From contig NZ_JAHCST010000029.1 of the NCBI RefSeq assembly GCF_018476525.1, forward strand, positions 1-64,000: a DNA stretch of 64,000 nucleotides, written 5' to 3'. The position numbers and the translations under genes were made by a program. Below, in pieces: positions 1 through 64,000 of this stretch (within the stretch, counting starts at the first letter, position 1; the number at the start of each line of letters is the position of its first letter). The DNA is from Acrocarpospora catenulata. Its GTDB lineage: Bacteria; Actinomycetota; Actinomycetes; Streptosporangiales; Streptosporangiaceae. Under the pieces are notes generated by a model that saw only the letters and a program-made list of their open reading frames with translations, did not search any database and was not told the origin of the DNA.

Positions 1-109
1 ACATTGGCCGCGCCTCCGGCACGGCGGCCCGGCCGCTCTCAGCCGGCGTCTTCCCTCTCTCCGGTCGCTGCGCTCCCTACGTTCAGTCCAGACACCGGCG
101 CGGCCGGGC
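1..109. repeat. Dispersed palindromic repeat, copy 1 (cut by window edge)
   Basis: This non-coding element matches the one at 26004-26152 over nearly its whole length. It folds into a long two-part stem. GCCCGGCCGC at 27-36 pairs with GCGGCCGGGC at 100-109. GCCGGCGTCT at 42-51 pairs with AGACACCGGC at 90-99 with one mismatch. The loop carries the CTCCGGTCGCTGCGCTCC-like segment. No open reading frame in it looks real. Confidence 0.75.
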
Positions 110-209
110 AAACCCCACATACGACTACGGGGGTCGATTGCCGGGGTTGGGGTGACAAATACCGCGTGGACTGGGTGTGGCCGATAGGCTCGGGAGAGTA
201 CTCACGGGA

Positions 210-1574
210 ATGGGGCTGGAGTTGGGCGATCTCGCCAAGATCTTCAAGGCGTATGACGTTCGGGGTGTCGTGCCGGATGAGTTCGATGAGGAGATCGCCG
301 CTGCGGTGGGGGCCGCCTTCGTTGAGGTGACCCGGGCATCTGCGCTGGTGGTGGCGCGGGATATGAGAGAGTCGTCCGGGCCTTTGTCGGCCGCTTTCGC
401 GCGTGGGGCCACCGCGCGTGGGGCCGATGTGATCGATGCCGGGCTCGGGTCCACCGATCTGCTCTACTACGCCAGCGGCAGCCTGGGGCTGCCCGGGGTC
501 ATGTTCACCGCCAGCCACAACCCGGCCAGGTACAACGGCATGAAGATGTGCCGTGCGGGGGCGGTGCCGATCAGCGGCGACACGGGGCTGGTCGAGATCA
601 GAGACCTTGCCGCGCGGCTGCTGGGCACGCCGCTGCCCGCGCCGACCGGTGCCGTCACCGAGAAGAACCTGGTGCGCGGGTACGCCGACCATCTGAAGTC
701 GCTGGTCGACCTGTCCGGGCTGCGGCCGCTCAAGGTGGTCGCCGACGCCGGCAACGGCATGGCCGGGCTGACCGTGCCCGAGGCGTTCGCGGGGCTGCCG
801 ATCGAGCTGGTGCCGCTCTACTTCGAGCTGGACGGGACCTTCCCCAACCACGAGGCCAATCCCCTCGTCCTGGAGAACCTGAGCGACCTGCGGGCGGCCG
901 TGGTGGCGCACGGGGCCGACGCCGGACTGGCCTTCGACGGGGACGCCGACCGGTGCTGGGTGGTGGACGAGCGCGGCGAGTCGGTCTCGCCGTCCACGAT
1001 CACCGCGCTGGTCGCCGCACGCGAGCTGGCCAAGCACCCCGGCGCCACGATCATCCACAACCTGATCACCTCCGCCGGGGTGCCGGAGATCGTCCGCGAG
1101 CACGGCGGGGTCCCGGCGCGCACCCGCGTCGGCCACTCCTTCATCAAGGCCGAGATGGCCCGTACGGGGGCGGTCTTCGGCGGCGAGCACTCCGCGCACT
1201 ACTACTTCCGCGACTTCTGGTACGCCGACTCCGGCCTGCTCGCCGCGCTGCACGTGCTGGCCGCGCTGGGGGGCCAGGACCGCCCGCTGTCGGAGCTGCT
1301 CGCCGGATACGCCCGGTACGCGGCCTCCGGCGAGATCAACAGCGAGGTGGCCGACCAGGCCGCCGCCACCGACCGGGTACGCGCGGTGTTCGCGTCCCGG
1401 GACGGTGTTAGGTTCGATGAACTGGACGGTCTCACGGTGACCGGTCCCAACTGGTGGTTCAACCTGCGCCCGTCGAACACCGAGCCGCTGCTCCGGCTGA
1501 ACGCCGAGGGCGCGGACGCGGACACGATGGCGGCGGTGCGCGACGAGGTGCTGAGAGAGGTTCGAGGGATTTGA
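210..1574 (+). CDS. manB: Phosphomannomutase/phosphoglucomutase
   Basis: This cytoplasmic alpha-D-phosphohexomutase interconverts mannose-6-P/mannose-1-P or glucose-6-P/glucose-1-P, supplying nucleotide sugars. The four-domain family signatures are all visible: the phosphoserine loop FTASHNP (Ser about 102), the metal-binding DGDADR (about 243-248) and the phosphate-binding RPSNTEP (about 420-426). At 454 aa it has normal family length. I chose the ATG at 210 because the conserved AKIFKAYDVRG follows at once. A GTG at 177 in the same frame would sit upstream of a TAGGCT hexamer (185-190) that looks like a -10 box. The next gene overlaps its stop codon, so an operon with the Trm112-like and SIS isomerase genes is likely. 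Substrate preference cannot be read from sequence. Confidence 0.93.
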   Translation: MGLELGDLAKIFKAYDVRGVVPDEFDEEIAAAVGAAFVEVTRASALVVARDMRESSGPLSAAFARGATARGADVIDAGLGSTDLLYYASGSLGLPGVMFTASHNPARYNGMKMCRAGAVPISGDTGLVEIRDLAARLLGTPLPAPTGAVTEKNLVRGYADHLKSLVDLSGLRPLKVVADAGNGMAGLTVPEAFAGLPIELVPLYFELDGTFPNHEANPLVLENLSDLRAAVVAHGADAGLAFDGDADRCWVVDERGESVSPSTITALVAARELAKHPGATIIHNLITSAGVPEIVREHGGVPARTRVGHSFIKAEMARTGAVFGGEHSAHYYFRDFWYADSGLLAALHVLAALGGQDRPLSELLAGYARYAASGEINSEVADQAAATDRVRAVFASRDGVRFDELDGLTVTGPNWWFNLRPSNTEPLLRLNAEGADADTMAAVRDEVLREVRGI

Positions 1575-1744
1575 AGATCGACGATTGGCTGCTGGACATT
1601 CTGGCCTGCCCCTCGTGCAAGTCCCCGCTCCGGGTGGAGGCGGAGAGCGAGGAGCTGGCCTGCACGTCCGAGTCGTGCGGTCTCGTCTACCCGGTGCGCG
1701 ACGACATTCCCGTGCTCCTCGTAGACGAGGCGCGGAAGGCCTGA
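1571..1744 (+). CDS. Trm112 family (UPF0434) small zinc-ribbon protein
   Basis: This 57-aa protein starts LKIDDWLLDILACPSCKSPL and ends near PVRDDIPVLLVDEA, the usual pattern of bacterial Trm112-like proteins. A CPxC pair near residues 13-16 and two later cysteines could bind zinc. Family relatives activate or stabilise methyltransferases, but the partner here is unknown. The start is a TTG that overlaps the manB stop in the string TTGA, implying translational coupling. A longer in-frame reading from 1454 runs inside manB and is not credible. In many actinobacteria this small gene lies between manB and the SIS isomerase gene, as here. Confidence 0.88.
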   Translation: MKIDDWLLDILACPSCKSPLRVEAESEELACTSESCGLVYPVRDDIPVLLVDEARKA

Positions 1745-1749
1745 CTCCC

Positions 1750-2856
1750 ATGGAATGGCAGCCTGAGAAGCTCGACGACCAGGCCTACCTGGCCGCCGGG
1801 GACCCCTCGGGCCTGCTTCCCGCGGTCGCCTCCTCGGGCGCCCAGGTGCGCACCGCGTACCGGTCGGCGGTGGAGGCGTCGGCCGGCGTGGTGGCCGCCG
1901 ACGGGCGGCCCCGGGCCATCGTGGTGGCCGGGATGGGCGCCTCCGGCATCGCCGGGGACGTGCTGGCGGCGGTCTGCGGGCCCGGCGCGCCGGTGCCGAT
2001 CAGCACCGTGCGCGGTTACCGGCTGCCCGGCTGGGTGGGCGCCGCCGACCTGGTGATGGCGGTGTCCCGCAACGGCGACACCGAGGAGACCCTGGCGCTG
2101 GCCGCCGAGGCGGCCCGGCGCGGCTGCCGGCTGCTCGCCGTCGGCGGGCGGTCCTCCCCGCTGGCCGCGCTGGCCACCCAGACCGGGTCGCCGTTCGTGC
2201 CGGTGGTGCCCGTCGGGCAGCAGCGGACCACGCTCTGGAGCCTGGCGGTGCCGCTCATCGTGGCCGCCGCCTCGCTCGGCCTCGCCCAGGCCGACGCCGG
2301 GTTGTTCGAGAGTGTGGCCAAACGGCTGGAGGAGGTGGCGCACCGGTGCCGGCCGTCCAGCGAGTCGTTCATCAACCCCGGCAAGACGCTGGCCGAGGAA
2401 CTCGCCGAGAGCATCCCGATGGTCTGGGGGACCTCCCAGTTGACCATGGTCGCCGCGTACCGGCTGGCCTGCCAGCTGGGTGAGAACGCCCGCTACCCCG
2501 CCCTCTGGGGGGAGATCCCGGAGACCGGGCACAACCAGATCGGCGCCCTGGACGGGCCGCTCGCGCAGCGCGACATCTTCGCCGACTCCCCGTCCCGGTC
2601 GCTCCGCCTGGTCATCCTGCGCGACACCGAGGAGCACCCGGCCGTCGCCCGCCGCCGTCAGGTCTCGCTGCGGCTGGCCCAGGACCGCGGCGTCCCGGTC
2701 TCCGAGATCGCGGCCGAGGGACTGCATCCACTGGAGCGCCTGGCCACGCTGATCTGCCTGCTGGACTACGCGGCCGTCTATCTCGCCCTCGGGTACGGCA
2801 TCGATCCTGCTCCGGTATCGGCCATTACCGAACTGAAGACCCGGATTGGCCAATAG
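1750..2856 (+). CDS. SIS-domain phosphomannose/phosphoglucose isomerase
   Basis: This 368-aa protein has two SIS folds. The first carries GMGASGIAGDVLAA and SRNGDTEETL, the sugar-phosphate-binding serine/threonine loop. The second region carries GHNQIGALDG with the HN catalytic-type residues of the bifunctional phosphoglucose/phosphomannose isomerase family. It would convert fructose-6-P to mannose-6-P (or glucose-6-P) ahead of the mutase encoded just upstream. The ATG at 1750 lies five bases after the preceding stop, so the three genes form an operon. Assignment to the family is firm; which hexose phosphate it prefers is inference from the manB neighbour. Confidence 0.88.
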   Translation: MEWQPEKLDDQAYLAAGDPSGLLPAVASSGAQVRTAYRSAVEASAGVVAADGRPRAIVVAGMGASGIAGDVLAAVCGPGAPVPISTVRGYRLPGWVGAADLVMAVSRNGDTEETLALAAEAARRGCRLLAVGGRSSPLAALATQTGSPFVPVVPVGQQRTTLWSLAVPLIVAAASLGLAQADAGLFESVAKRLEEVAHRCRPSSESFINPGKTLAEELAESIPMVWGTSQLTMVAAYRLACQLGENARYPALWGEIPETGHNQIGALDGPLAQRDIFADSPSRSLRLVILRDTEEHPAVARRRQVSLRLAQDRGVPVSEIAAEGLHPLERLATLICLLDYAAVYLALGYGIDPAPVSAITELKTRIGQ

Positions 2857-2890
2857 GATCTCCCTGGTCGAGTTCTGAGGGAGTGTTCGG

Positions 2891-3826
2891 GTGAGCGCGG
2901 GTGGCGGTACCAAGGCGATCATCGCGGCTTTGGCGGCGAATCTGGCGATCGCGGTGGCGAAGTTCGTGGCGTTCCTGTTCACGGGGTCGTCGTCCATGCT
3001 CGCCGAGTCGGTGCACTCGGTGGCCGACTCGGGCAACCAGGCCCTGCTCCTGGTCGGCGGCAAACGCGCGGCCCGCGACCGCACCGCGGAACATCCCTTC
3101 GGCTACGGCCGGGAGCGCTACTTCTACGCCTTCGTGGTCGCCGTGGTGCTGTTCACCATCGGCGCCGTCTTCTCCCTCTACGAGGGCTATCACAAGATCT
3201 CCCACCCGGAGGACATCTCCGCCCCCGGCTGGGCCTTCGGCGTCCTGATCTTCGCGATCATCGCCGAGTCGTTCTCCTTCCGCACCGCCATCATCGAGTC
3301 CAACCACGTGCGCGGCTCGCAGTCCTGGTGGTCCTTCATCCGCCACGCCAAGGCCCCCGAACTCCCCGTGGTGCTCCTGGAGGACCTCGGCGCCCTGCTC
3401 GGCCTCATCTTCGCCCTCTTCGGCGTCACCATGGCCGTGGTCACCGGCGACGGCGTCTGGGACGGCATCGGCACCCTCATGATCGGCGTCCTGCTGGCCA
3501 TCATCGCCGTCGTGCTCGCCATCGAGACCAAGTCCCTCCTGATCGGCGAGGGCGCCGGCCCCGAGATGGAAGCCCGGATCCGCGCCGCCCTCGAATCCGC
3601 TCCCGAGGTCACCCGCATCATCCACATGCGCACTCTCCACCTCGGCCCGGAGGAACTCCTCGTCGCCGCCAAGATCGCCGTAGCGCACGACGACACCGCC
3701 GCCGAGGTGGCCCGCGGCATCGACGAGGCCGAACAGCGCATCCGCACCCAGGTTCCCATCGCCCGCGTCATCTACCTGGAACCCGACCTCGACCGCACGT
3801 CCGTATCCCCCAACGGCACGGCCTGA
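2891..3826 (+). CDS. Cation diffusion facilitator (CDF) family transporter
   Basis: This 311-aa inner-membrane antiporter probably exports divalent metal such as zinc in exchange for protons. The N-terminal half has several hydrophobic helices. It contains the typical segment SSSMLAESVHSVADSGNQALLL, with the metal-binding Asp/His-type residues of TM2, and HPFGYGRERYFYAFVVA. The soluble C-terminal third (from about residue 215) matches the CDF dimerisation domain. GTG at 2891 is preceded by a purine-rich stretch GAGGGAGTG. It lies 34 bp after the isomerase gene and may be co-transcribed with it. Which metal is carried cannot be decided from sequence. Confidence 0.92.
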   Translation: MSAGGGTKAIIAALAANLAIAVAKFVAFLFTGSSSMLAESVHSVADSGNQALLLVGGKRAARDRTAEHPFGYGRERYFYAFVVAVVLFTIGAVFSLYEGYHKISHPEDISAPGWAFGVLIFAIIAESFSFRTAIIESNHVRGSQSWWSFIRHAKAPELPVVLLEDLGALLGLIFALFGVTMAVVTGDGVWDGIGTLMIGVLLAIIAVVLAIETKSLLIGEGAGPEMEARIRAALESAPEVTRIIHMRTLHLGPEELLVAAKIAVAHDDTAAEVARGIDEAEQRIRTQVPIARVIYLEPDLDRTSVSPNGTA

Positions 3827-3835
3827 CGGGACCGG

Positions 3836-4168
3836 TCAGCGGCCGCGCAGAAGGCGGAGGGCCTTTTCCTTCTCGAAGTCCAGGGCTCGGCGGGGGGCCT
3901 GGATTCTGCCTATCTTGAGGCCGAGGTCGCGGATGGCCTGGGCGACCGTGGGGTCGGTCAGGGCGCGGAGGGCGAAGGCCAGTTCGGCGGGGGAGACGTC
4001 GAAGCGGCGTTCGAGGTCGACGGCCTGGGTGACGGCAGCCAGTTCGTCGGGGCCGAAGCGGCGGTGGGAGCCGCGCTCGCGGACCGGGGGGAGCAGGCCG
4101 AGGGCTTCGCGGTAGCGGAGCATGCGGGGGGACATGCCCAGGCGGGCGGCTGCCTCCGTGATCCGCAT
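3836..4168 (-). CDS. MerR family transcriptional regulator
   Basis: This 110-aa protein has an N-terminal winged helix of the MerR family: MRITEAAARLGMSPRMLRYR, then GLLPPVRERGSHRRFGPDEL. A C-terminal helical part follows, with no obvious effector domain. There is no conserved cysteine set, so it is not a classic metal or redox sensor. It is divergent from the S-adenosylhomocysteine hydrolase gene at 4329, sharing a 160-bp intergenic region that contains an imperfect dyad at 4232-4251. The start is the ATG directly before RITEAAARLG; the reading frame is open far upstream but without MerR similarity. Regulating itself or ahcY is inference. Confidence 0.85.
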   Translation of the reverse strand: MRITEAAARLGMSPRMLRYREALGLLPPVRERGSHRRFGPDELAAVTQAVDLERRFDVSPAELAFALRALTDPTVAQAIRDLGLKIGRIQAPRRALDFEKEKALRLLRGR

Positions 4169-4231
4169 CGCGGTCTCCTTATTTTGTGGCGGGTCTCCAT
4201 GGTGGCCCCTCCGGAGAGGGTTCGGCGCAAT

Positions 4232-4251
4232 CCTTACATTCTTGTGTGAGG
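4232..4251. promoter_or_regulatory. Imperfect dyad, possible MerR-type operator
   Basis: CCTTACA and TGTGAGG flank a 6-bp centre, giving a 20-bp imperfect inverted repeat (one mismatched pair). It lies between the divergent MerR gene and ahcY. The total length fits a MerR-family operator. No binding evidence exists. Confidence 0.3.
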
Positions 4252-4328
4252 TTTCGGCTGCTGAGTAGGCGGGATGGGGTGGTTGGACCGTAAACTCGCA
4301 GGCGTCGTTACGAGAGGGGACATCCCAG

Positions 4329-5756
4329 ATGGACTTCAAGGTCGCCGACCTGTCGCTGGCCGACTTCGGCCGCAAGGAGATCCGACTCGCGGAGCACGAG
4401 ATGCCGGGCCTGATGGCGACCCGCCGCGAGTTCGCCGCCGCCCAGCCGCTGCGGGGCGCGAAGATCATGGGCTCGCTGCACATGACCATCCAGACCGCCG
4501 TGCTCATCGAGACGCTGGTCGCGCTCGGCGCCGACGTGCGCTGGGTGTCCTGCAACATCTTCTCCACCCAGGACCACGCCGCCGCCGCGGTCGTCGTCGG
4601 CCCCGAGGGCACCGTGGAGGAGCCCAACGGCGTACCGGTGTTCGCCTGGAAGGGGGAGACCCTCGAAGAGTACTGGTGGTGCACTGAGCAGGCGCTCAAC
4701 TGGCCGGACGGCACCGGCCCGAACATGATCCTGGACGACGGCGGGGACGCCACCCTGCTGGTGCACAAGGGCGCCGAGTTCGAGAAGGCCGGCGTCGTGC
4801 CGACCGCCGCCGAGGACGACCCCGAGGAGTGGGGGGTCATCCTCGACCTGCTCCGCCGTACCGTGGGCGACGAGAAGCGGTGGACGAAGATCGCCGCTGA
4901 GATCAAGGGCGTCACCGAGGAGACCACCACCGGCGTGCACCGGCTCTACGAGATGTTCAACAACGGCACGCTGCTCTTCCCGGCCATCAACGTCAACGAC
5001 TCGGTCACCAAGTCCAAGTTCGACAACAAGTACGGCTGCCGCCACTCGGTGCTGGACGGCCTCAACCGGGCCACCGACGTGCTGATCGGCGGCAAGGTGG
5101 CCGTGGTCTGCGGCTACGGTGACGTCGGCAAGGGCTGCGCGGACGCGCTGCGCGGCCAGGGCGCCCGGGTGATCGTGACCGAGATCGACCCGATCTGCGC
5201 GCTCCAGGCGGCCATGGACGGCTACCAGGTGACCACCCTGGAGGAGGTCGTCGGTATCGCCGACATCTTCGTCACCTCCACCGGCAACTTCGGCATCATC
5301 ACCGCCGACCACATGGCCCAGATGAAGCACAACGCGATCGTCTCCAACATCGGCCACTTCGACAACGAGATCGACATGGCCGGCCTGGCGCGCATCCCGG
5401 GCATCGTGAAGGAGGAGGTCAAGCCCCAGGTCCACACCTGGACCTTCCCCGACGGCCACCAGATCATCGTGCTGGCCGAGGGCCGTCTGATGAACCTGGG
5501 CTGCGCCACCGGCCACCCGTCGTTCGTGATGTCCAACTCCTTCACCAACCAGGTGATCGCCCAGATGGAGCTGTTCACCAAGACCGAGCAGTACCCGATC
5601 GGGGTGTACGTTCTGCCCAAGCACCTGGACGAGAAGGTCGCCCGCCTCCACCTGGACGCGCTCGGTGTCAAGCTGACCACGCTGACCAAGAAGCAGGCGG
5701 AGTACATCGGCGTGGACGTCGAGGGGCCGTACAAGCCGGATCACTACCGGTACTGA
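4329..5756 (+). CDS. ahcY: Adenosylhomocysteinase, bacterial long type
   Basis: This 475-aa NAD-dependent enzyme hydrolyses S-adenosylhomocysteine to homocysteine and adenosine, clearing the product inhibitor of methyltransferases. The catalytic block [15 protein letters not shown] puts Lys at about 228, Asp 232, Asn 233 and Cys 237. The NAD-binding GYGDVGKG motif follows. The C-terminus KPDHYRY is the conserved tail that reaches the NAD site of a neighbouring subunit. The extra segment around residues 160-200, ahead of [16 protein letters not shown], is characteristic of the long form. The ribosome site GAGGGG lies 9 bases before the ATG. A second, different hydrolase gene follows 25 bp later. 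Confidence 0.97.
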
Positions 5757-5781
5757 CAGCAAGGCAAGTGCGGGGGAGTTC

Positions 5782-7014
5782 GTGGACGTGACGCTCGCCG
5801 ACGCGGGAGAACGCCGGATCGGCTGGGCGTCACGCTCCATGCCGGTGCTGACGGCGATCGGCGCCCGGTTCGCCGCCGAACTGCCCTTCGACGGGCTGCG
5901 CATCGCGGCCTGCCTGCACGTCACGGCCGAGACGGCGGTGCTGCTCGGGACGTTGCGGGCGGGCGGCGCGCAGCTCGCGCTGGCCGCCTCCAACCCGCTC
6001 TCCACCCAGGACGACGTCGCGGCCGCCCTGGTCGAGTACGGCATCGCGGTCCACGCCCGGGCGGGTGTGGACCGCGAGACCTACTACCGCCACATCCACC
6101 AGGCGCTCGACCTCGAACCGCACCTGGTGCTCGACGACGGCTGCGACCTGGTCAACATCCTGCACACCGAACGACCGGAGATCACGGTGCTCGGCGGCTG
6201 CGAGGAGACCACCACCGGCATCATCCGGCTCCGCCAGATGGCCGCCGAAGGCGCGCTCAAGTTCCCCATGGTGGCGGTGAACGACACCCGGACCAAGCGC
6301 ATGTTCGACAACCGGTACGGCACCGGTCAGTCCACCTTCGACGGCATCATGCGCGCCACCAACACCCTGCTCGCCGGCCGTACGGTGGTGGTCGCCGGGT
6401 TCGGCTACTGCGGCCGCGGCGTCGCCGAACGCGCCAAGGGTCTCGGCGCCCGCGTCATCGTCACCGAGATCGACCCCGTCAAGGCCCTCGACGCCGCCCT
6501 CCAGGGCTACGACGTCCGCCCGATGTCCGAAGCCGCGTCGATCGGGGACGTCTTCATCACCGTCACCGGCAACCGCGACGTCATCCGCGCCGAACACTTC
6601 ACCGTCATGAAAGACGGCGCCATCCTCGCCAACGCCGGCCACTTCGACGTCGAAATCGACGTCCGCGCCCTCACCGACCTCGCCGAATCCGTCCAGTACG
6701 GCATCCGCCCCAACATGGACGAATACCTCGTCAACGGCCACCGCCTCCTCCTCCTGGCCGAAGGCCGCCTGGTCAACCTCACCGCCGCAGAAGGCCACCC
6801 CGCCGCCGTAATGGACATGTCCTTCTCCGCCCAGGCCCTGGCCACCGCCTGGCTGGCCCGCTCCCACAGCTCTCTGATCCCCGGCGTCTACGACGTTCCC
6901 CCGGAGATCGACACCGAGGTGGCCAGCCTCAAACTCGCCGCCACCGGCGTCACCATCGACACCCTCACCCCGGACCAGGAGACCTACCTGCACTCCTGGC
7001 GCCTGGGCAGCTAG
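5782..7014 (+). CDS. Second adenosylhomocysteinase, archaeal/Thermotoga-like short type
   Basis: At 410 aa this is a divergent member of the S-adenosylhomocysteine hydrolase family. It keeps the catalytic Lys (about 172), Asp 176 and Asn 177 within NDTRTKRMFDNRYGTGQS, and an NAD loop GFGYCGRG. The cysteine found in the upstream enzyme is Thr 181. It lacks the long-form insertion and the KPDHYRY tail, ending LTPDQETYLHSWRLGS. These features resemble archaeal and Thermotoga hydrolases, some of which act on S-inosylhomocysteine or related nucleosides. The GTG start at 5782 follows GGGGGAG. Substrate is unresolved: it could be a backup hydrolase or act on a related thioether. Its TAG stop overlaps the convergent lipoprotein stop in CTAG. 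Confidence 0.88.
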   Translation: MDVTLADAGERRIGWASRSMPVLTAIGARFAAELPFDGLRIAACLHVTAETAVLLGTLRAGGAQLALAASNPLSTQDDVAAALVEYGIAVHARAGVDRETYYRHIHQALDLEPHLVLDDGCDLVNILHTERPEITVLGGCEETTTGIIRLRQMAAEGALKFPMVAVNDTRTKRMFDNRYGTGQSTFDGIMRATNTLLAGRTVVVAGFGYCGRGVAERAKGLGARVIVTEIDPVKALDAALQGYDVRPMSEAASIGDVFITVTGNRDVIRAEHFTVMKDGAILANAGHFDVEIDVRALTDLAESVQYGIRPNMDEYLVNGHRLLLLAEGRLVNLTAAEGHPAAVMDMSFSAQALATAWLARSHSSLIPGVYDVPPEIDTEVASLKLAATGVTIDTLTPDQETYLHSWRLGS

Positions 7015-7529
7015 ACCGAGGGCGAGGGCTCCGGCGTCCCGAACGGCCAGATGCAGGGGGACGCCGCGTCAAGTATGGGTACATCGGAGTCGGTCCAGCT
7101 GAGGGCGACGAGGAAGTCATCCGGTCGGGTGCGCCCGGTGATGACCGTGCCGTTCGTGGACACACCCGCGACGATGTGGCCGTGCTGTTCCCAGTAGGCC
7201 TTCATTCGGTCGGCGATCTGTTTGGCCTGGCCCTTCGGGATGTTCCGGACGAAGTATGAGCGGCTGACGATGATGCGGTTTTCGGGGCCGCCATCCGTGG
7301 GATCGAGACAGGGATCGTCGGTGAGGCTGGGTTGGTACAGCTCCAGCTTGGCTTCAGGCGTGATGACGACTGCGAACTCTTGGATCAGTTGTTCTACGCG
7401 AGCGAGCGCCTGGGCCTTGGTCATGGTTTTGTCCCACCCTCTCACGGTTCCTCCAGGTCCCGTCGTGCCCGGCGCACAGCCAACGATGAGAAGCAACCCC
7501 GCGGTGATCAATCTGATCTGCCGGAACAT
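7011..7529 (-). CDS. Putative lipoprotein, unknown function
   Basis: This 172-aa protein begins with a short basic region and hydrophobic stretch ending LLLIVGCAPG, a good lipobox with Cys near residue 18. It should be anchored to the outer face of the membrane. The rest (TMTKAQALARVEQLIQEF, then a mixed alpha/beta region to SWTDSD) shows no family I recognise. Its ATG follows directly on the TAG of the upstream DUF1023 hydrolase gene, so the two are one transcription unit and possibly work together at the envelope. It converges on the second ahcY-type gene with a 4-bp CTAG overlap. Confidence 0.75.
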   Translation of the reverse strand: MFRQIRLITAGLLLIVGCAPGTTGPGGTVRGWDKTMTKAQALARVEQLIQEFAVVITPEAKLELYQPSLTDDPCLDPTDGGPENRIIVSRSYFVRNIPKGQAKQIADRMKAYWEQHGHIVAGVSTNGTVITGRTRPDDFLVALSWTDSDVPILDAASPCIWPFGTPEPSPSV

Positions 7530-9449
7530 CTAGCCTCCTGGCGGGGTGGGTGGCGCCTGAGGTGACGGCGAAGGCGGGATGGGAGGAGAAAGCACGTCGG
7601 CTCGCGGAGAGGGCACGGGCGGAGTCGGCAGCAGCGAGGGTGTGGCTGTCGAGGTGCGAACGGATGGTGGCAGTACTTCCTCCACCAGTTCGTAGTGGCC
7701 GCTGATGAGATAACCGATGTTCACCAGGGATGAGGAACCGGTGTTCCAGTAACTGGAGTGCGCGGCCCCGGTGGCGAGAAGCCCGCCGTCGGTTCCTTGG
7801 ACGGTGAATTTACGCGCTCCGAATCGGGGATCGCCGGGGTCGGTGCCAAAGGGACCGCTGGGGTTCTGGGCGGCGAACAGAATTCCTCCGGGTCCCGTTT
7901 CGCTGCGGTACGGGACGTGGGCGAGGTCGGCCACCAGATCCTGAGGGGATTCGCCGACCCAGACCTGGTCGACACCGAGTTGGTCGGCCCTTCCGGCCCC
8001 CACGCCGGGACTGCCGACTAGGACAAGTTGGTCGGCGAATGTTCCGATTCTCCGCTTGGCAGTGATTCCCACGAGCAGGGAGCCGTAGCTGTGGCCGAGC
8101 ACGGTTGACAGGGGGTCCTTCCCGACCTGGTGGGTGGCCCGGAGTCCGTCGGTGAACGATGCGAGCGCCCCCGAGCCCGTTACGGCGATGTTGACAGAAG
8201 CCACGGAGCGATCGGCCTTGAGCAGGCCGAAGTCCCACTGCGGGGCGTCGTATTCGAACCAGGCGATCGAGGCGACCTGCTTGTCTCCCGCCGATCTGTT
8301 GGCCTGCCGCCACATTATGGTGGCGCGTGCGGCATCGGAGGCGAAGCCATCGAGCTTCGTGCCTGTGCCGGGTACGGAGGTGACGATGTTGTCGGCGGTG
8401 TCGGGATTGCCATAGGAGATGGCGGTCCGACCCAGGTCGCTCTGGCCGTTCAGGCCAGCGAGGCCGATGCTGAGCAGTAGCGCGGGGGGCACACCATTGA
8501 CGCCGCCGAGGGCGAGGCTTTTGTTGACGGCGTTCATCTGGCGGAGTTGCAGTTCGAGCTCCTCGATTTCCGCTGCCGCTTCCTTCGACGATTTCTGTAA
8601 TTCTGCCAGGCGCTTGGTGACGGCGGCGTGTTGTTCGGCCAGATAGCGGCGGTTGGCGAGGTCCCGGGTGGCGGCGGGGATGCCGTTGAGGCTGCCGATT
8701 TCGTGGGGGCGGCCAGTGAGCAGTGCCGCTTGTCTGTCCGGAGGGAGTTGGCGCCACCAGGCGTTGATTCGGGCGGCGAGTTCGGGGTCCTGACCGGTGC
8801 GTTGGAGGTGCTGGAGTTTGGTGAAGGCCGTGGTGTCGTAATTGGCGGCGGCGGTCAGGAGTTTGGCGGTGCCGTGGGGGTCGGGGGCGAAGGCGCCGAA
8901 CAGGCCGAAGGCGGTCAGGGCCGGGGAGGCCAGGCCCTGGGGCTCCTGCTGCAGGGTGGACAGACGTCTTCTCAGGTCGGGGACCTGTGTGGTGGCCCAG
9001 GTCGCGACTTCGGCGACCTGGTGCACCGGGGTGGGGGAGACACAGGCGGTCATCGACTCCACGGAAAGGCGTTGCGCGGCCTCGGCCAGGGACTTTCCGG
9101 CGCGGTCGAGATCCTGGACGAGGCGGGTCATGGCTTCGACGTCCATGCCGGCGAAACCATTCGCGGCATTGGCCGGGATGGTGATGGTGGCGGCGAAACG
9201 GGGGACGGGAAGGGGCTGGCCGCCCAGGGTGCGGAGACGGTCGGCGATCTGGTCGGCCGCTGTCTGGAAGGCCGACTGCATGCGGGTTCGCCGCTCGGTC
9301 AGGGCTTGGGTGAAGGGGCCTGCTCCGCCGCCGACCCAGGAGTGGGCGGCCATGTAGCGCATGCAGGAGTCCAGTACGGTGACATGTTCGTCCGCCAGCC
9401 AGATCACCCGTGAGAGGGCAGCCTCCAGCCCGGCCGTCTCGTCCGCCAC
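7530..9449 (-). CDS. DUF1023 alpha/beta hydrolase with WXG-like N-terminus
   Basis: This 639-aa protein has three parts. Residues 1-100 are helical with SWVGGGAGPF, resembling a WXG100-type hairpin. Residues 100-330 are largely helical, including a coiled-coil-like stretch with KSSKEAAAEIEELELQLRQM. From about 350 comes an alpha/beta hydrolase domain with the nucleophile elbow GHSYGS and a later AAHSSYW likely holding the catalytic His. The C-terminal 45 residues are Pro/Ser-rich and disordered. No signal peptide is visible, so WXG-linked (type VII) export is possible but unproven. The start is GTG at 9449. The lipoprotein gene follows with no gap. The natural substrate is unknown. Confidence 0.82.
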   Translation of the reverse strand: MADETAGLEAALSRVIWLADEHVTVLDSCMRYMAAHSWVGGGAGPFTQALTERRTRMQSAFQTAADQIADRLRTLGGQPLPVPRFAATITIPANAANGFAGMDVEAMTRLVQDLDRAGKSLAEAAQRLSVESMTACVSPTPVHQVAEVATWATTQVPDLRRRLSTLQQEPQGLASPALTAFGLFGAFAPDPHGTAKLLTAAANYDTTAFTKLQHLQRTGQDPELAARINAWWRQLPPDRQAALLTGRPHEIGSLNGIPAATRDLANRRYLAEQHAAVTKRLAELQKSSKEAAAEIEELELQLRQMNAVNKSLALGGVNGVPPALLLSIGLAGLNGQSDLGRTAISYGNPDTADNIVTSVPGTGTKLDGFASDAARATIMWRQANRSAGDKQVASIAWFEYDAPQWDFGLLKADRSVASVNIAVTGSGALASFTDGLRATHQVGKDPLSTVLGHSYGSLLVGITAKRRIGTFADQLVLVGSPGVGAGRADQLGVDQVWVGESPQDLVADLAHVPYRSETGPGGILFAAQNPSGPFGTDPGDPRFGARKFTVQGTDGGLLATGAAHSSYWNTGSSSLVNIGYLISGHYELVEEVLPPSVRTSTATPSLLPTPPVPSPRADVLSPPIPPSPSPQAPPTPPGG

Positions 9450-9515
9450 GGGGAGTTACAGTGGCACACCCTAGAGTGCTCGGCAACCTCTATACCGAAG
9501 TGTTATGGCGCTAAA

Positions 9516-10166
9516 TCACAGCATTTCTTGCAGGCGGCGGATTTCGGCGCTCTGTTCGGCTATGACGTCGTTTGCCCATCTGAGGACCTGCTCGTGGGAG
9601 CCGTTGATCATTTGGTTTTCCGCCATGGTGATGGCGCCCTGGTGGTGGGCGATCATCAGGGTGAGGAAGAGGTGGTCGAAGTCGGAGCCGGTGGCGGTGC
9701 GGAGGGAGGTCATCTGGGACTGGGTGGCCATGCCGGGCATGGTGGCGTGGTCGGCGTGGTGGTCTGGTTCGGGGAGGCCCTCTGTTTGGAGCCAGGTGGT
9801 CATGACCTTGATTTCGGGGCCCTGGGCGTCGTAGATGCGGTCGGCGAGGCTCTTGAGGCGGGTGGACTTGGCGCGGTCGGGGGCGAGGGAGGCCATCTCC
9901 AGGGCCTGGCGGTGGTGGACGATCATGTCCTGGACGTAGCGGACGTCGGTGGCGTTGACGGTGGGCGAGGGAATGGCGGGGATGGGGTCGCCCGGGCCGA
10001 GGGTCTTGGCGGGCTCGCCGGGCTTGCCCGGAACGATCACCGGCGCGGTGGAGGTCACCCGGGGAGGCTCCTCGGTCGAGGTGCAGCCGGTCGCGAAGAG
10101 CCCGGCACCTGCCGCCAGTGTGACTAACACCACACGCCACCGGCGGGCTCCTGGGAGCGCTACCAC
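9516..10166 (-). CDS. DUF305 lipoprotein
   Basis: From the GTG at 10166 this is a 216-aa protein. It has a clean lipoprotein signal: basic GARRWR, hydrophobic VVLVTLAAGAGLFA, lipobox ATGC. The mature part has two DUF305 ferritin-like repeats, each with a His/Met-rich helix: DMIVHHRQALEMAS and LMIAHHQGAITMAE. Family members are linked to copper or redox handling in the envelope, but function is not established. The frame stays open to a GTG at 10454, through an in-frame 11-residue repeat (units like REAALPDSGR). I prefer the internal start because only it puts the signal peptide at the N-terminus. The longer start cannot be excluded. Confidence 0.8.
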   Translation of the reverse strand: MVALPGARRWRVVLVTLAAGAGLFATGCTSTEEPPRVTSTAPVIVPGKPGEPAKTLGPGDPIPAIPSPTVNATDVRYVQDMIVHHRQALEMASLAPDRAKSTRLKSLADRIYDAQGPEIKVMTTWLQTEGLPEPDHHADHATMPGMATQSQMTSLRTATGSDFDHLFLTLMIAHHQGAITMAENQMINGSHEQVLRWANDVIAEQSAEIRRLQEML

Positions 10167-10293
10167 CCGCGGTCGGCCGGAGTCGGGCAACGCTGCCTCA
10201 CGTGCCCGACCGGATTCCGGCAAGGCTGCCTCACGTGACCGGCCGGAGTCGGGCAAGGCCGTCACACGTGCTGGGCCGGAGTCCACACGTGTT
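10141..10293. repeat. 33-bp tandem repeat with four CACGTG hexamers
   Basis: Direct repeats of 33 bp occupy 10174-10206, 10207-10239 and 10240-10272. A fourth unit at 10273-10293 is shortened by 12 bp, and a degenerate unit lies at 10141-10173. Each of the four good units contains CACGTG (10199, 10232, 10265, 10286). All spacings are multiples of three. On the minus strand the array is open in the DUF305 frame as an 11-residue repeat. It lies at or just upstream of that gene's start. Confidence 0.8.
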
Positions 10294-10513
10294 CGGTCGG
10301 CGTCCGGGAGAGGTGTCCCGCATGCGCCAGGGGAGGCCGTCCACGCTGGTCGGACGTGCAGGAAGGCTGATAGTGCGTGTCCGAAAAGCAGGGAGGCTGC
10401 GCCTGTGCGGCCGGTGCCGGTGTGCTGGGTTGTGGTGTGGAGTGCCGTGCGCACCCGTATCCCCTCTCGCGTGGTCTGTGCGAACCTACGTTCCTGACGG
10501 TGTGACAGTAAAG

Positions 10514-10523
10514 CGACATGTCG
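10514..10523. promoter_or_regulatory. Palindrome in DUF305/LVIVD divergent region
   Basis: CGACATGTCG is a perfect 10-bp palindrome. It is flanked by GGTGTGACA and TGTGACACC, which nearly complete a larger dyad. It lies 95 bp before the LVIVD gene in the 450-bp divergent region, which otherwise holds the 33-bp repeats and an AGGTTCC-type leader. Operator function is a guess. Confidence 0.25.
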
Positions 10524-10617
10524 TCAGAAATATGTGACACCTTGCCGGGTTGTCGGACCACCTGTGGAAAAGTGACGATCTGTTCGTTTGCAACCTTTTC
10601 TACCGGAGGTTCCCTGA

Positions 10618-12021
10618 ATGTCCCCCCTCCGCAGGGTTGGTCGTCTGCTTGCGGTTGTCGGTGCGGCGGGTGCGCTCGCGTTATCCACCACACCGGCACA
10701 GGCTGACGTCCTTGCCCCTGGCGCCATCGACATGAGTGACAACGTCACCCACGTTGCCAACCTGCCACGCGCCGAGGCCGTGTCCGGCAACATCCAGACC
10801 GACATCGCCTTCCAGGGCGACTACGCCTTCGTGGGTAACTACAACGGTTTCACCACCTACAACATCAAGAACCCGAAGAAGCCGGAGATCGTCAGCTCGG
10901 TGTTCTGTCCGGGCTCGCAGATGGACATGTCCGTCTACGGCAACCTGCTGTTCGGTTCCGTGGACTCCTCGCGTAACGACGACTCCTGCTCCAGCGTCGC
11001 CCAGTCGGCTGCGGTCAAGTCCTCCTGGGAGGGCATCCGCATCTTCGACGTCAGCGACAAGGCGAACCCGAAGTACATCAAGTCCGTGGAGACCAACTGT
11101 GGGTCGCACACCCACACGCTGATCCCGGACAAGGCGGGCGAGAACGTCTACCTCTACATCTCGTCCTACAGCCCGTCGGCGTCCTTCCCGGACTGCCAGC
11201 CGCCGCACGACCTGATCTCGATCGTGAAGGTGCCGCTGGACAACCCGACGGCCGCCTCGGTGATCGCCACCCCGGTCCTGTTCCCGGACGGCGGTAACCC
11301 GGGCGAGAGCCTCCCGTACCCGTACCGGACCTCGGCCACCTCGGGCTGCCACGACATCACCGCCTACCCCGAGAAGGGTCTCGCGGCGGGTGCCTGCATG
11401 GGCGACGGCATCCTGATGGACATCAGCAACCCGGAGGCCCCGGTCGTCATCGACACCGTTCGGGATGACGAGAACTTCGCGTTCTGGCACTCGGCGACCT
11501 TCAACAACGACGGCAGCAAGGTCATCTTCACCGACGAGCTGGGTGGCGGCAGCGCGGCCACCTGCAACGAGGCGATCGGGCCGAACCGCGGCGCGAACGC
11601 CATCTACGACGTCGCCAACAACAAGATGTCCTTCAAGAGCTACTACAAGATCGGTCGTCACCAGGCCGACACCGAGAACTGCGTGGCCCACAACGGCTCG
11701 CTGATCCCGGTGAAGAACCGCGACATCATGGTTCAGGCCTGGTACCAGGGTGGCGTCTCGATCTGGGACTTCACCGACTCGACCAACCCGCACGAGATCG
11801 GCTACTTCGAGCGCGGTCCCGGTGCGACCCTGTTCGACGGTTACTGGTCGGCCTACTACTACAACGGTTACATCTACGGGTCCGAGTTCTCCAAGGGACT
11901 CGACGTCCTGAAGATCAATGACCCGCGTACCAACCAGGCCAACAGCGTCAAGATGGACATCTTCAATGTCCAGACCCAGCCCTCCTACAAGGAGAAGGGC
12001 AACGGGCAGCCTGGCGGCTGA
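10618..12021 (+). CDS. Secreted LVIVD-repeat beta-propeller protein
   Basis: This 467-aa protein has a classical signal peptide: basic PLRRVGRLL, a hydrophobic core, and cleavage after TPAQA near residue 29. The mature protein has repeating blocks such as IRIFDVSDKANPKYIKSV, VSIWDFTDSTNPHEIGYF and ILMDISNPEAPVVIDTV. These are LVIVD repeats, which fold as a beta-propeller. Conserved histidines (GSHTHTLIP, FWHSATF, CVAHNGS) could bind a ligand or metal. The ribosome site GGAGG lies 8 bases before the ATG. Codon use is tidy and highly GC-biased, consistent with strong expression. It likely acts outside the cell; no enzymatic role is recognisable. Confidence 0.88.
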   Translation: MSPLRRVGRLLAVVGAAGALALSTTPAQADVLAPGAIDMSDNVTHVANLPRAEAVSGNIQTDIAFQGDYAFVGNYNGFTTYNIKNPKKPEIVSSVFCPGSQMDMSVYGNLLFGSVDSSRNDDSCSSVAQSAAVKSSWEGIRIFDVSDKANPKYIKSVETNCGSHTHTLIPDKAGENVYLYISSYSPSASFPDCQPPHDLISIVKVPLDNPTAASVIATPVLFPDGGNPGESLPYPYRTSATSGCHDITAYPEKGLAAGACMGDGILMDISNPEAPVVIDTVRDDENFAFWHSATFNNDGSKVIFTDELGGGSAATCNEAIGPNRGANAIYDVANNKMSFKSYYKIGRHQADTENCVAHNGSLIPVKNRDIMVQAWYQGGVSIWDFTDSTNPHEIGYFERGPGATLFDGYWSAYYYNGYIYGSEFSKGLDVLKINDPRTNQANSVKMDIFNVQTQPSYKEKGNGQPGG

Positions 12022-12034
12022 AGCCGTTAGCGGC

Positions 12035-12063
12035 GGCCCTCGTCCCCGCGAGGGGCGAGGGCC
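12035..12063 (+). terminator. Terminator after LVIVD gene
   Basis: GGCCCTCG and CGAGGGCC form a stem continued by CCCC/GGGG around a short loop, starting 13 bp after the stop codon. The T-tract is weak (TTCC), as is usual in actinomycetes. Confidence 0.75.
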
Positions 12064-12090
12064 TTCCGCGTCTCATGTCGATCATGTGAT

Positions 12091-12133
12091 GATTCCGTGC
12101 CGGGCCGCTATCACTGACCGGCGGCACGGAGTC
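12091..12133. terminator. Second hairpin between convergent genes
   Basis: GATTCCGTGCC pairs with GGCACGGAGTC (11 bp with one wobble pair) around a 21-nt loop. It lies in the 325-bp convergent gap between the LVIVD gene and the RDD gene and could terminate either. From 12134 to 12346 I see nothing else convincing. Confidence 0.5.
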
Positions 12134-12346
12134 AACGGTTCCGTAACCAGGTGGTGACAGCCATGCTCCTGTCGGGTTGGGTGGGACGCACCGGGTTGCC
12201 GGTGGCCCGCTCCGCGAGTACGACTGGCTGGAACCCCATTTACCCGCGTCCGGTTCCTTACCAAGGCCAGTCACCTGAACCGGATGCGTTCCGGGCGGGT
12301 GCGCCCGGTGCGTCACCTCCCTCTGCGCGCCGGACGTACCCGCCTC

Positions 12347-13216
12347 CTAGGCGGGCGGCGCGAAGCCGCCTGGGGTGACACCCGGCGCGGACTCCGGGGC
12401 GGGGGTAGGGGCAGGGGCCGGAGGCGGCTGGTAGGGCTCCACAGCGGGGGCGGCGGTGGCGCGCATCGCCTGGGCCAGTCGGGCCGACTCGCGGTGGCGG
12501 CGTTCGGCCAGGACCGCGGCCAGGTACAGGTGTGGCGGCACGCCCGGTGGGGGCGGCGGGGCGACCACAGTGGCGACCTGGGCGGCGATGCGGCGGCCCA
12601 TCTCGTACTGGGCGGCGGGGTTGAGCTGGGGCAGGCGGGCCAGGTACTGCCGGGCCATCGCGGCCAGTTCCTCGGTCAACCCGGACAGTTCCAGAGTGGC
12701 GGCCCAGGCCGCCAGCATCGGCGGCATCACCGGCGGCGGCGCGGTCCGGCGCGGTCCACGCTCGCTGATCACCACCGTGCCGGCGAAGACGTCGCCGAGG
12801 CGTTTGCCCCTGGGGTGCAGCAGCGAGCAGATCACGGCGGGGGCGGCGCTGAGGATGTAGATCTCCACCGAACCCGACAGCGCCCGGTAGAGCGCCTGCC
12901 GGAACCGTTCCGGACCCCCGTCGTCGGCGACGACGCGCAGGCCGAGCGCCATCTTCCCCGGCGTACGCCCCCGGGTGAGCGCCTCGAAGACCAGCGGGTA
13001 GCCCACCGTGACCAGCACGATCATTAGGATCACCAGGGCGTTCAGGATGGCCGTGTCCGGATCCAGCTGCCCGCCGATCATGGCGAGCCCGAAGCCCCCG
13101 GCCAGCAGCAGCGCGACCTGGATGAGCCCGTCGATCAGCCGCGCCCCGGCCCGGATGGGCAGCTGGGCGATCTGGACATCGACCACGACGGCGTCGCCGG
13201 TCACCACATCGGACAC
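12347..13216 (-). CDS. RDD family membrane protein
   Basis: This 289-aa integral membrane protein has RDD signatures: RAGARLIDGLIQ near residue 20, GRTPGKMALGLRVV, and the C-terminal GKRLGDVFAGTVVI. At least three transmembrane helices are evident, followed by a cytoplasmic helical region and a Pro/Ala-rich tail. RDD proteins are often transport-related, but the role here is unknown. I chose GTG at 13216 because TAGGGT lies exactly 7 bp upstream, giving a leaderless mRNA. It is divergent from the SpoIIM-like gene by only 27 bp. RDD, SpoIIM-like, MoxR and DUF58 genes co-occur in many actinobacteria, suggesting one envelope-associated complex. Confidence 0.88.
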   Translation of the reverse strand: MSDVVTGDAVVVDVQIAQLPIRAGARLIDGLIQVALLLAGGFGLAMIGGQLDPDTAILNALVILMIVLVTVGYPLVFEALTRGRTPGKMALGLRVVADDGGPERFRQALYRALSGSVEIYILSAAPAVICSLLHPRGKRLGDVFAGTVVISERGPRRTAPPPVMPPMLAAWAATLELSGLTEELAAMARQYLARLPQLNPAAQYEMGRRIAAQVATVVAPPPPPGVPPHLYLAAVLAERRHRESARLAQAMRATAAPAVEPYQPPPAPAPTPAPESAPGVTPGGFAPPA

Positions 13217-13223
13217 ATCCCGA

Positions 13224-13236
13224 ACCCTACTAGGCT
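13224..13236. promoter_or_regulatory. Back-to-back -10 boxes of two leaderless genes
   Basis: ACCCTA (TAGGGT on the minus strand) at 13224-13229 and TAGGCT on the plus strand at 13231-13236 are separated by a single base. Each ends 7 bp before a GTG start (13216 on minus, 13244 on plus). This fits two leaderless transcripts whose promoters overlap. The -35 elements would fall inside the opposite coding region. Confidence 0.6.
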
Positions 13237-13243
13237 CCCGATC

Positions 13244-14236
13244 GTGGACATCGACGCATTCGTCACCGCACACCAGCCCACCTGGGACCGCCTGGAGCAC
13301 CTGGTACGGCGGCGGCGCGGGCTCGACGGCGCCGAGATCGACGAGCTGGTGGAGCTCTACCAGCGGGTGGCCACCCACCTGTCCATCGTGCGCTCGGCCT
13401 CCCGCGACCCCCAGCTGGTCGGGCGGCTCTCGGTGCTGGTCGCCAGGGCCCGGACGGTGGTGACGGGGGCGCACGCGCCCGCCTGGCGGGAGTTCCTGCG
13501 GTTCTGGACGGTCTCCTTCCCGGTGGTGGCCTACCGGTCCTGGCGGTGGTGGCTGGGCGCGGCGGTGGCCTCCACGGCGGTCGCGGTGCTCATCGCGGCC
13601 TGGGTGATCGGCGATCCCGCGGTGCGGACGGCGCTGGCCACCCCCGAGGAGATCAGGCAGCTGGTCGACCACGACTTCGCCGACTACTACAGCGAGAACC
13701 CGGCGGGCTCGTTCGCCGCCCTGGTCTGGGTGAACAACGCCTGGGTGGCGGCGCAGTGCGTGGTGTTCTCGGCGCTGATGGGGCTGCCGATCCCGTACAT
13801 CCTCTTCCAGAACGCCGCCAACGTGGGGCTCATCGGTGGCCTGATGATCGACGCCGGCCGGGCGGACGTGTTCTTCGGCCTGATCACGCCGCACGGGCTG
13901 CTGGAGCTGACCGCCGTCTTCCTGGCGGCGGGGGCCGGGATGAAGGTCGGCTGGGCGGTGGTGGCCCCCGGGCACCGGCCGCGCGGCCAGGTGCTGGCCG
14001 AGCAGGGCCGGGCTGTGATGACCGTGGTCATCGGCCTGGTCGTGGTGCTGCTGGTGGCCGGTCTGATCGAGGCGCTGGTCACCCCGTCGTCGTTGCCGAC
14101 CTGGGCCAGGATCGGCATCGGGGTGCTGGCTGAGGCGGTCTTCCTGACGTACGTGATCGTGCTCGGCCGCCGGGCGGCCAGGGCGGGCGAGATCGGCGAC
14201 ATCGAGGACGCCCCCGACTACGCTCCCGCGAGCTGA
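13244..14236 (+). CDS. Stage II sporulation protein M-like (SpoIIM/DUF95) membrane protein
   Basis: This 330-aa protein starts with a helical cytoplasmic domain (DIDAFVTAHQPTWDRLEHLV, then VELYQRVATHLSIVRS). It then has several transmembrane helices, with VNNAWVAAQCVVFSALMGLP and LITPHGLLELTAVFLAAGAG, the hallmarks of the SpoIIM/DUF95 family. In Bacillus SpoIIM belongs to a peptidoglycan-hydrolysing engulfment complex. In actinobacteria the homologue sits with RDD and MoxR genes and its role is not settled. The GTG start lies 7 bp after TAGGCT with no ribosome site, so translation is probably leaderless. Confidence 0.88.
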   Translation: MDIDAFVTAHQPTWDRLEHLVRRRRGLDGAEIDELVELYQRVATHLSIVRSASRDPQLVGRLSVLVARARTVVTGAHAPAWREFLRFWTVSFPVVAYRSWRWWLGAAVASTAVAVLIAAWVIGDPAVRTALATPEEIRQLVDHDFADYYSENPAGSFAALVWVNNAWVAAQCVVFSALMGLPIPYILFQNAANVGLIGGLMIDAGRADVFFGLITPHGLLELTAVFLAAGAGMKVGWAVVAPGHRPRGQVLAEQGRAVMTVVIGLVVVLLVAGLIEALVTPSSLPTWARIGIGVLAEAVFLTYVIVLGRRAARAGEIGDIEDAPDYAPAS

Positions 14237-14253
14237 GCCAGAGGCGAGATGAG

Positions 14254-15576
14254 TTAGAGGCGTCCTGCCGCTTTCAGAGCCAGGTAGGCGTCGGCGAGGG
14301 CTGGGGCGGCGTCCTCCGGGAGGGCGTCCACGACCTCGACGCCGTGCCGCCGGAGGCGGGCGGTGATGCGGTGCCGGTCGGCGCGGAGCCGTTCCGCCGC
14401 CGCGGCGTCGTAGACCTGCTCGGCCGAGTCCCGGCGGGCGGCCAGTTCGGCCACCCGGGGGTCGGCGACCGCCGCGAGCAGCACCTGGTGCCGCCCGGCC
14501 AGCTGGGGCAGCACGGGCAGCAGGCCCTCCTCCAGGGCGGCGGGGTTGAGGTCGGTGAGCAGCACCACCAGGCAGCGGCGCCGGGCCTGGGCCAGCACCG
14601 CGGCCACCATGCCGGGCGCGTCCGCCTCCACCAGCTCGGCCTCCAGCGGGGCCATCGCGTTCACCAGCGCGGCCAGCACCTCGGTACGGGAGGTCCCGGA
14701 CACCCAGGCCCGCACCGCGCGGTCGTGGGCCAGGAAGTCCACCCGGTCGCCGGCCCGGGCGGCCAGCGCGGCCAGCAGCAGCGCGGCGTCCATCGACCAG
14801 TCCAGGCGCGGCCACCCGGCCGGGTCGCCGGAGGTCGGGTCCACGCCCACCCGGCCCGCCGAGGTCCGCCCGGTGTCCAGCACGATCAGCACCCGCCGGT
14901 CCCGCTCGGGACGCCAGGTGCGCACCACCACCTCGCTCCGCCGCGCGGTGGCCCGCCAGTCGATGGAGCGCACGTCGTCGCCCGCCACGTACTCCCGCAG
15001 CGAGTCGAACTCGGTGCCCTGGCCGCGTACCAGCACGGGGTTGTGGCCGTCCAGCTCGCGCAGCCGGGCCAGCCGGGACGGCAGGTGGCGGCGGCTCAGG
15101 AACGGCGGCAGCACCCGGACCGTCCAGGGCGCCTGGTGCCCGCCCTGGCGCGCCGCGACACCCAGCGGCCCCACCGCCCGTACGGTCACCGTGGCCGCCC
15201 GGTGGTCGCCCCGGCGCAGCGGCCGGAGCGTGGTCACGATCCGCCGCCGCTCCCCGGCGGGCACGTCCAGCGTGTGCTCCCGGGGGACCGCCCGCATGCT
15301 GGGCGCCCAGGCGTCCCGCAGCCGCCCCCGGACCCGGCGGGGGCCGGGGTTCTCCACCAGCAGGGTCACCTCGACGGTCTCGCCCAGCCGAGCCGCCCGG
15401 TCGCCGAGCCGCTGGAAGCGCAGCAGCCGTACGCTCCCGGCCAGCGCCAGGTCCACCGCGACCAGCACCACCAGCACCAGCACCAGCAGCGCGAAGGCCA
15501 GCCCGGGCCGGGGCGCGAGCAGGACCAGCACCACGCCGACCAGCGCGATCAGCCCGGCCCGCCCGGTCAGCGCCAC
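14254..15576 (-). CDS. DUF58 domain protein (MoxR-associated)
   Basis: This 440-aa protein has two N-terminal transmembrane helices (about residues 5-55), a beta-rich middle, and the DUF58 core VRSIDWRATARRSEVVVRTW. A von Willebrand A-like fold follows, with VLIVLDTGRTS resembling a MIDAS start. It is the usual partner of MoxR AAA+ ATPases, thought to act as a metal-dependent scaffold for complex assembly at the membrane. The GTG start at 15576 lies 8 bp after the moxR stop. This is the last gene of a five-gene overlapping operon. The exact client proteins are unknown. Confidence 0.9.
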   Translation of the reverse strand: MALTGRAGLIALVGVVLVLLAPRPGLAFALLVLVLVVLVAVDLALAGSVRLLRFQRLGDRAARLGETVEVTLLVENPGPRRVRGRLRDAWAPSMRAVPREHTLDVPAGERRRIVTTLRPLRRGDHRAATVTVRAVGPLGVAARQGGHQAPWTVRVLPPFLSRRHLPSRLARLRELDGHNPVLVRGQGTEFDSLREYVAGDDVRSIDWRATARRSEVVVRTWRPERDRRVLIVLDTGRTSAGRVGVDPTSGDPAGWPRLDWSMDAALLLAALAARAGDRVDFLAHDRAVRAWVSGTSRTEVLAALVNAMAPLEAELVEADAPGMVAAVLAQARRRCLVVLLTDLNPAALEEGLLPVLPQLAGRHQVLLAAVADPRVAELAARRDSAEQVYDAAAAERLRADRHRITARLRRHGVEVVDALPEDAAPALADAYLALKAAGRL

Positions 15577-15583
15577 GCGAGCC

Positions 15584-16533
<950 letters not shown>

Positions 16534-16537
<4 letters not shown>

Positions 16538-17658
16538 GAGTCTCGTACCTGCCTTTCGATGATGTCGAGATTGCGGGCCAGCGCGACCAGCCGGGCGTCG
16601 TCGGCGGGGGCGGAGCCGTACAGGATGGCACGGATCTGCCCGGCATCCTGCCCGATCCTGGCCGCCACCGCCGAGACGATCGCGTCGGGGGTGGCGGTGG
16701 CGGTGAGCCCGAGGCGGGGGACCAGCCGGTTCAGGGCGGCGGCGCGCAGCGCGTGGCCGGCCCGGTCGCGGGCGCGGCGGGCCCGGTAGAGGCGGCCGCG
16801 GCCCTCGGCGGTCTCGGCGGCGCGGACCACCACCGGGAGGCGTTCTGTCACCACCGGGCCCAGGCGGCGGCCCTGCCAGAGGGCGACCAGGACGACGGCC
16901 AGGACGAGGGCCAGCACCGCCCAGGAGACCCGGCCGGGGATGAGCTCCCCGAGGGTGGCGGTGCCCTCGCCGGTGCCCTGCACGCTGACCGGGACGAACC
17001 ACACCACCCGGGGATGGGCGCCGGTGAGGTTCATGGCCAGCGCGGCGTTGCCGTCCTCGGCCAGCCGGGCGTTGCTCAGGAACTCGCCGGAGCCGAGCAC
17101 GGTGACCGTGCGCCCGTCCCGCTGGTGGCGCAGCAGCGTGCCCTCGTAGCAGGTGGTGGCGCCGGTGGCCTGGTAGCCTTCCCCGCCGGTCAGCGCGCTC
17201 CCCGCCAGGGTGGCCGCCCGCAGGCCGCAGCCGGGCACGCGGACCGTGCTGGACTGGTAGTCGCCCGCGGTCACGCCGGGGGCCAGCGCCTCCAGGGCCT
17301 CGGTCAGCGGCTCCACCAGCAGCCGGTCCCCGGGCAGCGCGGCGATCTGGGCGAGCAGGTCCGCGCCGCTCAGGTACTCGGTACGGGCGACCACCAGCAG
17401 CGTGCCGGGGTCGGCGACGGCGCGCGCCTCGTCCACCGTGCGGACCTGCTCGACGACGACGCCCTCGTTCCCCAGCAGGGCCACCAGCGCGTGCGCGCCC
17501 TGCGGGGTGGTGGCCTCGGCGTCCAGATAGCCGCCAGGGCGGGGCCGGCCGAGCAGCACGATCACCGTGGCCAGCAGCAGCATCAGGGCGAGCACGGCCA
17601 GCGGGGCGCGCCAGGTCCGCCAGCGGTCCCTGACCCGGGGGGAGACCGGCGTGCTCAC
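16534..17658 (-). CDS. DUF4350 domain membrane protein
   Basis: This 374-aa protein has one N-terminal transmembrane helix (about residues 18-38). A DUF4350-like extracytoplasmic domain (GGYLDAEATTPQGAHALVALL onward) follows, then a second helix near residue 255 (VSWAVLALVLAVVLVALWQG) and a cytoplasmic helical tail. DUF4350 is a glutamine-amidotransferase-like fold of unknown activity and is regularly found in MoxR operons. It overlaps both neighbours by 4 bp (GTGA-type junctions), so the protein products are probably made in fixed ratio. Start GTG at 17658. Confidence 0.87.
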
Positions 17659-18278
17659 GACACCACCGGGACCGGCCGGGCCGTGCGCAGCCGCTCGTCC
17701 AGCGCGGCCAGCGTGGCGTACCCGTCGGCGGTGCCGGGCAGGTCGCCGTAGGTCACGTCGTCGAAGAGCCGGGCCGCGGCGGCCAGCGCGCCGCCGAACT
17801 CCGGCAGCGCAGCCCCGGCCTCGGCCCCGAACTCCGCCGCGGTACGGCCGGGCAGCGGTTCCACCACGGCCCGATCCTCCAGGTCACGCGCGATGGCCCG
17901 GAGCCGTTCCCGGATGGCGGGCGCCCACTCCCCGGCGGCGGCGTGCCGCTCGGCGGCGGCCCGGTGCTCGGCGGCGCTCGCGCGCCGTTCCCCGTAGAGT
18001 GCGCCCGCCTCGCCCGCCGCACGGGTGGCCTTCCTGGCGGCGCGGAGCAGCAGGAGGGCAAGAGCCAGCAGGATCAGCCCCAGCACGGCCAGCGCCAGCC
18101 AGCCCCCGTCCAGCCCGGCGGCCGAGTTGATCAGGTCGTTCAGCCAGCTCCAGAACCGGTCGCTCAGCCGGTCCAGCCACGACTCCTTCGGGTAGATGGA
18201 GTCGGCCAACTCCCGGATGGCCGCGTCTCTGGCCGCCTCCCGGCCGATCTCGACCGGGACGTCGGAGAAGACGATCAC
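17655..18278 (-). CDS. DUF4129 domain membrane protein
   Basis: This 207-aa protein has one transmembrane helix near residues 75-100 (GWLALAVLGLILLALALLLL). A helical cytoplasmic DUF4129 region follows (ASAAEHRAAAERHAAAGEWAPAI, then LPGRTAAEFGAEAG, then LFDDVTYGD). DUF4129 often sits at the C-terminus of transglutaminase-like membrane proteins or in MoxR operons like this one. Function is unknown. The GTG start at 18278 shares one base with the upstream TAG stop, and the stop overlaps DUF4350. The in-frame ORF continues upstream only as shadow of the preceding gene. Confidence 0.85.
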   Translation of the reverse strand: MIVFSDVPVEIGREAARDAAIRELADSIYPKESWLDRLSDRFWSWLNDLINSAAGLDGGWLALAVLGLILLALALLLLRAARKATRAAGEAGALYGERRASAAEHRAAAERHAAAGEWAPAIRERLRAIARDLEDRAVVEPLPGRTAAEFGAEAGAALPEFGGALAAAARLFDDVTYGDLPGTADGYATLAALDERLRTARPVPVVS

Positions 18279-19543
18279 TACTGCTGCCAGGGGCCCGGGG
18301 GCGGCGGCTCGTATCCGGGGGAGCCGTACTGCGGGGGCTGCTGGTATCCCCTGGGCGCCCCTGAGCCGTACGCCGGGTGCCAGAGGTCCAGTGGCCCGGT
18401 GGGCTGCCCGCCCCGCTGGCGCTCCACCGCCTCGGTCTGCAGCACCAGGTCGAAGGCCTCCGCGCGCATCCGGCGGTCGGCGTACAGCAGCGCGTTGACG
18501 GCGGCCGAGAACGGACTGGTGATGGTTCCGGCGATGATGGCGCCGAGCGTGCCGAGCACCATCGACATCACGAAGCCCCCGTCCAGGCTGTCGGGAGTCG
18601 TGCTGCCGAAGGAGCTGAAGACCGAGAAGGGCGCGCTCACCGCCAGCGAGATGAAGAAGACGATCACCGCGGTCAGCAGCAGGATGCCGAACACCCGGAA
18701 GAAGTCTCCGCTGACCAGCCGGAACGAACGCCCGATCGCGGCGAACACGCCGATCCGTTCCAGGACCACCGCGGGCCCGGCCAGGCTCATCTTGACGTAG
18801 AGGAAGATCGCAGTGATGGCCGCGCCGACCGTCAGCAGGAAGCCGACCAGCACCACCGCCGGGCCGGACGTGGACGCTGCCAGTACGGCGATCAGCACGA
18901 CCGGGATGAGGATGACGGCGAGCATCATGAGGGTCTGCAGCAGGCCCAGGCCGAGCAGCGGCAGCACCCGGCTCCGGGTCTGCCGCCAGGCCTCGCCGAT
19001 CGTGATCGACTCGCCGAACACCGCACGGCCCACCACGCTGGTGAGCATGCCGGTCAGCACCACCGTCGCGATCACCGAGAGCACCGCGCCGAGCAGGGTG
19101 CCACCCAGGAAGCCGAAGAGCGGGGCGATCAGGTCCTCGGCGTTGCCCTGTTGGATGAAGGACGGGTCGGTCAGCCGCCCCAGCAGTGGCTGGAGTAGCG
19201 GCAGCTGGATGGCCAGGGCGACCAGCTCGGAGATGGTGACCACGGCGGCGGCCAGGCCCAGGGTGGCCCGCGGGTTGGACCGGATGGCCTGGACCGCGCC
19301 GTTGTACATGTCGCCCAGCTGGAGCGGGCGGAGCGGGATGATGCCCGGCTTCATCCCCCCGTACGGGTTGCCGTAAGGGTTGTAGGGGTTGTAGCCGTAG
19401 TACTGCCCGGGCGGGGCGGGCGGCGGGGGCGGCTGCTGACCGGGGGCGGCCCAGTGCGCCGGTGTGCCGTACGGGGGAGGCTGCTGGGCCGCCCAGCCGG
19501 GCGGCGGGACCGGGGGCTCGTAGGGACCTGGGCCGTCTGTCAT
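18278..19543 (-). CDS. Proline-rich polytopic membrane protein
   Basis: This 421-aa protein has an N-terminal cytoplasmic tail of about 70 residues rich in Pro, Gly, Tyr and Gln (for example YYGYNPYNPYGNPYGG). About six transmembrane helices then follow, of the glycerophosphodiester phosphodiesterase-type membrane domain seen in actinobacterial proteins. A Pro/Gly-rich C-terminus ends YEPPPPGPWQQ. It has PLQLGDMYNGAVQAIRSNP ahead of the first helix, typical of that family. It is the first gene of the MoxR operon; the ribosome site AGGATTAGGA directly precedes the ATG. Tyr/Pro-rich ends suggest multivalent protein contacts. Activity is unknown. Confidence 0.82.
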   Translation of the reverse strand: MTDGPGPYEPPVPPPGWAAQQPPPYGTPAHWAAPGQQPPPPPAPPGQYYGYNPYNPYGNPYGGMKPGIIPLRPLQLGDMYNGAVQAIRSNPRATLGLAAAVVTISELVALAIQLPLLQPLLGRLTDPSFIQQGNAEDLIAPLFGFLGGTLLGAVLSVIATVVLTGMLTSVVGRAVFGESITIGEAWRQTRSRVLPLLGLGLLQTLMMLAVILIPVVLIAVLAASTSGPAVVLVGFLLTVGAAITAIFLYVKMSLAGPAVVLERIGVFAAIGRSFRLVSGDFFRVFGILLLTAVIVFFISLAVSAPFSVFSSFGSTTPDSLDGGFVMSMVLGTLGAIIAGTITSPFSAAVNALLYADRRMRAEAFDLVLQTEAVERQRGGQPTGPLDLWHPAYGSGAPRGYQQPPQYGSPGYEPPPPGPWQQ

Positions 19544-19789
19544 GTCCTAATCCTGGCACGATGTACGGCTCAGCGGCGTCCCTGCCCTGGGGATTCCCTG
19601 GGTAAATCCCGCAGGTTCCTTGGCCCGGGGATGGCAGAATCCGGTCGCTCCAGCGCAGACTTGGAACGTGACCACACCATGGAGTTTCCAGGAACTCGGC
19701 CTTATCTGGTCAGATCATCGCGCGTTCCCTCACATGCGCCTAAACTCCACCCACTGTCCTGGTCGCGTATCGCCCACGGGGTGGTCGCG
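19544..19789. other. Divergent intergenic region before mtrA
   Basis: No credible gene is present. The region separates the minus-strand membrane operon from mtrA. I see the leader of the operon (GGATTAGGAC) at one end and no strong hairpin. The informative sequence lies next to mtrA and is listed separately. Confidence 0.5.
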
Positions 19790-19842
19790 GGTAACCTTCC
19801 GATAATCCCGATATATCCGCCGATATCTCCCGATCTCCCGAT
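19790..19842 (+). promoter_or_regulatory. Putative MtrA site and CGAT repeat array before mtrA
   Basis: GGTAACCTTCCGATAATC resembles the spaced GTAAC-type repeat bound by MtrA in other actinobacteria, suggesting autoregulation. It runs into five CGAT repeats (starting 19800, 19809, 19821, 19831 and 19839), mostly as CCCGATAT or CCCGATCT, in an unusually AT-rich stretch for this genome. mtrA begins 27 bp after the array. Confidence 0.4.
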
Positions 19843-19868
19843 CTGCGCTGAGTAACGAATGAGGGGCC

Positions 19869-20546
19869 ATGAAAGGACGCGTGCTGGTCGTCGACGACGA
19901 TGCCGCTCTCGCCGAGATGCTCGGCATCGTGTTGCGCGGGGAGGGGTTCGAGCCGTCGTTCGTCTCAGACGGTGACAAGGCGCTCGACGCCTTCCGCGAC
20001 ACCCGGCCGGACCTGGTCCTTCTCGACCTGATGCTGCCCGGCGCCGACGGCATCGACGTGTGCCGCCGCATCCGCGCCGAGTCCGGGGTGCCGATCGTGA
20101 TGCTCACCGCCAAGAGCGACACCATCGACGTGGTGCTCGGCCTGGAGTCCGGCGCCGACGACTACATCGTCAAGCCGTTCAAGCCGAAGGAACTGGTCGC
20201 CCGGGTGCGGGCCCGGCTGCGCCGCACCGACGAGCCGACCCCCGAGATCCTGCAGATCGGCGACATCACCATCGACGTGGCGGGCCACTCGGTGAAGCGG
20301 CTGGACGAGACCATCAACCTCACCCCGCTGGAGTTCGACCTGCTGGTCGCGCTGGCCCGCAAGCCCCGCCAGGTGTTCACCCGGGAGGTGCTGCTCGAGC
20401 AGGTCTGGGGTTACCGGCATGCGGCCGACACCCGGCTGGTCAACGTGCACGTGCAGCGGCTCCGCGCCAAGATCGAGAAGGATCCCGAGCACCCGGAGAT
20501 CGTGGTGACCGTGCGCGGCGTCGGGTACAAGGCCGGCCCCGCCTAA
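19869..20546 (+). CDS. mtrA: Response regulator MtrA
   Basis: This 225-aa OmpR-class response regulator has a receiver domain with acidic pocket VVDDD (residues 8-12) and phosphoacceptor Asp 53 in LVLLDLMLPGADG. The conserved KPF near 105 follows, and the winged-helix domain ends with VTVRGVGYKAG. MtrAB controls cell-wall metabolism, division and, in filamentous relatives, development and osmotic responses. The gene order mtrA-mtrB-lpqB is diagnostic. The ribosome site GAGGGGCC precedes the ATG. A likely MtrA box lies upstream. Confidence 0.96.
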   Translation: MKGRVLVVDDDAALAEMLGIVLRGEGFEPSFVSDGDKALDAFRDTRPDLVLLDLMLPGADGIDVCRRIRAESGVPIVMLTAKSDTIDVVLGLESGADDYIVKPFKPKELVARVRARLRRTDEPTPEILQIGDITIDVAGHSVKRLDETINLTPLEFDLLVALARKPRQVFTREVLLEQVWGYRHAADTRLVNVHVQRLRAKIEKDPEHPEIVVTVRGVGYKAGPA

Positions 20547-20566
20547 GCCGTACCGGCCGTACCCCC

Positions 20567-22309
20567 ATGCCATCCCCCACGGCGACGCGGCGGAACCCTC
20601 CGGGCTCCGCCGCCAAGCCGCGCGTGAAGAAGCGCCGTACCCCGCGGCAGATCGCGCGCGGCGTGCGGCGGCGGGCCCGGCGGCTGGCCGGGCGGCTGCG
20701 CGGCGCCTACCGGCGCTCGCTCCAGCTGCGGGTGGTCACCAGCACGCTGGTCATCTCGATGGTCGTGGTGGCCGTGCTGGGCGTCTTCCTCTTCCAGTCG
20801 ATCACCGACGCCATGATCGCCGGGCGGGTGCGGGCGGCCACCGCCGAGGCCAAGGCGAACGTGTCCAGCGTCGCCGGATACTTCTCGGTCTCCCAGAACG
20901 ACGTGCCCAAGGACCAGGTCGCGCTGACCATGACCCCGGTGGAGCTGGCCGCCAGGGACCTGGCCGAGCGGGCCGGCTCCCGGTACAACGTGGTCATCAG
21001 GAACGACCGCCTGGTCGGCCAGGACCGGGCCACCGGCAACATCGACGCCAGCAGCGTGCCGGAGAAGCTCCGCCGGGACCTCAAGCAGACCAGGGAGATC
21101 ACCCGGCAGCCCACCGTGCTGCGCTACCTGGACAACGCCAGGCCCGCCCAGATCGGCTTCGCGGTCGGCTCTCTGGTCTACGGCAGCGACGGGGTCTACG
21201 AGATCTACCACCTCTTCCCGCTCCAGGAAGAGGAGGAGACCCTGTCCTCGGTGCTCCAGCTGCTGGTCATCGTCGGAGCCGGCCTGGTGCTGCTGCTGGC
21301 CGCCATCGCCTCCCTGGTCACCCGCCAGGTCGTCACCCCCGTACGGCTGACCCGCCAGGCCGCGGAACGCCTGGCCTCCGGCCGCCTGGAGGAACGCCTG
21401 AAGGTACGCGGCGAGGACGACCTGGCCCGGCTGGCCACCAGCTTCAACGAGATGGCCGCCAACCTGGCCGTCAAGATCCACCAACTGGAGGAGCTCTCCC
21501 AGGTGCAGCGCCAGTTCGTGTCCGACGTCTCGCACGAGCTGCGCACCCCGCTCACCACCGTGCGGATGGCCGCCGACCTGCTCTACGAGGCCAGGGAGGA
21601 CTTCGACCCGATGGCGGCCCGCTCGGCCGAGCTGATGCAGAACCAGCTGGAGCGCTTCGAGTCCATGCTGGCCGACCTGCTGGAGATCAGCCGGTACGAC
21701 GCGGGCGCCGCCACCCTGGACCTGGAGTCGGTGGACATGCGGGACGTGGTGCTCCGCGCGGTCGGCGACTCCGAGGCGCTGGCCGAGCGGCACGCCACCC
21801 GGTTCGAGCTGCGGCTGCCCAACGAGCCCTGCATGGCCGAGTGCGACACCCGCCGGGTGGAGCGCATCCTGCGGAACCTGCTCTTCAACGCGATCGAGCA
21901 CGGCGAGGGCAAGGACATCGCGGTCATCCTCGGCGCCGACCGGGACGCGGTGGCCATCGCGGTCCGGGACCACGGAGTGGGCCTGCGGCAGGGCGAGGAG
22001 AACATGGTCTTCGACCGGTTCTGGCGGGCCGACCCGTCCCGGGCCAGGACCATCGGCGGCACCGGTCTGGGCCTGGCCATCTCCCGCGAGGACGCGATCC
22101 TGCACGGCGGCTGGCTCCAGGCGTGGGGCGCCCCCGGCGAGGGCACCCAGTTCCGGCTCTCGCTGCCGCGCCTGGCGGGGACGGAGCTGAAGGGCTCGCC
22201 GCTGCCGCTGGTGCCGCCGGAAGTGGAGATGCGCCGGTCCTGGCGCGGGCAGGTGACCCCGGTGCTGTCAGCCGCGGCGGGCGAATCGGGGGGGTTCGAT
22301 GGGGACTAG
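20567..22309 (+). CDS. mtrB: Sensor histidine kinase MtrB
   Basis: This 580-aa membrane kinase has a strongly basic N-terminus and TM1 near residues 55-75. An extracytoplasmic sensor domain follows, then TM2 near 230-252 and a HAMP domain (RQVVTPVRLTRQAAERLASG). The dimerisation helix carries the phospho-His in VSDVSHELRTPLTTVRMAAD. The ATPase domain has N, G1 (DHGVGL) and G2 (GGTGLGLAI) boxes. It phosphorylates MtrA. The ATG at 20567, 20 bp after mtrA, is the best start; a longer open frame upstream overlaps mtrA. It overlaps lpqB by 11 bp, indicating coupling. Confidence 0.95.
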   Translation: MPSPTATRRNPPGSAAKPRVKKRRTPRQIARGVRRRARRLAGRLRGAYRRSLQLRVVTSTLVISMVVVAVLGVFLFQSITDAMIAGRVRAATAEAKANVSSVAGYFSVSQNDVPKDQVALTMTPVELAARDLAERAGSRYNVVIRNDRLVGQDRATGNIDASSVPEKLRRDLKQTREITRQPTVLRYLDNARPAQIGFAVGSLVYGSDGVYEIYHLFPLQEEEETLSSVLQLLVIVGAGLVLLLAAIASLVTRQVVTPVRLTRQAAERLASGRLEERLKVRGEDDLARLATSFNEMAANLAVKIHQLEELSQVQRQFVSDVSHELRTPLTTVRMAADLLYEAREDFDPMAARSAELMQNQLERFESMLADLLEISRYDAGAATLDLESVDMRDVVLRAVGDSEALAERHATRFELRLPNEPCMAECDTRRVERILRNLLFNAIEHGEGKDIAVILGADRDAVAIAVRDHGVGLRQGEENMVFDRFWRADPSRARTIGGTGLGLAISREDAILHGGWLQAWGAPGEGTQFRLSLPRLAGTELKGSPLPLVPPEVEMRRSWRGQVTPVLSAAAGESGGFDGD

Positions 22310-24047
22310 GCGGTTCGTCACGGGACTGGTCGCGCTCAGCGCCGCCTCGGCCTGCACGATCGTGCCCTCCAGCGGCAACCCGACGACGGTCGGCAAGGAG
22401 GACGCCGGCAGCGATCCGATGAGCCAGCCGTACGTGCGGGTGATCGTCTCGCCGCCCAAGCAGGGCGCCACTCCCGTGGAGATCGTGCAGGGCTTCCAGG
22501 CGGCGATGACCGGCTTCGACGCCACCAGCCAGAAGATCGCCAAGCAGTACCTTACCCCCGAGGCGCAGGCGAAGTGGAATCCGGCCGAGACCGACGCGGT
22601 GGTCTGCGACTGCAGGTTCGGGGTGACCAACCTGCCCGAGGCGGACGTGGCCGAGTTCGTGCTGCCCATCAAGGGCAAGCGCATCGCCACCATCGACCCG
22701 CAGGGCCGGTACCTGAGCGCTCCCGCCGACTCCGAGGGGGCGCCGCTGGTGGACAACATCACGCTGGTCAAGCTGAACGGCCAGTGGCGCATCGCCACGC
22801 CCCCGCCGGGCCTGCTGCTCCGCCCGGCCGACCTGGCCAGGGCGTACCGGTCGGTGGACCTCTACTACCCGGACGTGACCGGCGCCGGTCTGGTCACCGA
22901 CCGGGTGCGGCTGGCCATCGACCCCGGCCGGGGGTTCGCCGAGTCGCTGATCCGGCGGCTGCTGCTGGGCCCCAGCGCGCCGCTGGCCGACGGCGTGCAG
23001 AACATGTTCCCGAAGAACACCAAGCTGCGCGGCATCCGGGTCGAGGACGACGCGGTGGTCATGGACTTCACCGGCGAGCTCGCCCAGCTGTCCGCCTACC
23101 CGGAGCGCCTGCGGGTGCTGAAGGCCCAGCTGGCCTGGACGTTCGCGGCGGTGGCCCAGCTGCCGATCGTGATCACCGTGAACGGGGAGCCGTTCCCCGG
23201 CGGCGGCCTGCCGTTCCAGCAGCGCGAGTACACCGCCTTCGACCCCGCGGTGCTGCCGCACGAGGCGCTCGCCTACTTCGTGCACAACGGCACGCTGATG
23301 AAGCAGGGCAGGACCTGGGAGGAGTCGCTGCCGGTGCCGGGCGCGGCCGGCCAGCCCAACCAGGCCTTCGACCACCCGGCGATCGCCGAGATCCCGTACA
23401 ACCGGGTGGCCGCGCTCCGCCCCGAACCCGGTATCTGGGTGGCCGACCTGGCCAACGGCAGCCAGTGGCAGCGCTGGATCACCGGCGACCGGCTCACCCC
23501 GCCCTCCTGGGACCGGTACGGCGAGCTCTGGTCGGTGGAACAGCTCCCCGAGGGGGGATCCCGGGTGTGGCGGGCCCGCGAGGGCCAGGCGTTCCCCGTC
23601 AGCGCCCCCGGCCTGGACGCCGCCAGGGTGAAGGCGTTCCGGGTGGCCAGGAACGGCGTGCGGGCCGCGGTGGTGGCCGACAGCGGCGCCGGGGAGAGCG
23701 TGCAGATCGGCGTCATCGTCCGGCTCGGCGACTACCGGATGGGCGGCCTGGAGGAACTGGTGCCGCCCGAGCAGGACCGGACCATCGTGGACATCGCCTG
23801 GCAGGACGACAGCACGCTGCTGGTGCTGACCGAGAAGGCCAAGCAGCAGTCGCTGCTGGTGTACTCCATCGCGGACGGGGACGGGCCGGACACGCCCAGC
23901 GTGGACCAGCGGGTCAACTCGATGAGCGCGGCCCCCGGCCAGATCCTGGCCGCCGACGAGGACGGTGCGCTCCGCTCCTCCGACGGCACCAAGTGGGCGA
24001 CACCCATCAAGTCGGGCGTCACGTACGCGCTCTACCCGCTGGGCTGA
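22299..24047 (+). CDS. lpqB: Lipoprotein LpqB
   Basis: This 582-aa lipoprotein has a short signal ending LSAASAC, the lipidated Cys being near residue 19. It then has a GerM-like domain (about residues 200-310, DRVRLAIDPGRGFAESLIRRL) and a C-terminal beta-propeller-like LpqB domain. LpqB works with MtrB outside the membrane and tunes the MtrAB pathway. It begins inside the mtrB coding region, which fixes it in the same operon. Length and architecture are normal. Confidence 0.95.
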   Translation: MGTRRFVTGLVALSAASACTIVPSSGNPTTVGKEDAGSDPMSQPYVRVIVSPPKQGATPVEIVQGFQAAMTGFDATSQKIAKQYLTPEAQAKWNPAETDAVVCDCRFGVTNLPEADVAEFVLPIKGKRIATIDPQGRYLSAPADSEGAPLVDNITLVKLNGQWRIATPPPGLLLRPADLARAYRSVDLYYPDVTGAGLVTDRVRLAIDPGRGFAESLIRRLLLGPSAPLADGVQNMFPKNTKLRGIRVEDDAVVMDFTGELAQLSAYPERLRVLKAQLAWTFAAVAQLPIVITVNGEPFPGGGLPFQQREYTAFDPAVLPHEALAYFVHNGTLMKQGRTWEESLPVPGAAGQPNQAFDHPAIAEIPYNRVAALRPEPGIWVADLANGSQWQRWITGDRLTPPSWDRYGELWSVEQLPEGGSRVWRAREGQAFPVSAPGLDAARVKAFRVARNGVRAAVVADSGAGESVQIGVIVRLGDYRMGGLEELVPPEQDRTIVDIAWQDDSTLLVLTEKAKQQSLLVYSIADGDGPDTPSVDQRVNSMSAAPGQILAADEDGALRSSDGTKWATPIKSGVTYALYPLG

Positions 24048-24075
24048 GCCTTCTGTCGGTGGCGGTCGGCATGCT

Positions 24076-24771
24076 GTGCGGGTGCTCGCCGCCCTGCTCG
24101 ACCTGCTCCTGCCGCCGCGCTGCGCCGGCTGTGGCCGCCCCGGCGTTCTGGTCTGCCCGTCCTGTACGGCCCGGCTGCGCGGCGTGCCGTCGCCCCGGCT
24201 CCCGGAGCACCCGCCGCCCGGGCTGCCCGAGGTCTGGTCCGGGGCCGCGTACGCGGGGGTGGCCCGGCGCCTGCTGCTCGCGCACAAGGAGCACGGCCGG
24301 ACCGCCCTGGCCCCCGCCCTCGGGGCGTGCCTGGCGGCGACCCTGCGGGCTGCCCTGACGCCGCGCAGCCCCGTTCTGCTGGTGCCGGTGCCCAGTTCCG
24401 GCGCGGCTCTGCGCCGCCGTGGTCATGATCCGGTGCGGCGGATGGCGGCGGCGGCCGTACGGGATCTGGCGGGGTGGCCGGTCGTCCTGGCGCCGGTGGT
24501 GCGGCAGCGGCGGCGGGTGGCCGACCAGGCGGGGCTGAGCGCGCCGGAGCGGGCCGCGAACCTGGCCGGGGCCTATGTGCTCGCGGGAGAGCCGCCGCGC
24601 CCGGCGGTGGCCGTCCTGGTGGACGACGTGGTCACCACAGGGGCGACGCTGGCCGCGGCTGCGGCGGCGCTGCGCGCGGCGGGGGTCGCGGTCCCGCTCG
24701 CGATCACCGTGGCGGCCACGGCGAAAGAACGGTCTGGGGCGCGTGTCCGCAACGCGACACGCCCGGGATGA
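24076..24771 (+). CDS. ComF family phosphoribosyltransferase-like protein
   Basis: This 231-aa protein has an N-terminal zinc-ribbon (LPPRCAGCGRPGVLVCPSC). A type I phosphoribosyltransferase fold follows, with the PRPP loop VAVLVDDVVTTGATL near residue 185. ComF homologues in competent bacteria help single-stranded DNA uptake or processing; in actinomycetes the role is unknown. The GTG at 24076, or one at 24082 two codons later, is the likely start, because the Cys-ribbon begins about ten residues on. It follows lpqB by 28 bp and may be co-transcribed. Confidence 0.85.
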   Translation: MRVLAALLDLLLPPRCAGCGRPGVLVCPSCTARLRGVPSPRLPEHPPPGLPEVWSGAAYAGVARRLLLAHKEHGRTALAPALGACLAATLRAALTPRSPVLLVPVPSSGAALRRRGHDPVRRMAAAAVRDLAGWPVVLAPVVRQRRRVADQAGLSAPERAANLAGAYVLAGEPPRPAVAVLVDDVVTTGATLAAAAAALRAAGVAVPLAITVAATAKERSGARVRNATRPG

Positions 24772-24983
24772 TCAGAATGCGAAAAGTCACATTGAGTAAA
24801 GGAACAATTAAATAACGGCCTGGCCGCAGGGTCACACCTCCATGTCCTGGCCGGTGCCCCAGCCCTGCTCAGCATGCACGAACACCGTTCGGTAAGCCGA
24901 ATGACCTCCCCTGACACCCAATCGATCACCCCCGGCTTCGGCACGGAAAATCACCGAACGTGATCTTTTGGCGGAGCTCGCGG
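24772..24983. other. Non-coding stretch between comF-like gene and the hpf promoter
   Basis: No credible gene is present. The first 60 bases are AT-rich for this genome (TTGAGTAAAGGAACAATTAA) and could mark the end of the mtrA operon transcript. GTTCGGTAAGCCGAAT near 24888 is a weak dyad. Nothing else stands out. Confidence 0.4.
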
Positions 24984-25012
24984 CTGACATTCGGCCCGGC
25001 AGCGACTAGCGT
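24984..25012 (+). promoter_or_regulatory. Sigma-70-type promoter of the hpf leader
   Basis: CTGACA at 24984-24989 and TAGCGT at 25007-25012 are separated by exactly 17 bp, a near-ideal vegetative promoter. Transcription should begin near 25019, over 320 nt upstream of the hpf start codon. Confidence 0.65.
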
Positions 25013-25018
25013 TCAGGA

Positions 25019-25240
25019 CATGGCACCCGTTCGGGTCCGTGGTTGCACCGGACCGTTTTCCGTGCCCCCCGCAAGCGTGGGTGTGGCCCGGGATTCGGCC
25101 TGGCTAGCCGATGCCAGCCGCAGGCGAAACGGCCCACGTAAGGCGACTCTTGGTCGACCGATCACGGTGCGGCTTAGAGGTAAGTCCTGCCTTCCCGGGG
25201 GTCCAGATGTCCCCCGCCAGAAGAGAAGGGCAGTAGTGGC
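25019..25240 (+). ncRNA. Structured leader RNA of the hibernation factor gene, raiA-motif candidate
   Basis: The 320-nt leader is non-coding and rich in paired segments. GGTCCG pairs with CGGACC near 25035-25056. GGCAC and GTGCC enclose that hairpin. CTGGC pairs with GCCAG near 25101-25119. GGGGGTCC and GTCCCCC pair near 25196-25214. Between them are purine-rich single-stranded blocks such as GCGAAACGGC, CGTAAGGCGAC and GAGGTAAGTCC. A conserved RNA called the raiA motif is known upstream of raiA/hpf genes in Actinobacteria and Firmicutes. Position and size fit it, but I cannot test the match without a covariance model. Boundaries are approximate. Confidence 0.45.
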
Positions 25241-25341
25241 AAAGAGCCGCGAACCCCTCAGCAGGCGGATGTGGGGACGAAGACCAGGTCGGCCGGACGG
25301 GTGCTCCTTCATGTCAGTCGAGAGGCGAAGGGGGGCTTTGC

Positions 25342-26004
25342 GTGGACATCATCGTCAAGGGACGGCACACCGGAGTGAGTGACCGTTTCCGGGATCACGT
25401 GACATCCAAGCTGGCCAGAATCGAGCGTCTGGACAACAAACTCATCCGCGTGGATGTGGAGGTGTCCAAAGAGCGTAACCCGCGACTGAGCGATCAACGC
25501 GAACGGGTGGAACTCACCATCCATTGCAAGGGCCCGGCGATCCGGGCCGAGGCGGCGGCCGACGACCGGTTCTCCGCCCTCGACATGGCCCTCGGAAAGC
25601 TGGAGTCCCGCCTACGCCGGATCAGCGACCGGCGCAAGATCCATCACGGCAAGAACTGCCCCCCGTCCGTGGCCGAACTGACCGCGGTCCTCGCCGACGT
25701 GAACCAGGAAACCCTTACCGCCTCCGCCGAACCCGAAGCGACGTACGAGCACGTACCGCCACGCAGGTCCACCAACGGATACACCGAGCCCGTCATCCCG
25801 ATCGAACAGGACGGCGACGGCCCGCTGGTGGTCCGGGAGAAGTTCCACCAGTCCGACCCGATCACCATCGACCAGGCCCTCCTGGAGATGGAACTGGTCG
25901 GCCACGACTTCTTCCTTTTCCGTGACAAGGAATGCGGCCAGCCCAGCGTGGTCTACCGCCGCCGCGGCTACGACTACGGCGTACTCCGCCTAGTCGAACC
26001 GTGA
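25342..26004 (+). CDS. hpf: Ribosome hibernation promoting factor, long form
   Basis: This 220-aa protein has the N-terminal HPF/YfiA fold (about residues 1-110, starting MDIIVKGRHTGVSDRFRDHV) that occupies the mRNA/tRNA channel of the 30S subunit. A variable linker follows. The C-terminal dimerisation domain (about 160-220, with MELVGHDFFLFRDKE and VVYRRRGYDYGVLRL) pairs two ribosomes into 100S particles. GTG at 25342 is the start. A long structured leader precedes it, implying post-transcriptional control. The stop codon TGA is fused to the start of the palindromic repeat element downstream. Confidence 0.94.
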   Translation: MDIIVKGRHTGVSDRFRDHVTSKLARIERLDNKLIRVDVEVSKERNPRLSDQRERVELTIHCKGPAIRAEAAADDRFSALDMALGKLESRLRRISDRRKIHHGKNCPPSVAELTAVLADVNQETLTASAEPEATYEHVPPRRSTNGYTEPVIPIEQDGDGPLVVREKFHQSDPITIDQALLEMELVGHDFFLFRDKECGQPSVVYRRRGYDYGVLRLVEP

Positions 26005-26152
26005 CATCGGCCGCGCCTCCGGCACGGCGGGCCCGCTGTGACATTTGGCCCGCCTCCGGCGGGCCGGGCCCGGCCGCTTCGCAGCCGGTGTCTTCCCTCC
26101 CTCCGGTCGCTGGCGCTCCCTCCACTCAGTCCAGACACCGGCGCGGCCGGGC
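26004..26152. repeat. Dispersed palindromic repeat, copy 2 (complete)
   Basis: This element begins on the last base of the hpf stop codon. It has two short modules starting ACATCGGCC (26004) and ACATTTGGCC (26041), each with a CCTCCGG core, then a large hairpin. GCCCGGCCGC at 26068-26077 pairs perfectly with 26143-26152. GCCGGTGTCT at 26084-26093 pairs perfectly with 26133-26142. The loop is 39 nt. It resembles positions 1-109 closely and a fragment at 32239-32274. It may also terminate hpf. Confidence 0.8.
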
Positions 26153-26280
26153 CGCGACATTGGGCGGCACGGGCACGGTAAGACGGTGTCGGAGGCGCGG
26201 CAAGTGTCACCCCCAATTTCGAACAAGCGTGTAATGATGGCGATCCGGCGTCCCTGGTCCCCCGTGGGGAGGAACAAACT

Positions 26281-26994
26281 GTGAGTGAGCGCAGCGAGCG
26301 AGACGAGACGCCCCGCTCCGCTGGTCGTGGTGAACCCATCCGTGTGCTGATCGTCGACGATCATTCGTTGATCCGGCGCAGCCTTGAGCTTGCCCTGGCC
26401 GCCGAGCCGGACATCGAGGTCGTGGGCGAGGCGGGTGACGGCCAGGAGGCGGTCGAGCTCGCCGAGCGCCTGCTGCCCGACGTCGTGTTGATGGACGTGC
26501 GCATGCCCCGGCGGGACGGCATCCAGGCCACCCGCGGCATCAAGGAGAGCATGCCGAGCGCCAGGATCATCATGCTCACCGCGAGCGACGAGGAGGAGGA
26601 CCTCTTCGAGGCGTTCAAGGCCGGCGCCACCGGCTACCTGCTCAAGGACGTGCAGATCGACGAGGTGCCGGACGCGGTGCGCGGCGTGCACGGCGGCCAG
26701 TCCTTCATCAACCCCGCGATGGCCACCAAGCTGATCACCGAGTTCGCCAGCATCAGCCGGAAGGAGGCCGAGCGGCCGCCCCAGCTGCCGGTGCCCCGGC
26801 TCACCGACCGCGAGATGGAAGTGCTCCGCCTGGTCGCCAAGGGCATGAACAACCGCGAGATCGCCAAGGAACTGTTCATCTCGGAGAACACGGTCAAAAA
26901 CCACGTCCGCAACATCCTGGAGAAGCTCCAGCTGCACTCCCGGATGGAGGCCGTGGTGTACGCGGTCCGGGAGCGCCTGCTGGAGATCACCTAG
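26281..26994 (+). CDS. Orphan NarL/LuxR-type response regulator
   Basis: This 237-aa regulator has a receiver domain with VDDH (residues 25-28) and phosphoacceptor Asp near 72 ([13 protein letters not shown]). The C-terminal LuxR helix-turn-helix is [20 protein letters not shown] followed by [14 protein letters not shown]. No histidine kinase gene is adjacent, so its partner is elsewhere or it is controlled otherwise. GTG at 26281 follows GGAGG by 8 bases. The first 18 residues are charged and non-conserved. Target genes are unknown. Confidence 0.92.
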
Positions 26995-27013
26995 GAGATC
27001 GCCCAGGGCCTGA

Positions 27014-28222
27014 TCAGACCACCCGCTCGATCCGGATGTCGGTGCACCCGACCCAGGAGGCCGCCTCCTGCAGGGCGAGGTGCACCGCGTCCAGGTTCTT
27101 GGCGTCGTTGTTCCTGGTCCCGGGCTCCAGGGTGACCTGCCGGGCGACCAGCGTGCCGTTCTCCCTGGCCGGGTCCACCCGGGCCACCAGTTTCCCGCCG
27201 GACAGCACCGGCATGGCGAAGTATCCGTGCACCCGCTTGGGCTTCGGCACGTACGCCTCCAGCCGGTGGGTCATGTGGAAGACGCGCTCGGTCCTGGCCC
27301 GGTCCCAGATGAGGGAGTCGAACGGCGACAGCAGCGTGGTGCGGTGCCGCCCCCGGGGCTCGCCCGCGGCCAGCGCGGCCGGGTCAGCCCAGGCGTTCGG
27401 GGCGTGGCCCCTGCCGTGCGCGCCGGTGACCGGCACCGGGGTCCCGCGCACCGACTTGGCGGGCGGCCAGCCCGCCACGTGCACCGGGACCAGCCCGGCG
27501 GCGCCGCTCAGCAGGGCCTCGTCCAGCAGGGCGGCGTGCTTGGCCCGGACCCGCGTGTAGTCGACCAGGTCGGCTCGGGTGGCCACGGCCAGGGAGCGCC
27601 CGGCCACCTGGACCATCCGGGTCACGCACTCGGCGTCGTCAGGCTCGGCGGCCAGCAACTCGGCGGGGACGACGCGCTCGGCCAGGTCGTAGACGCGCCG
27701 CCAGCCGACCCGTTTGACGCAGACCACCTCGCCGATGTCGAGCAGGAACTCGATGGCGATCTTGGAGTCGGACCAGTCCCACCAGGGGCCGCCGTTCTTG
27801 GCGCCGCCGATGTCGGTGGTGGTCACCGGGCCCTCGGCGCGCACCCGCTCCAGCACCTTGTCCACCGTGGGCGGGACCTCGTGCCAGCGGTATCTGCGCT
27901 CGCGGAACTCGCGGCGGCGGAAGCCGTACTGCGGCCAGTGGTCGATCGGGAGGACGCAGGCGGCGTGGCACCAGTACTCGAAGGCGTCGCCGCCCCAGTA
28001 GGCGCGCTCCACCCGGTCGCGGCCGATCGGGCCGAGCCGCGCGTAGGCCACCAGCTCGTGGGAGCGGGCCAGCACCGAGATGGTGTCCAACTGCACCGCG
28101 CCCAGGCGGCGAAGCATGGCGGGGGCGCCGCCACGACGGCCTTCCACACCCAGGAAACCCTGGGCGCGGAGGATGAGCCGCCGGGCCTCGTCGGCCGTGA
28201 GGTCCTGAACCGTATCCGTCAC
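27014..28222 (-). CDS. YcaQ-type DNA glycosylase (crosslink repair), HTH_42 family
   Basis: This 402-aa protein belongs to the AlkZ/YcaQ family of winged-helix DNA glycosylases that excise alkylated bases and unhook interstrand crosslinks. The family block QLDTISVLARSHELV near residue 45 has a Gln-Leu-Asp triad, the catalytic type of YcaQ-like enzymes rather than the QxQ form of Streptomyces AlkZ. EYWCHAACVLPIDHWPQY and the C-terminal LSPFDSLIWDR are further signatures. I chose GTG at 28222 because TAGCAT lies exactly 7 bp upstream (leaderless); ATG at 28252 is possible. It converges on the response regulator gene. Confidence 0.85.
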   Translation of the reverse strand: MTDTVQDLTADEARRLILRAQGFLGVEGRRGGAPAMLRRLGAVQLDTISVLARSHELVAYARLGPIGRDRVERAYWGGDAFEYWCHAACVLPIDHWPQYGFRRREFRERRYRWHEVPPTVDKVLERVRAEGPVTTTDIGGAKNGGPWWDWSDSKIAIEFLLDIGEVVCVKRVGWRRVYDLAERVVPAELLAAEPDDAECVTRMVQVAGRSLAVATRADLVDYTRVRAKHAALLDEALLSGAAGLVPVHVAGWPPAKSVRGTPVPVTGAHGRGHAPNAWADPAALAAGEPRGRHRTTLLSPFDSLIWDRARTERVFHMTHRLEAYVPKPKRVHGYFAMPVLSGGKLVARVDPARENGTLVARQVTLEPGTRNNDAKNLDAVHLALQEAASWVGCTDIRIERVV

Positions 28223-28229
28223 AGCGCCG

Positions 28230-28235
28230 ATGCTA
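28230..28235 (-). promoter_or_regulatory. -10 box of a leaderless glycosylase transcript
   Basis: TAGCAT on the minus strand is followed by 7 bp and the GTG start at 28222. No ribosome site is present. This matches the other leaderless starts in the window. Confidence 0.45.
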
Positions 28236-28295
28236 GAGGCAGCCACCGACAAAACGGCTACGCCGGTTAATCACCGGTTCACGCCCAACGGGGGG

Positions 28296-28589
28296 TCAGG
28301 CCTCCAGCGCCCGCTGCGTGACGTCCTTGTGCTCCACCGGCGAGTGGTGCTCCTTGGCCGCCAGCACGCGCGGGGCGTCCACGATGACGTCGGAGAAGAT
28401 GTCGAAGACCAGCGCCAGCAGGCCGCCCACCGCGCTGATCCCGGCCCCGATCCAGAACATCAGCCAGTTCACGCCGCCGCCGAGGCCGGTCAGCGCCACG
28501 CCGCCGACGATGAAACCGATCAGGATGACCGAGACCGCCAGCCAGGACGTCGGGCTGCCCGCGTGACTCTGGTGTGTCGTGTCTGCCAT
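28296..28589 (-). CDS. Small two-helix membrane protein (HGxxPAAW-like)
   Basis: This 97-aa protein starts MADTTHQSHAGSPTSWLAVS, resembling the actinobacterial HGxxPAAW family in which a His-Gly-type motif precedes the first helix. Two transmembrane helices follow (about residues 17-37 and 43-65) with a hydrophilic tail containing EHHSPVEH. Function is unknown. The ribosome site AGGTAGG precedes the ATG. It lies between the glycosylase and secA, divergent from secA. Confidence 0.78.
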   Translation of the reverse strand: MADTTHQSHAGSPTSWLAVSVILIGFIVGGVALTGLGGGVNWLMFWIGAGISAVGGLLALVFDIFSDVIVDAPRVLAAKEHHSPVEHKDVTQRALEA

Positions 28590-28818
28590 TGCCGCCTACC
28601 TACCCGACTCGCCCTCGGACCGGAACCGGGGGCCTCGCTCGAACGTTTGTCAGAGTTGAGCCTATCGACATGCCCCCTTGCCCGCCGCGCCGCTCCCGCC
28701 TGTTCTTGGGTGGCTGTGCCAGGTGGCAGAACGGCCTACCATGGCCGTGGGGAAGTATGTCTCGTCCTCAAACCACGGTGGATGCGCCGGGGTAGACCTG
28801 CGAGGAGCTTTACTAAAA

Positions 28819-31632
<2,814 letters not shown>

Positions 31633-31654
31633 CCGAAGTAATACGAAGTAATCC

Positions 31655-31684
31655 GAGGGGCCCCTGCACCGCGCGGGGGCCCTC
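31655..31684 (+). terminator. Terminator after secA
   Basis: GAGGGGCCCC and GGGGGCCCTC form a strong GC stem around a short loop 22 bp after the secA stop. It also lies just beyond the end of the convergent Rv3235-family gene and may act on both. Confidence 0.7.
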
Positions 31685-31693
31685 CGGCGTTCC

Positions 31694-32092
31694 TCAGGCC
31701 GTCTCCACGTCGGTGACCAGCCACTGCACGCCGTACCGCTCCAGGCGGACGGCGAGTACCCGGCTGCGGTGGCCGCAGTGGACCAGGAGGCACATTTCGA
31801 TCGCGCCCTCGCGCGGGGACTGCACGTGCGGCGGCCCGGCCAGGGGCGGGCGGCTGGTGTCGATCATCTTTCCGGCCCGGACCAGTTCCGCGTAGGCCCG
31901 CTCGGTCAGCCGTTCCTGCACCGACTCGGGCGGTCGCCGCCCGGCCAGGATCTCGGCCAGCGCCTGTCCCAGCCAGCGCAGCCGCCGCTCCTCGGGCGCG
32001 TTCCCTGTGCTGCCGAGGATGAGCGGGCCGCGGGCCCGTACGGGTCGGTGGGCGAGGGCCAGCGAGCCATGGACGGGGGGAAGGTCGTACAT
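31694..32092 (-). CDS. Rv3235 family protein
   Basis: This 132-aa protein matches the small Rv3235 family often found beside secA in actinobacteria. Features are RLRWLGQALAEILAGRRPPE, RAYAELVRAG and a C-terminal beta-rich half with RVLAVRLERYGVQWLVTDVE. It has no signal peptide or membrane helix. The C-terminal half resembles an NTF2-like or SecA-associated domain, but function is unproven. The 180 bp upstream of it hold no gene. Confidence 0.8.
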   Translation of the reverse strand: MYDLPPVHGSLALAHRPVRARGPLILGSTGNAPEERRLRWLGQALAEILAGRRPPESVQERLTERAYAELVRAGKMIDTSRPPLAGPPHVQSPREGAIEMCLLVHCGHRSRVLAVRLERYGVQWLVTDVETA

Positions 32093-32238
32093 CGCGTCTC
32101 CGGGAGGGGTAGGACAGTCGGACGCCTACCCAGAGGTTCCGGCCCGCCGCCCGGATACGGCTGTCGGCCTTTTACGGTGATTCGCCCCGGACTGGAACCC
32201 CAGCATCCGGTTACCGGTCGGCCGCAATCCCCTCGCCA

Positions 32239-32274
32239 GGCCGGGCCGGCCTGCCGAAGGCGGGCCCAATGTCA
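32239..32274 (-). repeat. Fragment of the dispersed repeat at the EIIC stop codon
   Basis: Read on the minus strand this begins TGACATTGGGCCCGCCTTCG, closely matching the module at 26039-26070 (TGACATTTGGCCCGCCTCCG). It continues as GGCAGGCCGGCCCGGCC. As at hpf, the element is fused to a stop codon, here that of the PTS EIIC gene. It can form a terminator-like hairpin. Confidence 0.6.
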
Positions 32275-33573
32275 CAGGTCCACGTCCGGTTCCGGTTCGC
32301 GGCCGGGCGTCATGATGTTCAGTCGCCGGATCAGGAAACTGAAGATCACGTAGTAGAGCACCGCGTACACCAGGCCGATGCCCATGATGAGCCAGAAGCG
32401 GTGGGTGTTGTCCTTTCCGAGGTTGAGCAGCGCGTCGGTGACCCCGGCGGAGAAGCCGAACCCCAGCCGCCCGCCGAGCGCCGCCACCAGGGCCATCGAC
32501 ACCCCGGTCAGGATCGCGTGCACGGCGAAGAGCACCGGCGCCACGAAGATGAAGGCGAACTCGATCGGCTCGGTGATGCCGGTGACGAAGGAGACCAGGG
32601 CCGCCGAGATCATGATGCCGCCCACGGTGCGGCGCCGGTGCGCGGGGGCGGCCCGCCAGATGGCGACGGCGGCGGCGGGCAGGCCGAACATCATGACCGG
32701 GAAGAACCCGGCCATGAAGGATCCGGCGCCGTCCGCGCCCTGCAGGTAGCAGGTCAGGTCGCCGGTGAACTGGGCGCCGCCGACCGTGCAGCCGGGGACC
32801 TGGAACCAGACGATGGAGTTGATGATGTGGTGCAGGCCGAGCGGGATGAGCAGGCGGTTGGCGAGGCCGTACACGCCGGCGCCGACCTCGTTGTGCTCGG
32901 CCAGCCAGGAGCCGAAGTCGTTGATGACCTCCCCGATGGGCGGCCAGATCAGGCCGAAGACCACGCCGAGCACCACGGCCGCGAAGGCGGTGACGATCGG
33001 GACGAAGCGCCGTCCGCCGAAGAAGGCCAGCCAGGCCGGAAGCTGGATGCGGTGGTACCGCTGCCAGAGCAGGGCGGCCGTCAGGCCGATGAGGATGCCG
33101 CCGAGCACCCCGGTCGGGTTCCCGGCCGACCAGTTGATCACCTGGGTCGGGACGCCGTCCGGGCCGACGACGGTCTGGGTGACCCGCTGGTGCACCACGT
33201 CGGCGGCGGGGGCGTCGAAGAACAGGCCCTTGGACACGCGGTCGAAGATGAGGTAGCCGACCAGGGCGGCCACCGCCGTGGAGGCGTCGGACCTGCGGGC
33301 GAACCCGGCCGCCACACCGACCGCGAACAGCAGCGGCAGCGCGGCGAAGAGCACGTCACCGGCGTTGGCCAGCACTTTGGCCACGTTGGCCATCCACCCG
33401 AACCCCGGCACGTCGGCCAGGCCGCCCGGGGCCGGGCCGTTGGCGCCCAGCATGTCGGGCTGGCCGAAGCGGAGCAGCAGGGCGGCGGCCGGGAGCACCG
33501 CGATCGGCAACATCAGCGACCGGCCGAGCCGCTGTAACACGTTCACCAGTCCGGCTACCCGCGTCGTGGTCAT
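32272..33573 (-). CDS. PTS N-acetylglucosamine/glucose-family EIIC component
   Basis: This 433-aa integral membrane permease takes up and phosphorylates amino sugar. It has about ten helices and family motifs LPIAVLPAAALLLRFGQPD near the N-terminus, PLGLHHIINSIVWFQV (substrate-site His) and GITEPIEFAFIFVAP (the Glu motif typical of glucose/GlcNAc EIIC). Unlike many homologues it has no fused EIIB. EIIB is a separate gene at 35594. The ATG at 33573 follows GGAGG by 6 bases. N-acetylglucosamine specificity is inferred from the regulator and nearby hexosaminidase. Confidence 0.9.
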   Translation of the reverse strand: MTTTRVAGLVNVLQRLGRSLMLPIAVLPAAALLLRFGQPDMLGANGPAPGGLADVPGFGWMANVAKVLANAGDVLFAALPLLFAVGVAAGFARRSDASTAVAALVGYLIFDRVSKGLFFDAPAADVVHQRVTQTVVGPDGVPTQVINWSAGNPTGVLGGILIGLTAALLWQRYHRIQLPAWLAFFGGRRFVPIVTAFAAVVLGVVFGLIWPPIGEVINDFGSWLAEHNEVGAGVYGLANRLLIPLGLHHIINSIVWFQVPGCTVGGAQFTGDLTCYLQGADGAGSFMAGFFPVMMFGLPAAAVAIWRAAPAHRRRTVGGIMISAALVSFVTGITEPIEFAFIFVAPVLFAVHAILTGVSMALVAALGGRLGFGFSAGVTDALLNLGKDNTHRFWLIMGIGLVYAVLYYVIFSFLIRRLNIMTPGREPEPDVDL

Positions 33574-33593
33574 CGGTGGTCCTCCGCTGACTA

Positions 33594-33683
33594 TCAATGA
33601 GAAAACCGTTCCATGAACAGCCACATCACCTCCGACCAGGCGACTCGCCGCGGTGGCTGTCCAGCTCACGCCTTTCTCATTGA
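33594..33683. repeat. Nested symmetric inverted repeat between regulator and EIIC genes
   Basis: TCAATGAGAAA (33594-33604) is the exact complement of TTTCTCATTGA (33673-33683). Inside, ACAGCCAC (33617-33624) is the exact complement of GTGGCTGT (33653-33660). The two spacers are both 12 nt, so the arms are in register as one 90-nt foldback. It spans the end of the regulator gene and the EIIC leader, and may be a terminator, an attenuator or a protein-binding dyad. Confidence 0.7.
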
Positions 33684-34414
33684 GCCCGCCGTGGCTCCAA
33701 AAGGGTACGCAGCTGGTAGCGGTCCGCGCGGTAGGTGGAGACGCCGAGTTCCGCGCAGGTGCCGCCGGTGTAGGAGCGGCGCTGGAGCAGCAGCACGGCC
33801 CCGCCGCGGGGGAGCTTGAGCAGGTCGGCGTCGCTCGGGTCGGCGATGCCGGCGTCGATGGTCAGCTCGCCCGCGTCCAGCACCAGGCCGTACCGGGACT
33901 CCAGCAGCGCGTAGAGGGAACGGCCCGACAGGTCGTAGGTGTCCAGGTCGGGCGCCAGGGCCACCGGGATGTGCGCCCGTTCGATGCAGAGCGGCTCGCC
34001 GTCGGCAGTGCGGAGCCGCTCGATGAAGTGCACCGCGTCGCCGGGCGGGATGCCGAGCTCCCTGGCCAGGTGGGCGCTGGCCCGGACCACGCGGCGGTCC
34101 AGGTCGCGGGAGCCGGGCGCCAGACCGCGGGCTCGCATGTCGTCGCTGAACGAGGTGAGCTGGAGGGCCAGCTCGATCTTGGGCCGGGCGACGAAGGTGC
34201 CCTTGCCGGGGACGCGGTGCAGCCGTCCCTCGGAGACCAGGTGATCCACGGCCTGCCGCACCGTCATCCGGGACAGGCCGAAGCGCTGGCAGAGCTCGCG
34301 TTCCGAGGGGATCGCCGCGCCGATCGGGAGCTCGTTGCTCTCGATCAGATCGAGCAGAATCTCCCGGAGCTGGAAATACTTCGGCACCGGGCTGTCCGGG
34401 TCGATCTGGGCCAC
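33677..34414 (-). CDS. dasR: GntR/HutC family regulator, DasR-like
   Basis: This 245-aa protein has an N-terminal GntR winged helix (LIESNELPIGAAIPSERELC, then FGLSRMTVRQAVDHL, then VPGKGTFVARPKIE). A UTRA ligand domain follows (about residues 85-240). The block ARPKIELALQLTSFSDDMRA closely matches DasR of Streptomyces, the repressor of chitin/N-acetylglucosamine genes that senses glucosamine-6-P. Two DasR-type operators lie in the divergent region 37 bp upstream, consistent with control of itself and of the SIS gene. The symbol is by similarity and context. Confidence 0.85.
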   Translation of the reverse strand: MAQIDPDSPVPKYFQLREILLDLIESNELPIGAAIPSERELCQRFGLSRMTVRQAVDHLVSEGRLHRVPGKGTFVARPKIELALQLTSFSDDMRARGLAPGSRDLDRRVVRASAHLARELGIPPGDAVHFIERLRTADGEPLCIERAHIPVALAPDLDTYDLSGRSLYALLESRYGLVLDAGELTIDAGIADPSDADLLKLPRGGAVLLLQRRSYTGGTCAELGVSTYRADRYQLRTLLEPRRAQ

Positions 34415-34450
34415 TGTTGCCTCCCCTCTCGCATTAGGTATGGTTCGTAC

Positions 34451-34472
34451 TGGTCTAGTCCGGACTAGACCA
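34451..34472. promoter_or_regulatory. Double DasR-type operator (dre)
   Basis: TGGTCTAGTCC followed directly by GGACTAGACCA forms a perfect 22-bp palindrome. Each overlapping 12-mer (34451-34462 and 34461-34472) matches the dre core TGGTCTAGACCA at 10 of 12 positions. Their centres are 10 bp apart, one helical turn. The site lies between the divergent dasR-like gene and the SIS gene. Confidence 0.8.
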
Positions 34473-34520
34473 CAGGCCGGGAAAACCTGTCAACGTACGG
34501 ACCGACCACGGGAATGCCTG

Positions 34521-35558
34521 ATGACGACGACGAAGATGCGTAGCGAGATCGCCGAGCAGCCCGCCGCCCTCCGGGCCACCCTGGACGCCCTGCTCCCCCG
34601 GACGGGGGAGGTACGGGCGCTGGCGGACCGGACCCGGCAACTGCTCTTCATCGCGCGCGGCACCTCCGACAACGCCGCAGTGTACGGCCGCTACCTCGTG
34701 GAGGCACACGCCGGGCGCATGTGCGCGCTGGGCGCACCCTCCATCGCGACCACCTACCGGCGGCGGCTGGATCTGGACGGGGTGCTGGCGGTGGCGGTCT
34801 CCCAGTCGGGGCGGACCGAGGAGATCGTGGAGACCCTGGAATGGGCCAAGGACTGCGGCGCCCGTACCGTGGCGATCACCAACGGCGGCGACCAGAGCCC
34901 GCTGGCGCAGGCCGCCGACCTGGCGCTGTGCACGGTGGCGGGGGAGGAGAAGGCGGTCCCGGCCACCAAGACCTACACCACCCAGCTGGCCGCGATGGCG
35001 GTGCTCGCGCTGGGCCTGGGCGCCGACGTGCCGGCCAGTGACCTGGACCGGGTGCCGGACGCGGTGGAGAAGCTGATCGAGAACCCCGGCGACCTGGACG
35101 CGCTGGTGGAGGGCCTGGCGGACAAGCCGGGCGTGGTGGTCTCCGGGCGTGGCCTGGCCTTCTCCACCGCGCTGGAGCTGGCGCTCAAGCTGAAGGAGGC
35201 GTGCTACCTGCACGCCATGGGCCTGTCCTACGCCGACCTGCTGCACGGGCCGATCGCGGTGGTGGACGCCGACACCCCCGCCATCCTGGTCGCGGCCGGG
35301 GATGGGCCCACGCTGCCCGGCCTGGTCGCGCTGGCCGAGCGGGTGACCGGCGCCGGGGCCGCCGCGTACGGGGTGGGCGGCGGCGGGCGGCTGGCGGCGG
35401 TGGCCACGGCCGCGCTGAACGGCCCCGACCTGCCGGAGTGGGTCGCGCCGCTCGGCCTGATCGTGCCAGGCCAGTTGCTCACTGAGGCGCTGGCCCGGCG
35501 GCTTGGCGTGGATCCTGACTCGCCGCGAGGCCTGAACAAGGTCACCCAGACCGACTAG
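34521..35558 (+). CDS. SIS-domain sugar isomerase, glucosamine-6-phosphate deaminase candidate (NagB-II type)
   Basis: This 345-aa protein has two SIS domains without the N-terminal glutaminase domain of GlmS. Motifs include IARGTSDNAAVYGRYLVE, AVSQSGRTEEIVETL (phosphosugar Ser loop) and the second-domain GRGLAFSTALELALKLKE followed by CYLHAMGLSYADLLHGP. The same architecture is known in NagB-II deaminases, which convert glucosamine-6-P to fructose-6-P plus ammonia. The double dre operator upstream and the PTS genes downstream support that role. The ATG at 34521 is chosen; a second ATG five codons on is possible. Confidence 0.82.
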   Translation: MTTTKMRSEIAEQPAALRATLDALLPRTGEVRALADRTRQLLFIARGTSDNAAVYGRYLVEAHAGRMCALGAPSIATTYRRRLDLDGVLAVAVSQSGRTEEIVETLEWAKDCGARTVAITNGGDQSPLAQAADLALCTVAGEEKAVPATKTYTTQLAAMAVLALGLGADVPASDLDRVPDAVEKLIENPGDLDALVEGLADKPGVVVSGRGLAFSTALELALKLKEACYLHAMGLSYADLLHGPIAVVDADTPAILVAAGDGPTLPGLVALAERVTGAGAAAYGVGGGGRLAAVATAALNGPDLPEWVAPLGLIVPGQLLTEALARRLGVDPDSPRGLNKVTQTD

Positions 35559-35593
35559 GGTTCCGATCACGGAACCGTAACGAGGAGGTCGAG

Positions 35594-35830
35594 ATGGTGG
35601 CGGATGCGCGGGCGATCATCGCTGGGCTCGGTGGTGCGGAGAACATCATCGAGATCGAGCCGTGCGTCACCCGGTTGCGGACCGAGGTGCGGGACGCCTC
35701 CCGGGTCGACCAGCGGGCGCTGCGGGCGGCGGGAGCGCACGGGGTGATGGCCGCGGGCAACGTGGTGCAGGTCATCGTCGGCCCGCAGGCGGATGTCATC
35801 GCCAGCGACATCGAGGACCTCATCGGCTGA
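35594..35830 (+). CDS. PTS EIIB component, N-acetylglucosamine/glucose family
   Basis: This 78-aa protein is a free-standing EIIB domain. The phosphocysteine is Cys 24 in IEPCVTRLRTEV. GVMAAGNVVQVIVGPQADVIASDIEDLI completes the family fold. It would pass phosphate from EIIA to sugar held by the EIIC permease encoded at 32272-33573. It lies 35 bp after the SIS gene with an AGGAGG ribosome site and 15 bp before EIIA, in one operon. Confidence 0.93.
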   Translation: MVADARAIIAGLGGAENIIEIEPCVTRLRTEVRDASRVDQRALRAAGAHGVMAAGNVVQVIVGPQADVIASDIEDLIG

Positions 35831-35845
35831 TTTCGGGGGATGTAG

Positions 35846-36322
35846 GTGACGACGGTGCTCGCCCCGGTGGACGGCGCGGTCGTCCCCCTCTCGGCCGTGC
35901 CCGATCCGGTGTTCTCGCAGGCGATGGTGGGCCCGGGCGCGGCCATCGACCCGCCCAGGCGGCCCGGCAGGGCGCTGGCCCCGATCGCCGGACGGCTGGT
36001 CAAGCTGCACCCGCACGCGTACGTGGTGGTGGGCGGCGACGGGCGCGGGGTGCTGGTGCACCTGGGCATCGACACGGTGCAACTGAAGGGGGCCGGCTTC
36101 GAGCTGCTGGCCACCGAGGGCGAGATGGTCCGGGCGGGGCAGCCGGTGGTGGCCTGGGACCCGGGCATGGTGGAGGCGGGGGGCCGCTCCCCGCTCTGCC
36201 CGGTGGTGGCCCTGGACGCCACGTCCGGCGCGGTCGGCCCGGTCGCCGAGGGTGAGGTACGGGCCGGGGACGAGCTCTTCCAGTGGACAGAAACCGGTCC
36301 AGACCGTTCCCGGGATGTATAA
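35846..36322 (+). CDS. crr: PTS EIIA component (Crr family)
   Basis: This 158-aa protein is a glucose-type EIIA. The phosphohistidine is His 72 in GVLVHLGIDTVQLKG, and His 57 in LHPHAYVVV is the partner residue. The GDELFQW strand closes the beta-sandwich. It accepts phosphate from HPr and donates to EIIB. It starts with GTG at 35846 after GGGGGATGTAG. A DasR-like half-conserved site (CGGTCCAGACCG) lies within its last codons. Confidence 0.93.
   Translation: MTTVLAPVDGAVVPLSAVPDPVFSQAMVGPGAAIDPPRRPGRALAPIAGRLVKLHPHAYVVVGGDGRGVLVHLGIDTVQLKGAGFELLATEGEMVRAGQPVVAWDPGMVEAGGRSPLCPVVALDATSGAVGPVAEGEVRAGDELFQWTETGPDRSRDV
36295..36306. promoter_or_regulatory. Possible weak DasR-type site
   Basis: CGGTC and GACCG flank a 2-bp centre, the dre spacing, with outer bases differing from the consensus. 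It lies at the 3' end of the EIIA gene, 57 bp before the stronger site. It may be a secondary contact or chance. Confidence 0.3.
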
Positions 36323-36351
36323 GTAAATACGGGACAAGCTGCGACAAAGGT

Positions 36352-36363
36352 TGGTCTGGACCA
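36352..36363. promoter_or_regulatory. DasR-type operator before ptsH
   Basis: TGGTCTGGACCA has perfect TGGTC/GACCA arms with the 2-bp centre of the dre consensus. It lies 22 bp before the HPr start and 16 bp after an unusually AT-rich stretch (TGTATAAGTAAATACG). This suggests ptsH-ptsI has its own DasR-controlled promoter. Confidence 0.7.
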
Positions 36364-36385
36364 GCCACCCAGAGGGGAGTGCGCC

Positions 36386-36649
36386 GTGGCCGAACGCAAG
36401 GTCACCGTCGAGTCCGAGGTGGGCCTGCACGCCCGCCCCGCCGCGACGTTCGTACAGACCGCGACCCGGGCGCCGGTCGACGTCACGGTGCGGAAGGTGG
36501 GCGGGGACGGGCGGGTGGCGAGCGCCAGGAGCATCCTGTCGGTGCTCGCGCTGGACGTCCGGTACGGCGACACGATCGTGATCAGCGCCGAGGGGGACGG
36601 GGCGGAAGCGGTCCTGGACCAGCTCGTCGAGATCGTCTCGGTGCCCTGA
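36386..36649 (+). CDS. ptsH: Phosphocarrier protein HPr
   Basis: This 87-aa protein carries the active His 15 in VGLHARPAATFVQ and the regulatory-type Ser near 49 in ARSILSVLAL. It shuttles phosphate from enzyme I to EIIA. GTG at 36386 follows GAGGGGAG. The dre site directly upstream indicates control by the DasR-like regulator. It is one base from ptsI. Confidence 0.95.
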   Translation: MAERKVTVESEVGLHARPAATFVQTATRAPVDVTVRKVGGDGRVASARSILSVLALDVRYGDTIVISAEGDGAEAVLDQLVEIVSVP

Positions 36650-36650
36650 C

Positions 36651-38336
36651 ATGGGCGCCGTGCTGCGCGGCTCAGGCGTGAGCCCCGGCGCCGGGTACGG
36701 CCCGGTGTACCTGCTGGCCGGGGCCATCCCCGAACCGCCCGCCGGACAGCGGCACGACGGGGACGCGGTGGCCGAGAAGAAGCGGGCCACCGCCGCGCTG
36801 GCCCGGGTGGCCGACGACCTGGAGGCGCGCGGCGAACGCGCCGGGGGCACCGCCCGGGACGTGCTCTCCGCGCAGGCCATGATGGCCCGCGACCCCGGCC
36901 TGGAGGTCGGGGTGGCGGAACTGGTCGACACGGGCACGGCCGGGCCGCGCGCGGTGTTCGAGGCGTTCGGCCGGTACCGGGAGCTGCTGGCCGCCGTCGG
37001 GGGGTACCTGGCGGAGCGGGTGGCCGACCTGGACGACATCCGGGACCGGACCATCGCGGTGCTCACCGGGCTGCCGATGCCCGGGGTGCCGGAACACGCG
37101 GCGGAGCCGTACGTGCTGGTGGCGCGGGATCTGGCGCCCGCCGACACGGCCGTGCTTAACCGGGACCTGGTGGCCGCGTTCGTCACCGAGGAGGGCGGGC
37201 CGACCAGCCACACCGCGATCCTGGCCCGGGCGATGGGGGTGCCCGCGGTGGTCGGGTGCGCCGGGGCGACCGGGCTGGTGGCCGGTGACCGGGTGCTGGT
37301 GGACGGGGCCGCCGGCACGGTCACCGTGGAGCCCGCGCGGGAGCGGGTGGACGCGGTGCTCGGCGCGGCGGCGGCCCGGCAGGCGGCGCTGACGGCCACG
37401 ACCGGGCCGGGGGCCACGGCGGACGGGTTCGCGGTGCCGCTGCTGGCCAACATCGGCGGGCCGCGCGACCTGGCGGCGGCGCTGGCGCACGGCGCGGAGG
37501 GGGTCGGGCTGTACCGCACCGAGTTCCTGTTCCTGGACCGGGCGGAGGCGCCGTCAGAGGTCGAGCAGGAGGCCGCCTACCGCGCGGTGTTCGAGGCGTT
37601 CCCCGGGGGCCGGGTGGTGGTGCGCACGCTGGACGCGGGGGCCGACAAGCCGCTGGCCTTCCTGCCGCCGCCGGGCGAGGAGCCCAATCCGGCGCTGGGC
37701 GAGCGGGGGCTCCGAATGTTCCGCAGATATCCGGACATGATGGCGAGCCAGTTGGGGGCGCTGGCCCGGGCCGTGACGGGCACCACCGCCTTGCCGTACG
37801 TGATGGCCCCCATGGTCGCCACCGTCGAGGAGGCGGCCTGGTTCGCCGAGGCGTGCCACCAGGCCGGGCTGGCCACCGCCGGGATCATGATCGAGGTGCC
37901 CTCGGCCGCGCTCCGGGCCCGCGACCTGGCCGCCGCCGTGGACTTCTTCTCCATCGGCACCAACGACCTCACCCAGTACACGCTGGCCGCCGACCGCCAG
38001 GTCAGTGCCGTCGCCGAGCTCCAGGACCCGTGGCATCCCGCGGTGCTCGACCTGATCGCGCTGGCCGCCGAGGGCGCGGCGGCGGCGGGCAAACCCTGCG
38101 GGGTCTGCGGCGAGGCGGCGGCCGACCCGGTGCTCGCCTGCGTGCTGACCGGGCTCGGGGTGACCTCGCTGTCGATGGGCGCTCCCGCGTTGCCCTGGGT
38201 CCGCGCGGCACTGGCGCGGCATACTGTGGAGCAGTGCCGTGCCGCCGCCGTCGCGGCCCGGGGCGCGACCACCGCGACCCAGGCCAAGGACGCGGCCCGC
38301 GGCGCGCTGCCCGGCCTCGCCGAACTAGGCCTTTGA
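36651..38336 (+). CDS. ptsI: PTS enzyme I (phosphoenolpyruvate-protein phosphotransferase)
   Basis: This 561-aa enzyme takes phosphate from phosphoenolpyruvate and gives it to HPr. The phosphohistidine is His 187 in GGPTSHTAILARAMGVPAV. The C-terminal barrel shows GVGLYRTEFLFLDR, FFSIGTNDLTQY and the catalytic Cys region GKPCGVCGEAAADP. Length is normal. Its ATG lies one base after the HPr stop. With the genes from 32272 onward this completes an entire phosphotransferase system in one locus, which is unusual for actinomycetes, where components are often scattered. Confidence 0.96.
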   Translation: MGAVLRGSGVSPGAGYGPVYLLAGAIPEPPAGQRHDGDAVAEKKRATAALARVADDLEARGERAGGTARDVLSAQAMMARDPGLEVGVAELVDTGTAGPRAVFEAFGRYRELLAAVGGYLAERVADLDDIRDRTIAVLTGLPMPGVPEHAAEPYVLVARDLAPADTAVLNRDLVAAFVTEEGGPTSHTAILARAMGVPAVVGCAGATGLVAGDRVLVDGAAGTVTVEPARERVDAVLGAAAARQAALTATTGPGATADGFAVPLLANIGGPRDLAAALAHGAEGVGLYRTEFLFLDRAEAPSEVEQEAAYRAVFEAFPGGRVVVRTLDAGADKPLAFLPPPGEEPNPALGERGLRMFRRYPDMMASQLGALARAVTGTTALPYVMAPMVATVEEAAWFAEACHQAGLATAGIMIEVPSAALRARDLAAAVDFFSIGTNDLTQYTLAADRQVSAVAELQDPWHPAVLDLIALAAEGAAAAGKPCGVCGEAAADPVLACVLTGLGVTSLSMGAPALPWVRAALARHTVEQCRAAAVAARGATTATQAKDAARGALPGLAELGL

Positions 38337-38350
38337 GGCCCCTGAGACTC

Positions 38351-38399
38351 GCGTGCGGGTCCTCTTCCGGGTGATTCTCCTGGGAGAGGAGCCGCACGC
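38351..38399 (+). terminator. Terminator hairpin after ptsI
   Basis: The 15-base arms 38351-38365 and 38385-38399 (GCGTGCGGGTCCTCT against AGAGGAGCCGCACGC) pair at 14 of 15 positions around a 19-nt loop. It lies 15 bp after the ptsI stop and before the hexosaminidase gene. Confidence 0.75.
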
Positions 38400-38424
38400 A
38401 CCATCACGGAGGGGCCTGGAAGGC

Positions 38425-38430
38425 TACGGT
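38425..38430 (+). promoter_or_regulatory. -10 box before the hexosaminidase gene
   Basis: TACGGT lies 6 bp before the ATG at 38437, with no ribosome site, fitting a leaderless transcript. It follows the ptsI terminator, so this gene probably has its own promoter. Confidence 0.4.
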
Positions 38431-38436
38431 GATGGG

Positions 38437-39723
38437 ATGCTCGGGCACCGAAGGGCCGCTTCCGTAGGCGCATTGCTTGCCGTGGCGGCCTGCTCCACCC
38501 CCTCGGCGATGACGCCGACCGCCGCTCCACCGGCCACGCCGTCCGCCGCGCCGTCCACCGCCGTGGTCCAGGCCACCGCCGCCGCGGACCCCCTGACCGG
38601 GATGAGCCTGCGCGAGAAGGTCGGCCAGCTCTTCATGCCCGTCCTGTACGGCTCCCGCGTCGACACCGCCCACCAGGAGAACCAGGCCAGGTACGGCGTC
38701 GCCACCCCCGCCCAGGTGATCAAGAAGTACCAGCTGGGCGGCATGATCCTCTTCCCGGGCACCGGCAACATCGTCGACGCCCGCCAGCTGGCCCGGCTGA
38801 CCGCGGGGCTGCGCGCCGCCTCCCCGAAGACGCCGCTGCTGATCGGCGTGGACCAGGAGAACGGCCTGGTCTCCCGGCTCGGCGACGTGATCACCAAGCT
38901 GCCGGGCGCCAAGACCATCGGCGACACCGGCGACCCGGACAAAGCCCGCATCGTGGCCCGGGCGACCGGCGAGGAACTGCGCGCCCTCGGCATCTCGCTG
39001 GACTTCGCGCCGGTCGCGGACGTGAACGTGAACCCGCGCAACCCGGTGATCGGCCCGCGCGCGTACGGCGCCAGGCCCAAACTGGTGGCCGACATGGTGA
39101 GCGCCGCCGTCAAGGGCTTCCACCAGAGCGGGATCGCCGCCACCGCCAAGCACTTCCCCGGCCACGGCGACACCGCCACCGACAGCCACACCGCGCTGCC
39201 GGTCATCCACCACACCCGGGCGCAGTGGGAGCGTCTGGACGCGCCCCCCTTCCGGGCCGCCATCAAGAGCGGCGTGGACGCGATCATGAGCGCCCACATC
39301 GTGATGCCCAAACTCGACTCCTCCGGCGACCCCGCCACCCTCTCCCGGAAGGTGCTCACCGGCCTGCTCCGCGAGGAACTCGGCTTCAAGGGCGTGATCA
39401 TCACCGACGCGCTCAACATGGACGGCGTGCGGAAGAAGTACGGCGACGGCGAGGTGGCCGTGCGGGCCGTGCTGGCCGGGGCCGACATCCTGCTGATGCC
39501 ACCCGACTTCCCGAAGGCGTACCAGGCGGTGGTGGACGCGGTGGAGTCCGGGCGCATCTCCGCCAGCCGGCTGAACCAGTCGGTCCGCCGCATCCTGGCC
39601 ATGAAGACCAAACGCGGCCTGTACGCCAAGGACTTCTTCCCCGACCCCAGCAAGGCCGCCACCCTGGTCAGAACTCCCGAACACGCCAAAGTCGCCCGCG
39701 CGGTGACCGCCGACACGGGGTGA
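38437..39723 (+). CDS. Lipoprotein beta-N-acetylhexosaminidase, glycoside hydrolase family 3 (NagZ-like)
   Basis: This 428-aa exoenzyme has a lipobox ending ALLAVAAC (Cys near residue 19) and a Thr/Pro/Ala-rich linker. A family 3 barrel follows with LFMPVLYG, the nucleotide-independent substrate motif LLIGVDQENGLVSRL and the catalytic loop KHFPGHGDTATDSH. The last of these carries the His/Asp pair of NagZ-type enzymes. It would release N-acetylglucosamine from cell-wall or chitin fragments outside the membrane, feeding the PTS encoded just upstream. I chose ATG at 38437 because the earlier ATG at 38353 lies inside the ptsI terminator hairpin. Confidence 0.88.
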   Translation: MLGHRRAASVGALLAVAACSTPSAMTPTAAPPATPSAAPSTAVVQATAAADPLTGMSLREKVGQLFMPVLYGSRVDTAHQENQARYGVATPAQVIKKYQLGGMILFPGTGNIVDARQLARLTAGLRAASPKTPLLIGVDQENGLVSRLGDVITKLPGAKTIGDTGDPDKARIVARATGEELRALGISLDFAPVADVNVNPRNPVIGPRAYGARPKLVADMVSAAVKGFHQSGIAATAKHFPGHGDTATDSHTALPVIHHTRAQWERLDAPPFRAAIKSGVDAIMSAHIVMPKLDSSGDPATLSRKVLTGLLREELGFKGVIITDALNMDGVRKKYGDGEVAVRAVLAGADILLMPPDFPKAYQAVVDAVESGRISASRLNQSVRRILAMKTKRGLYAKDFFPDPSKAATLVRTPEHAKVARAVTADTG

Positions 39724-39725
39724 CC

Positions 39726-39731
39726 TACGCT
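39726..39731 (+). promoter_or_regulatory. -10 box of a leaderless HAD gene
   Basis: TACGCT is followed by exactly 7 bp and the GTG at 39739, overlapping the end of the hexosaminidase gene. GAGGACC between them is too close to serve well as a ribosome site. Confidence 0.4.
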
Positions 39732-39738
39732 GAGGACC

Positions 39739-40398
39739 GTGCTGAAGGGCGTGCTGATCGACTGGGCTGGGGTGCTCACCACCAGCATGGCCGACTCCAT
39801 CGAGGAGTGGCTGAAGGACGACCGCATCGACGCGGTCACCTACCGCGAGGTGATGCGGGATCTGATCCTGCACGCCTACGAGGGTGTCCGCGACGGCGAG
39901 AACACCATCCACGCGCTGGAACGCGGCGAGATCACGGCGGCCGTCTTCGAAGAGGAGCTGGCCGCCCGGCTGGTCACGCTGGACGGCGGCAGGCCGATCG
40001 CCGACGGGCTGCTGACCCGGATGTTCGCCCGGTTCCGCCCGGTCGAGACGATGTACGAGATGCTCCGCCGGGCCCGCGCCGCCGGGCTCACCACCTGTCT
40101 GCTCTCCAACTCCTGGGGCAACCACTACCCGCGCCAGGGCTGGGACGAGATCTTCGACCATGTGGTGATCTCCGGCGAGGTGGGCATGCGCAAGCCCGAG
40201 CCGCGCATCTTCGCGCACGCGCTCGGCCTGGTCGCGCTCGCCCCCGAGCAGTGCGTGTTCATCGACGACATCGAGGCCAACGTCACGGCCGCCCGGAGCC
40301 TGGGCATCGCCGGGCTGCACCACACCCACGCCGACGCCACCATCACCGAGCTGGAACGCCTGCTGGGAACGCCGCTGCGACCGGGGTTCTCGCCGTAA
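39739..40398 (+). CDS. HAD superfamily protein with DxAGV motif I
   Basis: This 219-aa protein is a haloacid-dehalogenase-fold hydrolase. Motif I is LIDWAGVLTTS. The nucleophile Asp (about residue 8) is present but the usual second Asp, the general acid, is Ala. Motif II is CLLSNSWG, motif III MRKPEPRIF, and motif IV FIDDIEANVTAARSLG. The Asp-to-Ala/Gly pattern recalls DxGG-type HAD proteins, including N-domains of epoxide hydrolases. Substrate is unknown. It is the first of three HAD-like genes within 2.7 kb. Confidence 0.85.
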   Translation: MLKGVLIDWAGVLTTSMADSIEEWLKDDRIDAVTYREVMRDLILHAYEGVRDGENTIHALERGEITAAVFEEELAARLVTLDGGRPIADGLLTRMFARFRPVETMYEMLRRARAAGLTTCLLSNSWGNHYPRQGWDEIFDHVVISGEVGMRKPEPRIFAHALGLVALAPEQCVFIDDIEANVTAARSLGIAGLHHTHADATITELERLLGTPLRPGFSP

Positions 40399-40462
40399 CC
40401 CCTGTGGTGCTGGCACACTCGTGAGGCGATCAGGCCTTCCGAGCACTCACTTTGGGGATCCC

Positions 40463-40981
40463 ATGCGTGTCTACCTGCCGAGCACGCTGCCGGCCCTGGC
40501 CAGGGCGGTGGCGACGGGGGAGCTGGGCCCGGCCCCGCTGACCGGTTTCGCGGTGACGCCCGCGCTGGTCGAGTGGTACGCCTCGGGGGACACCGAGGAA
40601 CTGGAGTACGTGGCGCTGAGCGAGGCGGCCAAGGCCTCCCTGCGCATGCTCGCCGCCGACGTGGCCGACGGCGTCGCCGTCCCCGCCCGCCGGGTGGTGG
40701 TGGCCGCCGAGGTCCCGGACACGGCGGTGCTGGTCAGTCCCGACCTGGACGACCGGGGGCGGGTCCGGCTGCTGGCCTCGGTGCCGCTGGCCGACCTGGC
40801 CTCGGTGCACGTGGACGAAGCGGCCGCGGCCCTGGAGATCGCCGAGGCCGTCGCCGCGCTGCCGGCCGCCGACGCGGGCGACGACGACGCCCAGTTCACG
40901 GTGGACGGCGCGGACGGGCACGAACTGCTCTGGTACGCCACCCAGGAGATCCCCGATCTGCTGGAAGAGCCGCCCGGCTAG
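40463..40981 (+). CDS. DUF6912 family protein
   Basis: This 172-aa cytoplasmic protein starts MRVYLPSTLPALARAVATGE, the hallmark of an actinobacterial family of unknown function. Later blocks are SEAAKASLRMLAADVADG and ELLWYATQEIPDLLE near the C-terminus. It is acidic with no membrane helix. It lies between two HAD genes, 65 bp after the first and 13 bp before the next, so co-expression is likely. No activity can be proposed from sequence. Confidence 0.8.
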   Translation: MRVYLPSTLPALARAVATGELGPAPLTGFAVTPALVEWYASGDTEELEYVALSEAAKASLRMLAADVADGVAVPARRVVVAAEVPDTAVLVSPDLDDRGRVRLLASVPLADLASVHVDEAAAALEIAEAVAALPAADAGDDDAQFTVDGADGHELLWYATQEIPDLLEEPPG

Positions 40982-40994
40982 ACTGTGCTGCGCT

Positions 40995-41627
40995 ATGACG
41001 CACATTGTTTGGGACTGGAACGGCACGCTCTTTCACGACACCGACGCCGTCGTGGACGCCACCAACGAGGTCTTCCGGCCGTACGGGCTGGGCCCTTTCG
41101 ACCTGGAGGGGTTCCGGGCGGTCTACACCCGGCCGATCTGGGTGGCCTACGAACGCATCATGGGCCGGCCGCTCAACGAGGGCGAGTGGGAGCACCTCGA
41201 CCACGGCTTCCACGAGCACTACCACCAGCTGATGCTCGCCTGCCAGCTGGCCCAGGGCGCCAGGGACAGCCTGCTGGCCTGGGAGCGGTCCGGGCGCACC
41301 CAGTCCCTGCTGTCGATGTGGCAACACGAACGGCTGGTTCCCAAGGTGGGCGAGTTCGGGATCGCCGGGCACTTCGCCAGGGTGGACGGGCTGCGCTCGG
41401 GCTCCGGCGGGCCGAAGGCCGAACACCTGGTGGCCCACCTGCGGGCGCTGGACCTGGATCCGGCCAACGTGGTGCTGATCGGCGACAGCGTGGACGACGC
41501 GCACGCGGCCAAGCACGTAGGGGCGCGGGCGATCCTCTACACGGGTGGCATGACCCGGCGGGCGGAACTGGAACAGGAAGGCGTTCCGGTGGTGGACTCG
41601 CTGGCCACGGCACTGGAGCACATCTAA
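40995..41627 (+). CDS. HAD superfamily hydrolase with DWNGT motif I
   Basis: This 210-aa protein resembles phosphoglycolate-phosphatase-like HAD hydrolases. Motif I is HIVWDWNGTLFHDT: the nucleophile Asp is kept, but the second Asp is Asn. A helical cap spans about residues 15-85. Motif III includes GPKAEHL and motif IV is LIGDSVDDAHAAKHVG. TAGACT lies 10 bp before the ATG, so the leader is very short. Substrate is unknown. Confidence 0.87.
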   Translation: MTHIVWDWNGTLFHDTDAVVDATNEVFRPYGLGPFDLEGFRAVYTRPIWVAYERIMGRPLNEGEWEHLDHGFHEHYHQLMLACQLAQGARDSLLAWERSGRTQSLLSMWQHERLVPKVGEFGIAGHFARVDGLRSGSGGPKAEHLVAHLRALDLDPANVVLIGDSVDDAHAAKHVGARAILYTGGMTRRAELEQEGVPVVDSLATALEHI

Positions 41628-41670
41628 TCAGGGCAAACCATCCGGCATCGGATGGGGCAACCTGGGGGCG

Positions 41671-42426
41671 ATGGCCGTACCCTGGGATTCCCCGCTCCCC
41701 CCGGAGGCCACGATTAACCGCCGCCTCGTTCTCTGGAACATCGACCTCACGCTGGTCGACGTCACCATCGTCACCCGTGACGCGTACGCCGACGCCTTCC
41801 GCATGGTCACCGGACGGCCGCTGGTCAAGCTGGCCGTCGCGATGGGGCGGCCGGACTCGGAGATCATCTTCGAGACCCTGGCCATCAACGGCATCCAGGT
41901 CGAGGACTACCACCTGCCCAGGTTCATCGACGCGCTCGCGGTGGCCTTCGCCGACAAGCGGCGGCGCCTGGACAAGGAGGGCAGGATGATGCCCGGCGCC
42001 AAGGACGCGCTGAAGGCGGTGTCCCGGCTGGACGGCGTGGTGCAGTCGGTGCTGACCGGGACGATCAAGACCAACGCCGTGCACAAACTGGCCGCCTTCG
42101 GCCTCACCAAGTGGGTGGACTTCGAGGTCGGCGGGTACGGCGAGGAGGTCTACCCCAAGGCCACCCTGCTCCAGGTCGCCCAGGGCCGGACCAAGGAGAA
42201 GTACGGTCACCGTTTCGACATCGGCAACACCGTGCTGATCGGCGACTCCACCCGCGACGTGCAGGCCGCCAAGATCGCCGGAGCCGCCATGATCGCGGTC
42301 GCCTCCGGCCGCTCCCGGGAGAGCGAGCTCCTGGAGGCCGGGGCCGACATCGTGCTCCCCGACCTGACCAACCCCTCCGAGGTGGTCGCCGCGGTGGCCC
42401 GCCTGACCACCCCAGCAAACCGCTGA
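41671..42426 (+). CDS. HAD-fold protein lacking the nucleophile Asp
   Basis: This 251-aa protein has the full HAD fold: cap domain (RDAYADAFRMVTGRPLVK), motif II SVLTGTIKTN, motif III region EVYPKATLLQ and motif IV LIGDSTRDVQAAKIAG. Motif I, however, reads VLWNIDLTLVD where DxD is expected, so the catalytic nucleophile Asp is Asn (codon AAC). The second Asp is kept. It may be inactive as a phosphatase, act as a binding protein, or use a different chemistry. The ATG at 41671 gives a 20-residue lead before motif I. Confidence 0.82.
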   Translation: MAVPWDSPLPPEATINRRLVLWNIDLTLVDVTIVTRDAYADAFRMVTGRPLVKLAVAMGRPDSEIIFETLAINGIQVEDYHLPRFIDALAVAFADKRRRLDKEGRMMPGAKDALKAVSRLDGVVQSVLTGTIKTNAVHKLAAFGLTKWVDFEVGGYGEEVYPKATLLQVAQGRTKEKYGHRFDIGNTVLIGDSTRDVQAAKIAGAAMIAVASGRSRESELLEAGADIVLPDLTNPSEVVAAVARLTTPANR

Positions 42427-42503
42427 TCTGTCCCGACCTGCGGCTTCGCGCTATCTTCGAGCCCGCTGTCCGGTGCAGGATGAGCAGGTTGAAGGATGGG
42501 GCC

Positions 42504-44396
42504 ATGCTTGAAGAAGGCGTTGCGGAAGGCGCCCCCCTCTGGGCGCCCACGGCGGAGACCGTGCAGGCTGCGAAGATCACGCGGTACCAGGAGTGGCTGG
42601 GCCGGACCGGCGACTACCACGAGCTGTGGCAGTGGTCGGTGGACGAGCCGGCCGAGTTCTGGACCTCCATCTGGGACTACTTCGAGGTGATCGGCTCCCG
42701 GGCGGACGGGCCGGTGCTCACCGGGTCGATGCCCGGGGCCGAGTGGTTCGCCGGTTCGACGCTCAACTACGCGGAGAACGCGCTGCGCGGCGACGCCGAC
42801 CGCCTCGCCGTGATCTTCCGCGACGAGACGGGCGAGCGGCGCACCTACACGGTGGGCGAGCTGCGCGCCGAGGTGGGCCGGGTGCAGGCCGGTCTGGTAC
42901 GGCTCGGCGTCGGCCCGGGCGACCGGGTGGCCGCCTATGTGCCCAACATCCCGGAGGCGCTGATCGCCTTCCTGGCCACCGCCGGTCTCGGCGCGATCTG
43001 GTCCTCCTGCTCGCCCGACTTCGGGGCCCCCAGTGTGATCGACCGGTTCACCCAGATCGAACCCAAGGTCCTGTTCGCGGTGGAGGGCTACCGCTACGGC
43101 GGCAAGTATTTCGACCGCCGGAACGTCGTGGCCGACATCGCCGCCCCGCTGAACGCCACCACCGTCTGGCTCGGCGGCCCCGGCTGGGAGGAACTGCGCG
43201 CCGAGTCCGCCGAGCCGGTCTTCGAACCGGTCCCGTTCGGGCATCCGCTCTGGATCCTGTACTCCTCCGGCACCACCGGCCTGCCCAAGCCGATCGTGCA
43301 CGGCCACGGCGGTGTGGTCCTCGAACACCTCAAGGCGCTCTCCTTCCACATGGACCTGGGCCCCGGCGAGGTGTTCTTCTGGTACACCACCACCGGCTGG
43401 ATGATGTGGAACTACCTGGTCGGCGGCCTGCTGGCGGGCGCCACCGTGGTGCTGTACGACGGCTCCGCCGCCCATCCCGGCACCGACGCGCTTTGGCGGG
43501 TGGCCGCCGAGGAGGGCGTCACCTACTTCGGCACCGGCGCGCCATACATCGTGGCCTCGATGAAGGCGGACGTGCGTCCGTCCGGCCTGGACCGGCTGCG
43601 CGGCATGGGGTCCACGGGGTCGCCGCTGCCGCCGGAGGGGTTCGCCTGGATCTACTCGACGGTCAAGCCGGACGTGCAGCTGGGCTCCTTCTCGGGGGGC
43701 ACCGACGTGTGCACGGGCTTCGTGGGGCCGGTGCCGACGCTGCCGATCCGGGCCGGGGTGATCACCTGCCGGTGCCTGGGGGCCAAGGTCGAGGCGTACG
43801 ACCCCGAGGGGCGGCCGGTGATCGACGAGGTCGGGGAGCTGGTGCTCACCCAGCCGATGCCGTCGATGCCGGTCATGTTCTGGAACGACCCGGACGGCAC
43901 CCGCTACCACGAGTCGTACTTCGCCGACTATCCGGGCATCTGGCGGCACGGGGACTGGATCAAGATCCTGCCCGACGGCGGCTGCGTGATCTACGGCAGG
44001 TCCGACTCCACCCTCAACCGGGGCGGCGTGCGGATGGGCACCAGCGAGTTCTACCGGGTGGTCGAACGCTTCGAGGAGGTGGCCGACAGCCTGGTCATCG
44101 ACACCGGGCAGCTCGGCCAGGAGGGGCGCCTGCTGCTCTATGTCACCATGGCCGAGGGCGCGAACCTGGAGGAGTCCCTCATCGCCCGGCTCCGCACCAC
44201 CCTGCGGAGCGAGCTGTCGCCCCGCCACGTGCCCGACGAGATCATCGAGGTCCCCGGCATCCCCCGCACCCTTTCCGGTAAAAAGCTGGAGGTCCCGGTG
44301 CGGAAGATCCTGCTCGGCGTACCGGTCGAGAAGGCGGCCAATCCGGACGCGATGGCCAATCCAGAGGTCCTCAGTCACTTCCGGGCGGCGCCCTAG
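42504..44396 (+). CDS. Acetoacetyl-CoA synthetase (acetoacetate-CoA ligase)
   Basis: This 630-aa ANL-family adenylating enzyme has P-loop motif LYSSGTTGLPKPIVHG and GTDVCTGFVGPVP. The A8 hinge region GRSDSTLNRGGVRMG is followed by the C-terminal catalytic Lys motif SGKKLEVPVRKIL. These, and the N-terminal YQEWLGRTGDYHELWQWSV, match acetoacetate-CoA ligases more closely than acetyl-CoA synthetases. It activates acetoacetate for lipid or ketone-body use. The ATG at 42504 is preceded by AAGGA with 7-bp spacing; an ATG at 42480 lacks a ribosome site. Confidence 0.9.
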   Translation: MLEEGVAEGAPLWAPTAETVQAAKITRYQEWLGRTGDYHELWQWSVDEPAEFWTSIWDYFEVIGSRADGPVLTGSMPGAEWFAGSTLNYAENALRGDADRLAVIFRDETGERRTYTVGELRAEVGRVQAGLVRLGVGPGDRVAAYVPNIPEALIAFLATAGLGAIWSSCSPDFGAPSVIDRFTQIEPKVLFAVEGYRYGGKYFDRRNVVADIAAPLNATTVWLGGPGWEELRAESAEPVFEPVPFGHPLWILYSSGTTGLPKPIVHGHGGVVLEHLKALSFHMDLGPGEVFFWYTTTGWMMWNYLVGGLLAGATVVLYDGSAAHPGTDALWRVAAEEGVTYFGTGAPYIVASMKADVRPSGLDRLRGMGSTGSPLPPEGFAWIYSTVKPDVQLGSFSGGTDVCTGFVGPVPTLPIRAGVITCRCLGAKVEAYDPEGRPVIDEVGELVLTQPMPSMPVMFWNDPDGTRYHESYFADYPGIWRHGDWIKILPDGGCVIYGRSDSTLNRGGVRMGTSEFYRVVERFEEVADSLVIDTGQLGQEGRLLLYVTMAEGANLEESLIARLRTTLRSELSPRHVPDEIIEVPGIPRTLSGKKLEVPVRKILLGVPVEKAANPDAMANPEVLSHFRAAP

Positions 44397-44457
44397 CCGG
44401 CGACCCGGGGGCGGGCGCACAATCCGGTGCGGGGCCCTCGCAACGGAGTGAGGTGTC

Positions 44458-46359
44458 ATGTCCACACGTCTGGGCGACCGGCTCGACGCGGCGCGGCAGC
44501 GGGGCTTCGTCGGGCGGCGGCGCGAGCTGGCGGCCTTCCACGACCTGCTGGACCCGGGCAGCGCGACCCAGATCCTGCTCGTGCACGGCGCGGGCGGGGT
44601 GGGCAAGACGGCGCTGCTGCACCGGTACGCCTGGCAGGCGGGGCAGGCCGGCCGCCCGATCGCCTGGCTGGACGGCCACGACCCGGACTCCCGTGACCCG
44701 GAACTCCTGGCCGACAGGCCTGGCCTGGTCCTGCTGGTGGACGCCGTCGAGCAGGTGCCAGGCCTGGCCCGGCGGCTCCGCCAGGAGCTCATCCCACGCC
44801 TGCCAGGGGACGCGGCCGTGGTCATCGCGGGGCGGGACCGGCCCGACCCGGTCTGGCGGGCCGACCCCGGCTGGCGGGAGCTGGTCCGCATTCTCCCGCT
44901 CGGCAACCTCGGCCACGAGGACGGTCTGGCGCTGCTGGCCGCGCGCGGCGTGCCCGAGGAGGAGCGGGCCGCCGCGCTGGAGTTCACCCGGGGCCACCCG
45001 CTGGCGCTGGCCCTGGTCGCCGACGTCTCCGCGCAGCGCCGCTTCTCCGCCGTCTCCGCTCAGGAGGTGCTGGGCGAGCTGCTGCGCGGCTTCGTGGAGA
45101 CCGTGCCCAGTTCCCTGCACCGCCAGGCCCTGGAGGCCTGCGCGCTGGTGCTGGCCACCACCGAACCCCTGCTGGCGGCCCTGCTCGGCCTGGACGACGC
45201 GAGCGAGCTGTTCGCCTGGCTGCGCGGCCTGTCCATCGTCGAGTACGGCTCCCGCGGCCTGTTCCCGCACGACCTGGCCAGGGACGCGCTGGCCGCCGAA
45301 CTCGGCTGGCGGGACCCGGACGGCTGCGCCGAGATCCGCCGCCGGGCCGCCGCCTACTACCGGCGCAGCTTTTTCGCGGCCGGGCCCCCGGTGCTGCTGG
45401 ATTACGTCTACCTGCACCGGGCCACCTCGGTGCTGGGCCCGTTCGTCACCGGCTACCCGCAGACCAGCGGCCTGTCCGCGGACCGGCCCACCGGCGCCGA
45501 GCTGGGCACCGTCGTCTCCTGGGTGCGCAAGCACGAGGGCGAGGAGTCGGCCCGGCTCTGCGAGCGCTGGCTGGCCCGGCAGCCGCCCACCGTGATCAGG
45601 GACGCCGACGGCACGGCGGTCGGCTTCTACCTGCTCATCGACGTGGCCGCCGATCCGGAGGACCCGGCCACCCGGGACCTCGCCCCCGGGCACACCCGGA
45701 TGGTGCGGTTCTGGATGGACGGCCGCCACTACCAGGAGCCCTCCCCGGTCCAGCTGTTCATCACCACCCATCTGTTCCGCTCGTACCTGACCGAGGACGT
45801 CCCCGGGCGCACGCTGCTCACCTTCGCCGAGGCCGAGCCGTGGGAGCAGGGGTGCGCGCACGTGGGCTTCCACCGCGCGCCGGAGGCCGACTTCACCGTG
45901 GGGGAGCAGACTTTCGCGGTGTTCGAGCACGACTGGCGGGCGGTGCCGCCGGAGGTCTGGGTGACCCGGCTGGCCGAGCGGGACGCGCTGATCGAGCCGG
46001 TCACGGTGCCGCGCCGTGCACTGTCGGAGGAGGAGTTCGGGCAGGCGGTCCGGGACGCGCTGCGCGCCTACGGCCGGGCCGATGGGCTGCGCGACTCGCC
46101 CTTGCTCGGCATGCTGACGCTGCCCGAGGGCGATCCGGCGACCGGGCTGCGGGCTGTCTTCGAGGAGGTGGCCGCCCAGCTGGCCGCCTCGCCACGGGAC
46201 CTGAAGGTGTACCGGGCCCTGCACCACACGTTCCTGCGCCCGGCCAGAACCCAGGCCGACGCGGCCGACCTGCTCGGGCTGCCCACCACCACCTACCGGC
46301 GGCACCTGGCCGCCGCCGAGGCCCGGTTCACCGAGCTGCTCTGGCGGCGGGCACGCTGA
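44458..46359 (+). CDS. STAND-type ATPase with probable GNAT and helix-turn-helix domains
   Basis: This 633-aa protein is a mosaic. Residues 16-300 form a STAND/NB-ARC-like ATPase: GFVGRRREL, Walker A GAGGVGKT (44-51), Walker B VLLVDAV and GHPLALAL. Residues about 380-520 look like an acetyltransferase domain: VIRDADGTAVGFYLLIDVA, then HLFRSYL and EQGCAHVGFHRA. The C-terminal 38 residues contain ADAADLLGLPTTTYRRHLAA, a sigma-70-like helix-turn-helix. It may couple ATP-driven switching to DNA binding and acyl transfer, but no member I know shows this. No partner gene is obvious. Confidence 0.72.
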   Translation: MSTRLGDRLDAARQRGFVGRRRELAAFHDLLDPGSATQILLVHGAGGVGKTALLHRYAWQAGQAGRPIAWLDGHDPDSRDPELLADRPGLVLLVDAVEQVPGLARRLRQELIPRLPGDAAVVIAGRDRPDPVWRADPGWRELVRILPLGNLGHEDGLALLAARGVPEEERAAALEFTRGHPLALALVADVSAQRRFSAVSAQEVLGELLRGFVETVPSSLHRQALEACALVLATTEPLLAALLGLDDASELFAWLRGLSIVEYGSRGLFPHDLARDALAAELGWRDPDGCAEIRRRAAAYYRRSFFAAGPPVLLDYVYLHRATSVLGPFVTGYPQTSGLSADRPTGAELGTVVSWVRKHEGEESARLCERWLARQPPTVIRDADGTAVGFYLLIDVAADPEDPATRDLAPGHTRMVRFWMDGRHYQEPSPVQLFITTHLFRSYLTEDVPGRTLLTFAEAEPWEQGCAHVGFHRAPEADFTVGEQTFAVFEHDWRAVPPEVWVTRLAERDALIEPVTVPRRALSEEEFGQAVRDALRAYGRADGLRDSPLLGMLTLPEGDPATGLRAVFEEVAAQLAASPRDLKVYRALHHTFLRPARTQADAADLLGLPTTTYRRHLAAAEARFTELLWRRAR

Positions 46360-47877
46360 TCACACACTCTGCGGGAGCTGGAACAGCCGTCCGGGATCGT
46401 AGGCGGCCTTCACCCGGGCCAGCCGGGCGGCGTTGGCGCCGTAGTACTGCTGCCGCCAGCCGGTCAGCTCCGGGTCGACGTAGTTGACGTAGGCGTGGTC
46501 GCCGAAGAACGGGCGCATCGCCGCGTGCGCGGCCCGGGTCCACGCCTTGGCCTGGGCGAAGTGCGCGTAGTACTGCACGCTGTAGAGGGCCTTGCGGTGC
46601 GGGAAGGCGGTGGCGTCCGGGGCCACCCTGGCGATCGCGCCGCCGAAGGCGTCCAGCAGCACGGTGTGCCGCCCGGACTTGGCGACCTGGGATAACAGGG
46701 CGGTGATCCCGGCGTCCGTGAGCGGCGCGTACGCGAAGTGCGACTTGGCGCTGAAGGTGTCCCGCACCAGCTTGCCGTCGCCGGTCTCGCCCGGTAACGA
46801 CCCGGGGCGGTGGCACTGGGAGACCGAGTAGGACGAGCACCCCGCCATGATCATCATGGCCTGCTGGTACGGCGTCTGCCGCACGTACCGGCTGGCCGGG
46901 TCGCGGCCGACCCGGTCGGCCAGCCGTTGTAACTGGCGCTCGCAGGCCGACTTGGAGCCCAGGTACAGCCCGCCGACGGTCACGTCCAGGTCCGGGTCGT
47001 GGCTCAGGTGCAGGTTGGACCAGAGCGCGGCCGGGGCCGTGGGCGCCCACGCCTGCCAGGCGTGGAGCACGGCGGCCGCCCGGGACCACGGCCAGTGCAG
47101 GAAGAAGACGGTGACCTCGCGGATGGGGTGGGTGCGGAAGGTGAACGAGGTCGCTATGCCGAAATTTCCGCCACCGCCGCCCCTGGACGCCCAGAACAGG
47201 TCGGGGTTGCTGGTGGGCGAGCAGACCAGTTGCCTGCCGTCCGCCGTGACCATGCGCAGCTCGGTGAGGGCGTCGCAGGTCAGGCCGTACTGGCGGGAGA
47301 CCACGCCGATGCCGCCGCCCAGGGTGAGCCCGGCCACGCCGACGCTCGGGCAGGAACCGGCCGGGATGCTCACGCCGGACTTGGCGAGCTTGGCGTACAC
47401 GTCCACGAGCTTGGCGCCGGCGCCGACGGTGGCCAGGCCCGTCGCGAAGGCGCTGCCGGTGGGCGGGGGTGCCGCGTACCGGACGGTGGCCATCGGGGAG
47501 ACGTCCACCACCAGGCCGGTGCCGGTGGACCAGCCCGCGTAGCTGTGCCCGCCGGAGCGGGCGGTGATGGGCAGGGCGTACCGGCGGGCGAAGGAGACGC
47601 ACTCGGCCACGTCGGCCGGGCTCGCGCAGTACGCGATCCCGGCCGGCCGGATCTTGTCGAAGGCCGGGTTGAACAGGCGGCGCGCCCGGTCGTACACGGC
47701 GTCCGACGGGCGGACGAGCCGGCCGTCCAGGCCGCGGCCGAGCGCGCGCCAGTCCGGTGCCGTGGCTGTTGCCGAAGTCAGAGATGGTCCGGCGATGGCG
47801 GCCAGGCCGACCGGGGCCGCCAACGCCAGAAAACCCCGCCGCCCTAGCAGGGTGGGAGGTGAAGGTGGGTATCGCAT
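46360..47877 (-). CDS. Tat-exported bicovalent FAD oxidoreductase (BBE family)
   Basis: This 505-aa flavoprotein has a twin-arginine signal RRGFLALAAP at residues 13-22, implying folded export. The p-cresol methylhydroxylase-type FAD domain carries His 111 (RSGGHSYAG) and Cys 176 (IPAGSCPSVGVAGLTLGGG). Together these form the two covalent FAD links of berberine-bridge-like enzymes. The C-terminus YDPGRLFQLPQSV is the BBE tail. Such enzymes oxidise sugars, alkaloids or phenolics using oxygen. The substrate is unknown. It converges on the STAND ATPase gene with no gap. Confidence 0.88.
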   Translation of the reverse strand: MRYPPSPPTLLGRRGFLALAAPVGLAAIAGPSLTSATATAPDWRALGRGLDGRLVRPSDAVYDRARRLFNPAFDKIRPAGIAYCASPADVAECVSFARRYALPITARSGGHSYAGWSTGTGLVVDVSPMATVRYAAPPPTGSAFATGLATVGAGAKLVDVYAKLAKSGVSIPAGSCPSVGVAGLTLGGGIGVVSRQYGLTCDALTELRMVTADGRQLVCSPTSNPDLFWASRGGGGGNFGIATSFTFRTHPIREVTVFFLHWPWSRAAAVLHAWQAWAPTAPAALWSNLHLSHDPDLDVTVGGLYLGSKSACERQLQRLADRVGRDPASRYVRQTPYQQAMMIMAGCSSYSVSQCHRPGSLPGETGDGKLVRDTFSAKSHFAYAPLTDAGITALLSQVAKSGRHTVLLDAFGGAIARVAPDATAFPHRKALYSVQYYAHFAQAKAWTRAAHAAMRPFFGDHAYVNYVDPELTGWRQQYYGANAARLARVKAAYDPGRLFQLPQSV

Positions 47878-47949
47878 GGTCTCTCCCCGAGAGTGGAGCT
47901 ATCCCATGAGACGCGCGATATGGGGTTTTGGTTGGAGCGTCGGGTCAGA

Positions 47950-49407
47950 TCATCGTTGTCCGATGCGCAGGGCCAGGGCCGGGCACATCTCCACCGCGCG
48001 CTGGGCCTCGCTCTTGGCCCAGGCCGGGACCGGGCTGTCGATGAACACGGGATAGCCATGGTGGTCCAGTTTCACGAGTTCGGGAACCAGGTGCGCGCAG
48101 AGGCCGTGACCCTGGCAGCGGGTCCAGTCCACCACCAGCCGGACGTCGGTGGAGTCCACGATGGGCAGCGGCAGCACTTCCTTGACCGGCCGCCCGCAGG
48201 TGCCGTTCAGCCGGTGCTCCTCCACGTCGTCCTTGAACGCCTCCAGCGCGGAGAGCACGAACCTGGAGGTTCCGTCCGGGTGGAAGCAGGCGCCCCGGCC
48301 GCGTACCGCGGTGGCCGCCTGCTGCACCAGGTCCAGCGCGCCCTGGGTGCCCACGGTCAGCTCGGCCAGCGCCCTGGCCAGCGACGGCAGGCCGATCCGG
48401 CAGGGGCCGCACTGGCCGGCCGACTGCGCGGCCAGGTAGGCGGCCACCCGGACCGTCTCGCCGAGCGGGCAGGTGTCCGGGCCCAGCGGGACGATGATGC
48501 CCGCGCCCAGCTCCCCGCCCGACTGGGACATGCCCCGGCGGGACACGATCGCGCCGTAGGCGTCCGCCGCGCTCAGCCACTTGCCGTGGTAGCCGCCGAC
48601 CAGCAGGCCGTCGCCCACGTTGGCCTCGCACAGGTCCAGCACCGCGGCCAGCGGCAGGCCGGGGGTGACCTCCACCACCGAGGGGGCCACCACCGAGCCG
48701 CTCACGCTGAGCAGGATGGTGCCCGGCTCCTGCGCGGTGCCCACCGACGCGTACTCCTGCGGCCCGAGCTCGGCCAGCAGCGCCAGCTGCGCGAACGTCT
48801 CGGTGTTGGAGAGCAGCGTGGGCAGCCCGTTCACCCCGCTGTCGCTGGACCTGACCTTCCGCCCGGACGGCATGCCCAGCTCGCCGTTGACAGCCTTGAC
48901 CAGGGCGCCGCCCTCGCCGGAGATGAACCGCTCCTGGATGCCGACCACCCGGACGTACCCGGTCAGGCCGCGCTCGGCGACGGCGGCCAGCATGGAGCCC
49001 TCGGCCAGCTCCCCGGCGGGGGTGGCCACCACCACCTCCTTGGAGTCCAGCGCGCTGGCCGCCAGCAGCGCGCCCTCCAGCACCAGGTGCGGCGAGCGGG
49101 TCAGCAGCATCTTGTCCTTCATGCTGGCCGGCTCGCCCTCCGCGGCGTTGACCAGCACCACCGTGTCGGAGGTTCGGGTGTGCGCGGCGACCGCGCGCAG
49201 CTTGCGGGCGAAGGGGAAGGCGGCCCCGCCGCGGCCGCGCAGGTCCACCTCCTCCGCGAGCGAGATGAGCGAGTCCACCGTCTCGCCGTCCAGCTGCCGG
49301 TGCACGCTGTAGTGGGCGTCCAGGTCGAGACGACGGTGGTCGTCCAGCCCGGCGGTGAGCCGGGCCGGACCCATTCTGCGGATCTTGGAGACGCGGTAGG
49401 GGATCAT
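47950..49407 (-). CDS. NuoF-like flavoprotein fused to a ferredoxin domain
   Basis: This 485-aa protein resembles the FMN/NADH-binding subunit of respiratory complex I: DLRGRGGAAFPFARKL, VNAAEGEPASMKD, then GQCGPCRIG for the N3-type [4Fe-4S] cluster with a further Cys in GRGACFHPDG. The last 75 residues form a small ferredoxin (TRCQGHGLCAHLVPE, then AVEMCPALAL) of the single-cluster actinobacterial type. No other complex I genes are near. Its ATG overlaps the stop of the membrane cytochrome-like gene (ATGA), so electrons probably pass between the two. The donor and acceptor are unknown. Confidence 0.85.
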   Translation of the reverse strand: MIPYRVSKIRRMGPARLTAGLDDHRRLDLDAHYSVHRQLDGETVDSLISLAEEVDLRGRGGAAFPFARKLRAVAAHTRTSDTVVLVNAAEGEPASMKDKMLLTRSPHLVLEGALLAASALDSKEVVVATPAGELAEGSMLAAVAERGLTGYVRVVGIQERFISGEGGALVKAVNGELGMPSGRKVRSSDSGVNGLPTLLSNTETFAQLALLAELGPQEYASVGTAQEPGTILLSVSGSVVAPSVVEVTPGLPLAAVLDLCEANVGDGLLVGGYHGKWLSAADAYGAIVSRRGMSQSGGELGAGIIVPLGPDTCPLGETVRVAAYLAAQSAGQCGPCRIGLPSLARALAELTVGTQGALDLVQQAATAVRGRGACFHPDGTSRFVLSALEAFKDDVEEHRLNGTCGRPVKEVLPLPIVDSTDVRLVVDWTRCQGHGLCAHLVPELVKLDHHGYPVFIDSPVPAWAKSEAQRAVEMCPALALRIGQR

Positions 49408-50189
49408 ACGACTCTCCGGAGTTTGGAGGAGGTGCGTTCGCGGCCCACGATGCTGATCGGTTCAGGCACCGACTGCGGCGCCACTTCGGGCATCGGGAGG
49501 TCTTCCAGGTCCTCGGCCATGCTCGCCGCAGGGCGGAGCGAGGCCACGACCCGGAGGAGGAGTGCGGTGCCGACCGCCACGAGGCAGCCGACGTAACACC
49601 AGGTGACCCATTCGGCCGGGGTACGGCCGGCGGCCAGGCCGTGCAGTATCGACACGGGCCAGGCCAGGTAGGCCAGGTCGTGCAGGCCGCGCCAGAGCCA
49701 GGGGCGCTCGGCCTGCGCGAACCGGCCGCGCATCACGCCGGTGGCGACGACCACGATCATCAGGTCGGAGGCGATGGCCCCCGCCCCGATGGCCAGGTTC
49801 GTCGTGGGGAGCACCGATCCCCAGGGGGGGACCAGTCCGGCGGCGAGCTTCATCCCGATGTGGGTGATCAGGAACCCCACCCCGACGAGCGCGGCCGCGC
49901 GGTGCACGAGCTGGGCGCGCACCCGCCAGGGGATGGACATGATCACTCGTTCGGAGGCGAGCAGGCCCAGGCCGACCGTGGCGGTGAGGGCGACCAGGGA
50001 GAACACACCGGCGTAGAAGGTCAGGAACTCCTGCGCCGCGAGCATCAGCCCGGCGCTCAGCCCGCTTCTGGCGGCGAGCAGGGAACCGAGCATGACGATT
50101 ATCACCAGGGTGCCCAGGGAGATCCGGACGGCCCTGTTCTGCAGGTTGAGCGGGGTGCCGGCACGGCGGTGAGCCCGTCTTTTGGACAC
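49404..50189 (-). CDS. Ferric-reductase-like transmembrane protein
   Basis: This 261-aa protein has about six transmembrane helices. Paired histidines in helices (AQLVHRAAALVGVGFLITHIG, and RGLHDLAYLAWPVSILHGL) fit bis-haem ligation as in ferric reductase/YedZ-like domains. The soluble C-terminal tail is short, lacking FAD or NAD domains, which the overlapping NuoF-like partner may supply. GTG at 50189 follows GGAGG by 6 bases. Role in transmembrane electron transfer is inference from the fold and the 4-bp overlap with the partner gene. Confidence 0.82.
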   Translation of the reverse strand: MSKRRAHRRAGTPLNLQNRAVRISLGTLVIIVMLGSLLAARSGLSAGLMLAAQEFLTFYAGVFSLVALTATVGLGLLASERVIMSIPWRVRAQLVHRAAALVGVGFLITHIGMKLAAGLVPPWGSVLPTTNLAIGAGAIASDLMIVVVATGVMRGRFAQAERPWLWRGLHDLAYLAWPVSILHGLAAGRTPAEWVTWCYVGCLVAVGTALLLRVVASLRPAASMAEDLEDLPMPEVAPQSVPEPISIVGRERTSSKLRRVV

Positions 50190-50257
50190 TCGTTCCTCCG
50201 GGAGGGGGACTCTTGTTTGGGGGGTGCTGGGGCTCGGGGCGTGCCGAACCGTTGACG

Positions 50258-51550
50258 TCAGCAGCGGCGTCCGCGGTTGATGCACTGGACCACGAAGTTC
50301 ATGAGCTGGTTGGACATCACGTTGTGGAAGTCCGCGTGGTCGGTGATCGGGCTGTGCCGTTGTTCGGGGAAGGCGTCCACCGCGAACGAGGGACCCTGCG
50401 GCACCTGGTACACCAGGGTCATGCGCAGCTGCGGGACCGCCTGGGTGCCGGACGGGCAGGCGCCGTTCCCGTCGGGGAACACCACGTGCGTGCGGTGGTT
50501 GGCGCTGTCGGTGTTCTGACCGTCCCAGCAGCTGGGGAAGTCCAGGACGCGCAGGAGCAGGCTGCCGCGTGGGCAGAGCGGGTACTGGGTGGTGAACCGG
50601 TTGGTGAAGCCGGTGCAGCTCCACATGGCCCGGGCGTTGGCGCCGCCGTTGGTGGCCGCCTTGGCGTCACCGGTGATCAGGCGGAGGAACCTGGGCATGG
50701 CCACCACCCGGCTGGCCCGGTTGCCGCGGAACTCCAGCACGACCTGGCGCGGGCGCAGGATGGTGCCGATGTTGCCGTCGGCGGCCCCGCCGAGCTCGGA
50801 ACCGTCCTCACCGGGGGCCGGCGGCCGGATCTGCTGGGGCTCCTGCGACGGCGTCGGGTTGACGGGGTTCTGCTGCTGCCCCTGCTGCTGGTTCTGCTGG
50901 TTGTTCTGGTTGTTCTGCTGGTCCTGAAGGTTGGGGTCCTGCTGCTGACCCTGCTGGCCTTGCTGGCCTTGCTGGTTCTGTTGCTGGCCCTGCTGGTTCT
51001 GCTGGTTCTGTTGCTGGCCCTGCTGTTGGCCCTGTTGCTGGTTCTGGTTGTTGTTCTGCTGCTGGTTCTGCTGCTGCTGGTTCTGTTGCTGGTTGCGCCG
51101 GTTCTGCTGTTGCTGCTGGTTGAGCTCCTGGAGGAGGTCAGGCCTGCTCCGGATCACCGGCCAGAAGTACGCGGACTTGTCGCCGAACCGGCAGGTGGTC
51201 CCGCCTGCCGCCAGGCTCTGGTCGGTGGAGAACCCGTTGGTGGTCAGGTTGCCCACGTAGTCGTGCACGTGGTGGGCTCCGTTGGTCACGCCGGGGGCCA
51301 CGATGTGGTTGTCGGAGTTGCGATGCCCGTTCTGGTTGCGGCCGCACTGCGAGGTGAACGAACCGCGACCGGCGCGGACGCCGGTGTTCCCCGGCGGAAC
51401 CCGCCGGATGTCGACGAAGTCGCTGAGCACGGGCCCGAACTGCTCGTTGGCGAAGGCGGGCCCGGCGAGGATGGGGATGGGGGACCCGGGAAGCCCGGCG
51501 AGCGACCCCGCCAGTAGGACGCCAGCGACCGCTATAGAGCGTTTTCGCAT
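50258..51550 (-). CDS. Secreted DUF1996 protein interrupted by a Gln/Asn-rich tract
   Basis: This 430-aa exoprotein has a Sec signal (MRKRSIAVAGVLLAGSLAGL, cleavage near AFA-NE). The DUF1996 domain contains SDNHIVAPGVTNGAHHVHDY, a His cluster likely to bind metal, and later FPSCWDGQNTDSANHRTHVVF. Residues about 141-228 are almost entirely Gln, Asn and Gly, a prion-like low-complexity insert splitting the domain. Cys pairs suggest disulphides. Function is unknown. It lies between the DUF4142 and ferric-reductase-like genes, all on one strand. Confidence 0.85.
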   Translation of the reverse strand: MRKRSIAVAGVLLAGSLAGLPGSPIPILAGPAFANEQFGPVLSDFVDIRRVPPGNTGVRAGRGSFTSQCGRNQNGHRNSDNHIVAPGVTNGAHHVHDYVGNLTTNGFSTDQSLAAGGTTCRFGDKSAYFWPVIRSRPDLLQELNQQQQQNRRNQQQNQQQQNQQQNNNQNQQQGQQQGQQQNQQNQQGQQQNQQGQQGQQGQQQDPNLQDQQNNQNNQQNQQQGQQQNPVNPTPSQEPQQIRPPAPGEDGSELGGAADGNIGTILRPRQVVLEFRGNRASRVVAMPRFLRLITGDAKAATNGGANARAMWSCTGFTNRFTTQYPLCPRGSLLLRVLDFPSCWDGQNTDSANHRTHVVFPDGNGACPSGTQAVPQLRMTLVYQVPQGPSFAVDAFPEQRHSPITDHADFHNVMSNQLMNFVVQCINRGRRC

Positions 51551-51585
51551 GGATTCTCCTCTTGGAACTAGTACGAACTGACTAG

Positions 51586-52176
51586 CTAAGGCAGTGGGGT
51601 GGGGAGCGCGGCGTAGTCCACCAGGCCCGTCTCCTCAAGCAGCGTCATGTGCTTGAGGACGACCGCATTGGCCTTCGTGGCGAAGTCGCGGATCTTGTCG
51701 TTCTTGGTGCCCGCGCGAACTGCGGCGATGGCCGAGAAGACCTTGCCGTGCGCGGCGCGCAGCCGGTCGGCGAAGATCTGGTCGAACTGGGCGCCGGTCG
51801 TGCTGGACAGCTCGCCGAGCCAGCGCTGCTGGTCGGCGTTGGGTTCGTCGGGCAGCGAGACCCCGAGCTCCAGCGCCTCGGCGCGGACGTCCTCGTCGAG
51901 CTGGGCGTGATCTCTGACCAGGTGCTGGCCGGTCTCCTTGACCTTGGCGTTCGTCGAGCGCTCCTGCGCCCAGCGGCCGGCGGGGATCTCCCAGAGGCCT
52001 GCCCACCGCACCTTGATGAGCAGATCTCGGTCGGCCGGACCCAGCGGGCCCCACCGCGTCTGGGTCCAGCCCTCCTGTTGCGCCGCCTGACTCTGCGGCA
52101 CCACCACGATGACGGCCACCGCCGCCGCGAACAGGAAGACTCCGAACACCACGAGCTCCCCAAACCGGAACCGCAT
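51586..52176 (-). CDS. DUF4142 protein, membrane-anchored
   Basis: This 196-aa protein has an N-terminal hydrophobic helix (FGELVVFGVFLFAAAVAVIVVV) acting as anchor or uncleaved signal. An extracytoplasmic ferritin-like helical DUF4142 domain follows (LLIKVRWAGLWEIPAGRWAQ, then VRDHAQLDEDVRAEA, then QFDQIFADRLRAAHGKVFSA). Family members are found in cell envelopes and may sense or handle redox stress. It is divergent from the ECF sigma gene by 137 bp, so the sigma factor may control this strand too. Confidence 0.85.
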   Translation of the reverse strand: MRFRFGELVVFGVFLFAAAVAVIVVVPQSQAAQQEGWTQTRWGPLGPADRDLLIKVRWAGLWEIPAGRWAQERSTNAKVKETGQHLVRDHAQLDEDVRAEALELGVSLPDEPNADQQRWLGELSSTTGAQFDQIFADRLRAAHGKVFSAIAAVRAGTKNDKIRDFATKANAVVLKHMTLLEETGLVDYAALPTPLP

Positions 52177-52282
52177 GGCGCCTCCTCTCTTTCGGTGGGA
52201 GGTACGCGGGTGTCCGGGAGGCGGTTCAGCTCATTTTTCGGGCCCTTCAGCGCATAGTCAGAAATGACTGGAGTTACGGTAG

Positions 52283-52299
52283 TTGTGTACATCACACAA
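52283..52299. promoter_or_regulatory. Dyad before the ECF sigma gene
   Basis: TTGTGT and ACACAA flank a 5-bp centre, a perfect 17-bp inverted repeat ending 14 bp before the sigma start. It could be an operator in the divergent sigma/DUF4142 region. Confidence 0.45.
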
Positions 52300-52313
52300 A
52301 GCCGGGTGCCACT

Positions 52314-52883
52314 ATGTGCCTCGTGCGCCGACAACTCGACACCCGGTTCGAGCGGCTGGACCCCGACGACGAACCTGATCGGGATGATCGTCTGATCAGA
52401 GAGCTGTATGAGGAGTTCGGTGGTCCGTTGCTCCGTCAGGTCAGGCAGACGACCGGCAACGACCTGCAGTGGGCTGAGGACGTCGTCCAGGAGACGCTCC
52501 TGCGCGCTTGGCGTAACGCGCCGAAGCTGACGTGGGAGCGAGGGCTGCTCTGGGCCTGGCTCCTGACCGTCTCTCGCCGCATCGTGATCGACGGCCGTCG
52601 CCGGCGAGGCGTCCGTCCCCGGGAGGTGGAACCCCCCGAGGCGGACAGCATCGCCGTCCCCGACACGGCCGACCGCACGCTGGCGTCCATTGTGGTCGCC
52701 GAGGCGTTACGCGGCCTGTCGCCAGATCACAGGGAAGTTATAGAACAGACATACTTACGGGACCGCACAGTTAACGAGGCGGCGGAGATACTGGGGATAC
52801 CACCGGGTACGGTGAAGTCCAGGCTCTACTATGCGTTGCGTGCACTGCGGGCGGTTCTGAAAGAGAGGGGAGTGGCCAACTGA
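52314..52883 (+). CDS. ECF-type RNA polymerase sigma factor
   Basis: This 189-aa sigma-70 family protein has region 2 (LRQVRQTTGNDLQWAEDVVQ, then ETLLRAWRN) and region 4 (SPDHREVIEQTYLRDRTVNE, then ILGIPPGTVKSRLYYALRAL) and no other domain. It redirects RNA polymerase, most likely to envelope or redox genes nearby. The ATG at 52314, or GTG at 52323, is the start. The next gene, a stub anti-sigma factor, overlaps its stop by one base. Confidence 0.92.
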   Translation: MCLVRRQLDTRFERLDPDDEPDRDDRLIRELYEEFGGPLLRQVRQTTGNDLQWAEDVVQETLLRAWRNAPKLTWERGLLWAWLLTVSRRIVIDGRRRRGVRPREVEPPEADSIAVPDTADRTLASIVVAEALRGLSPDHREVIEQTYLRDRTVNEAAEILGIPPGTVKSRLYYALRALRAVLKERGVAN

Positions 52884-53077
52884 TGTCGGTCTTCGGGGAG
52901 TCCGCACACCACGACGTGGCGGCCTACGCCCTCGGGGTGCTGGACCTCGAAGACGTTCAGGGCTTCGAACTCCACCTCGCCGCGTGTGCCCAGTGCCGGG
53001 TCGAGCTTGAGGAGCTCCGTGAGCTCCCAGGGCTGCTCGACGAGGTCAAGTCCGAGTCACACCGAACCCGCCAGTGA
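52883..53077 (+). CDS. Short zinc-finger anti-sigma factor
   Basis: This 64-aa protein is only a zinc-binding anti-sigma domain: ESAHHDVAAYALGVLDLEDV followed by HLAACAQCRVELEEL, giving the H-x3-C-x2-C pattern. Most relatives carry a transmembrane helix and an extracytoplasmic sensor; here translation stops soon after the domain. It may act as a soluble redox-responsive inhibitor or be a truncated remnant. Its ATG overlaps the sigma stop (TGATG), so the two are made together. Confidence 0.72.
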   Translation: MSVFGESAHHDVAAYALGVLDLEDVQGFELHLAACAQCRVELEELRELPGLLDEVKSESHRTRQ

Positions 53078-53172
53078 GTTGACGCCCGGCCGGATTTCGG
53101 ATGGGATCGGGGTCGGTGGCGAACCCAGGTCAATGGGGACCTGAGGGACACCCGCCGCCGAGGGAGTTCGGG

Positions 53173-53415
53173 ATGTCCGAGGCAAGAGCCGTACCGACTC
53201 GCCGGACACTGGTGAGGACGGCGCGCGGCTGAATCGATGGCGACTACCGAAGCCTGCCCCAGCTCTTCGACCAGGAGCCCCAGTCGGGGGCCAGTGACGA
53301 ACTCTCCTTCATCACCTGGCACCAGGTCCACGAGCTCTGGTTCACACCTCTCCTGCGCGAGCTGGAGCGGGCACGGAAACGCCATCGTCCCGGACGCGGT
53401 CTCCCCAGTCGGTGA
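53173..53415 (+). pseudogene. Broken tryptophan 2,3-dioxygenase-like gene remnant
   Basis: An ATG at 53173 with a GGGAG ribosome site opens a frame (MSEARAVPT...) that is stopped by TGA at codon 20 (53230-53232). The same frame resumes as DYRSLPQLFDQEP, then SDELSFITWHQVHELWF, then TPLLRELERARKR, clearly the N-terminal helix region of tryptophan 2,3-dioxygenases. A stop follows at 53413. Only about 60 of the expected 280 or more residues remain, without the rest of the haem pocket. The region between residues 12 and 24 reads more naturally in another frame (TGEDGARLNRW), suggesting paired frameshifts. Confidence 0.65.
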
Positions 53416-53493
53416 AGTGGGTAGGAACGCTTACCCAACCATTCCTCTCCCGGTCTCGACCCAGCACCACCTCACAAGGGAGTGAGTTCCGAA

Positions 53494-56400
53494 ATGCCGC
53501 TCGACACGGCTGAGGCGATGGATGATCTGCTCCGCACCGCGGCCGCGGCCTGCGTGACCGTCCAGGGCACGGGAGACGTCGAGGAGACGTTCCCGGTTCT
53601 GCGGGAGTACTACCGCAACGTTCCGCCCGACGACCTGAGCGACCGCGACCCGGTGAACATCTGCGGTCCCGCCCTGGCGCACCGCGACCTGGCCGCCGTG
53701 CGGCCGCACGGCCGGGCCCTGGTCCGGGCCTTCACACCGACCTTAGCGGCCAGCGGCTGGGACCCCGGATACTCGGTGGTCCAGATCGTCACCGACGACA
53801 TGCCGTACCTGCTCGACTCGGTCACCACCGAGCTGGAGCGGCACCAGCTCGGCATCCACCTGGTGGTGCACCCCCAGCTCCGGGTCCGCCGGGACCTGAC
53901 CGGGCGCCTGCTGGGCGCCGAGGACGCCGAGGTCACCGGTCTGGTGCTGACCGAGTCCTGGATGCACATCGAGATCGATCGGCAGGGCGACCCCGCCGAG
54001 CTGGGCCGGCTGGAGGCCGACCTGGCCCGGGTGCTCGAGGACGTGCGGGACGCCGTCGAGGACGGCTCCAAGATGTCCGCGCTGGCCCTGATGACCGCCG
54101 ACGACCTGGTCGGCAACCCGCCGCCGCTGGACCCCGCCGAGGTGGAGGAGAGCGGGGAGCTGCTCCGCTGGCTGGCCGACGAGCGTTTCCTGTTCCTCGG
54201 CTCCCGGGAGTACCGGCTGGAGGCCGACGACACCCTCACCGCCGTGCCCGGCACCGGCCTGGGCGTGCTGCGCGCCGACCGGCCGGGGTCCGACAGCTTC
54301 TCCGCCATGCCGCCCGAGCTGCGGGCCAAGGCCAGGGAGAAGCAGATCCTGATCATCACCAAGGCCAACAGCACGGCCACCGTCTACCGGCCCGCCTACC
54401 TCGACTACGTCGGGGTCAAGCTGTTCGGCCCGGACGGCGAGGTGACCGGCGAGCGCCGCTTCCTGGGCCTGTTCACCTACGTGGCCTACCACGAGTCGAT
54501 CTCCCGCATCCCGGTGCTCCGCAGGAAGCTGGCCGAGGTGCTGACCCGGGCCCAGCTCTCGCCGGACAGCCACGACGGCAAGGACCTGATCGAGATCCTG
54601 GAGACCTACCCGCGTTCGGAGCTCTTCCAGATCTCGGTGGACGAGCTGCTGCCGATCGCGCTGGGCGTGCTCCGGCTCCGCGAGCGGCGGCAGGTCCGGC
54701 TCTTCCTCCGCCGCGAGGACTACGGCCGGTACATCTCCTGCCTGATCTACCTGCCCCGGGACCGGTACACCACCAAGGTCCGGCTGCGCATGCAGGAGCT
54801 GCTGCGCACGGCGCTGGGCGGCACCACCGTGGACTACAGCGCCATGGTCGGGGAGTCCTCGCTGGCCCGCGTGCACGTGGTGGTCCGCGGCGAACGGGGC
54901 AGGCCGCTCGGCCCGCTCCCGGCGAACCTGGACGAGCTGGAGGCCAGGGTCGCGGACACCACGCGCTCCTGGGAGGACGGCCTGTCCGCCGCCATCGCCG
55001 AGCTCTGCCCGGAGGAGCAGGCCCCCGCCCTCGTCCGCCGCTACCTCACGGCCTTCCCGGAGGGCTACAAGGCCGACTTCCTCCCGGCCACCGCGGTCGC
55101 CGACCTGACGGTCCTCGAAGGGCTCTCCGAGGACGACCCCGACGCGATCGCCATGAACCTGTACGAGCCGGCGGGCGCCGCCGAGGGCGAACGCCGCCTC
55201 AAGCTCTACCGCCTGGGCGCCCCCGTCTCGCTCAGCCACGTGCTGCCGCTGCTCCAGCGCATGGGCGTGGAGGTGGTGGACGAGCGACCGCATGAGGTGG
55301 ACCGGGACAACGACCCCGCCACCAAGGACGCCTGGATCTACGACTTCGGCCTGCGCTGCGCCCCGTCCGCGGAGGTCGACCCCGACGACTTCAAGCGGCT
55401 CTTCCAGGACGCCTTCGCCGCGCTCTGGCGGGGCGAGGTGGAGTGCGACGGCTTCAACGCCCTGGTGCTGGCCGCCGGGCTCACCTGGGAGCAGGCCGAG
55501 ATCCTCCGCGCGTACGCCAAGTACCTGCGCCAGGCCGGGACCACGTTCAGCCAGGAGTACATCGAGAAGGTGCTGCTGGGCAACGTGCGGCTGGCCCGGC
55601 TGCTGGTCGGCCTCTTCGAGGCGCGGCTGGACCCGGGGCGCGGGGCCGACGTGCGGGAGGAGCTCTGCGCGGCGCTCCGCGAGGAGATCCTGGCCTCCCT
55701 GGACGAGGTGGCCTCGCTGGACGAGGACCGGATCCTGCGGGCCTACCTGGAGACCATCACCGCCACCCTGCGGACCAGCTACTACCAGCGGCCGGAAGGG
55801 CGGCGCAAGCCGTACCTGGCGCTGAAGTTCGACCCGACGGCGATCAGCGTGCTGCCGCCGCCCCGGCCCAAGTTCGAGATCTTCGTCTACTCGCCCCGGG
55901 TGGAGGGCGTGCACCTGCGGTTCGGCCAGGTGGCCAGGGGCGGGCTGCGCTGGTCGGACCGGATGGAGGACTTCCGCACCGAGATCCTCGGGCTGGTCAA
56001 GGCGCAGATGGTGAAGAACACCGTGATCGTGCCGACCGGCTCCAAGGGCGGGTTCGTGGTCAAGCGCCCGCCGGCCGGCGGGCGGGACGAGCTGCTCGCC
56101 GAGGGCATCGCCTGCTACCGGCAGTTCATCTCCGGGCTGCTCGACCTGACCGACAACCTGGTCGGCGGCCAGGTCGTGCCCCCGACCGACGTGGTCAGGC
56201 ACGACGGCGACGACACCTACCTGGTGGTCGCCGCCGACAAGGGCACCGCCACCTTCTCCGACATCGCCAACGAGGTGGCCGCCGAGCACAACTTCTGGCT
56301 CGGCGACGCCTTCGCCTCCGGCGGCTCGGTCGGATACGACCACAAGGCCATGGGCATCACCGCGCGCGGCGCCTGGGAGTCGGTGAAGTACCACTTCCGC

Positions 56401-58359
56401 ACACTCGGCGTGGACGTGCAGACGACCGATTTCACCGTGGCCGGCATCGGCGACATGTCCGGAGACGTGTTCGGCAACGGCATGCTGCTCTCCCCGCACA
56501 TCCGGCTGCTGGCCGCCTTCGACCACCGGCACGTGTTCGTCGACCCCGACCCCGACGCCGCGGCGAGCTTCGCCGAGCGGCGCCGCCTGTTCGCGCTGCC
56601 GCGCAGCTCCTGGGCGGACTACGCGCCGGAGCTGATCTCGGCGGGCGGCGGTGTCTGGCCGCGCACCGCCAAGTCCGTGCCGATCTCCCTCCAGGTCAGG
56701 GCGGCCCTCGGCATCCCCGAAGGGGTCACCGCGCTCACCCCCACCGAGCTGATCAGCGCCATCCTCAAGGCTCCGGTGGACCTGCTCTGGAACGGGGGCA
56801 TCGGGACCTACGCCAAGGCCAGCACCGAGTCGCACGCCGACGTCGGCGACAAGGCCAACGACGCGCTCCGGGTCAACGCCGCCGACCTGCGCTGCCGGGT
56901 GATCGGCGAGGGCGGCAACCTGGGCTTCACCCAGCGGGCCCGGGTGGAGTTCGCACTCGGCGGCGGCCTGATCAACACCGACTTCATCGACAACTCGGCC
57001 GGGGTGGACACCTCCGACCACGAGGTGAACATCAAGATCCTGCTCAACCAGGTGGTCCGGGACGGCGAGCTCACCGCCGAGCAGCGCAACGAGCTCTTCC
57101 GCGACATGACCGACGAGGTGGCCGAGCTGGTGCTGCGCGACAACCACGCGCAGAACGTGGTGCTGGCGGCGGCCCGCAAGCAGGCGCCGGAGATGCTGCA
57201 CATCCACGCCAGGTACCTGCGCTGGCTGGAGCGGGCCGGGCTGATCGACCGGGAGCTGGAGGCGCTGGCCTCGGACAAGGCGCTGGCCGAGCGGCGGCAG
57301 GCCCGCCTCGGGCTCACCTCGCCCGAGCTGTCGGTGGTGCTCGCCTACACCAAGCTGCTGGCGGACCGCGAGCTGCTCGCCTCCGACCTGCCGGACGACC
57401 CGGCGCTGCGTGGCTGGCTGGTGTCGTACTTCCCGTCGGCGCTGCGCGAGCGGTACCGGACCTCGATGGACGCGCACCCGCTGCGCCGGGAGATCATCAC
57501 CACCGGCGTGGTGAACGACATGATCAACTTCAGCGGGACCACCTTCGTCTACCGGTTCATCGAGGAGACCGGGGCCTCCCTGCCGGACATCGCCCGCGCC
57601 TACCTGGTCGCCAGGGAGGTCTTCGACCTGGCCTCCTTCCGGCGGCAGGTGGAGGCGCTGGACGGCCAGGTGGCGGTGGGCACCCAGCTGACCATGCTGC
57701 TGGAGGGGCGCAAGCTCTCCGAGCGCGGCACAAGGTGGCTGGTGAGCAACCGGCGCCCGCCGCTGGACCTGGCCTCCGCCGCCGACTACTTCGTCAAGGG
57801 CGCCAACGGGTTGCTGCCGCAACTGCCGAAGATGCTGGCCGGGCTGGACCGCACCGCGTACGAGGAGCGGCGGGACGCCTTCGTGGCCCAGGGGGTGCCG
57901 GCCGAACTGGCCGAGCGGACCGCGGCGATGGTGCCCGCCTACTCCACCTTCGACCTGGTGGAGATCGCGTCGAGCACCGGGCGGCCGGTCAACGAGGTGG
58001 CCGAGGTCTACTTCGACCTGGCCGACCGGATCCAGCTGGCCCGGCTGCGGGAGCGGGTGATCGCGCTGCCCCGGGACAGCCGGTGGAACACCATGGCCAG
58101 GCTGGCCCTGCGGGACGACCTGTACTCGGCGCACGCCAGCCTCACCAGGGACGTGCTGATCCACAGCAGCCCCGGGCTCGCCCCCGAGGAGCGGCTGGCC
58201 CTCTGGGTGCGGGCCAACGAGGCGGCGGTGGCCCGGTTCCGGCAGACGCTGCTGGAAATCTGGGAGAGCGACAACTTCGACCTGGCCACCCTGTCGGTGG
58301 CGCTGCGCGCCATCCGCACGCTCGTGGTCAGCAGCAGTCTGCCCCGCGGGGCTGCCTAG
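53494..58359 (+). CDS. gdhB: NAD-specific glutamate dehydrogenase, large (180-kDa) type
   Basis: This roughly 1621-aa enzyme oxidises glutamate to 2-oxoglutarate and ammonia with NAD. Regulatory N-terminal ACT-like segments span about the first 700 residues. The catalytic region has RGGLRWSDRMEDFRTEILGL, the Lys-bearing PTGSKGGFVVKRP, and the NAD-binding block with IGEGGNLGFTQRARVEFALG. The C-terminal helical region is typical of GDH-180 proteins. I prefer ATG at 53494 since GGGAG lies 11 bases upstream; GTG at 53482 is possible. It converges with the next gene in a CTAG overlap. Confidence 0.95.
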   Translation: MPLDTAEAMDDLLRTAAAACVTVQGTGDVEETFPVLREYYRNVPPDDLSDRDPVNICGPALAHRDLAAVRPHGRALVRAFTPTLAASGWDPGYSVVQIVTDDMPYLLDSVTTELERHQLGIHLVVHPQLRVRRDLTGRLLGAEDAEVTGLVLTESWMHIEIDRQGDPAELGRLEADLARVLEDVRDAVEDGSKMSALALMTADDLVGNPPPLDPAEVEESGELLRWLADERFLFLGSREYRLEADDTLTAVPGTGLGVLRADRPGSDSFSAMPPELRAKAREKQILIITKANSTATVYRPAYLDYVGVKLFGPDGEVTGERRFLGLFTYVAYHESISRIPVLRRKLAEVLTRAQLSPDSHDGKDLIEILETYPRSELFQISVDELLPIALGVLRLRERRQVRLFLRREDYGRYISCLIYLPRDRYTTKVRLRMQELLRTALGGTTVDYSAMVGESSLARVHVVVRGERGRPLGPLPANLDELEARVADTTRSWEDGLSAAIAELCPEEQAPALVRRYLTAFPEGYKADFLPATAVADLTVLEGLSEDDPDAIAMNLYEPAGAAEGERRLKLYRLGAPVSLSHVLPLLQRMGVEVVDERPHEVDRDNDPATKDAWIYDFGLRCAPSAEVDPDDFKRLFQDAFAALWRGEVECDGFNALVLAAGLTWEQAEILRAYAKYLRQAGTTFSQEYIEKVLLGNVRLARLLVGLFEARLDPGRGADVREELCAALREEILASLDEVASLDEDRILRAYLETITATLRTSYYQRPEGRRKPYLALKFDPTAISVLPPPRPKFEIFVYSPRVEGVHLRFGQVARGGLRWSDRMEDFRTEILGLVKAQMVKNTVIVPTGSKGGFVVKRPPAGGRDELLAEGIACYRQFISGLLDLTDNLVGGQVVPPTDVVRHDGDDTYLVVAADKGTATFSDIANEVAAEHNFWLGDAFASGGSVGYDHKAMGITARGAWESVKYHFRTLGVDVQTTDFTVAGIGDMSGDVFGNGMLLSPHIRLLAAFDHRHVFVDPDPDAAASFAERRRLFALPRSSWADYAPELISAGGGVWPRTAKSVPISLQVRAALGIPEGVTALTPTELISAILKAPVDLLWNGGIGTYAKASTESHADVGDKANDALRVNAADLRCRVIGEGGNLGFTQRARVEFALGGGLINTDFIDNSAGVDTSDHEVNIKILLNQVVRDGELTAEQRNELFRDMTDEVAELVLRDNHAQNVVLAAARKQAPEMLHIHARYLRWLERAGLIDRELEALASDKALAERRQARLGLTSPELSVVLAYTKLLADRELLASDLPDDPALRGWLVSYFPSALRERYRTSMDAHPLRREIITTGVVNDMINFSGTTFVYRFIEETGASLPDIARAYLVAREVFDLASFRRQVEALDGQVAVGTQLTMLLEGRKLSERGTRWLVSNRRPPLDLASAADYFVKGANGLLPQLPKMLAGLDRTAYEERRDAFVAQGVPAELAERTAAMVPAYSTFDLVEIASSTGRPVNEVAEVYFDLADRIQLARLRERVIALPRDSRWNTMARLALRDDLYSAHASLTRDVLIHSSPGLAPEERLALWVRANEAAVARFRQTLLEIWESDNFDLATLSVALRAIRTLVVSSSLPRGAA

Positions 58360-59363
58360 TTGCTGACGCTGCCTCTCGTCACCAGCCCGTCGTATCCGAT
58401 GATCGCGGCGGGCGCGGTGGAGTCCCGGGGCGGCACCCTGCTCACGTACTGCTGGGTCTCCAGGATGCGGCGTTCCTTGATGATGACCTCGGTGAAGATG
58501 GTCCAGCGGGCCGCTTCCGGGATCTCCATGTGCATGCCCTGGGCGGTCCCCTCCGGGGTCCAGGTGGTGGTCCGGGTCAGGGAGTAGAGCAGCAGGCCGC
58601 CGCCGTCGGCGGTCCGGATGGCGAACACCGGGAAGCCGACGGCCAGCGCGAAGATCGAGTCATAGCCCACCTCCCGCCTCCGGAACTCCTTGTCCAGGCT
58701 GGCGATCTCGTCGTGGTAGCCGGTGGTGTGGGGGCCGGGCTCGATCAGGGCCGAGGCGTAACCGCCGCTGCCCTCCTCGGCCACGGTGGCGTGCAGCGGG
58801 CCCATCAGATGCGGGCTGATCGCGATGCTCTCGTCCCGGCTGTCCAGGGCGGTGGCGTAGCCCTCCGGGTCCAGCTCGATCTCGGGCAGGTCGGTTTCGA
58901 GCAGCGACTCGAAGCTGTTCTGCCAGATCCCGCCCTGCTGGACGAAGACCAGCAGGGCCTGCCGGGGATCTTCGCCGGGGGCGCGGCGCTCGGCCACCGC
59001 GGCGAACCAGAGCGGCGCCCGGCCGTTCTGCCGGGGGACGATCAGCGTGGGCTCGCCCCAGGTGTAGCGGGGCGGCTTGGACCGGCTGCCCCGGTACTGG
59101 GCGATGGTGATCAGGTCCTGCCCGTCCCTGGCCAGTTCCAGCGCCCAGCGTTCGTCACCGGTGACCCGGGCCACGTCGTCGACGGCCAGATGGTCGCGGA
59201 AGGCCTGTGCCGCCTCGTCGAGGGTGAGCGCGGGCGGCGCGGGGCTGGGGGAGGGGGCCGCCGTGGTGTGCGCGACCGGGCTCGGGGCGACCGGTTTCTC
59301 GGCCGAACTGGCCGAGCACGCCGACACGAAGACCAGGAGCACGGGGAGTAAAGCTCGGCGCAC
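58356..59363 (-). CDS. Putative lipoprotein, unknown function
   Basis: From GTG at 59363 this is a 335-aa protein with a signal ending [11 protein letters not shown], the lipid Cys near residue 15. An Ala/Pro/Thr/Ser-rich linker ([18 protein letters not shown]) comes next. A 260-residue mixed domain ([20 protein letters not shown] onward) has no family I can name. The ribosome site GGAGG sits 4-5 bases before the GTG. An ATG-like start further upstream (59450) would bury the signal peptide. It is divergent from prfB. Confidence 0.8.
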
Positions 59364-59438
59364 GCCACCTCCCCATTCCCCGGATGCCGGGCACCATCGT
59401 AGCCAGCCCGGCCGACCCGAACGGGTCCCACGTTCGCG

Positions 59439-59444
59439 TACGCT
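59439..59444 (+). promoter_or_regulatory. -10 box before prfB
   Basis: TACGCT lies 8 bp before the GTG at 59453 and no ribosome site is present, consistent with a leaderless prfB transcript. Confidence 0.4.
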
Positions 59445-59452
59445 TATCAAGC

Positions 59453-60571
59453 GTGGCAGCCATCGATCCAGCCGAAGAGATTCACGAGCTTACCGGCACG
59501 CTGAACAGCATCCAGGACGTGCTCAACCTTGACGCCCTGCGCAAGCAGATCGTCGAGCTGGGCGAGCAGGCAGCCGCGCCCGACCTGTGGAACGACCCCG
59601 AGGCCGCGCAGAAGGTCACCAGCAAGCTCTCCCACCTCCAGGGCGAGGTGAACAGGGTGGAGGGCCTGACCGGGCGGCTGGAGGACCTGGGCGTGCTCTA
59701 CCAGCTGGCCGCCGAGGAGGGCGACGAGGACACCCTGGCCGAGGCCGACCGCGAGCTGGCCGCCCTCCGCGCCGACATCGGCGCCCTTGAGGTGCGCACC
59801 CTGCTGTCGGGGGAGTACGACTCCCGCGAGGCCCTGATCACCATCAACTCCCAGGCCGGCGGCGTGGACGCGGCCGACTGGGCGCAGATGCTGCTGCGCA
59901 TGTATCTGCGCTGGGCCGAGCGCAAGGGCTACGGCACCGAGGTCTACGACACCTCCTACGCCGAGGAGGCCGGCATCAAGTCGGCCACCTTCACCGTCAA
60001 GGCGCCGTACGCGTACGGCACGCTCCGCGGTGAGCACGGCACCCACCGGCTGGTCCGGATCAGCCCGTTCGACAACCAGGGCCGCCGGCAGACCTCCTTC
60101 GCGGGGGTGGACGTGGTGCCCGTGGTGGAGCAGACCGACCACATCGACATCAATGAGGACGATCTGCGGATCGACGTCTACCGCTCCTCCGGGCCGGGCG
60201 GCCAGGGCGTCAACACCACCGACTCGGCCGTCCGGATCACCCACCTGCCCACCGGCATCGTGGTCTCCTGCCAGAACGAGCGTTCCCAGCTGCAGAACCG
60301 GGCCTCGGCGATGGCCGTGCTCCAGGCCAAGCTGCTGGAGCGCAAGCGGCAGGAGGAGGCGGCGGCCATGAGCGAGCTGCGGGGCGAGTCCACCACGTCG
60401 TGGGGGACGCAGATCCGCAACTACGTGCTGCATCCGTACCAGATCGTCAAGGACCTGCGGACGGGGGTCGAGGCGGGGAACCCGTCGGCCGTGCTGGACG
60501 GCGACCTCGACGGGTTCATCGAGGGCGAGATCCGGTGGATGCGCCGCACCGAGGCGGGTCAGGAAGAGTAG
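59453..60571 (+). CDS. prfB: Peptide chain release factor 2
   Basis: This 372-aa class I release factor recognises UGA and UAA. The codon-reading SPF tripeptide is in [12 protein letters not shown] and the peptidyl-hydrolysing GGQ in [16 protein letters not shown]. There is no programmed frameshift site near the N-terminus; the gene reads straight through, unlike E. coli prfB. GTG at 59453 starts the conserved AAIDPAEEI. Its 3' end overlaps the convergent microprotein gene by 13 bp. It leads into ftsE-ftsX-smpB, the usual actinobacterial order. Confidence 0.96.
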
Positions 60572-60759
60572 ACCTTCAGGGCCGCCAGCGCGAGCAGCAG
60601 CACTACGACAAGGACGAGCAGCACGGGGGACAGGCCCAGGAACCCGTGGTGGTGGACCTTCTCCCTGGCTGCCCGGCAGGCAGGGCAGCGGCCCTCGACA
60701 ACAGGGCCGGCGCACGCGGCGCAGATCAAGTGTTCGCAGCTCATCGCAGCTTTACCCAT
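60559..60759 (-). CDS. Zinc-ribbon single-pass membrane microprotein
   Basis: This 66-aa protein has a four-Cys ribbon (CEHLICAAC, then GRCPAC), a short basic stretch ending KVHHHGF, and one C-terminal transmembrane helix ([19 protein letters not shown]). The ribbon would face the cytoplasm if the tail is inserted as a C-tail anchor. No function is known. ATG at 60759 or an ATG five codons later is the start. It sits between prfB and ftsE on the opposite strand. Confidence 0.7.
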
Positions 60760-60914
60760 GCTCTAATCGTTTTGTTTCCGTTATGGACGTTCCATGCCAG
60801 TGTTACCCCTAGACTGAGCTCTGGCCAACCGGAACGTCGATCTAGCGTAAAGAGACCGGCGCCCCCCGGGCTGGATGTCCCCCGCCCCCTAGACTGGCAT
60901 GCCGTGATGCGCCC

Positions 60915-61604
60915 GTGATCCATTTCGATAATGTCACCAAGGTCTACGCGAATCAGAACCGCCCCGCCCTCGACCATGTCTCCGTGGACGTGGACAAGGG
61001 TGAGTTCGTCTTTCTCGTAGGGCCTTCCGGTTCGGGGAAGTCCACGTTCCTCCGTCTCGTGCTCAAGGAAGAGCGTCCCAACTCCGGCGCCATCCATGTA
61101 GCCGGGAAGGATCTCGCCCGGCTCTCCAATTTCAAGGTGCCGCACCTGCGGCGCCGTATCGGCTGCGTTTTCCAGGACTTCCGGCTGCTGCCGAACAAGA
61201 ACGTCTACGAGAACGTCGCGTTCGCGCTTGAGGTCATCGGCAAGCCCCGGCGGTTCATCCGCAAGGTGGTGCCCGAGGTCATCGAGCTGGTGGGCCTTGA
61301 GGGGAAGGCGCACCGCATGCCCGACGAGCTCTCCGGCGGTGAGCAGCAGCGGGTGGCCATGGCGCGCGCCTTCGTCAACCGACCGATGATCCTGCTGGCC
61401 GACGAGCCGACCGGAAACATCGACCCCGCGACGAGCATCGGCATCATGAAGGTGCTCGACCGCATCAACCGGACCGGCACCACCGTCCTGATGGCCACGC
61501 ACGACGCGGCCATCGTGGACTCCATGCGTAAGCGTGTGGTGGAGCTGGAAGATGGCAAGATCGTCCGCGACCAGTCGCGGGGTGTCTACGGCCAGGCGTA
61601 TTAA
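60915..61604 (+). CDS. ftsE: Cell division ATP-binding protein FtsE
   Basis: This 229-aa ABC ATPase has Walker [10 protein letters not shown], signature [14 protein letters not shown], Walker [13 protein letters not shown] and the switch His in MATHDAAIV. With FtsX it links cytoplasmic ATP hydrolysis to peptidoglycan hydrolases during division. It starts with GTG at 60915. A TAGACT at 60890-60895 may be its -10 box. ftsX follows 12 bp later. Confidence 0.95.
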
Positions 61605-61616
61605 GAAGAAGGAAGC

Positions 61617-62516
61617 ATGCGGGCGAATTTCATCTTCTCCGAGGTCTGGATCGGCCTGCGCCGCAACCTCACGATGACCATCGCGGTCATCGTGACCGTG
61701 GCGGTCGGAATGGCACTGCTCGGCGTCGGGCTGATGATCAATTCACAGGTCTCGTCGATGACCGGCTACTGGACCGACAAGGTCGAGCTGTCGGTCTACC
61801 TCTGCAAGAAGGGCTCCCCGTTCGAGGCCTGCCGCGACAAGAGCGCGATCAGCCAAGAGCAGAAGGTCGCCCTGGAGGGGACCATCAGGGAGATGCCCGA
61901 GGTGGAGAGCGTGGTGTTCGAGGACGCCGCCAAGGCGTACGAGAACTTCACCACCTCCGACAGCAACCGTACGCTGGCCGCGATCGTCAAGGTCGAGGAC
62001 ATGCCCGAGTCGTTCCGGGTCAAGCTGAGGGACCCGGACACGGCGGCCGCGGTCACCGAGCGCATCGAGGGCCAGGCCGGGGTCTCCAACATCATCAACG
62101 AGCGTGACCTGCTGGACAACTACTTCGGCTTCATGGGCAAGCTGCAGTACATGGCGCTCGGCGTGGCGTTCCTGATGGTCTGCGCGGCCACCCTGCTGAT
62201 CGGCAACACGGTCCGGCTCTCGGCGTACAACCGGCGGCGGGAGACCGGCATCATGCGGCTGGTGGGCGCCTCCAACGTCTACATCCAGCTGCCGTTCGTG
62301 CTGGAGGGCGTGATCGCCGGTCTGATCGGCGGCGTGTTCGCGGCGGTGCTGCTGATCATCACCAAGATCATGATTTTCGAGGGCATTCAGGTGTACATGC
62401 CGTCGCCGCTGGGCTGGGACACCGTGGCCGCGGTGATCACCGGGACCATGGCGGTCGGCGTGCTCATCTGCATCCTGGCCTCATTCATCACGCTCCGCCG
62501 CTATCTGCGGGTGTGA
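61617..62516 (+). CDS. ftsX: Cell division protein FtsX
   Basis: This 299-aa membrane partner of FtsE has four transmembrane helices: one near residues 20-42 and three in the C-terminal half. The large extracytoplasmic loop (about 45-170) contains two cysteines ([16 protein letters not shown]), as in mycobacterial FtsX, which uses this loop to activate RipC-type hydrolases. ATG at 61617 follows AAGAAGGAAGC. Order prfB, ftsE, ftsX, smpB is standard. Confidence 0.95.
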
Positions 62517-62526
62517 CGAGCGCCGG

Positions 62527-62532
62527 TAGGCT
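62527..62532 (+). promoter_or_regulatory. -10 box of leaderless smpB
   Basis: TAGGCT lies exactly 7 bp before the smpB ATG at 62540, and the intervening CTCTACC is no ribosome site. A leaderless smpB mRNA is likely, besides read-through from ftsX. Confidence 0.5.
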
Positions 62533-62539
62533 CTCTACC

Positions 62540-63022
62540 ATGCCACGTGAGACCGGGCGCAAGCTCATCGCCCAGAACAAGCGTGCCCGGCACGACTACT
62601 TCATCGAGGACACCTACGAGGCCGGCCTGGTGCTGACCGGCACCGAGGTGAAGTCCCTGCGGGCGGGCAAGGCCAACCTGACCGACGGTTACGCGACGGT
62701 CGAGAACGACGAGACGTGGCTGTACAACGTCTACATTCCCGAGTACAGCCAGGGCACCTGGACCAACCACGCCGCGCGCAGGAAGCGGAAGCTGCTGCTG
62801 CACCGCAAAGAGATCGGCAAGATCCTCGCGGTGCTGAAGGAGCGCGGGCTCACCCTGGTGCCGCTCTCCCTCTACTTCAAGGACGGCCGCGCCAAACTTG
62901 AGGTGGGGATCGCCCGCGGTAAGAAGGACTACGACAAGCGGCAGACCCTTCGCGAGAAGCAGGACAACCGCGAGATGGCCCGCGCCTTCTCCAACGCGGC
63001 CCGCCGCAAGGGGGGCCGCTAG
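62540..63022 (+). CDS. smpB: SsrA-binding protein SmpB
   Basis: This 160-aa protein binds tmRNA and helps rescue stalled ribosomes. [38 protein letters not shown] and the C-terminal [14 protein letters not shown] tail that mimics mRNA are all present. The start ATG at 62540 is preceded by TAGGCT at leaderless spacing. The ssrA gene, often just downstream, is not visible before 64000. Confidence 0.96.
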
Positions 63023-63025
63023 GCC

Positions 63026-64000
63026 GTGACTCCCCGTGGTGCGGCGCCCCGCGCCGTGTCTCCTCATGTCAGGTCCCGCGCAGGGCTTCGTCCGGTACGG
63101 CTCGCGCTCGTGCTCGGCCTCCTCGCGCCGGGCCTGACCGCCTGCTTCGAGGAGCCGGCGCCGCACGAGGCCATCCGGGACTTCCTGGTCGGCTGGCAGA
63201 CCGGCGATTACGCGATGGCCGCCCGCCGTGCCGACGCCGAGGAGGCCGGGGTCCGCAAGGCGCTCGGCGACTTCGGGCTGCACCTGGACGCCGCCTCGAT
63301 CCGCTTCAAGCTCGGGCAGATCACCGTGGACGGCGAGAACGCCAAAGCGGCCTTCCAGGCCGAGGTGGACCTCGGCGAGAACACCCCGCTCTGGACATAC
63401 GACAGCGTGCTGCCGCTGCACCTGGTGGAGGGCCGGTGGAAGGTGCGGTGGTCGCCCACCGTCATGCACCCCGACCTGCACGAGGGCCAGCGGCTGGCGG
63501 TCAAGGCGGACCCGCAGGGCCGCCAGCCGATCGTGGACCGCAACGGCGACACCCTGCAGGACGCCGACACGCTGTACGTGGCGCAGGTGATCCCCGCCCA
63601 GCTGGCCGACCCCGCCCGGCTCTGCCAGGACCTCGCCAAGATCACCGGCTTCGCCCAGGACCGGCTGCTCAGCCGGGTGCTGTCGGCCCCGCCGACCGAC
63701 GCGGTGCCGCTGGCCACCTTCGGGCGGCGCAAGTTCGACGAGATCCAGGCCCAGCTCAACCGCATTGAGGGGTTGAAGATCGCCATCGTGCATCCGCCGG
63801 TGGCGCCCAAGTCGCCGGTGCAGATCGTGGGGCGGGTGACCGCGGTCACCGCGGAGAGCGAGCAGCAGCTGGGCGGGCCACAGCGGGCCGGGGACACGGT
63901 CGGCCGGGACGGGTTGCAGCGGGCCTACCAGGACCAGCTCACCGGCTCCACCGAGACCCGGGTGATCGTGCTGGACACCAAAACGGCCGATACGGTCAAG
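63026..64000 (+). CDS. Penicillin-binding protein with NTF2-like N-terminal domain (partial)
   Basis: The reading frame is open from the GTG at 63026, three bases after the smpB stop, to the window end: 325 codons. A lipoprotein-like signal ends LLAPGLTACF (Cys near residue 38). An NTF2-like domain as in MecA-type transpeptidases follows (HEAIRDFLVGWQTGDYAMAA, then WKVRWSPTVMHPDL). The start of the dimerisation domain comes next (GRQPIVDRNGDTLQ). The transpeptidase domain must lie beyond 64000. Low-affinity PBPs of this architecture cross-link peptidoglycan. Position 3' of smpB suggests a shared transcript. Confidence 0.82.
   Translation, partial: MTPRGAAPRAVSPHVRSRAGLRPVRLALVLGLLAPGLTACFEEPAPHEAIRDFLVGWQTGDYAMAARRADAEEAGVRKALGDFGLHLDAASIRFKLGQITVDGENAKAAFQAEVDLGENTPLWTYDSVLPLHLVEGRWKVRWSPTVMHPDLHEGQRLAVKADPQGRQPIVDRNGDTLQDADTLYVAQVIPAQLADPARLCQDLAKITGFAQDRLLSRVLSAPPTDAVPLATFGRRKFDEIQAQLNRIEGLKIAIVHPPVAPKSPVQIVGRVTAVTAESEQQLGGPQRAGDTVGRDGLQRAYQDQLTGSTETRVIVLDTKTADTVK

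Follow-up and report, generated by a model that had tools for sequence, protein, structure and literature searches.

The Gram-positive flavin-based extracellular electron transfer system, Ndh2/FmnB/PplA, passes electrons from NADH to an acceptor outside the cell. That system is named in PMC8238504, which, in the sections drawn on here, also reports 31 flavinylation gene clusters that pair an MsrQ-like membrane protein with one resembling NuoF. Our best reading of the locus analysed here is that it is a variant of these published 'MsrQ-like plus NuoF' systems, with DUF4142 and DUF1996 proteins replacing ApbE and the flavinylated proteins. The earlier note on this DNA knew of no description of the gene combination: a close relative, MsrQ-like plus NuoF-like, had in fact been published, and the full combination was not found, our searches of open-access literature listing no description beyond the relative in the sections of PMC8238504 used.

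The window, i.e. the whole analysed stretch of 64,000 nucleotides from Acrocarpospora catenulata, contains all of the genes that the earlier note had named, within positions 46360–53077, the anti-sigma gene ending at 53077:

46360..47877, minus strand: Tat-type FAD_binding_4/BBE flavoprotein (PF01565, E 2e-28; PF08031, E 3e-16)
47950..49407, minus strand: NuoF-like NADH/FMN/FeS module with a C-terminal ferredoxin (PF01512, PF10589, PF13459)
49404..50189, minus strand: predicted six-helix bis-haem-type membrane protein (GTG start; ferric reductase domain superfamily)
50258..51550, minus strand: DUF1996 protein (PF09362, E 9e-22)
51586..52176, minus strand: DUF4142 protein (PF13628, E 1e-24), first gene 3′ of the ECF-type promoter
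52203..52228, minus strand: predicted ECF-type promoter TGAACC-N14-CGCGTA, 27 bp 5′ of the DUF4142 gene
52314..52883, plus strand: ECF sigma factor (nearest NCBIfam profile PRK09645)
52883..53077, plus strand: zf-HC2 zinc-type anti-sigma factor, 64 aa (PF13490, E 1e-5)

The NuoF-ferredoxin fusion and the membrane protein, the genes of which overlap, as had been claimed, by 4 bp, form the conserved core. In 92 of 93 loci the two genes share a strand, and in 91 they lie within 800 bp of each other, in a sample that, being made up of the best 80 of 563 confirmed matches, is biased to close relatives; the pairing is more than chance. Locus L081 is cut by a contig edge and starts within NuoF; L047 has an RRXRR/HNH gene between the two. 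Gene calls in the relatives come from a small script and have approximate starts.

The fusion, in which we saw no signal sequence, has the Pfam domain order Complex1_51K / NADH_4Fe-4S / Fer4_15, so that the cluster contains the PF10589 protein (E 6e-17) by which the MsrQ/NuoF type is recognised. Like complex I NuoF and HydB-type modules, it combines an NADH/FMN domain with a 4Fe-4S region. Unlike complex I NuoF, it has a C-terminal ferredoxin and an altered N3 motif: the complex I ligand pattern SCGxCxPC, which appears as SCGxCxxC in four aligned PDB chains, is not matched by the window protein, where SAGQCGPC at 329 has Ala for the first Cys. All 93 NuoF homologues carry [SNT][AS]xQCGPC, with Ala or Ser at this position throughout, and since one N3 cysteine is therefore missing in 93/93, the iron-sulphur path is uncertain. 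The N3 motif and the lack of partner subunits (neither NuoE nor NuoG was seen among the window neighbours scanned) led us to reject a complex I remnant.

As judged by sequence and model, the membrane protein looks like a ferric-reductase type protein with two predicted haem sites. Four histidines are invariant in 47/47 aligned sequences, His96 and His110 on helix 3 and His170 and His183 on helix 5, and the AF2 model (pLDDT 80.9) has six helices. STEAP proteins and NOX enzymes carry their haem-binding histidines in pairs on these same two helices, and the likeness thus extends to STEAP and to bacterial and eukaryotic NADPH oxidases; unlike these, the window protein has no fused flavin/NADPH domain, and the match statistics are weak. 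The top Foldseek matches are STEAP2, STEAP4, STEAP1 and Streptococcus pneumoniae NOX (E 0.03–0.2), and all seven top matches are FRD-superfamily proteins, each of them non-significant (best E 0.03, TM-score about 0.4). A Pfam scan of the window protein returned no family at E 0.1, PF01794 included; its relative in L046 matches Ferric_reduct PF01794 with E 1.4e-4 and 22.4 bits, below the cut-off of 28. Furthermore, the profile of the window family matches two ferric-reductase-like proteins from ApbE clusters, with 87 and 70 bits. PDB sequence searches with the membrane, DUF4142 and DUF1996 proteins gave no significant relatives (best E 0.048).

The flavoprotein, which by its sequence would be of the EncM / berberine-bridge type and putatively bicovalent, has RRGFLAL, a motif of the Tat type, at residue 13, as well as His and Cys motifs (His111 and Cys176) that we take to be those of flavin attachment. 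The motif Cys aligns with a Cys of PDB entry 9p1p (E 5e-71) and not with EncM. The gene stands directly 3′ of NuoF in 9 of the 93 loci of the neighbour-order set, in which two loci are counted twice (L044 = L066, L049 = L131), and it is a peripheral addition in a few genera, outside the core. We reject an antibiotic-type oxidase cluster around the flavoprotein, as the flavoprotein is not conserved with the rest. The claim that the adjacent genes form one group thus survives for the NuoF/membrane core and fails for the Tat flavoprotein. Separate distribution among relatives, proposed as the finding that would speak against the group, applies to the flavoprotein and in part to DUF1996 and DUF4142, further copies of which lie away from NuoF in the same genomes; the NuoF–membrane pair is unaffected.

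DUF1996 lies within 6 kb of NuoF in 31/93 loci and DUF4142 in 33/93, likewise beyond what chance would give, counts to be read with the caveat that some loci end at contig ends, beyond which a missing DUF gene may lie; the 93-locus set of these and the pair distances, like the 88-locus promoter set used below, differs in make-up from the neighbour-order set. Together with the ECF sigma/anti-sigma pair, the two DUF genes accompany the core in several families, in varied gene orders. In Micromonosporaceae the core pair instead stands with a thioredoxin-fold protein, often with a CcdA-type protein as well, and has no promoter site 5′ of it.

Proteins are called exported, or lipoproteins, by eye from their N-termini. 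The DUF1996 protein has a signal-like N-terminus, conserved HxHD and TDHxDF motifs and a Gln/Asn-rich insert. It had been described as His-rich, which is incorrect: its 430 residues include 10 His, as compared to 71 Gln and 41 Asn, the latter two concentrated in the insert (residues about 145–235), which is absent at that site in 6 of 11 aligned rows. A fold search with its model (mean pLDDT 65.6) gave no usable match. PMC4738358, in the parts used here, reports sensitivity of fungal DUF1996 mutants to oxidation and to several metal ions, with a Cu2+ sensitivity unchanged by the deletions, which disfavours copper. The DUF4142 protein has a hydrophobic N-terminal signal or anchor and, in an alignment of 32, invariant His90, Asp94, Asp132, His176 and Glu181. 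The DUF305 protein encoded elsewhere in the predicted regulon matches both CopM and DUF4142 below cut-off; DUF4142 and DUF305 proteins share a ferritin-like fold, a helix bundle in which the conserved His, Asp and Glu may bind metal.

That the group may be under ECF control, as had been suggested, is supported by the conserved predicted promoter, which recurs before genes of other exported-looking products. The site at 52203–52228 is the sole match in the window allowing up to one mismatch; no exact site lies 5′ of the ECF gene itself. In 15 of 18 aligned loci both hexamers are kept around a spacer that varies, and L043, L044 and L066 have the operon without the site. The wider survey covered 12 hand-picked genomes, seven with the core pair and five without. 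Five Acrocarpospora genomes hold 16 exact sites, all 16 just 5′ of genes for products that look exported by eye (DUF4142, TIGR03118, DUF305 and one lipoprotein), and 15 of them intergenic; homologues of the lipoprotein lie near the NuoF/membrane core elsewhere. A mis-spaced control (N16–17 before CGCGTA), a pattern that misses the window's own site, placed 1 of 14 sites before such a gene, and its site in L145 has no gene downstream on its strand. The reversed pattern matched 9 times in the same genomes as compared to 16 for the true one, and the argument in Acrocarpospora is therefore one of placement, not of number. The 88-locus set, which spans several families, has 36 sites, of which 32 lie at most 200 bp 5′ of a group gene, and five control patterns gave none; Actinomadura, Nocardiopsis and Streptomyces have variants of the site 5′ of the cluster. 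Outside Acrocarpospora, the genera of the family hold 24 exact sites, 11 of which are unexplained. Finally, a scan of the organism's own genome allowing one mismatch gave 33 sites, two of them exact; 4 of the 28 one-mismatch sites with analysed loci (three more have no locus) lie within 150 bp 5′ of a gene, including those for the lipoprotein (L165) and for DUF305 (L180).

The ECF sigma factor scores 194.4 bits against PRK09645, which we take to be SigL (cut-off 202; next profile 91.9). The SigL consensus is TGAACC-N16-18-CGT. The window system resembles SigL–RslA of Mycobacterium tuberculosis in this nearest profile, in its promoter and in its zinc-type anti-sigma with HxxxCxxC (HLAACAQC, residues 31–38). 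It differs in its predicted targets and in the anti-sigma: RslA has a membrane part, whereas the 64-residue window protein, in which we saw no hydrophobic segment, is not of the membrane-anchored type (its counterparts in L045 and L046, of 330 and 222 aa, have a hydrophobic stretch as judged by eye). As stated in the portions of the two papers used, M. tuberculosis depends on SigL to grow when iron or zinc is low (PMC10449499), and RslA frees zinc upon oxidation (PMC2877774).

We consider it probable that the locus encodes an NADH:extracytoplasmic-acceptor oxidoreductase that spans the membrane and is controlled, as a regulon, by the sigma factor, with metal or oxidative stress management at the cell surface as its likely role. 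Going by the domains, NADH would hand two electrons to the FMN of the cytosolic NuoF-ferredoxin, which would release them singly through iron-sulphur centres; the membrane protein, with its four invariant histidines and its fold, would carry them across the membrane via two stacked b haems. At the last and weakest step they may pass to metal ions or to metal-binding exported proteins, most likely the DUF4142 and DUF1996 products of the same operon; that the outside acceptor is a metal ion or metalloprotein is a guess. The placement of TGAACC-N14-CGCGTA supports the ECF sigma factor as the putative activator of the operon and of the genes for the TIGR03118 protein, the DUF305 (CopM-like) lipoprotein and another lipoprotein; the zinc-type anti-sigma would hold the sigma factor and probably senses oxidation. 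The route from NADH to the outside proposed in the earlier note is thus backed by the architecture (invariant histidines, six-helix model, weak STEAP/NOX fold matches) once the flavoprotein is left out of it. More tentatively, and with the odds somewhat against it, this could be a sigma-controlled, ApbE-independent form of actinomycete electron export in which the pair reduces the metal centres of exported ferritin-like DUF4142/DUF305 and of DUF1996 proteins.

Among other readings, a thiol/disulphide relay, in which the pair feeds exported thioredoxin-fold proteins as a counterpart of DsbD/CcdA, with the DUF proteins serving as its substrates or as stress proteins, appears unlikely. It would fit the Micromonosporaceae branch (placed by a quick tree), where a ResA/TlpA-like protein stands directly 3′ of NuoF in 27 of the 93 neighbour-order loci and a DsbD_TM (CcdA-type) protein comes next in 18 of these. 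Yet none of the loci of the 93-locus set with DUF4142 beside NuoF has that thioredoxin-fold family within six genes, and CcdA-type proteins have an electron source of their own, cytosolic thioredoxin. The same Micromonosporaceae loci, given these partners and the lack of a promoter site, mean that the metal reading may not cover the entire family.

Use of the electrons for metal uptake rather than for stress, by an assimilatory ferric or cupric reductase, is similarly improbable in our view: while a VIT1-type iron transporter is found in 153 published MsrQ-like clusters (PMC8238504, sections used) and M. tuberculosis depends on SigL when iron is low (PMC10449499, portion used), no metal transporter is encoded among the window operon and predicted target genes scanned, the sole transporter seen being a TauE/SafE protein encoded 3′ of the L160 lipoprotein gene. 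We regard as very unlikely a surface NADH oxidase that, like bacterial NOX, would reduce O2 to superoxide outside at its haems, with the exported proteins handling the products. The S. pneumoniae NADPH oxidase is indeed the third and fourth Foldseek match; against this, the membrane protein lacks a C-terminal flavin/NADPH reductase domain, its NADH module being separate and of NuoF type, and neither superoxide dismutase nor peroxidase is among the products scanned.

If the oxidoreductase reading is true, DUF1996, DUF4142 and TIGR03118, which have no established bacterial function, become tied to a dedicated supply of electrons across the membrane and to a single sigma factor, and the promoter motif makes the regulon testable in soil actinomycetes. 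On the more tentative ApbE-independent reading, DUF4142, DUF305 and DUF1996 would gain a redox role outside the cell, within a surface redox regulon common to Streptosporangiaceae, Actinomadura, Nocardiopsis and some Streptomyces.

As compared to known systems, the locus shares the path from NADH to an outside acceptor with Gram-positive flavin-based extracellular electron transfer, unlike which it has no FMN_bind protein near the cluster (the sole match in the genome is at G000:C1:430162). The MsrQ-like flavinylation systems differ in having ApbE, for which two BLAST queries at 1e-4 against six-frame ORFs gave no match in the 93 loci; the window has a fused ferredoxin, DUF4142/DUF1996 and an ECF regulon. 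Should our reading hold, 'MsrQ-like' electron export would extend beyond flavinylated proteins. The likeness to these systems lies in an FRD-type membrane protein beside a NuoF-like NADH module and a ferredoxin (PMC8238504, in the sections used), and the MsrQ-like loci on Rhodococcus and Arthrobacter plasmids (L034, L031) share the SAxQCGPC and RGACxxP signatures with the window family.

The redox and secretion gene cluster is real and conserved, and it has a coherent predicted regulon. In the window (G000:C104:1-64000, from an own genome, G000, of 10.29 Mb) it comprises five minus-strand genes, listed in their likely transcription order, and two genes divergent from them:

51586-52176, minus: DUF4142 protein, first
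50258-51550, minus: DUF1996 protein, second
49404-50189, minus: membrane protein, third; GTG start preceded by a GGAGGA site
47950-49407, minus: NuoF-ferredoxin fusion, fourth; 4-bp overlap with the membrane gene
46360-47877, minus: Tat-type flavoprotein, fifth
52314-52883, plus: ECF sigma factor, divergent
52883-53077, plus: zf-HC2 anti-sigma factor of 64 aa, divergent

The gaps between the minus-strand genes are, in transcription order, 35, 68, -4 and 72 bp. The earlier note called the DUF1996 protein His-rich, which its composition contradicts: its 430 residues include 10 His against 71 Gln and 41 Asn. At 53173-53394 (plus strand) we found a shortened tryptophan 2,3-dioxygenase gene remnant with an internal stop, 59% identical across 75 residues to the homologue in one relative's locus, L056 (PF03301, E 1e-55); a gene of this family occupies the same place in several relatives.

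To follow the core pair, we used 93 loci from several actinomycete families, a set built on the best 80 of 563 confirmed hits and so biased to close relatives. The membrane gene is present in 92 of the 93, always on the NuoF strand (92/92) and in 91 cases no more than 800 bp away; the exceptions are L081, which starts within NuoF at a contig edge, and L047, where an IscB-like RRXRR/HNH gene (7702-9051) separates the two. At 94% identity to its counterparts in Acrocarpospora pleiomorpha and A. macrocephala, the window's NuoF homologue makes an Acrocarpospora (Streptosporangiaceae) the most likely source. When 47 membrane proteins were aligned, His96, His110, His170 and His183 proved invariant. 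The AlphaFold model (pLDDT 80.9, pTM 0.69) shows six long helices; helix 3 (86-116) bears the first two of these histidines and helix 5 (163-186) the other two. The top seven Foldseek matches were STEAP2, STEAP4, S. pneumoniae NADPH oxidase (two entries) and STEAP1 (three chains); with E 0.03-0.2 and TM-scores of 0.32-0.41 they are singly non-significant, yet belong to one superfamily throughout. One relative's membrane protein matched Ferric_reduct, under the model cut-off. In the Micromonosporaceae loci L089-L127 the membrane protein is longer, mostly 417-714 aa.

The NuoF part of the fusion retains the NADH/FMN domain, and all 93 homologues keep RGACxHP and a CxxHxxC ferredoxin motif, while the first cysteine of the complex I N3 site is Ala or Ser in 93/93. 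In the window's protein the N3 region corresponds to residues 329-336, and a cysteine some 20 residues upstream (C313) is invariant among 16 aligned. With the first N3 cysteine missing and the upstream one invariant, the construction of the iron-sulphur centre may depart from that of complex I.

Among the companion genes, DUF4142 (33/93 loci) and DUF1996 (31/93) were located by profile searches, in every case no more than 6 kb from NuoF; in an overlapping 93-locus set that holds two loci twice, BLAST clusters placed the ECF factor in 24/93 and the anti-sigma factor in 21/93. In the window's family, DUF4142-bearing loci mostly have ECF/anti-sigma divergent from DUF4142-DUF1996-membrane-NuoF. 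Sphaerisporangium has membrane-NuoF followed by inverted anti-sigma, ECF and DUF4142, Actinomadura has M23-like-membrane-NuoF-DUF4142-DUF1996, and Dactylosporangium vinaceum has membrane-NuoF-ECF-lipoprotein-DUF4142; Nocardiopsis carries lipoprotein-DUF4142-DUF1996 as a divergent group. The extra lipoprotein is PF03640/SCO0930-like, the latter match being under its model's cut-off. A quick NuoF tree requires six changes of the DUF4142 label, at least five of them forced by well supported branches, so that on this tree the association has either arisen repeatedly or been kept in separate branches. Genes for DUF1996 and DUF4142 are found at sites away from NuoF too, often paired (no more than 0.5 kb apart, with no NuoF fusion near, at G001:C39, G002:C96, G003:C6, G004:C14, G008:C44, G013:C36 and G019:C7 in relatives' genomes), and this closeness suggests that the two act as a pair by themselves. 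In locus L043 the DUF1996 gene (8853-9574) is split across two overlapping frames, through a frameshift or sequencing error. The flavoprotein directly follows NuoF in 9/93 loci (Acrocarpospora 4, Herbidospora 3, L040 of the window's family 1, Nonomuraea guangzhouensis 1); a tenth family member lies elsewhere in L073, and gene calling in N. gerenzanensis gave a fragment. A ResA/TlpA-like protein comes directly after NuoF in 27 loci, every one of them on the Micromonosporaceae branch, and a DsbD_TM (CcdA-type) protein comes next in 18 of these.

A predicted promoter, TGAACC-N14-CGCGTA with a variable spacer, precedes the operon in 15 of 18 aligned loci, being absent there in L043 and L044/L066 (one genome). 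Allowing one mismatch, this site is the window's sole match (0.17 in shuffles); a second DUF4142 gene about 40 kb off the cluster (9516-10133, minus; PF13628, E 2.6e-12 at 9555-9950) has none. With N14-15 and [CT]GCGTA, 88 loci yielded 36 sites, and five control patterns none. Thirty-two lie within 200 bp of a group gene (DUF4142 24, lipoproteins 4, membrane gene 3, in Streptomyces, and ECF 1); of the others, that in L065 probably precedes a DUF4142 gene whose start was called short, and three lie elsewhere.

Five Acrocarpospora genomes hold 16 exact sites (reversed pattern, 9), all 9-79 bp upstream, on the correct strand, of a gene with an exported-looking product, and 15/16 intergenic; a mis-spaced control (N16-17) gave 14 sites, one before a gene. 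The site-bearing genes encode DUF4142 (5/5 genomes), a TIGR03118 protein (5/5), a DUF305 lipoprotein (4/5) and a lipoprotein (2/5) with homologues near the core pair in the genome G005 and Streptomyces NBC_00060 (35% and 39% identity; E 1e-19 and 3e-18). In the window's own genome, 4 of 28 one-mismatch sites analysed are gene-proximal, and two of these precede the lipoprotein and DUF305 genes absent from its exact-site set. Twelve hand-picked family genomes gave 24 exact sites against 2 for the reversed pattern: 11 within 200 bp of a set homologue (DUF4142 4, TIGR03118 3, lipoprotein 2, DUF305 1, ECF itself 1), two 464-469 bp from one, inside called ORFs, and 11 without explanation. Two of the last precede class I/II aminotransferase genes (PF00155; L194, L197), a possible cytosolic regulon member; in the own genome, a one-mismatch site (L179) likewise stands before a gene that looks similar. 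G005 has the core pair and no site of exact form. Four of five genomes without the pair likewise had none; the fifth, G008, had three, one before its ECF gene (L196; 56% identical to the window's), and as no NuoF pair was detected there, the regulon may exist without the electron exporter.

What the analysis shows is the gene order, its conservation, the conserved residues, the predicted fold and the placement of the promoter. Building on them, we propose that electrons would pass from NADH through FMN, iron-sulphur, ferredoxin and two b haems to the outside, that the neighbouring ECF factor would control the operon, and that the acceptor outside would be a metal or metalloprotein. The metal reading draws on the likeness of DUF305 to CopM (match under cut-off), the conserved His/Asp/Glu of aligned DUF4142 proteins, fungal DUF1996 mutants described in PMC4738358 as sensitive to oxidation and several metals, not Cu2+, and the requirement of M. 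tuberculosis for SigL in low iron and zinc (PMC10449499). The window's anti-sigma factor shares the HxxxCxxC motif of RslA, the SigL anti-sigma factor, in which, according to PMC2877774, oxidation causes zinc loss and a disulphide between the motif's cysteines.

PMC8238504 places MsrQ-like membrane proteins in flavinylation clusters, and a NuoF-like protein accompanies them in 31 of these. Ferric-reductase-like proteins adjoining ApbE match the profile of the window's family (Rhodococcus 87 bits, Arthrobacter plasmid 70 bits), and both ApbE-linked relatives carry the same N3 change. Two ApbE queries gave no BLAST match in the 93 loci, and the only FMN_bind protein found in the own genome sits away from the cluster; by gene content we therefore class the window's system as a variant of the flavinylation systems and not as one of them. 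Its core pair is homologous to loci of that kind and is predicted to work similarly.
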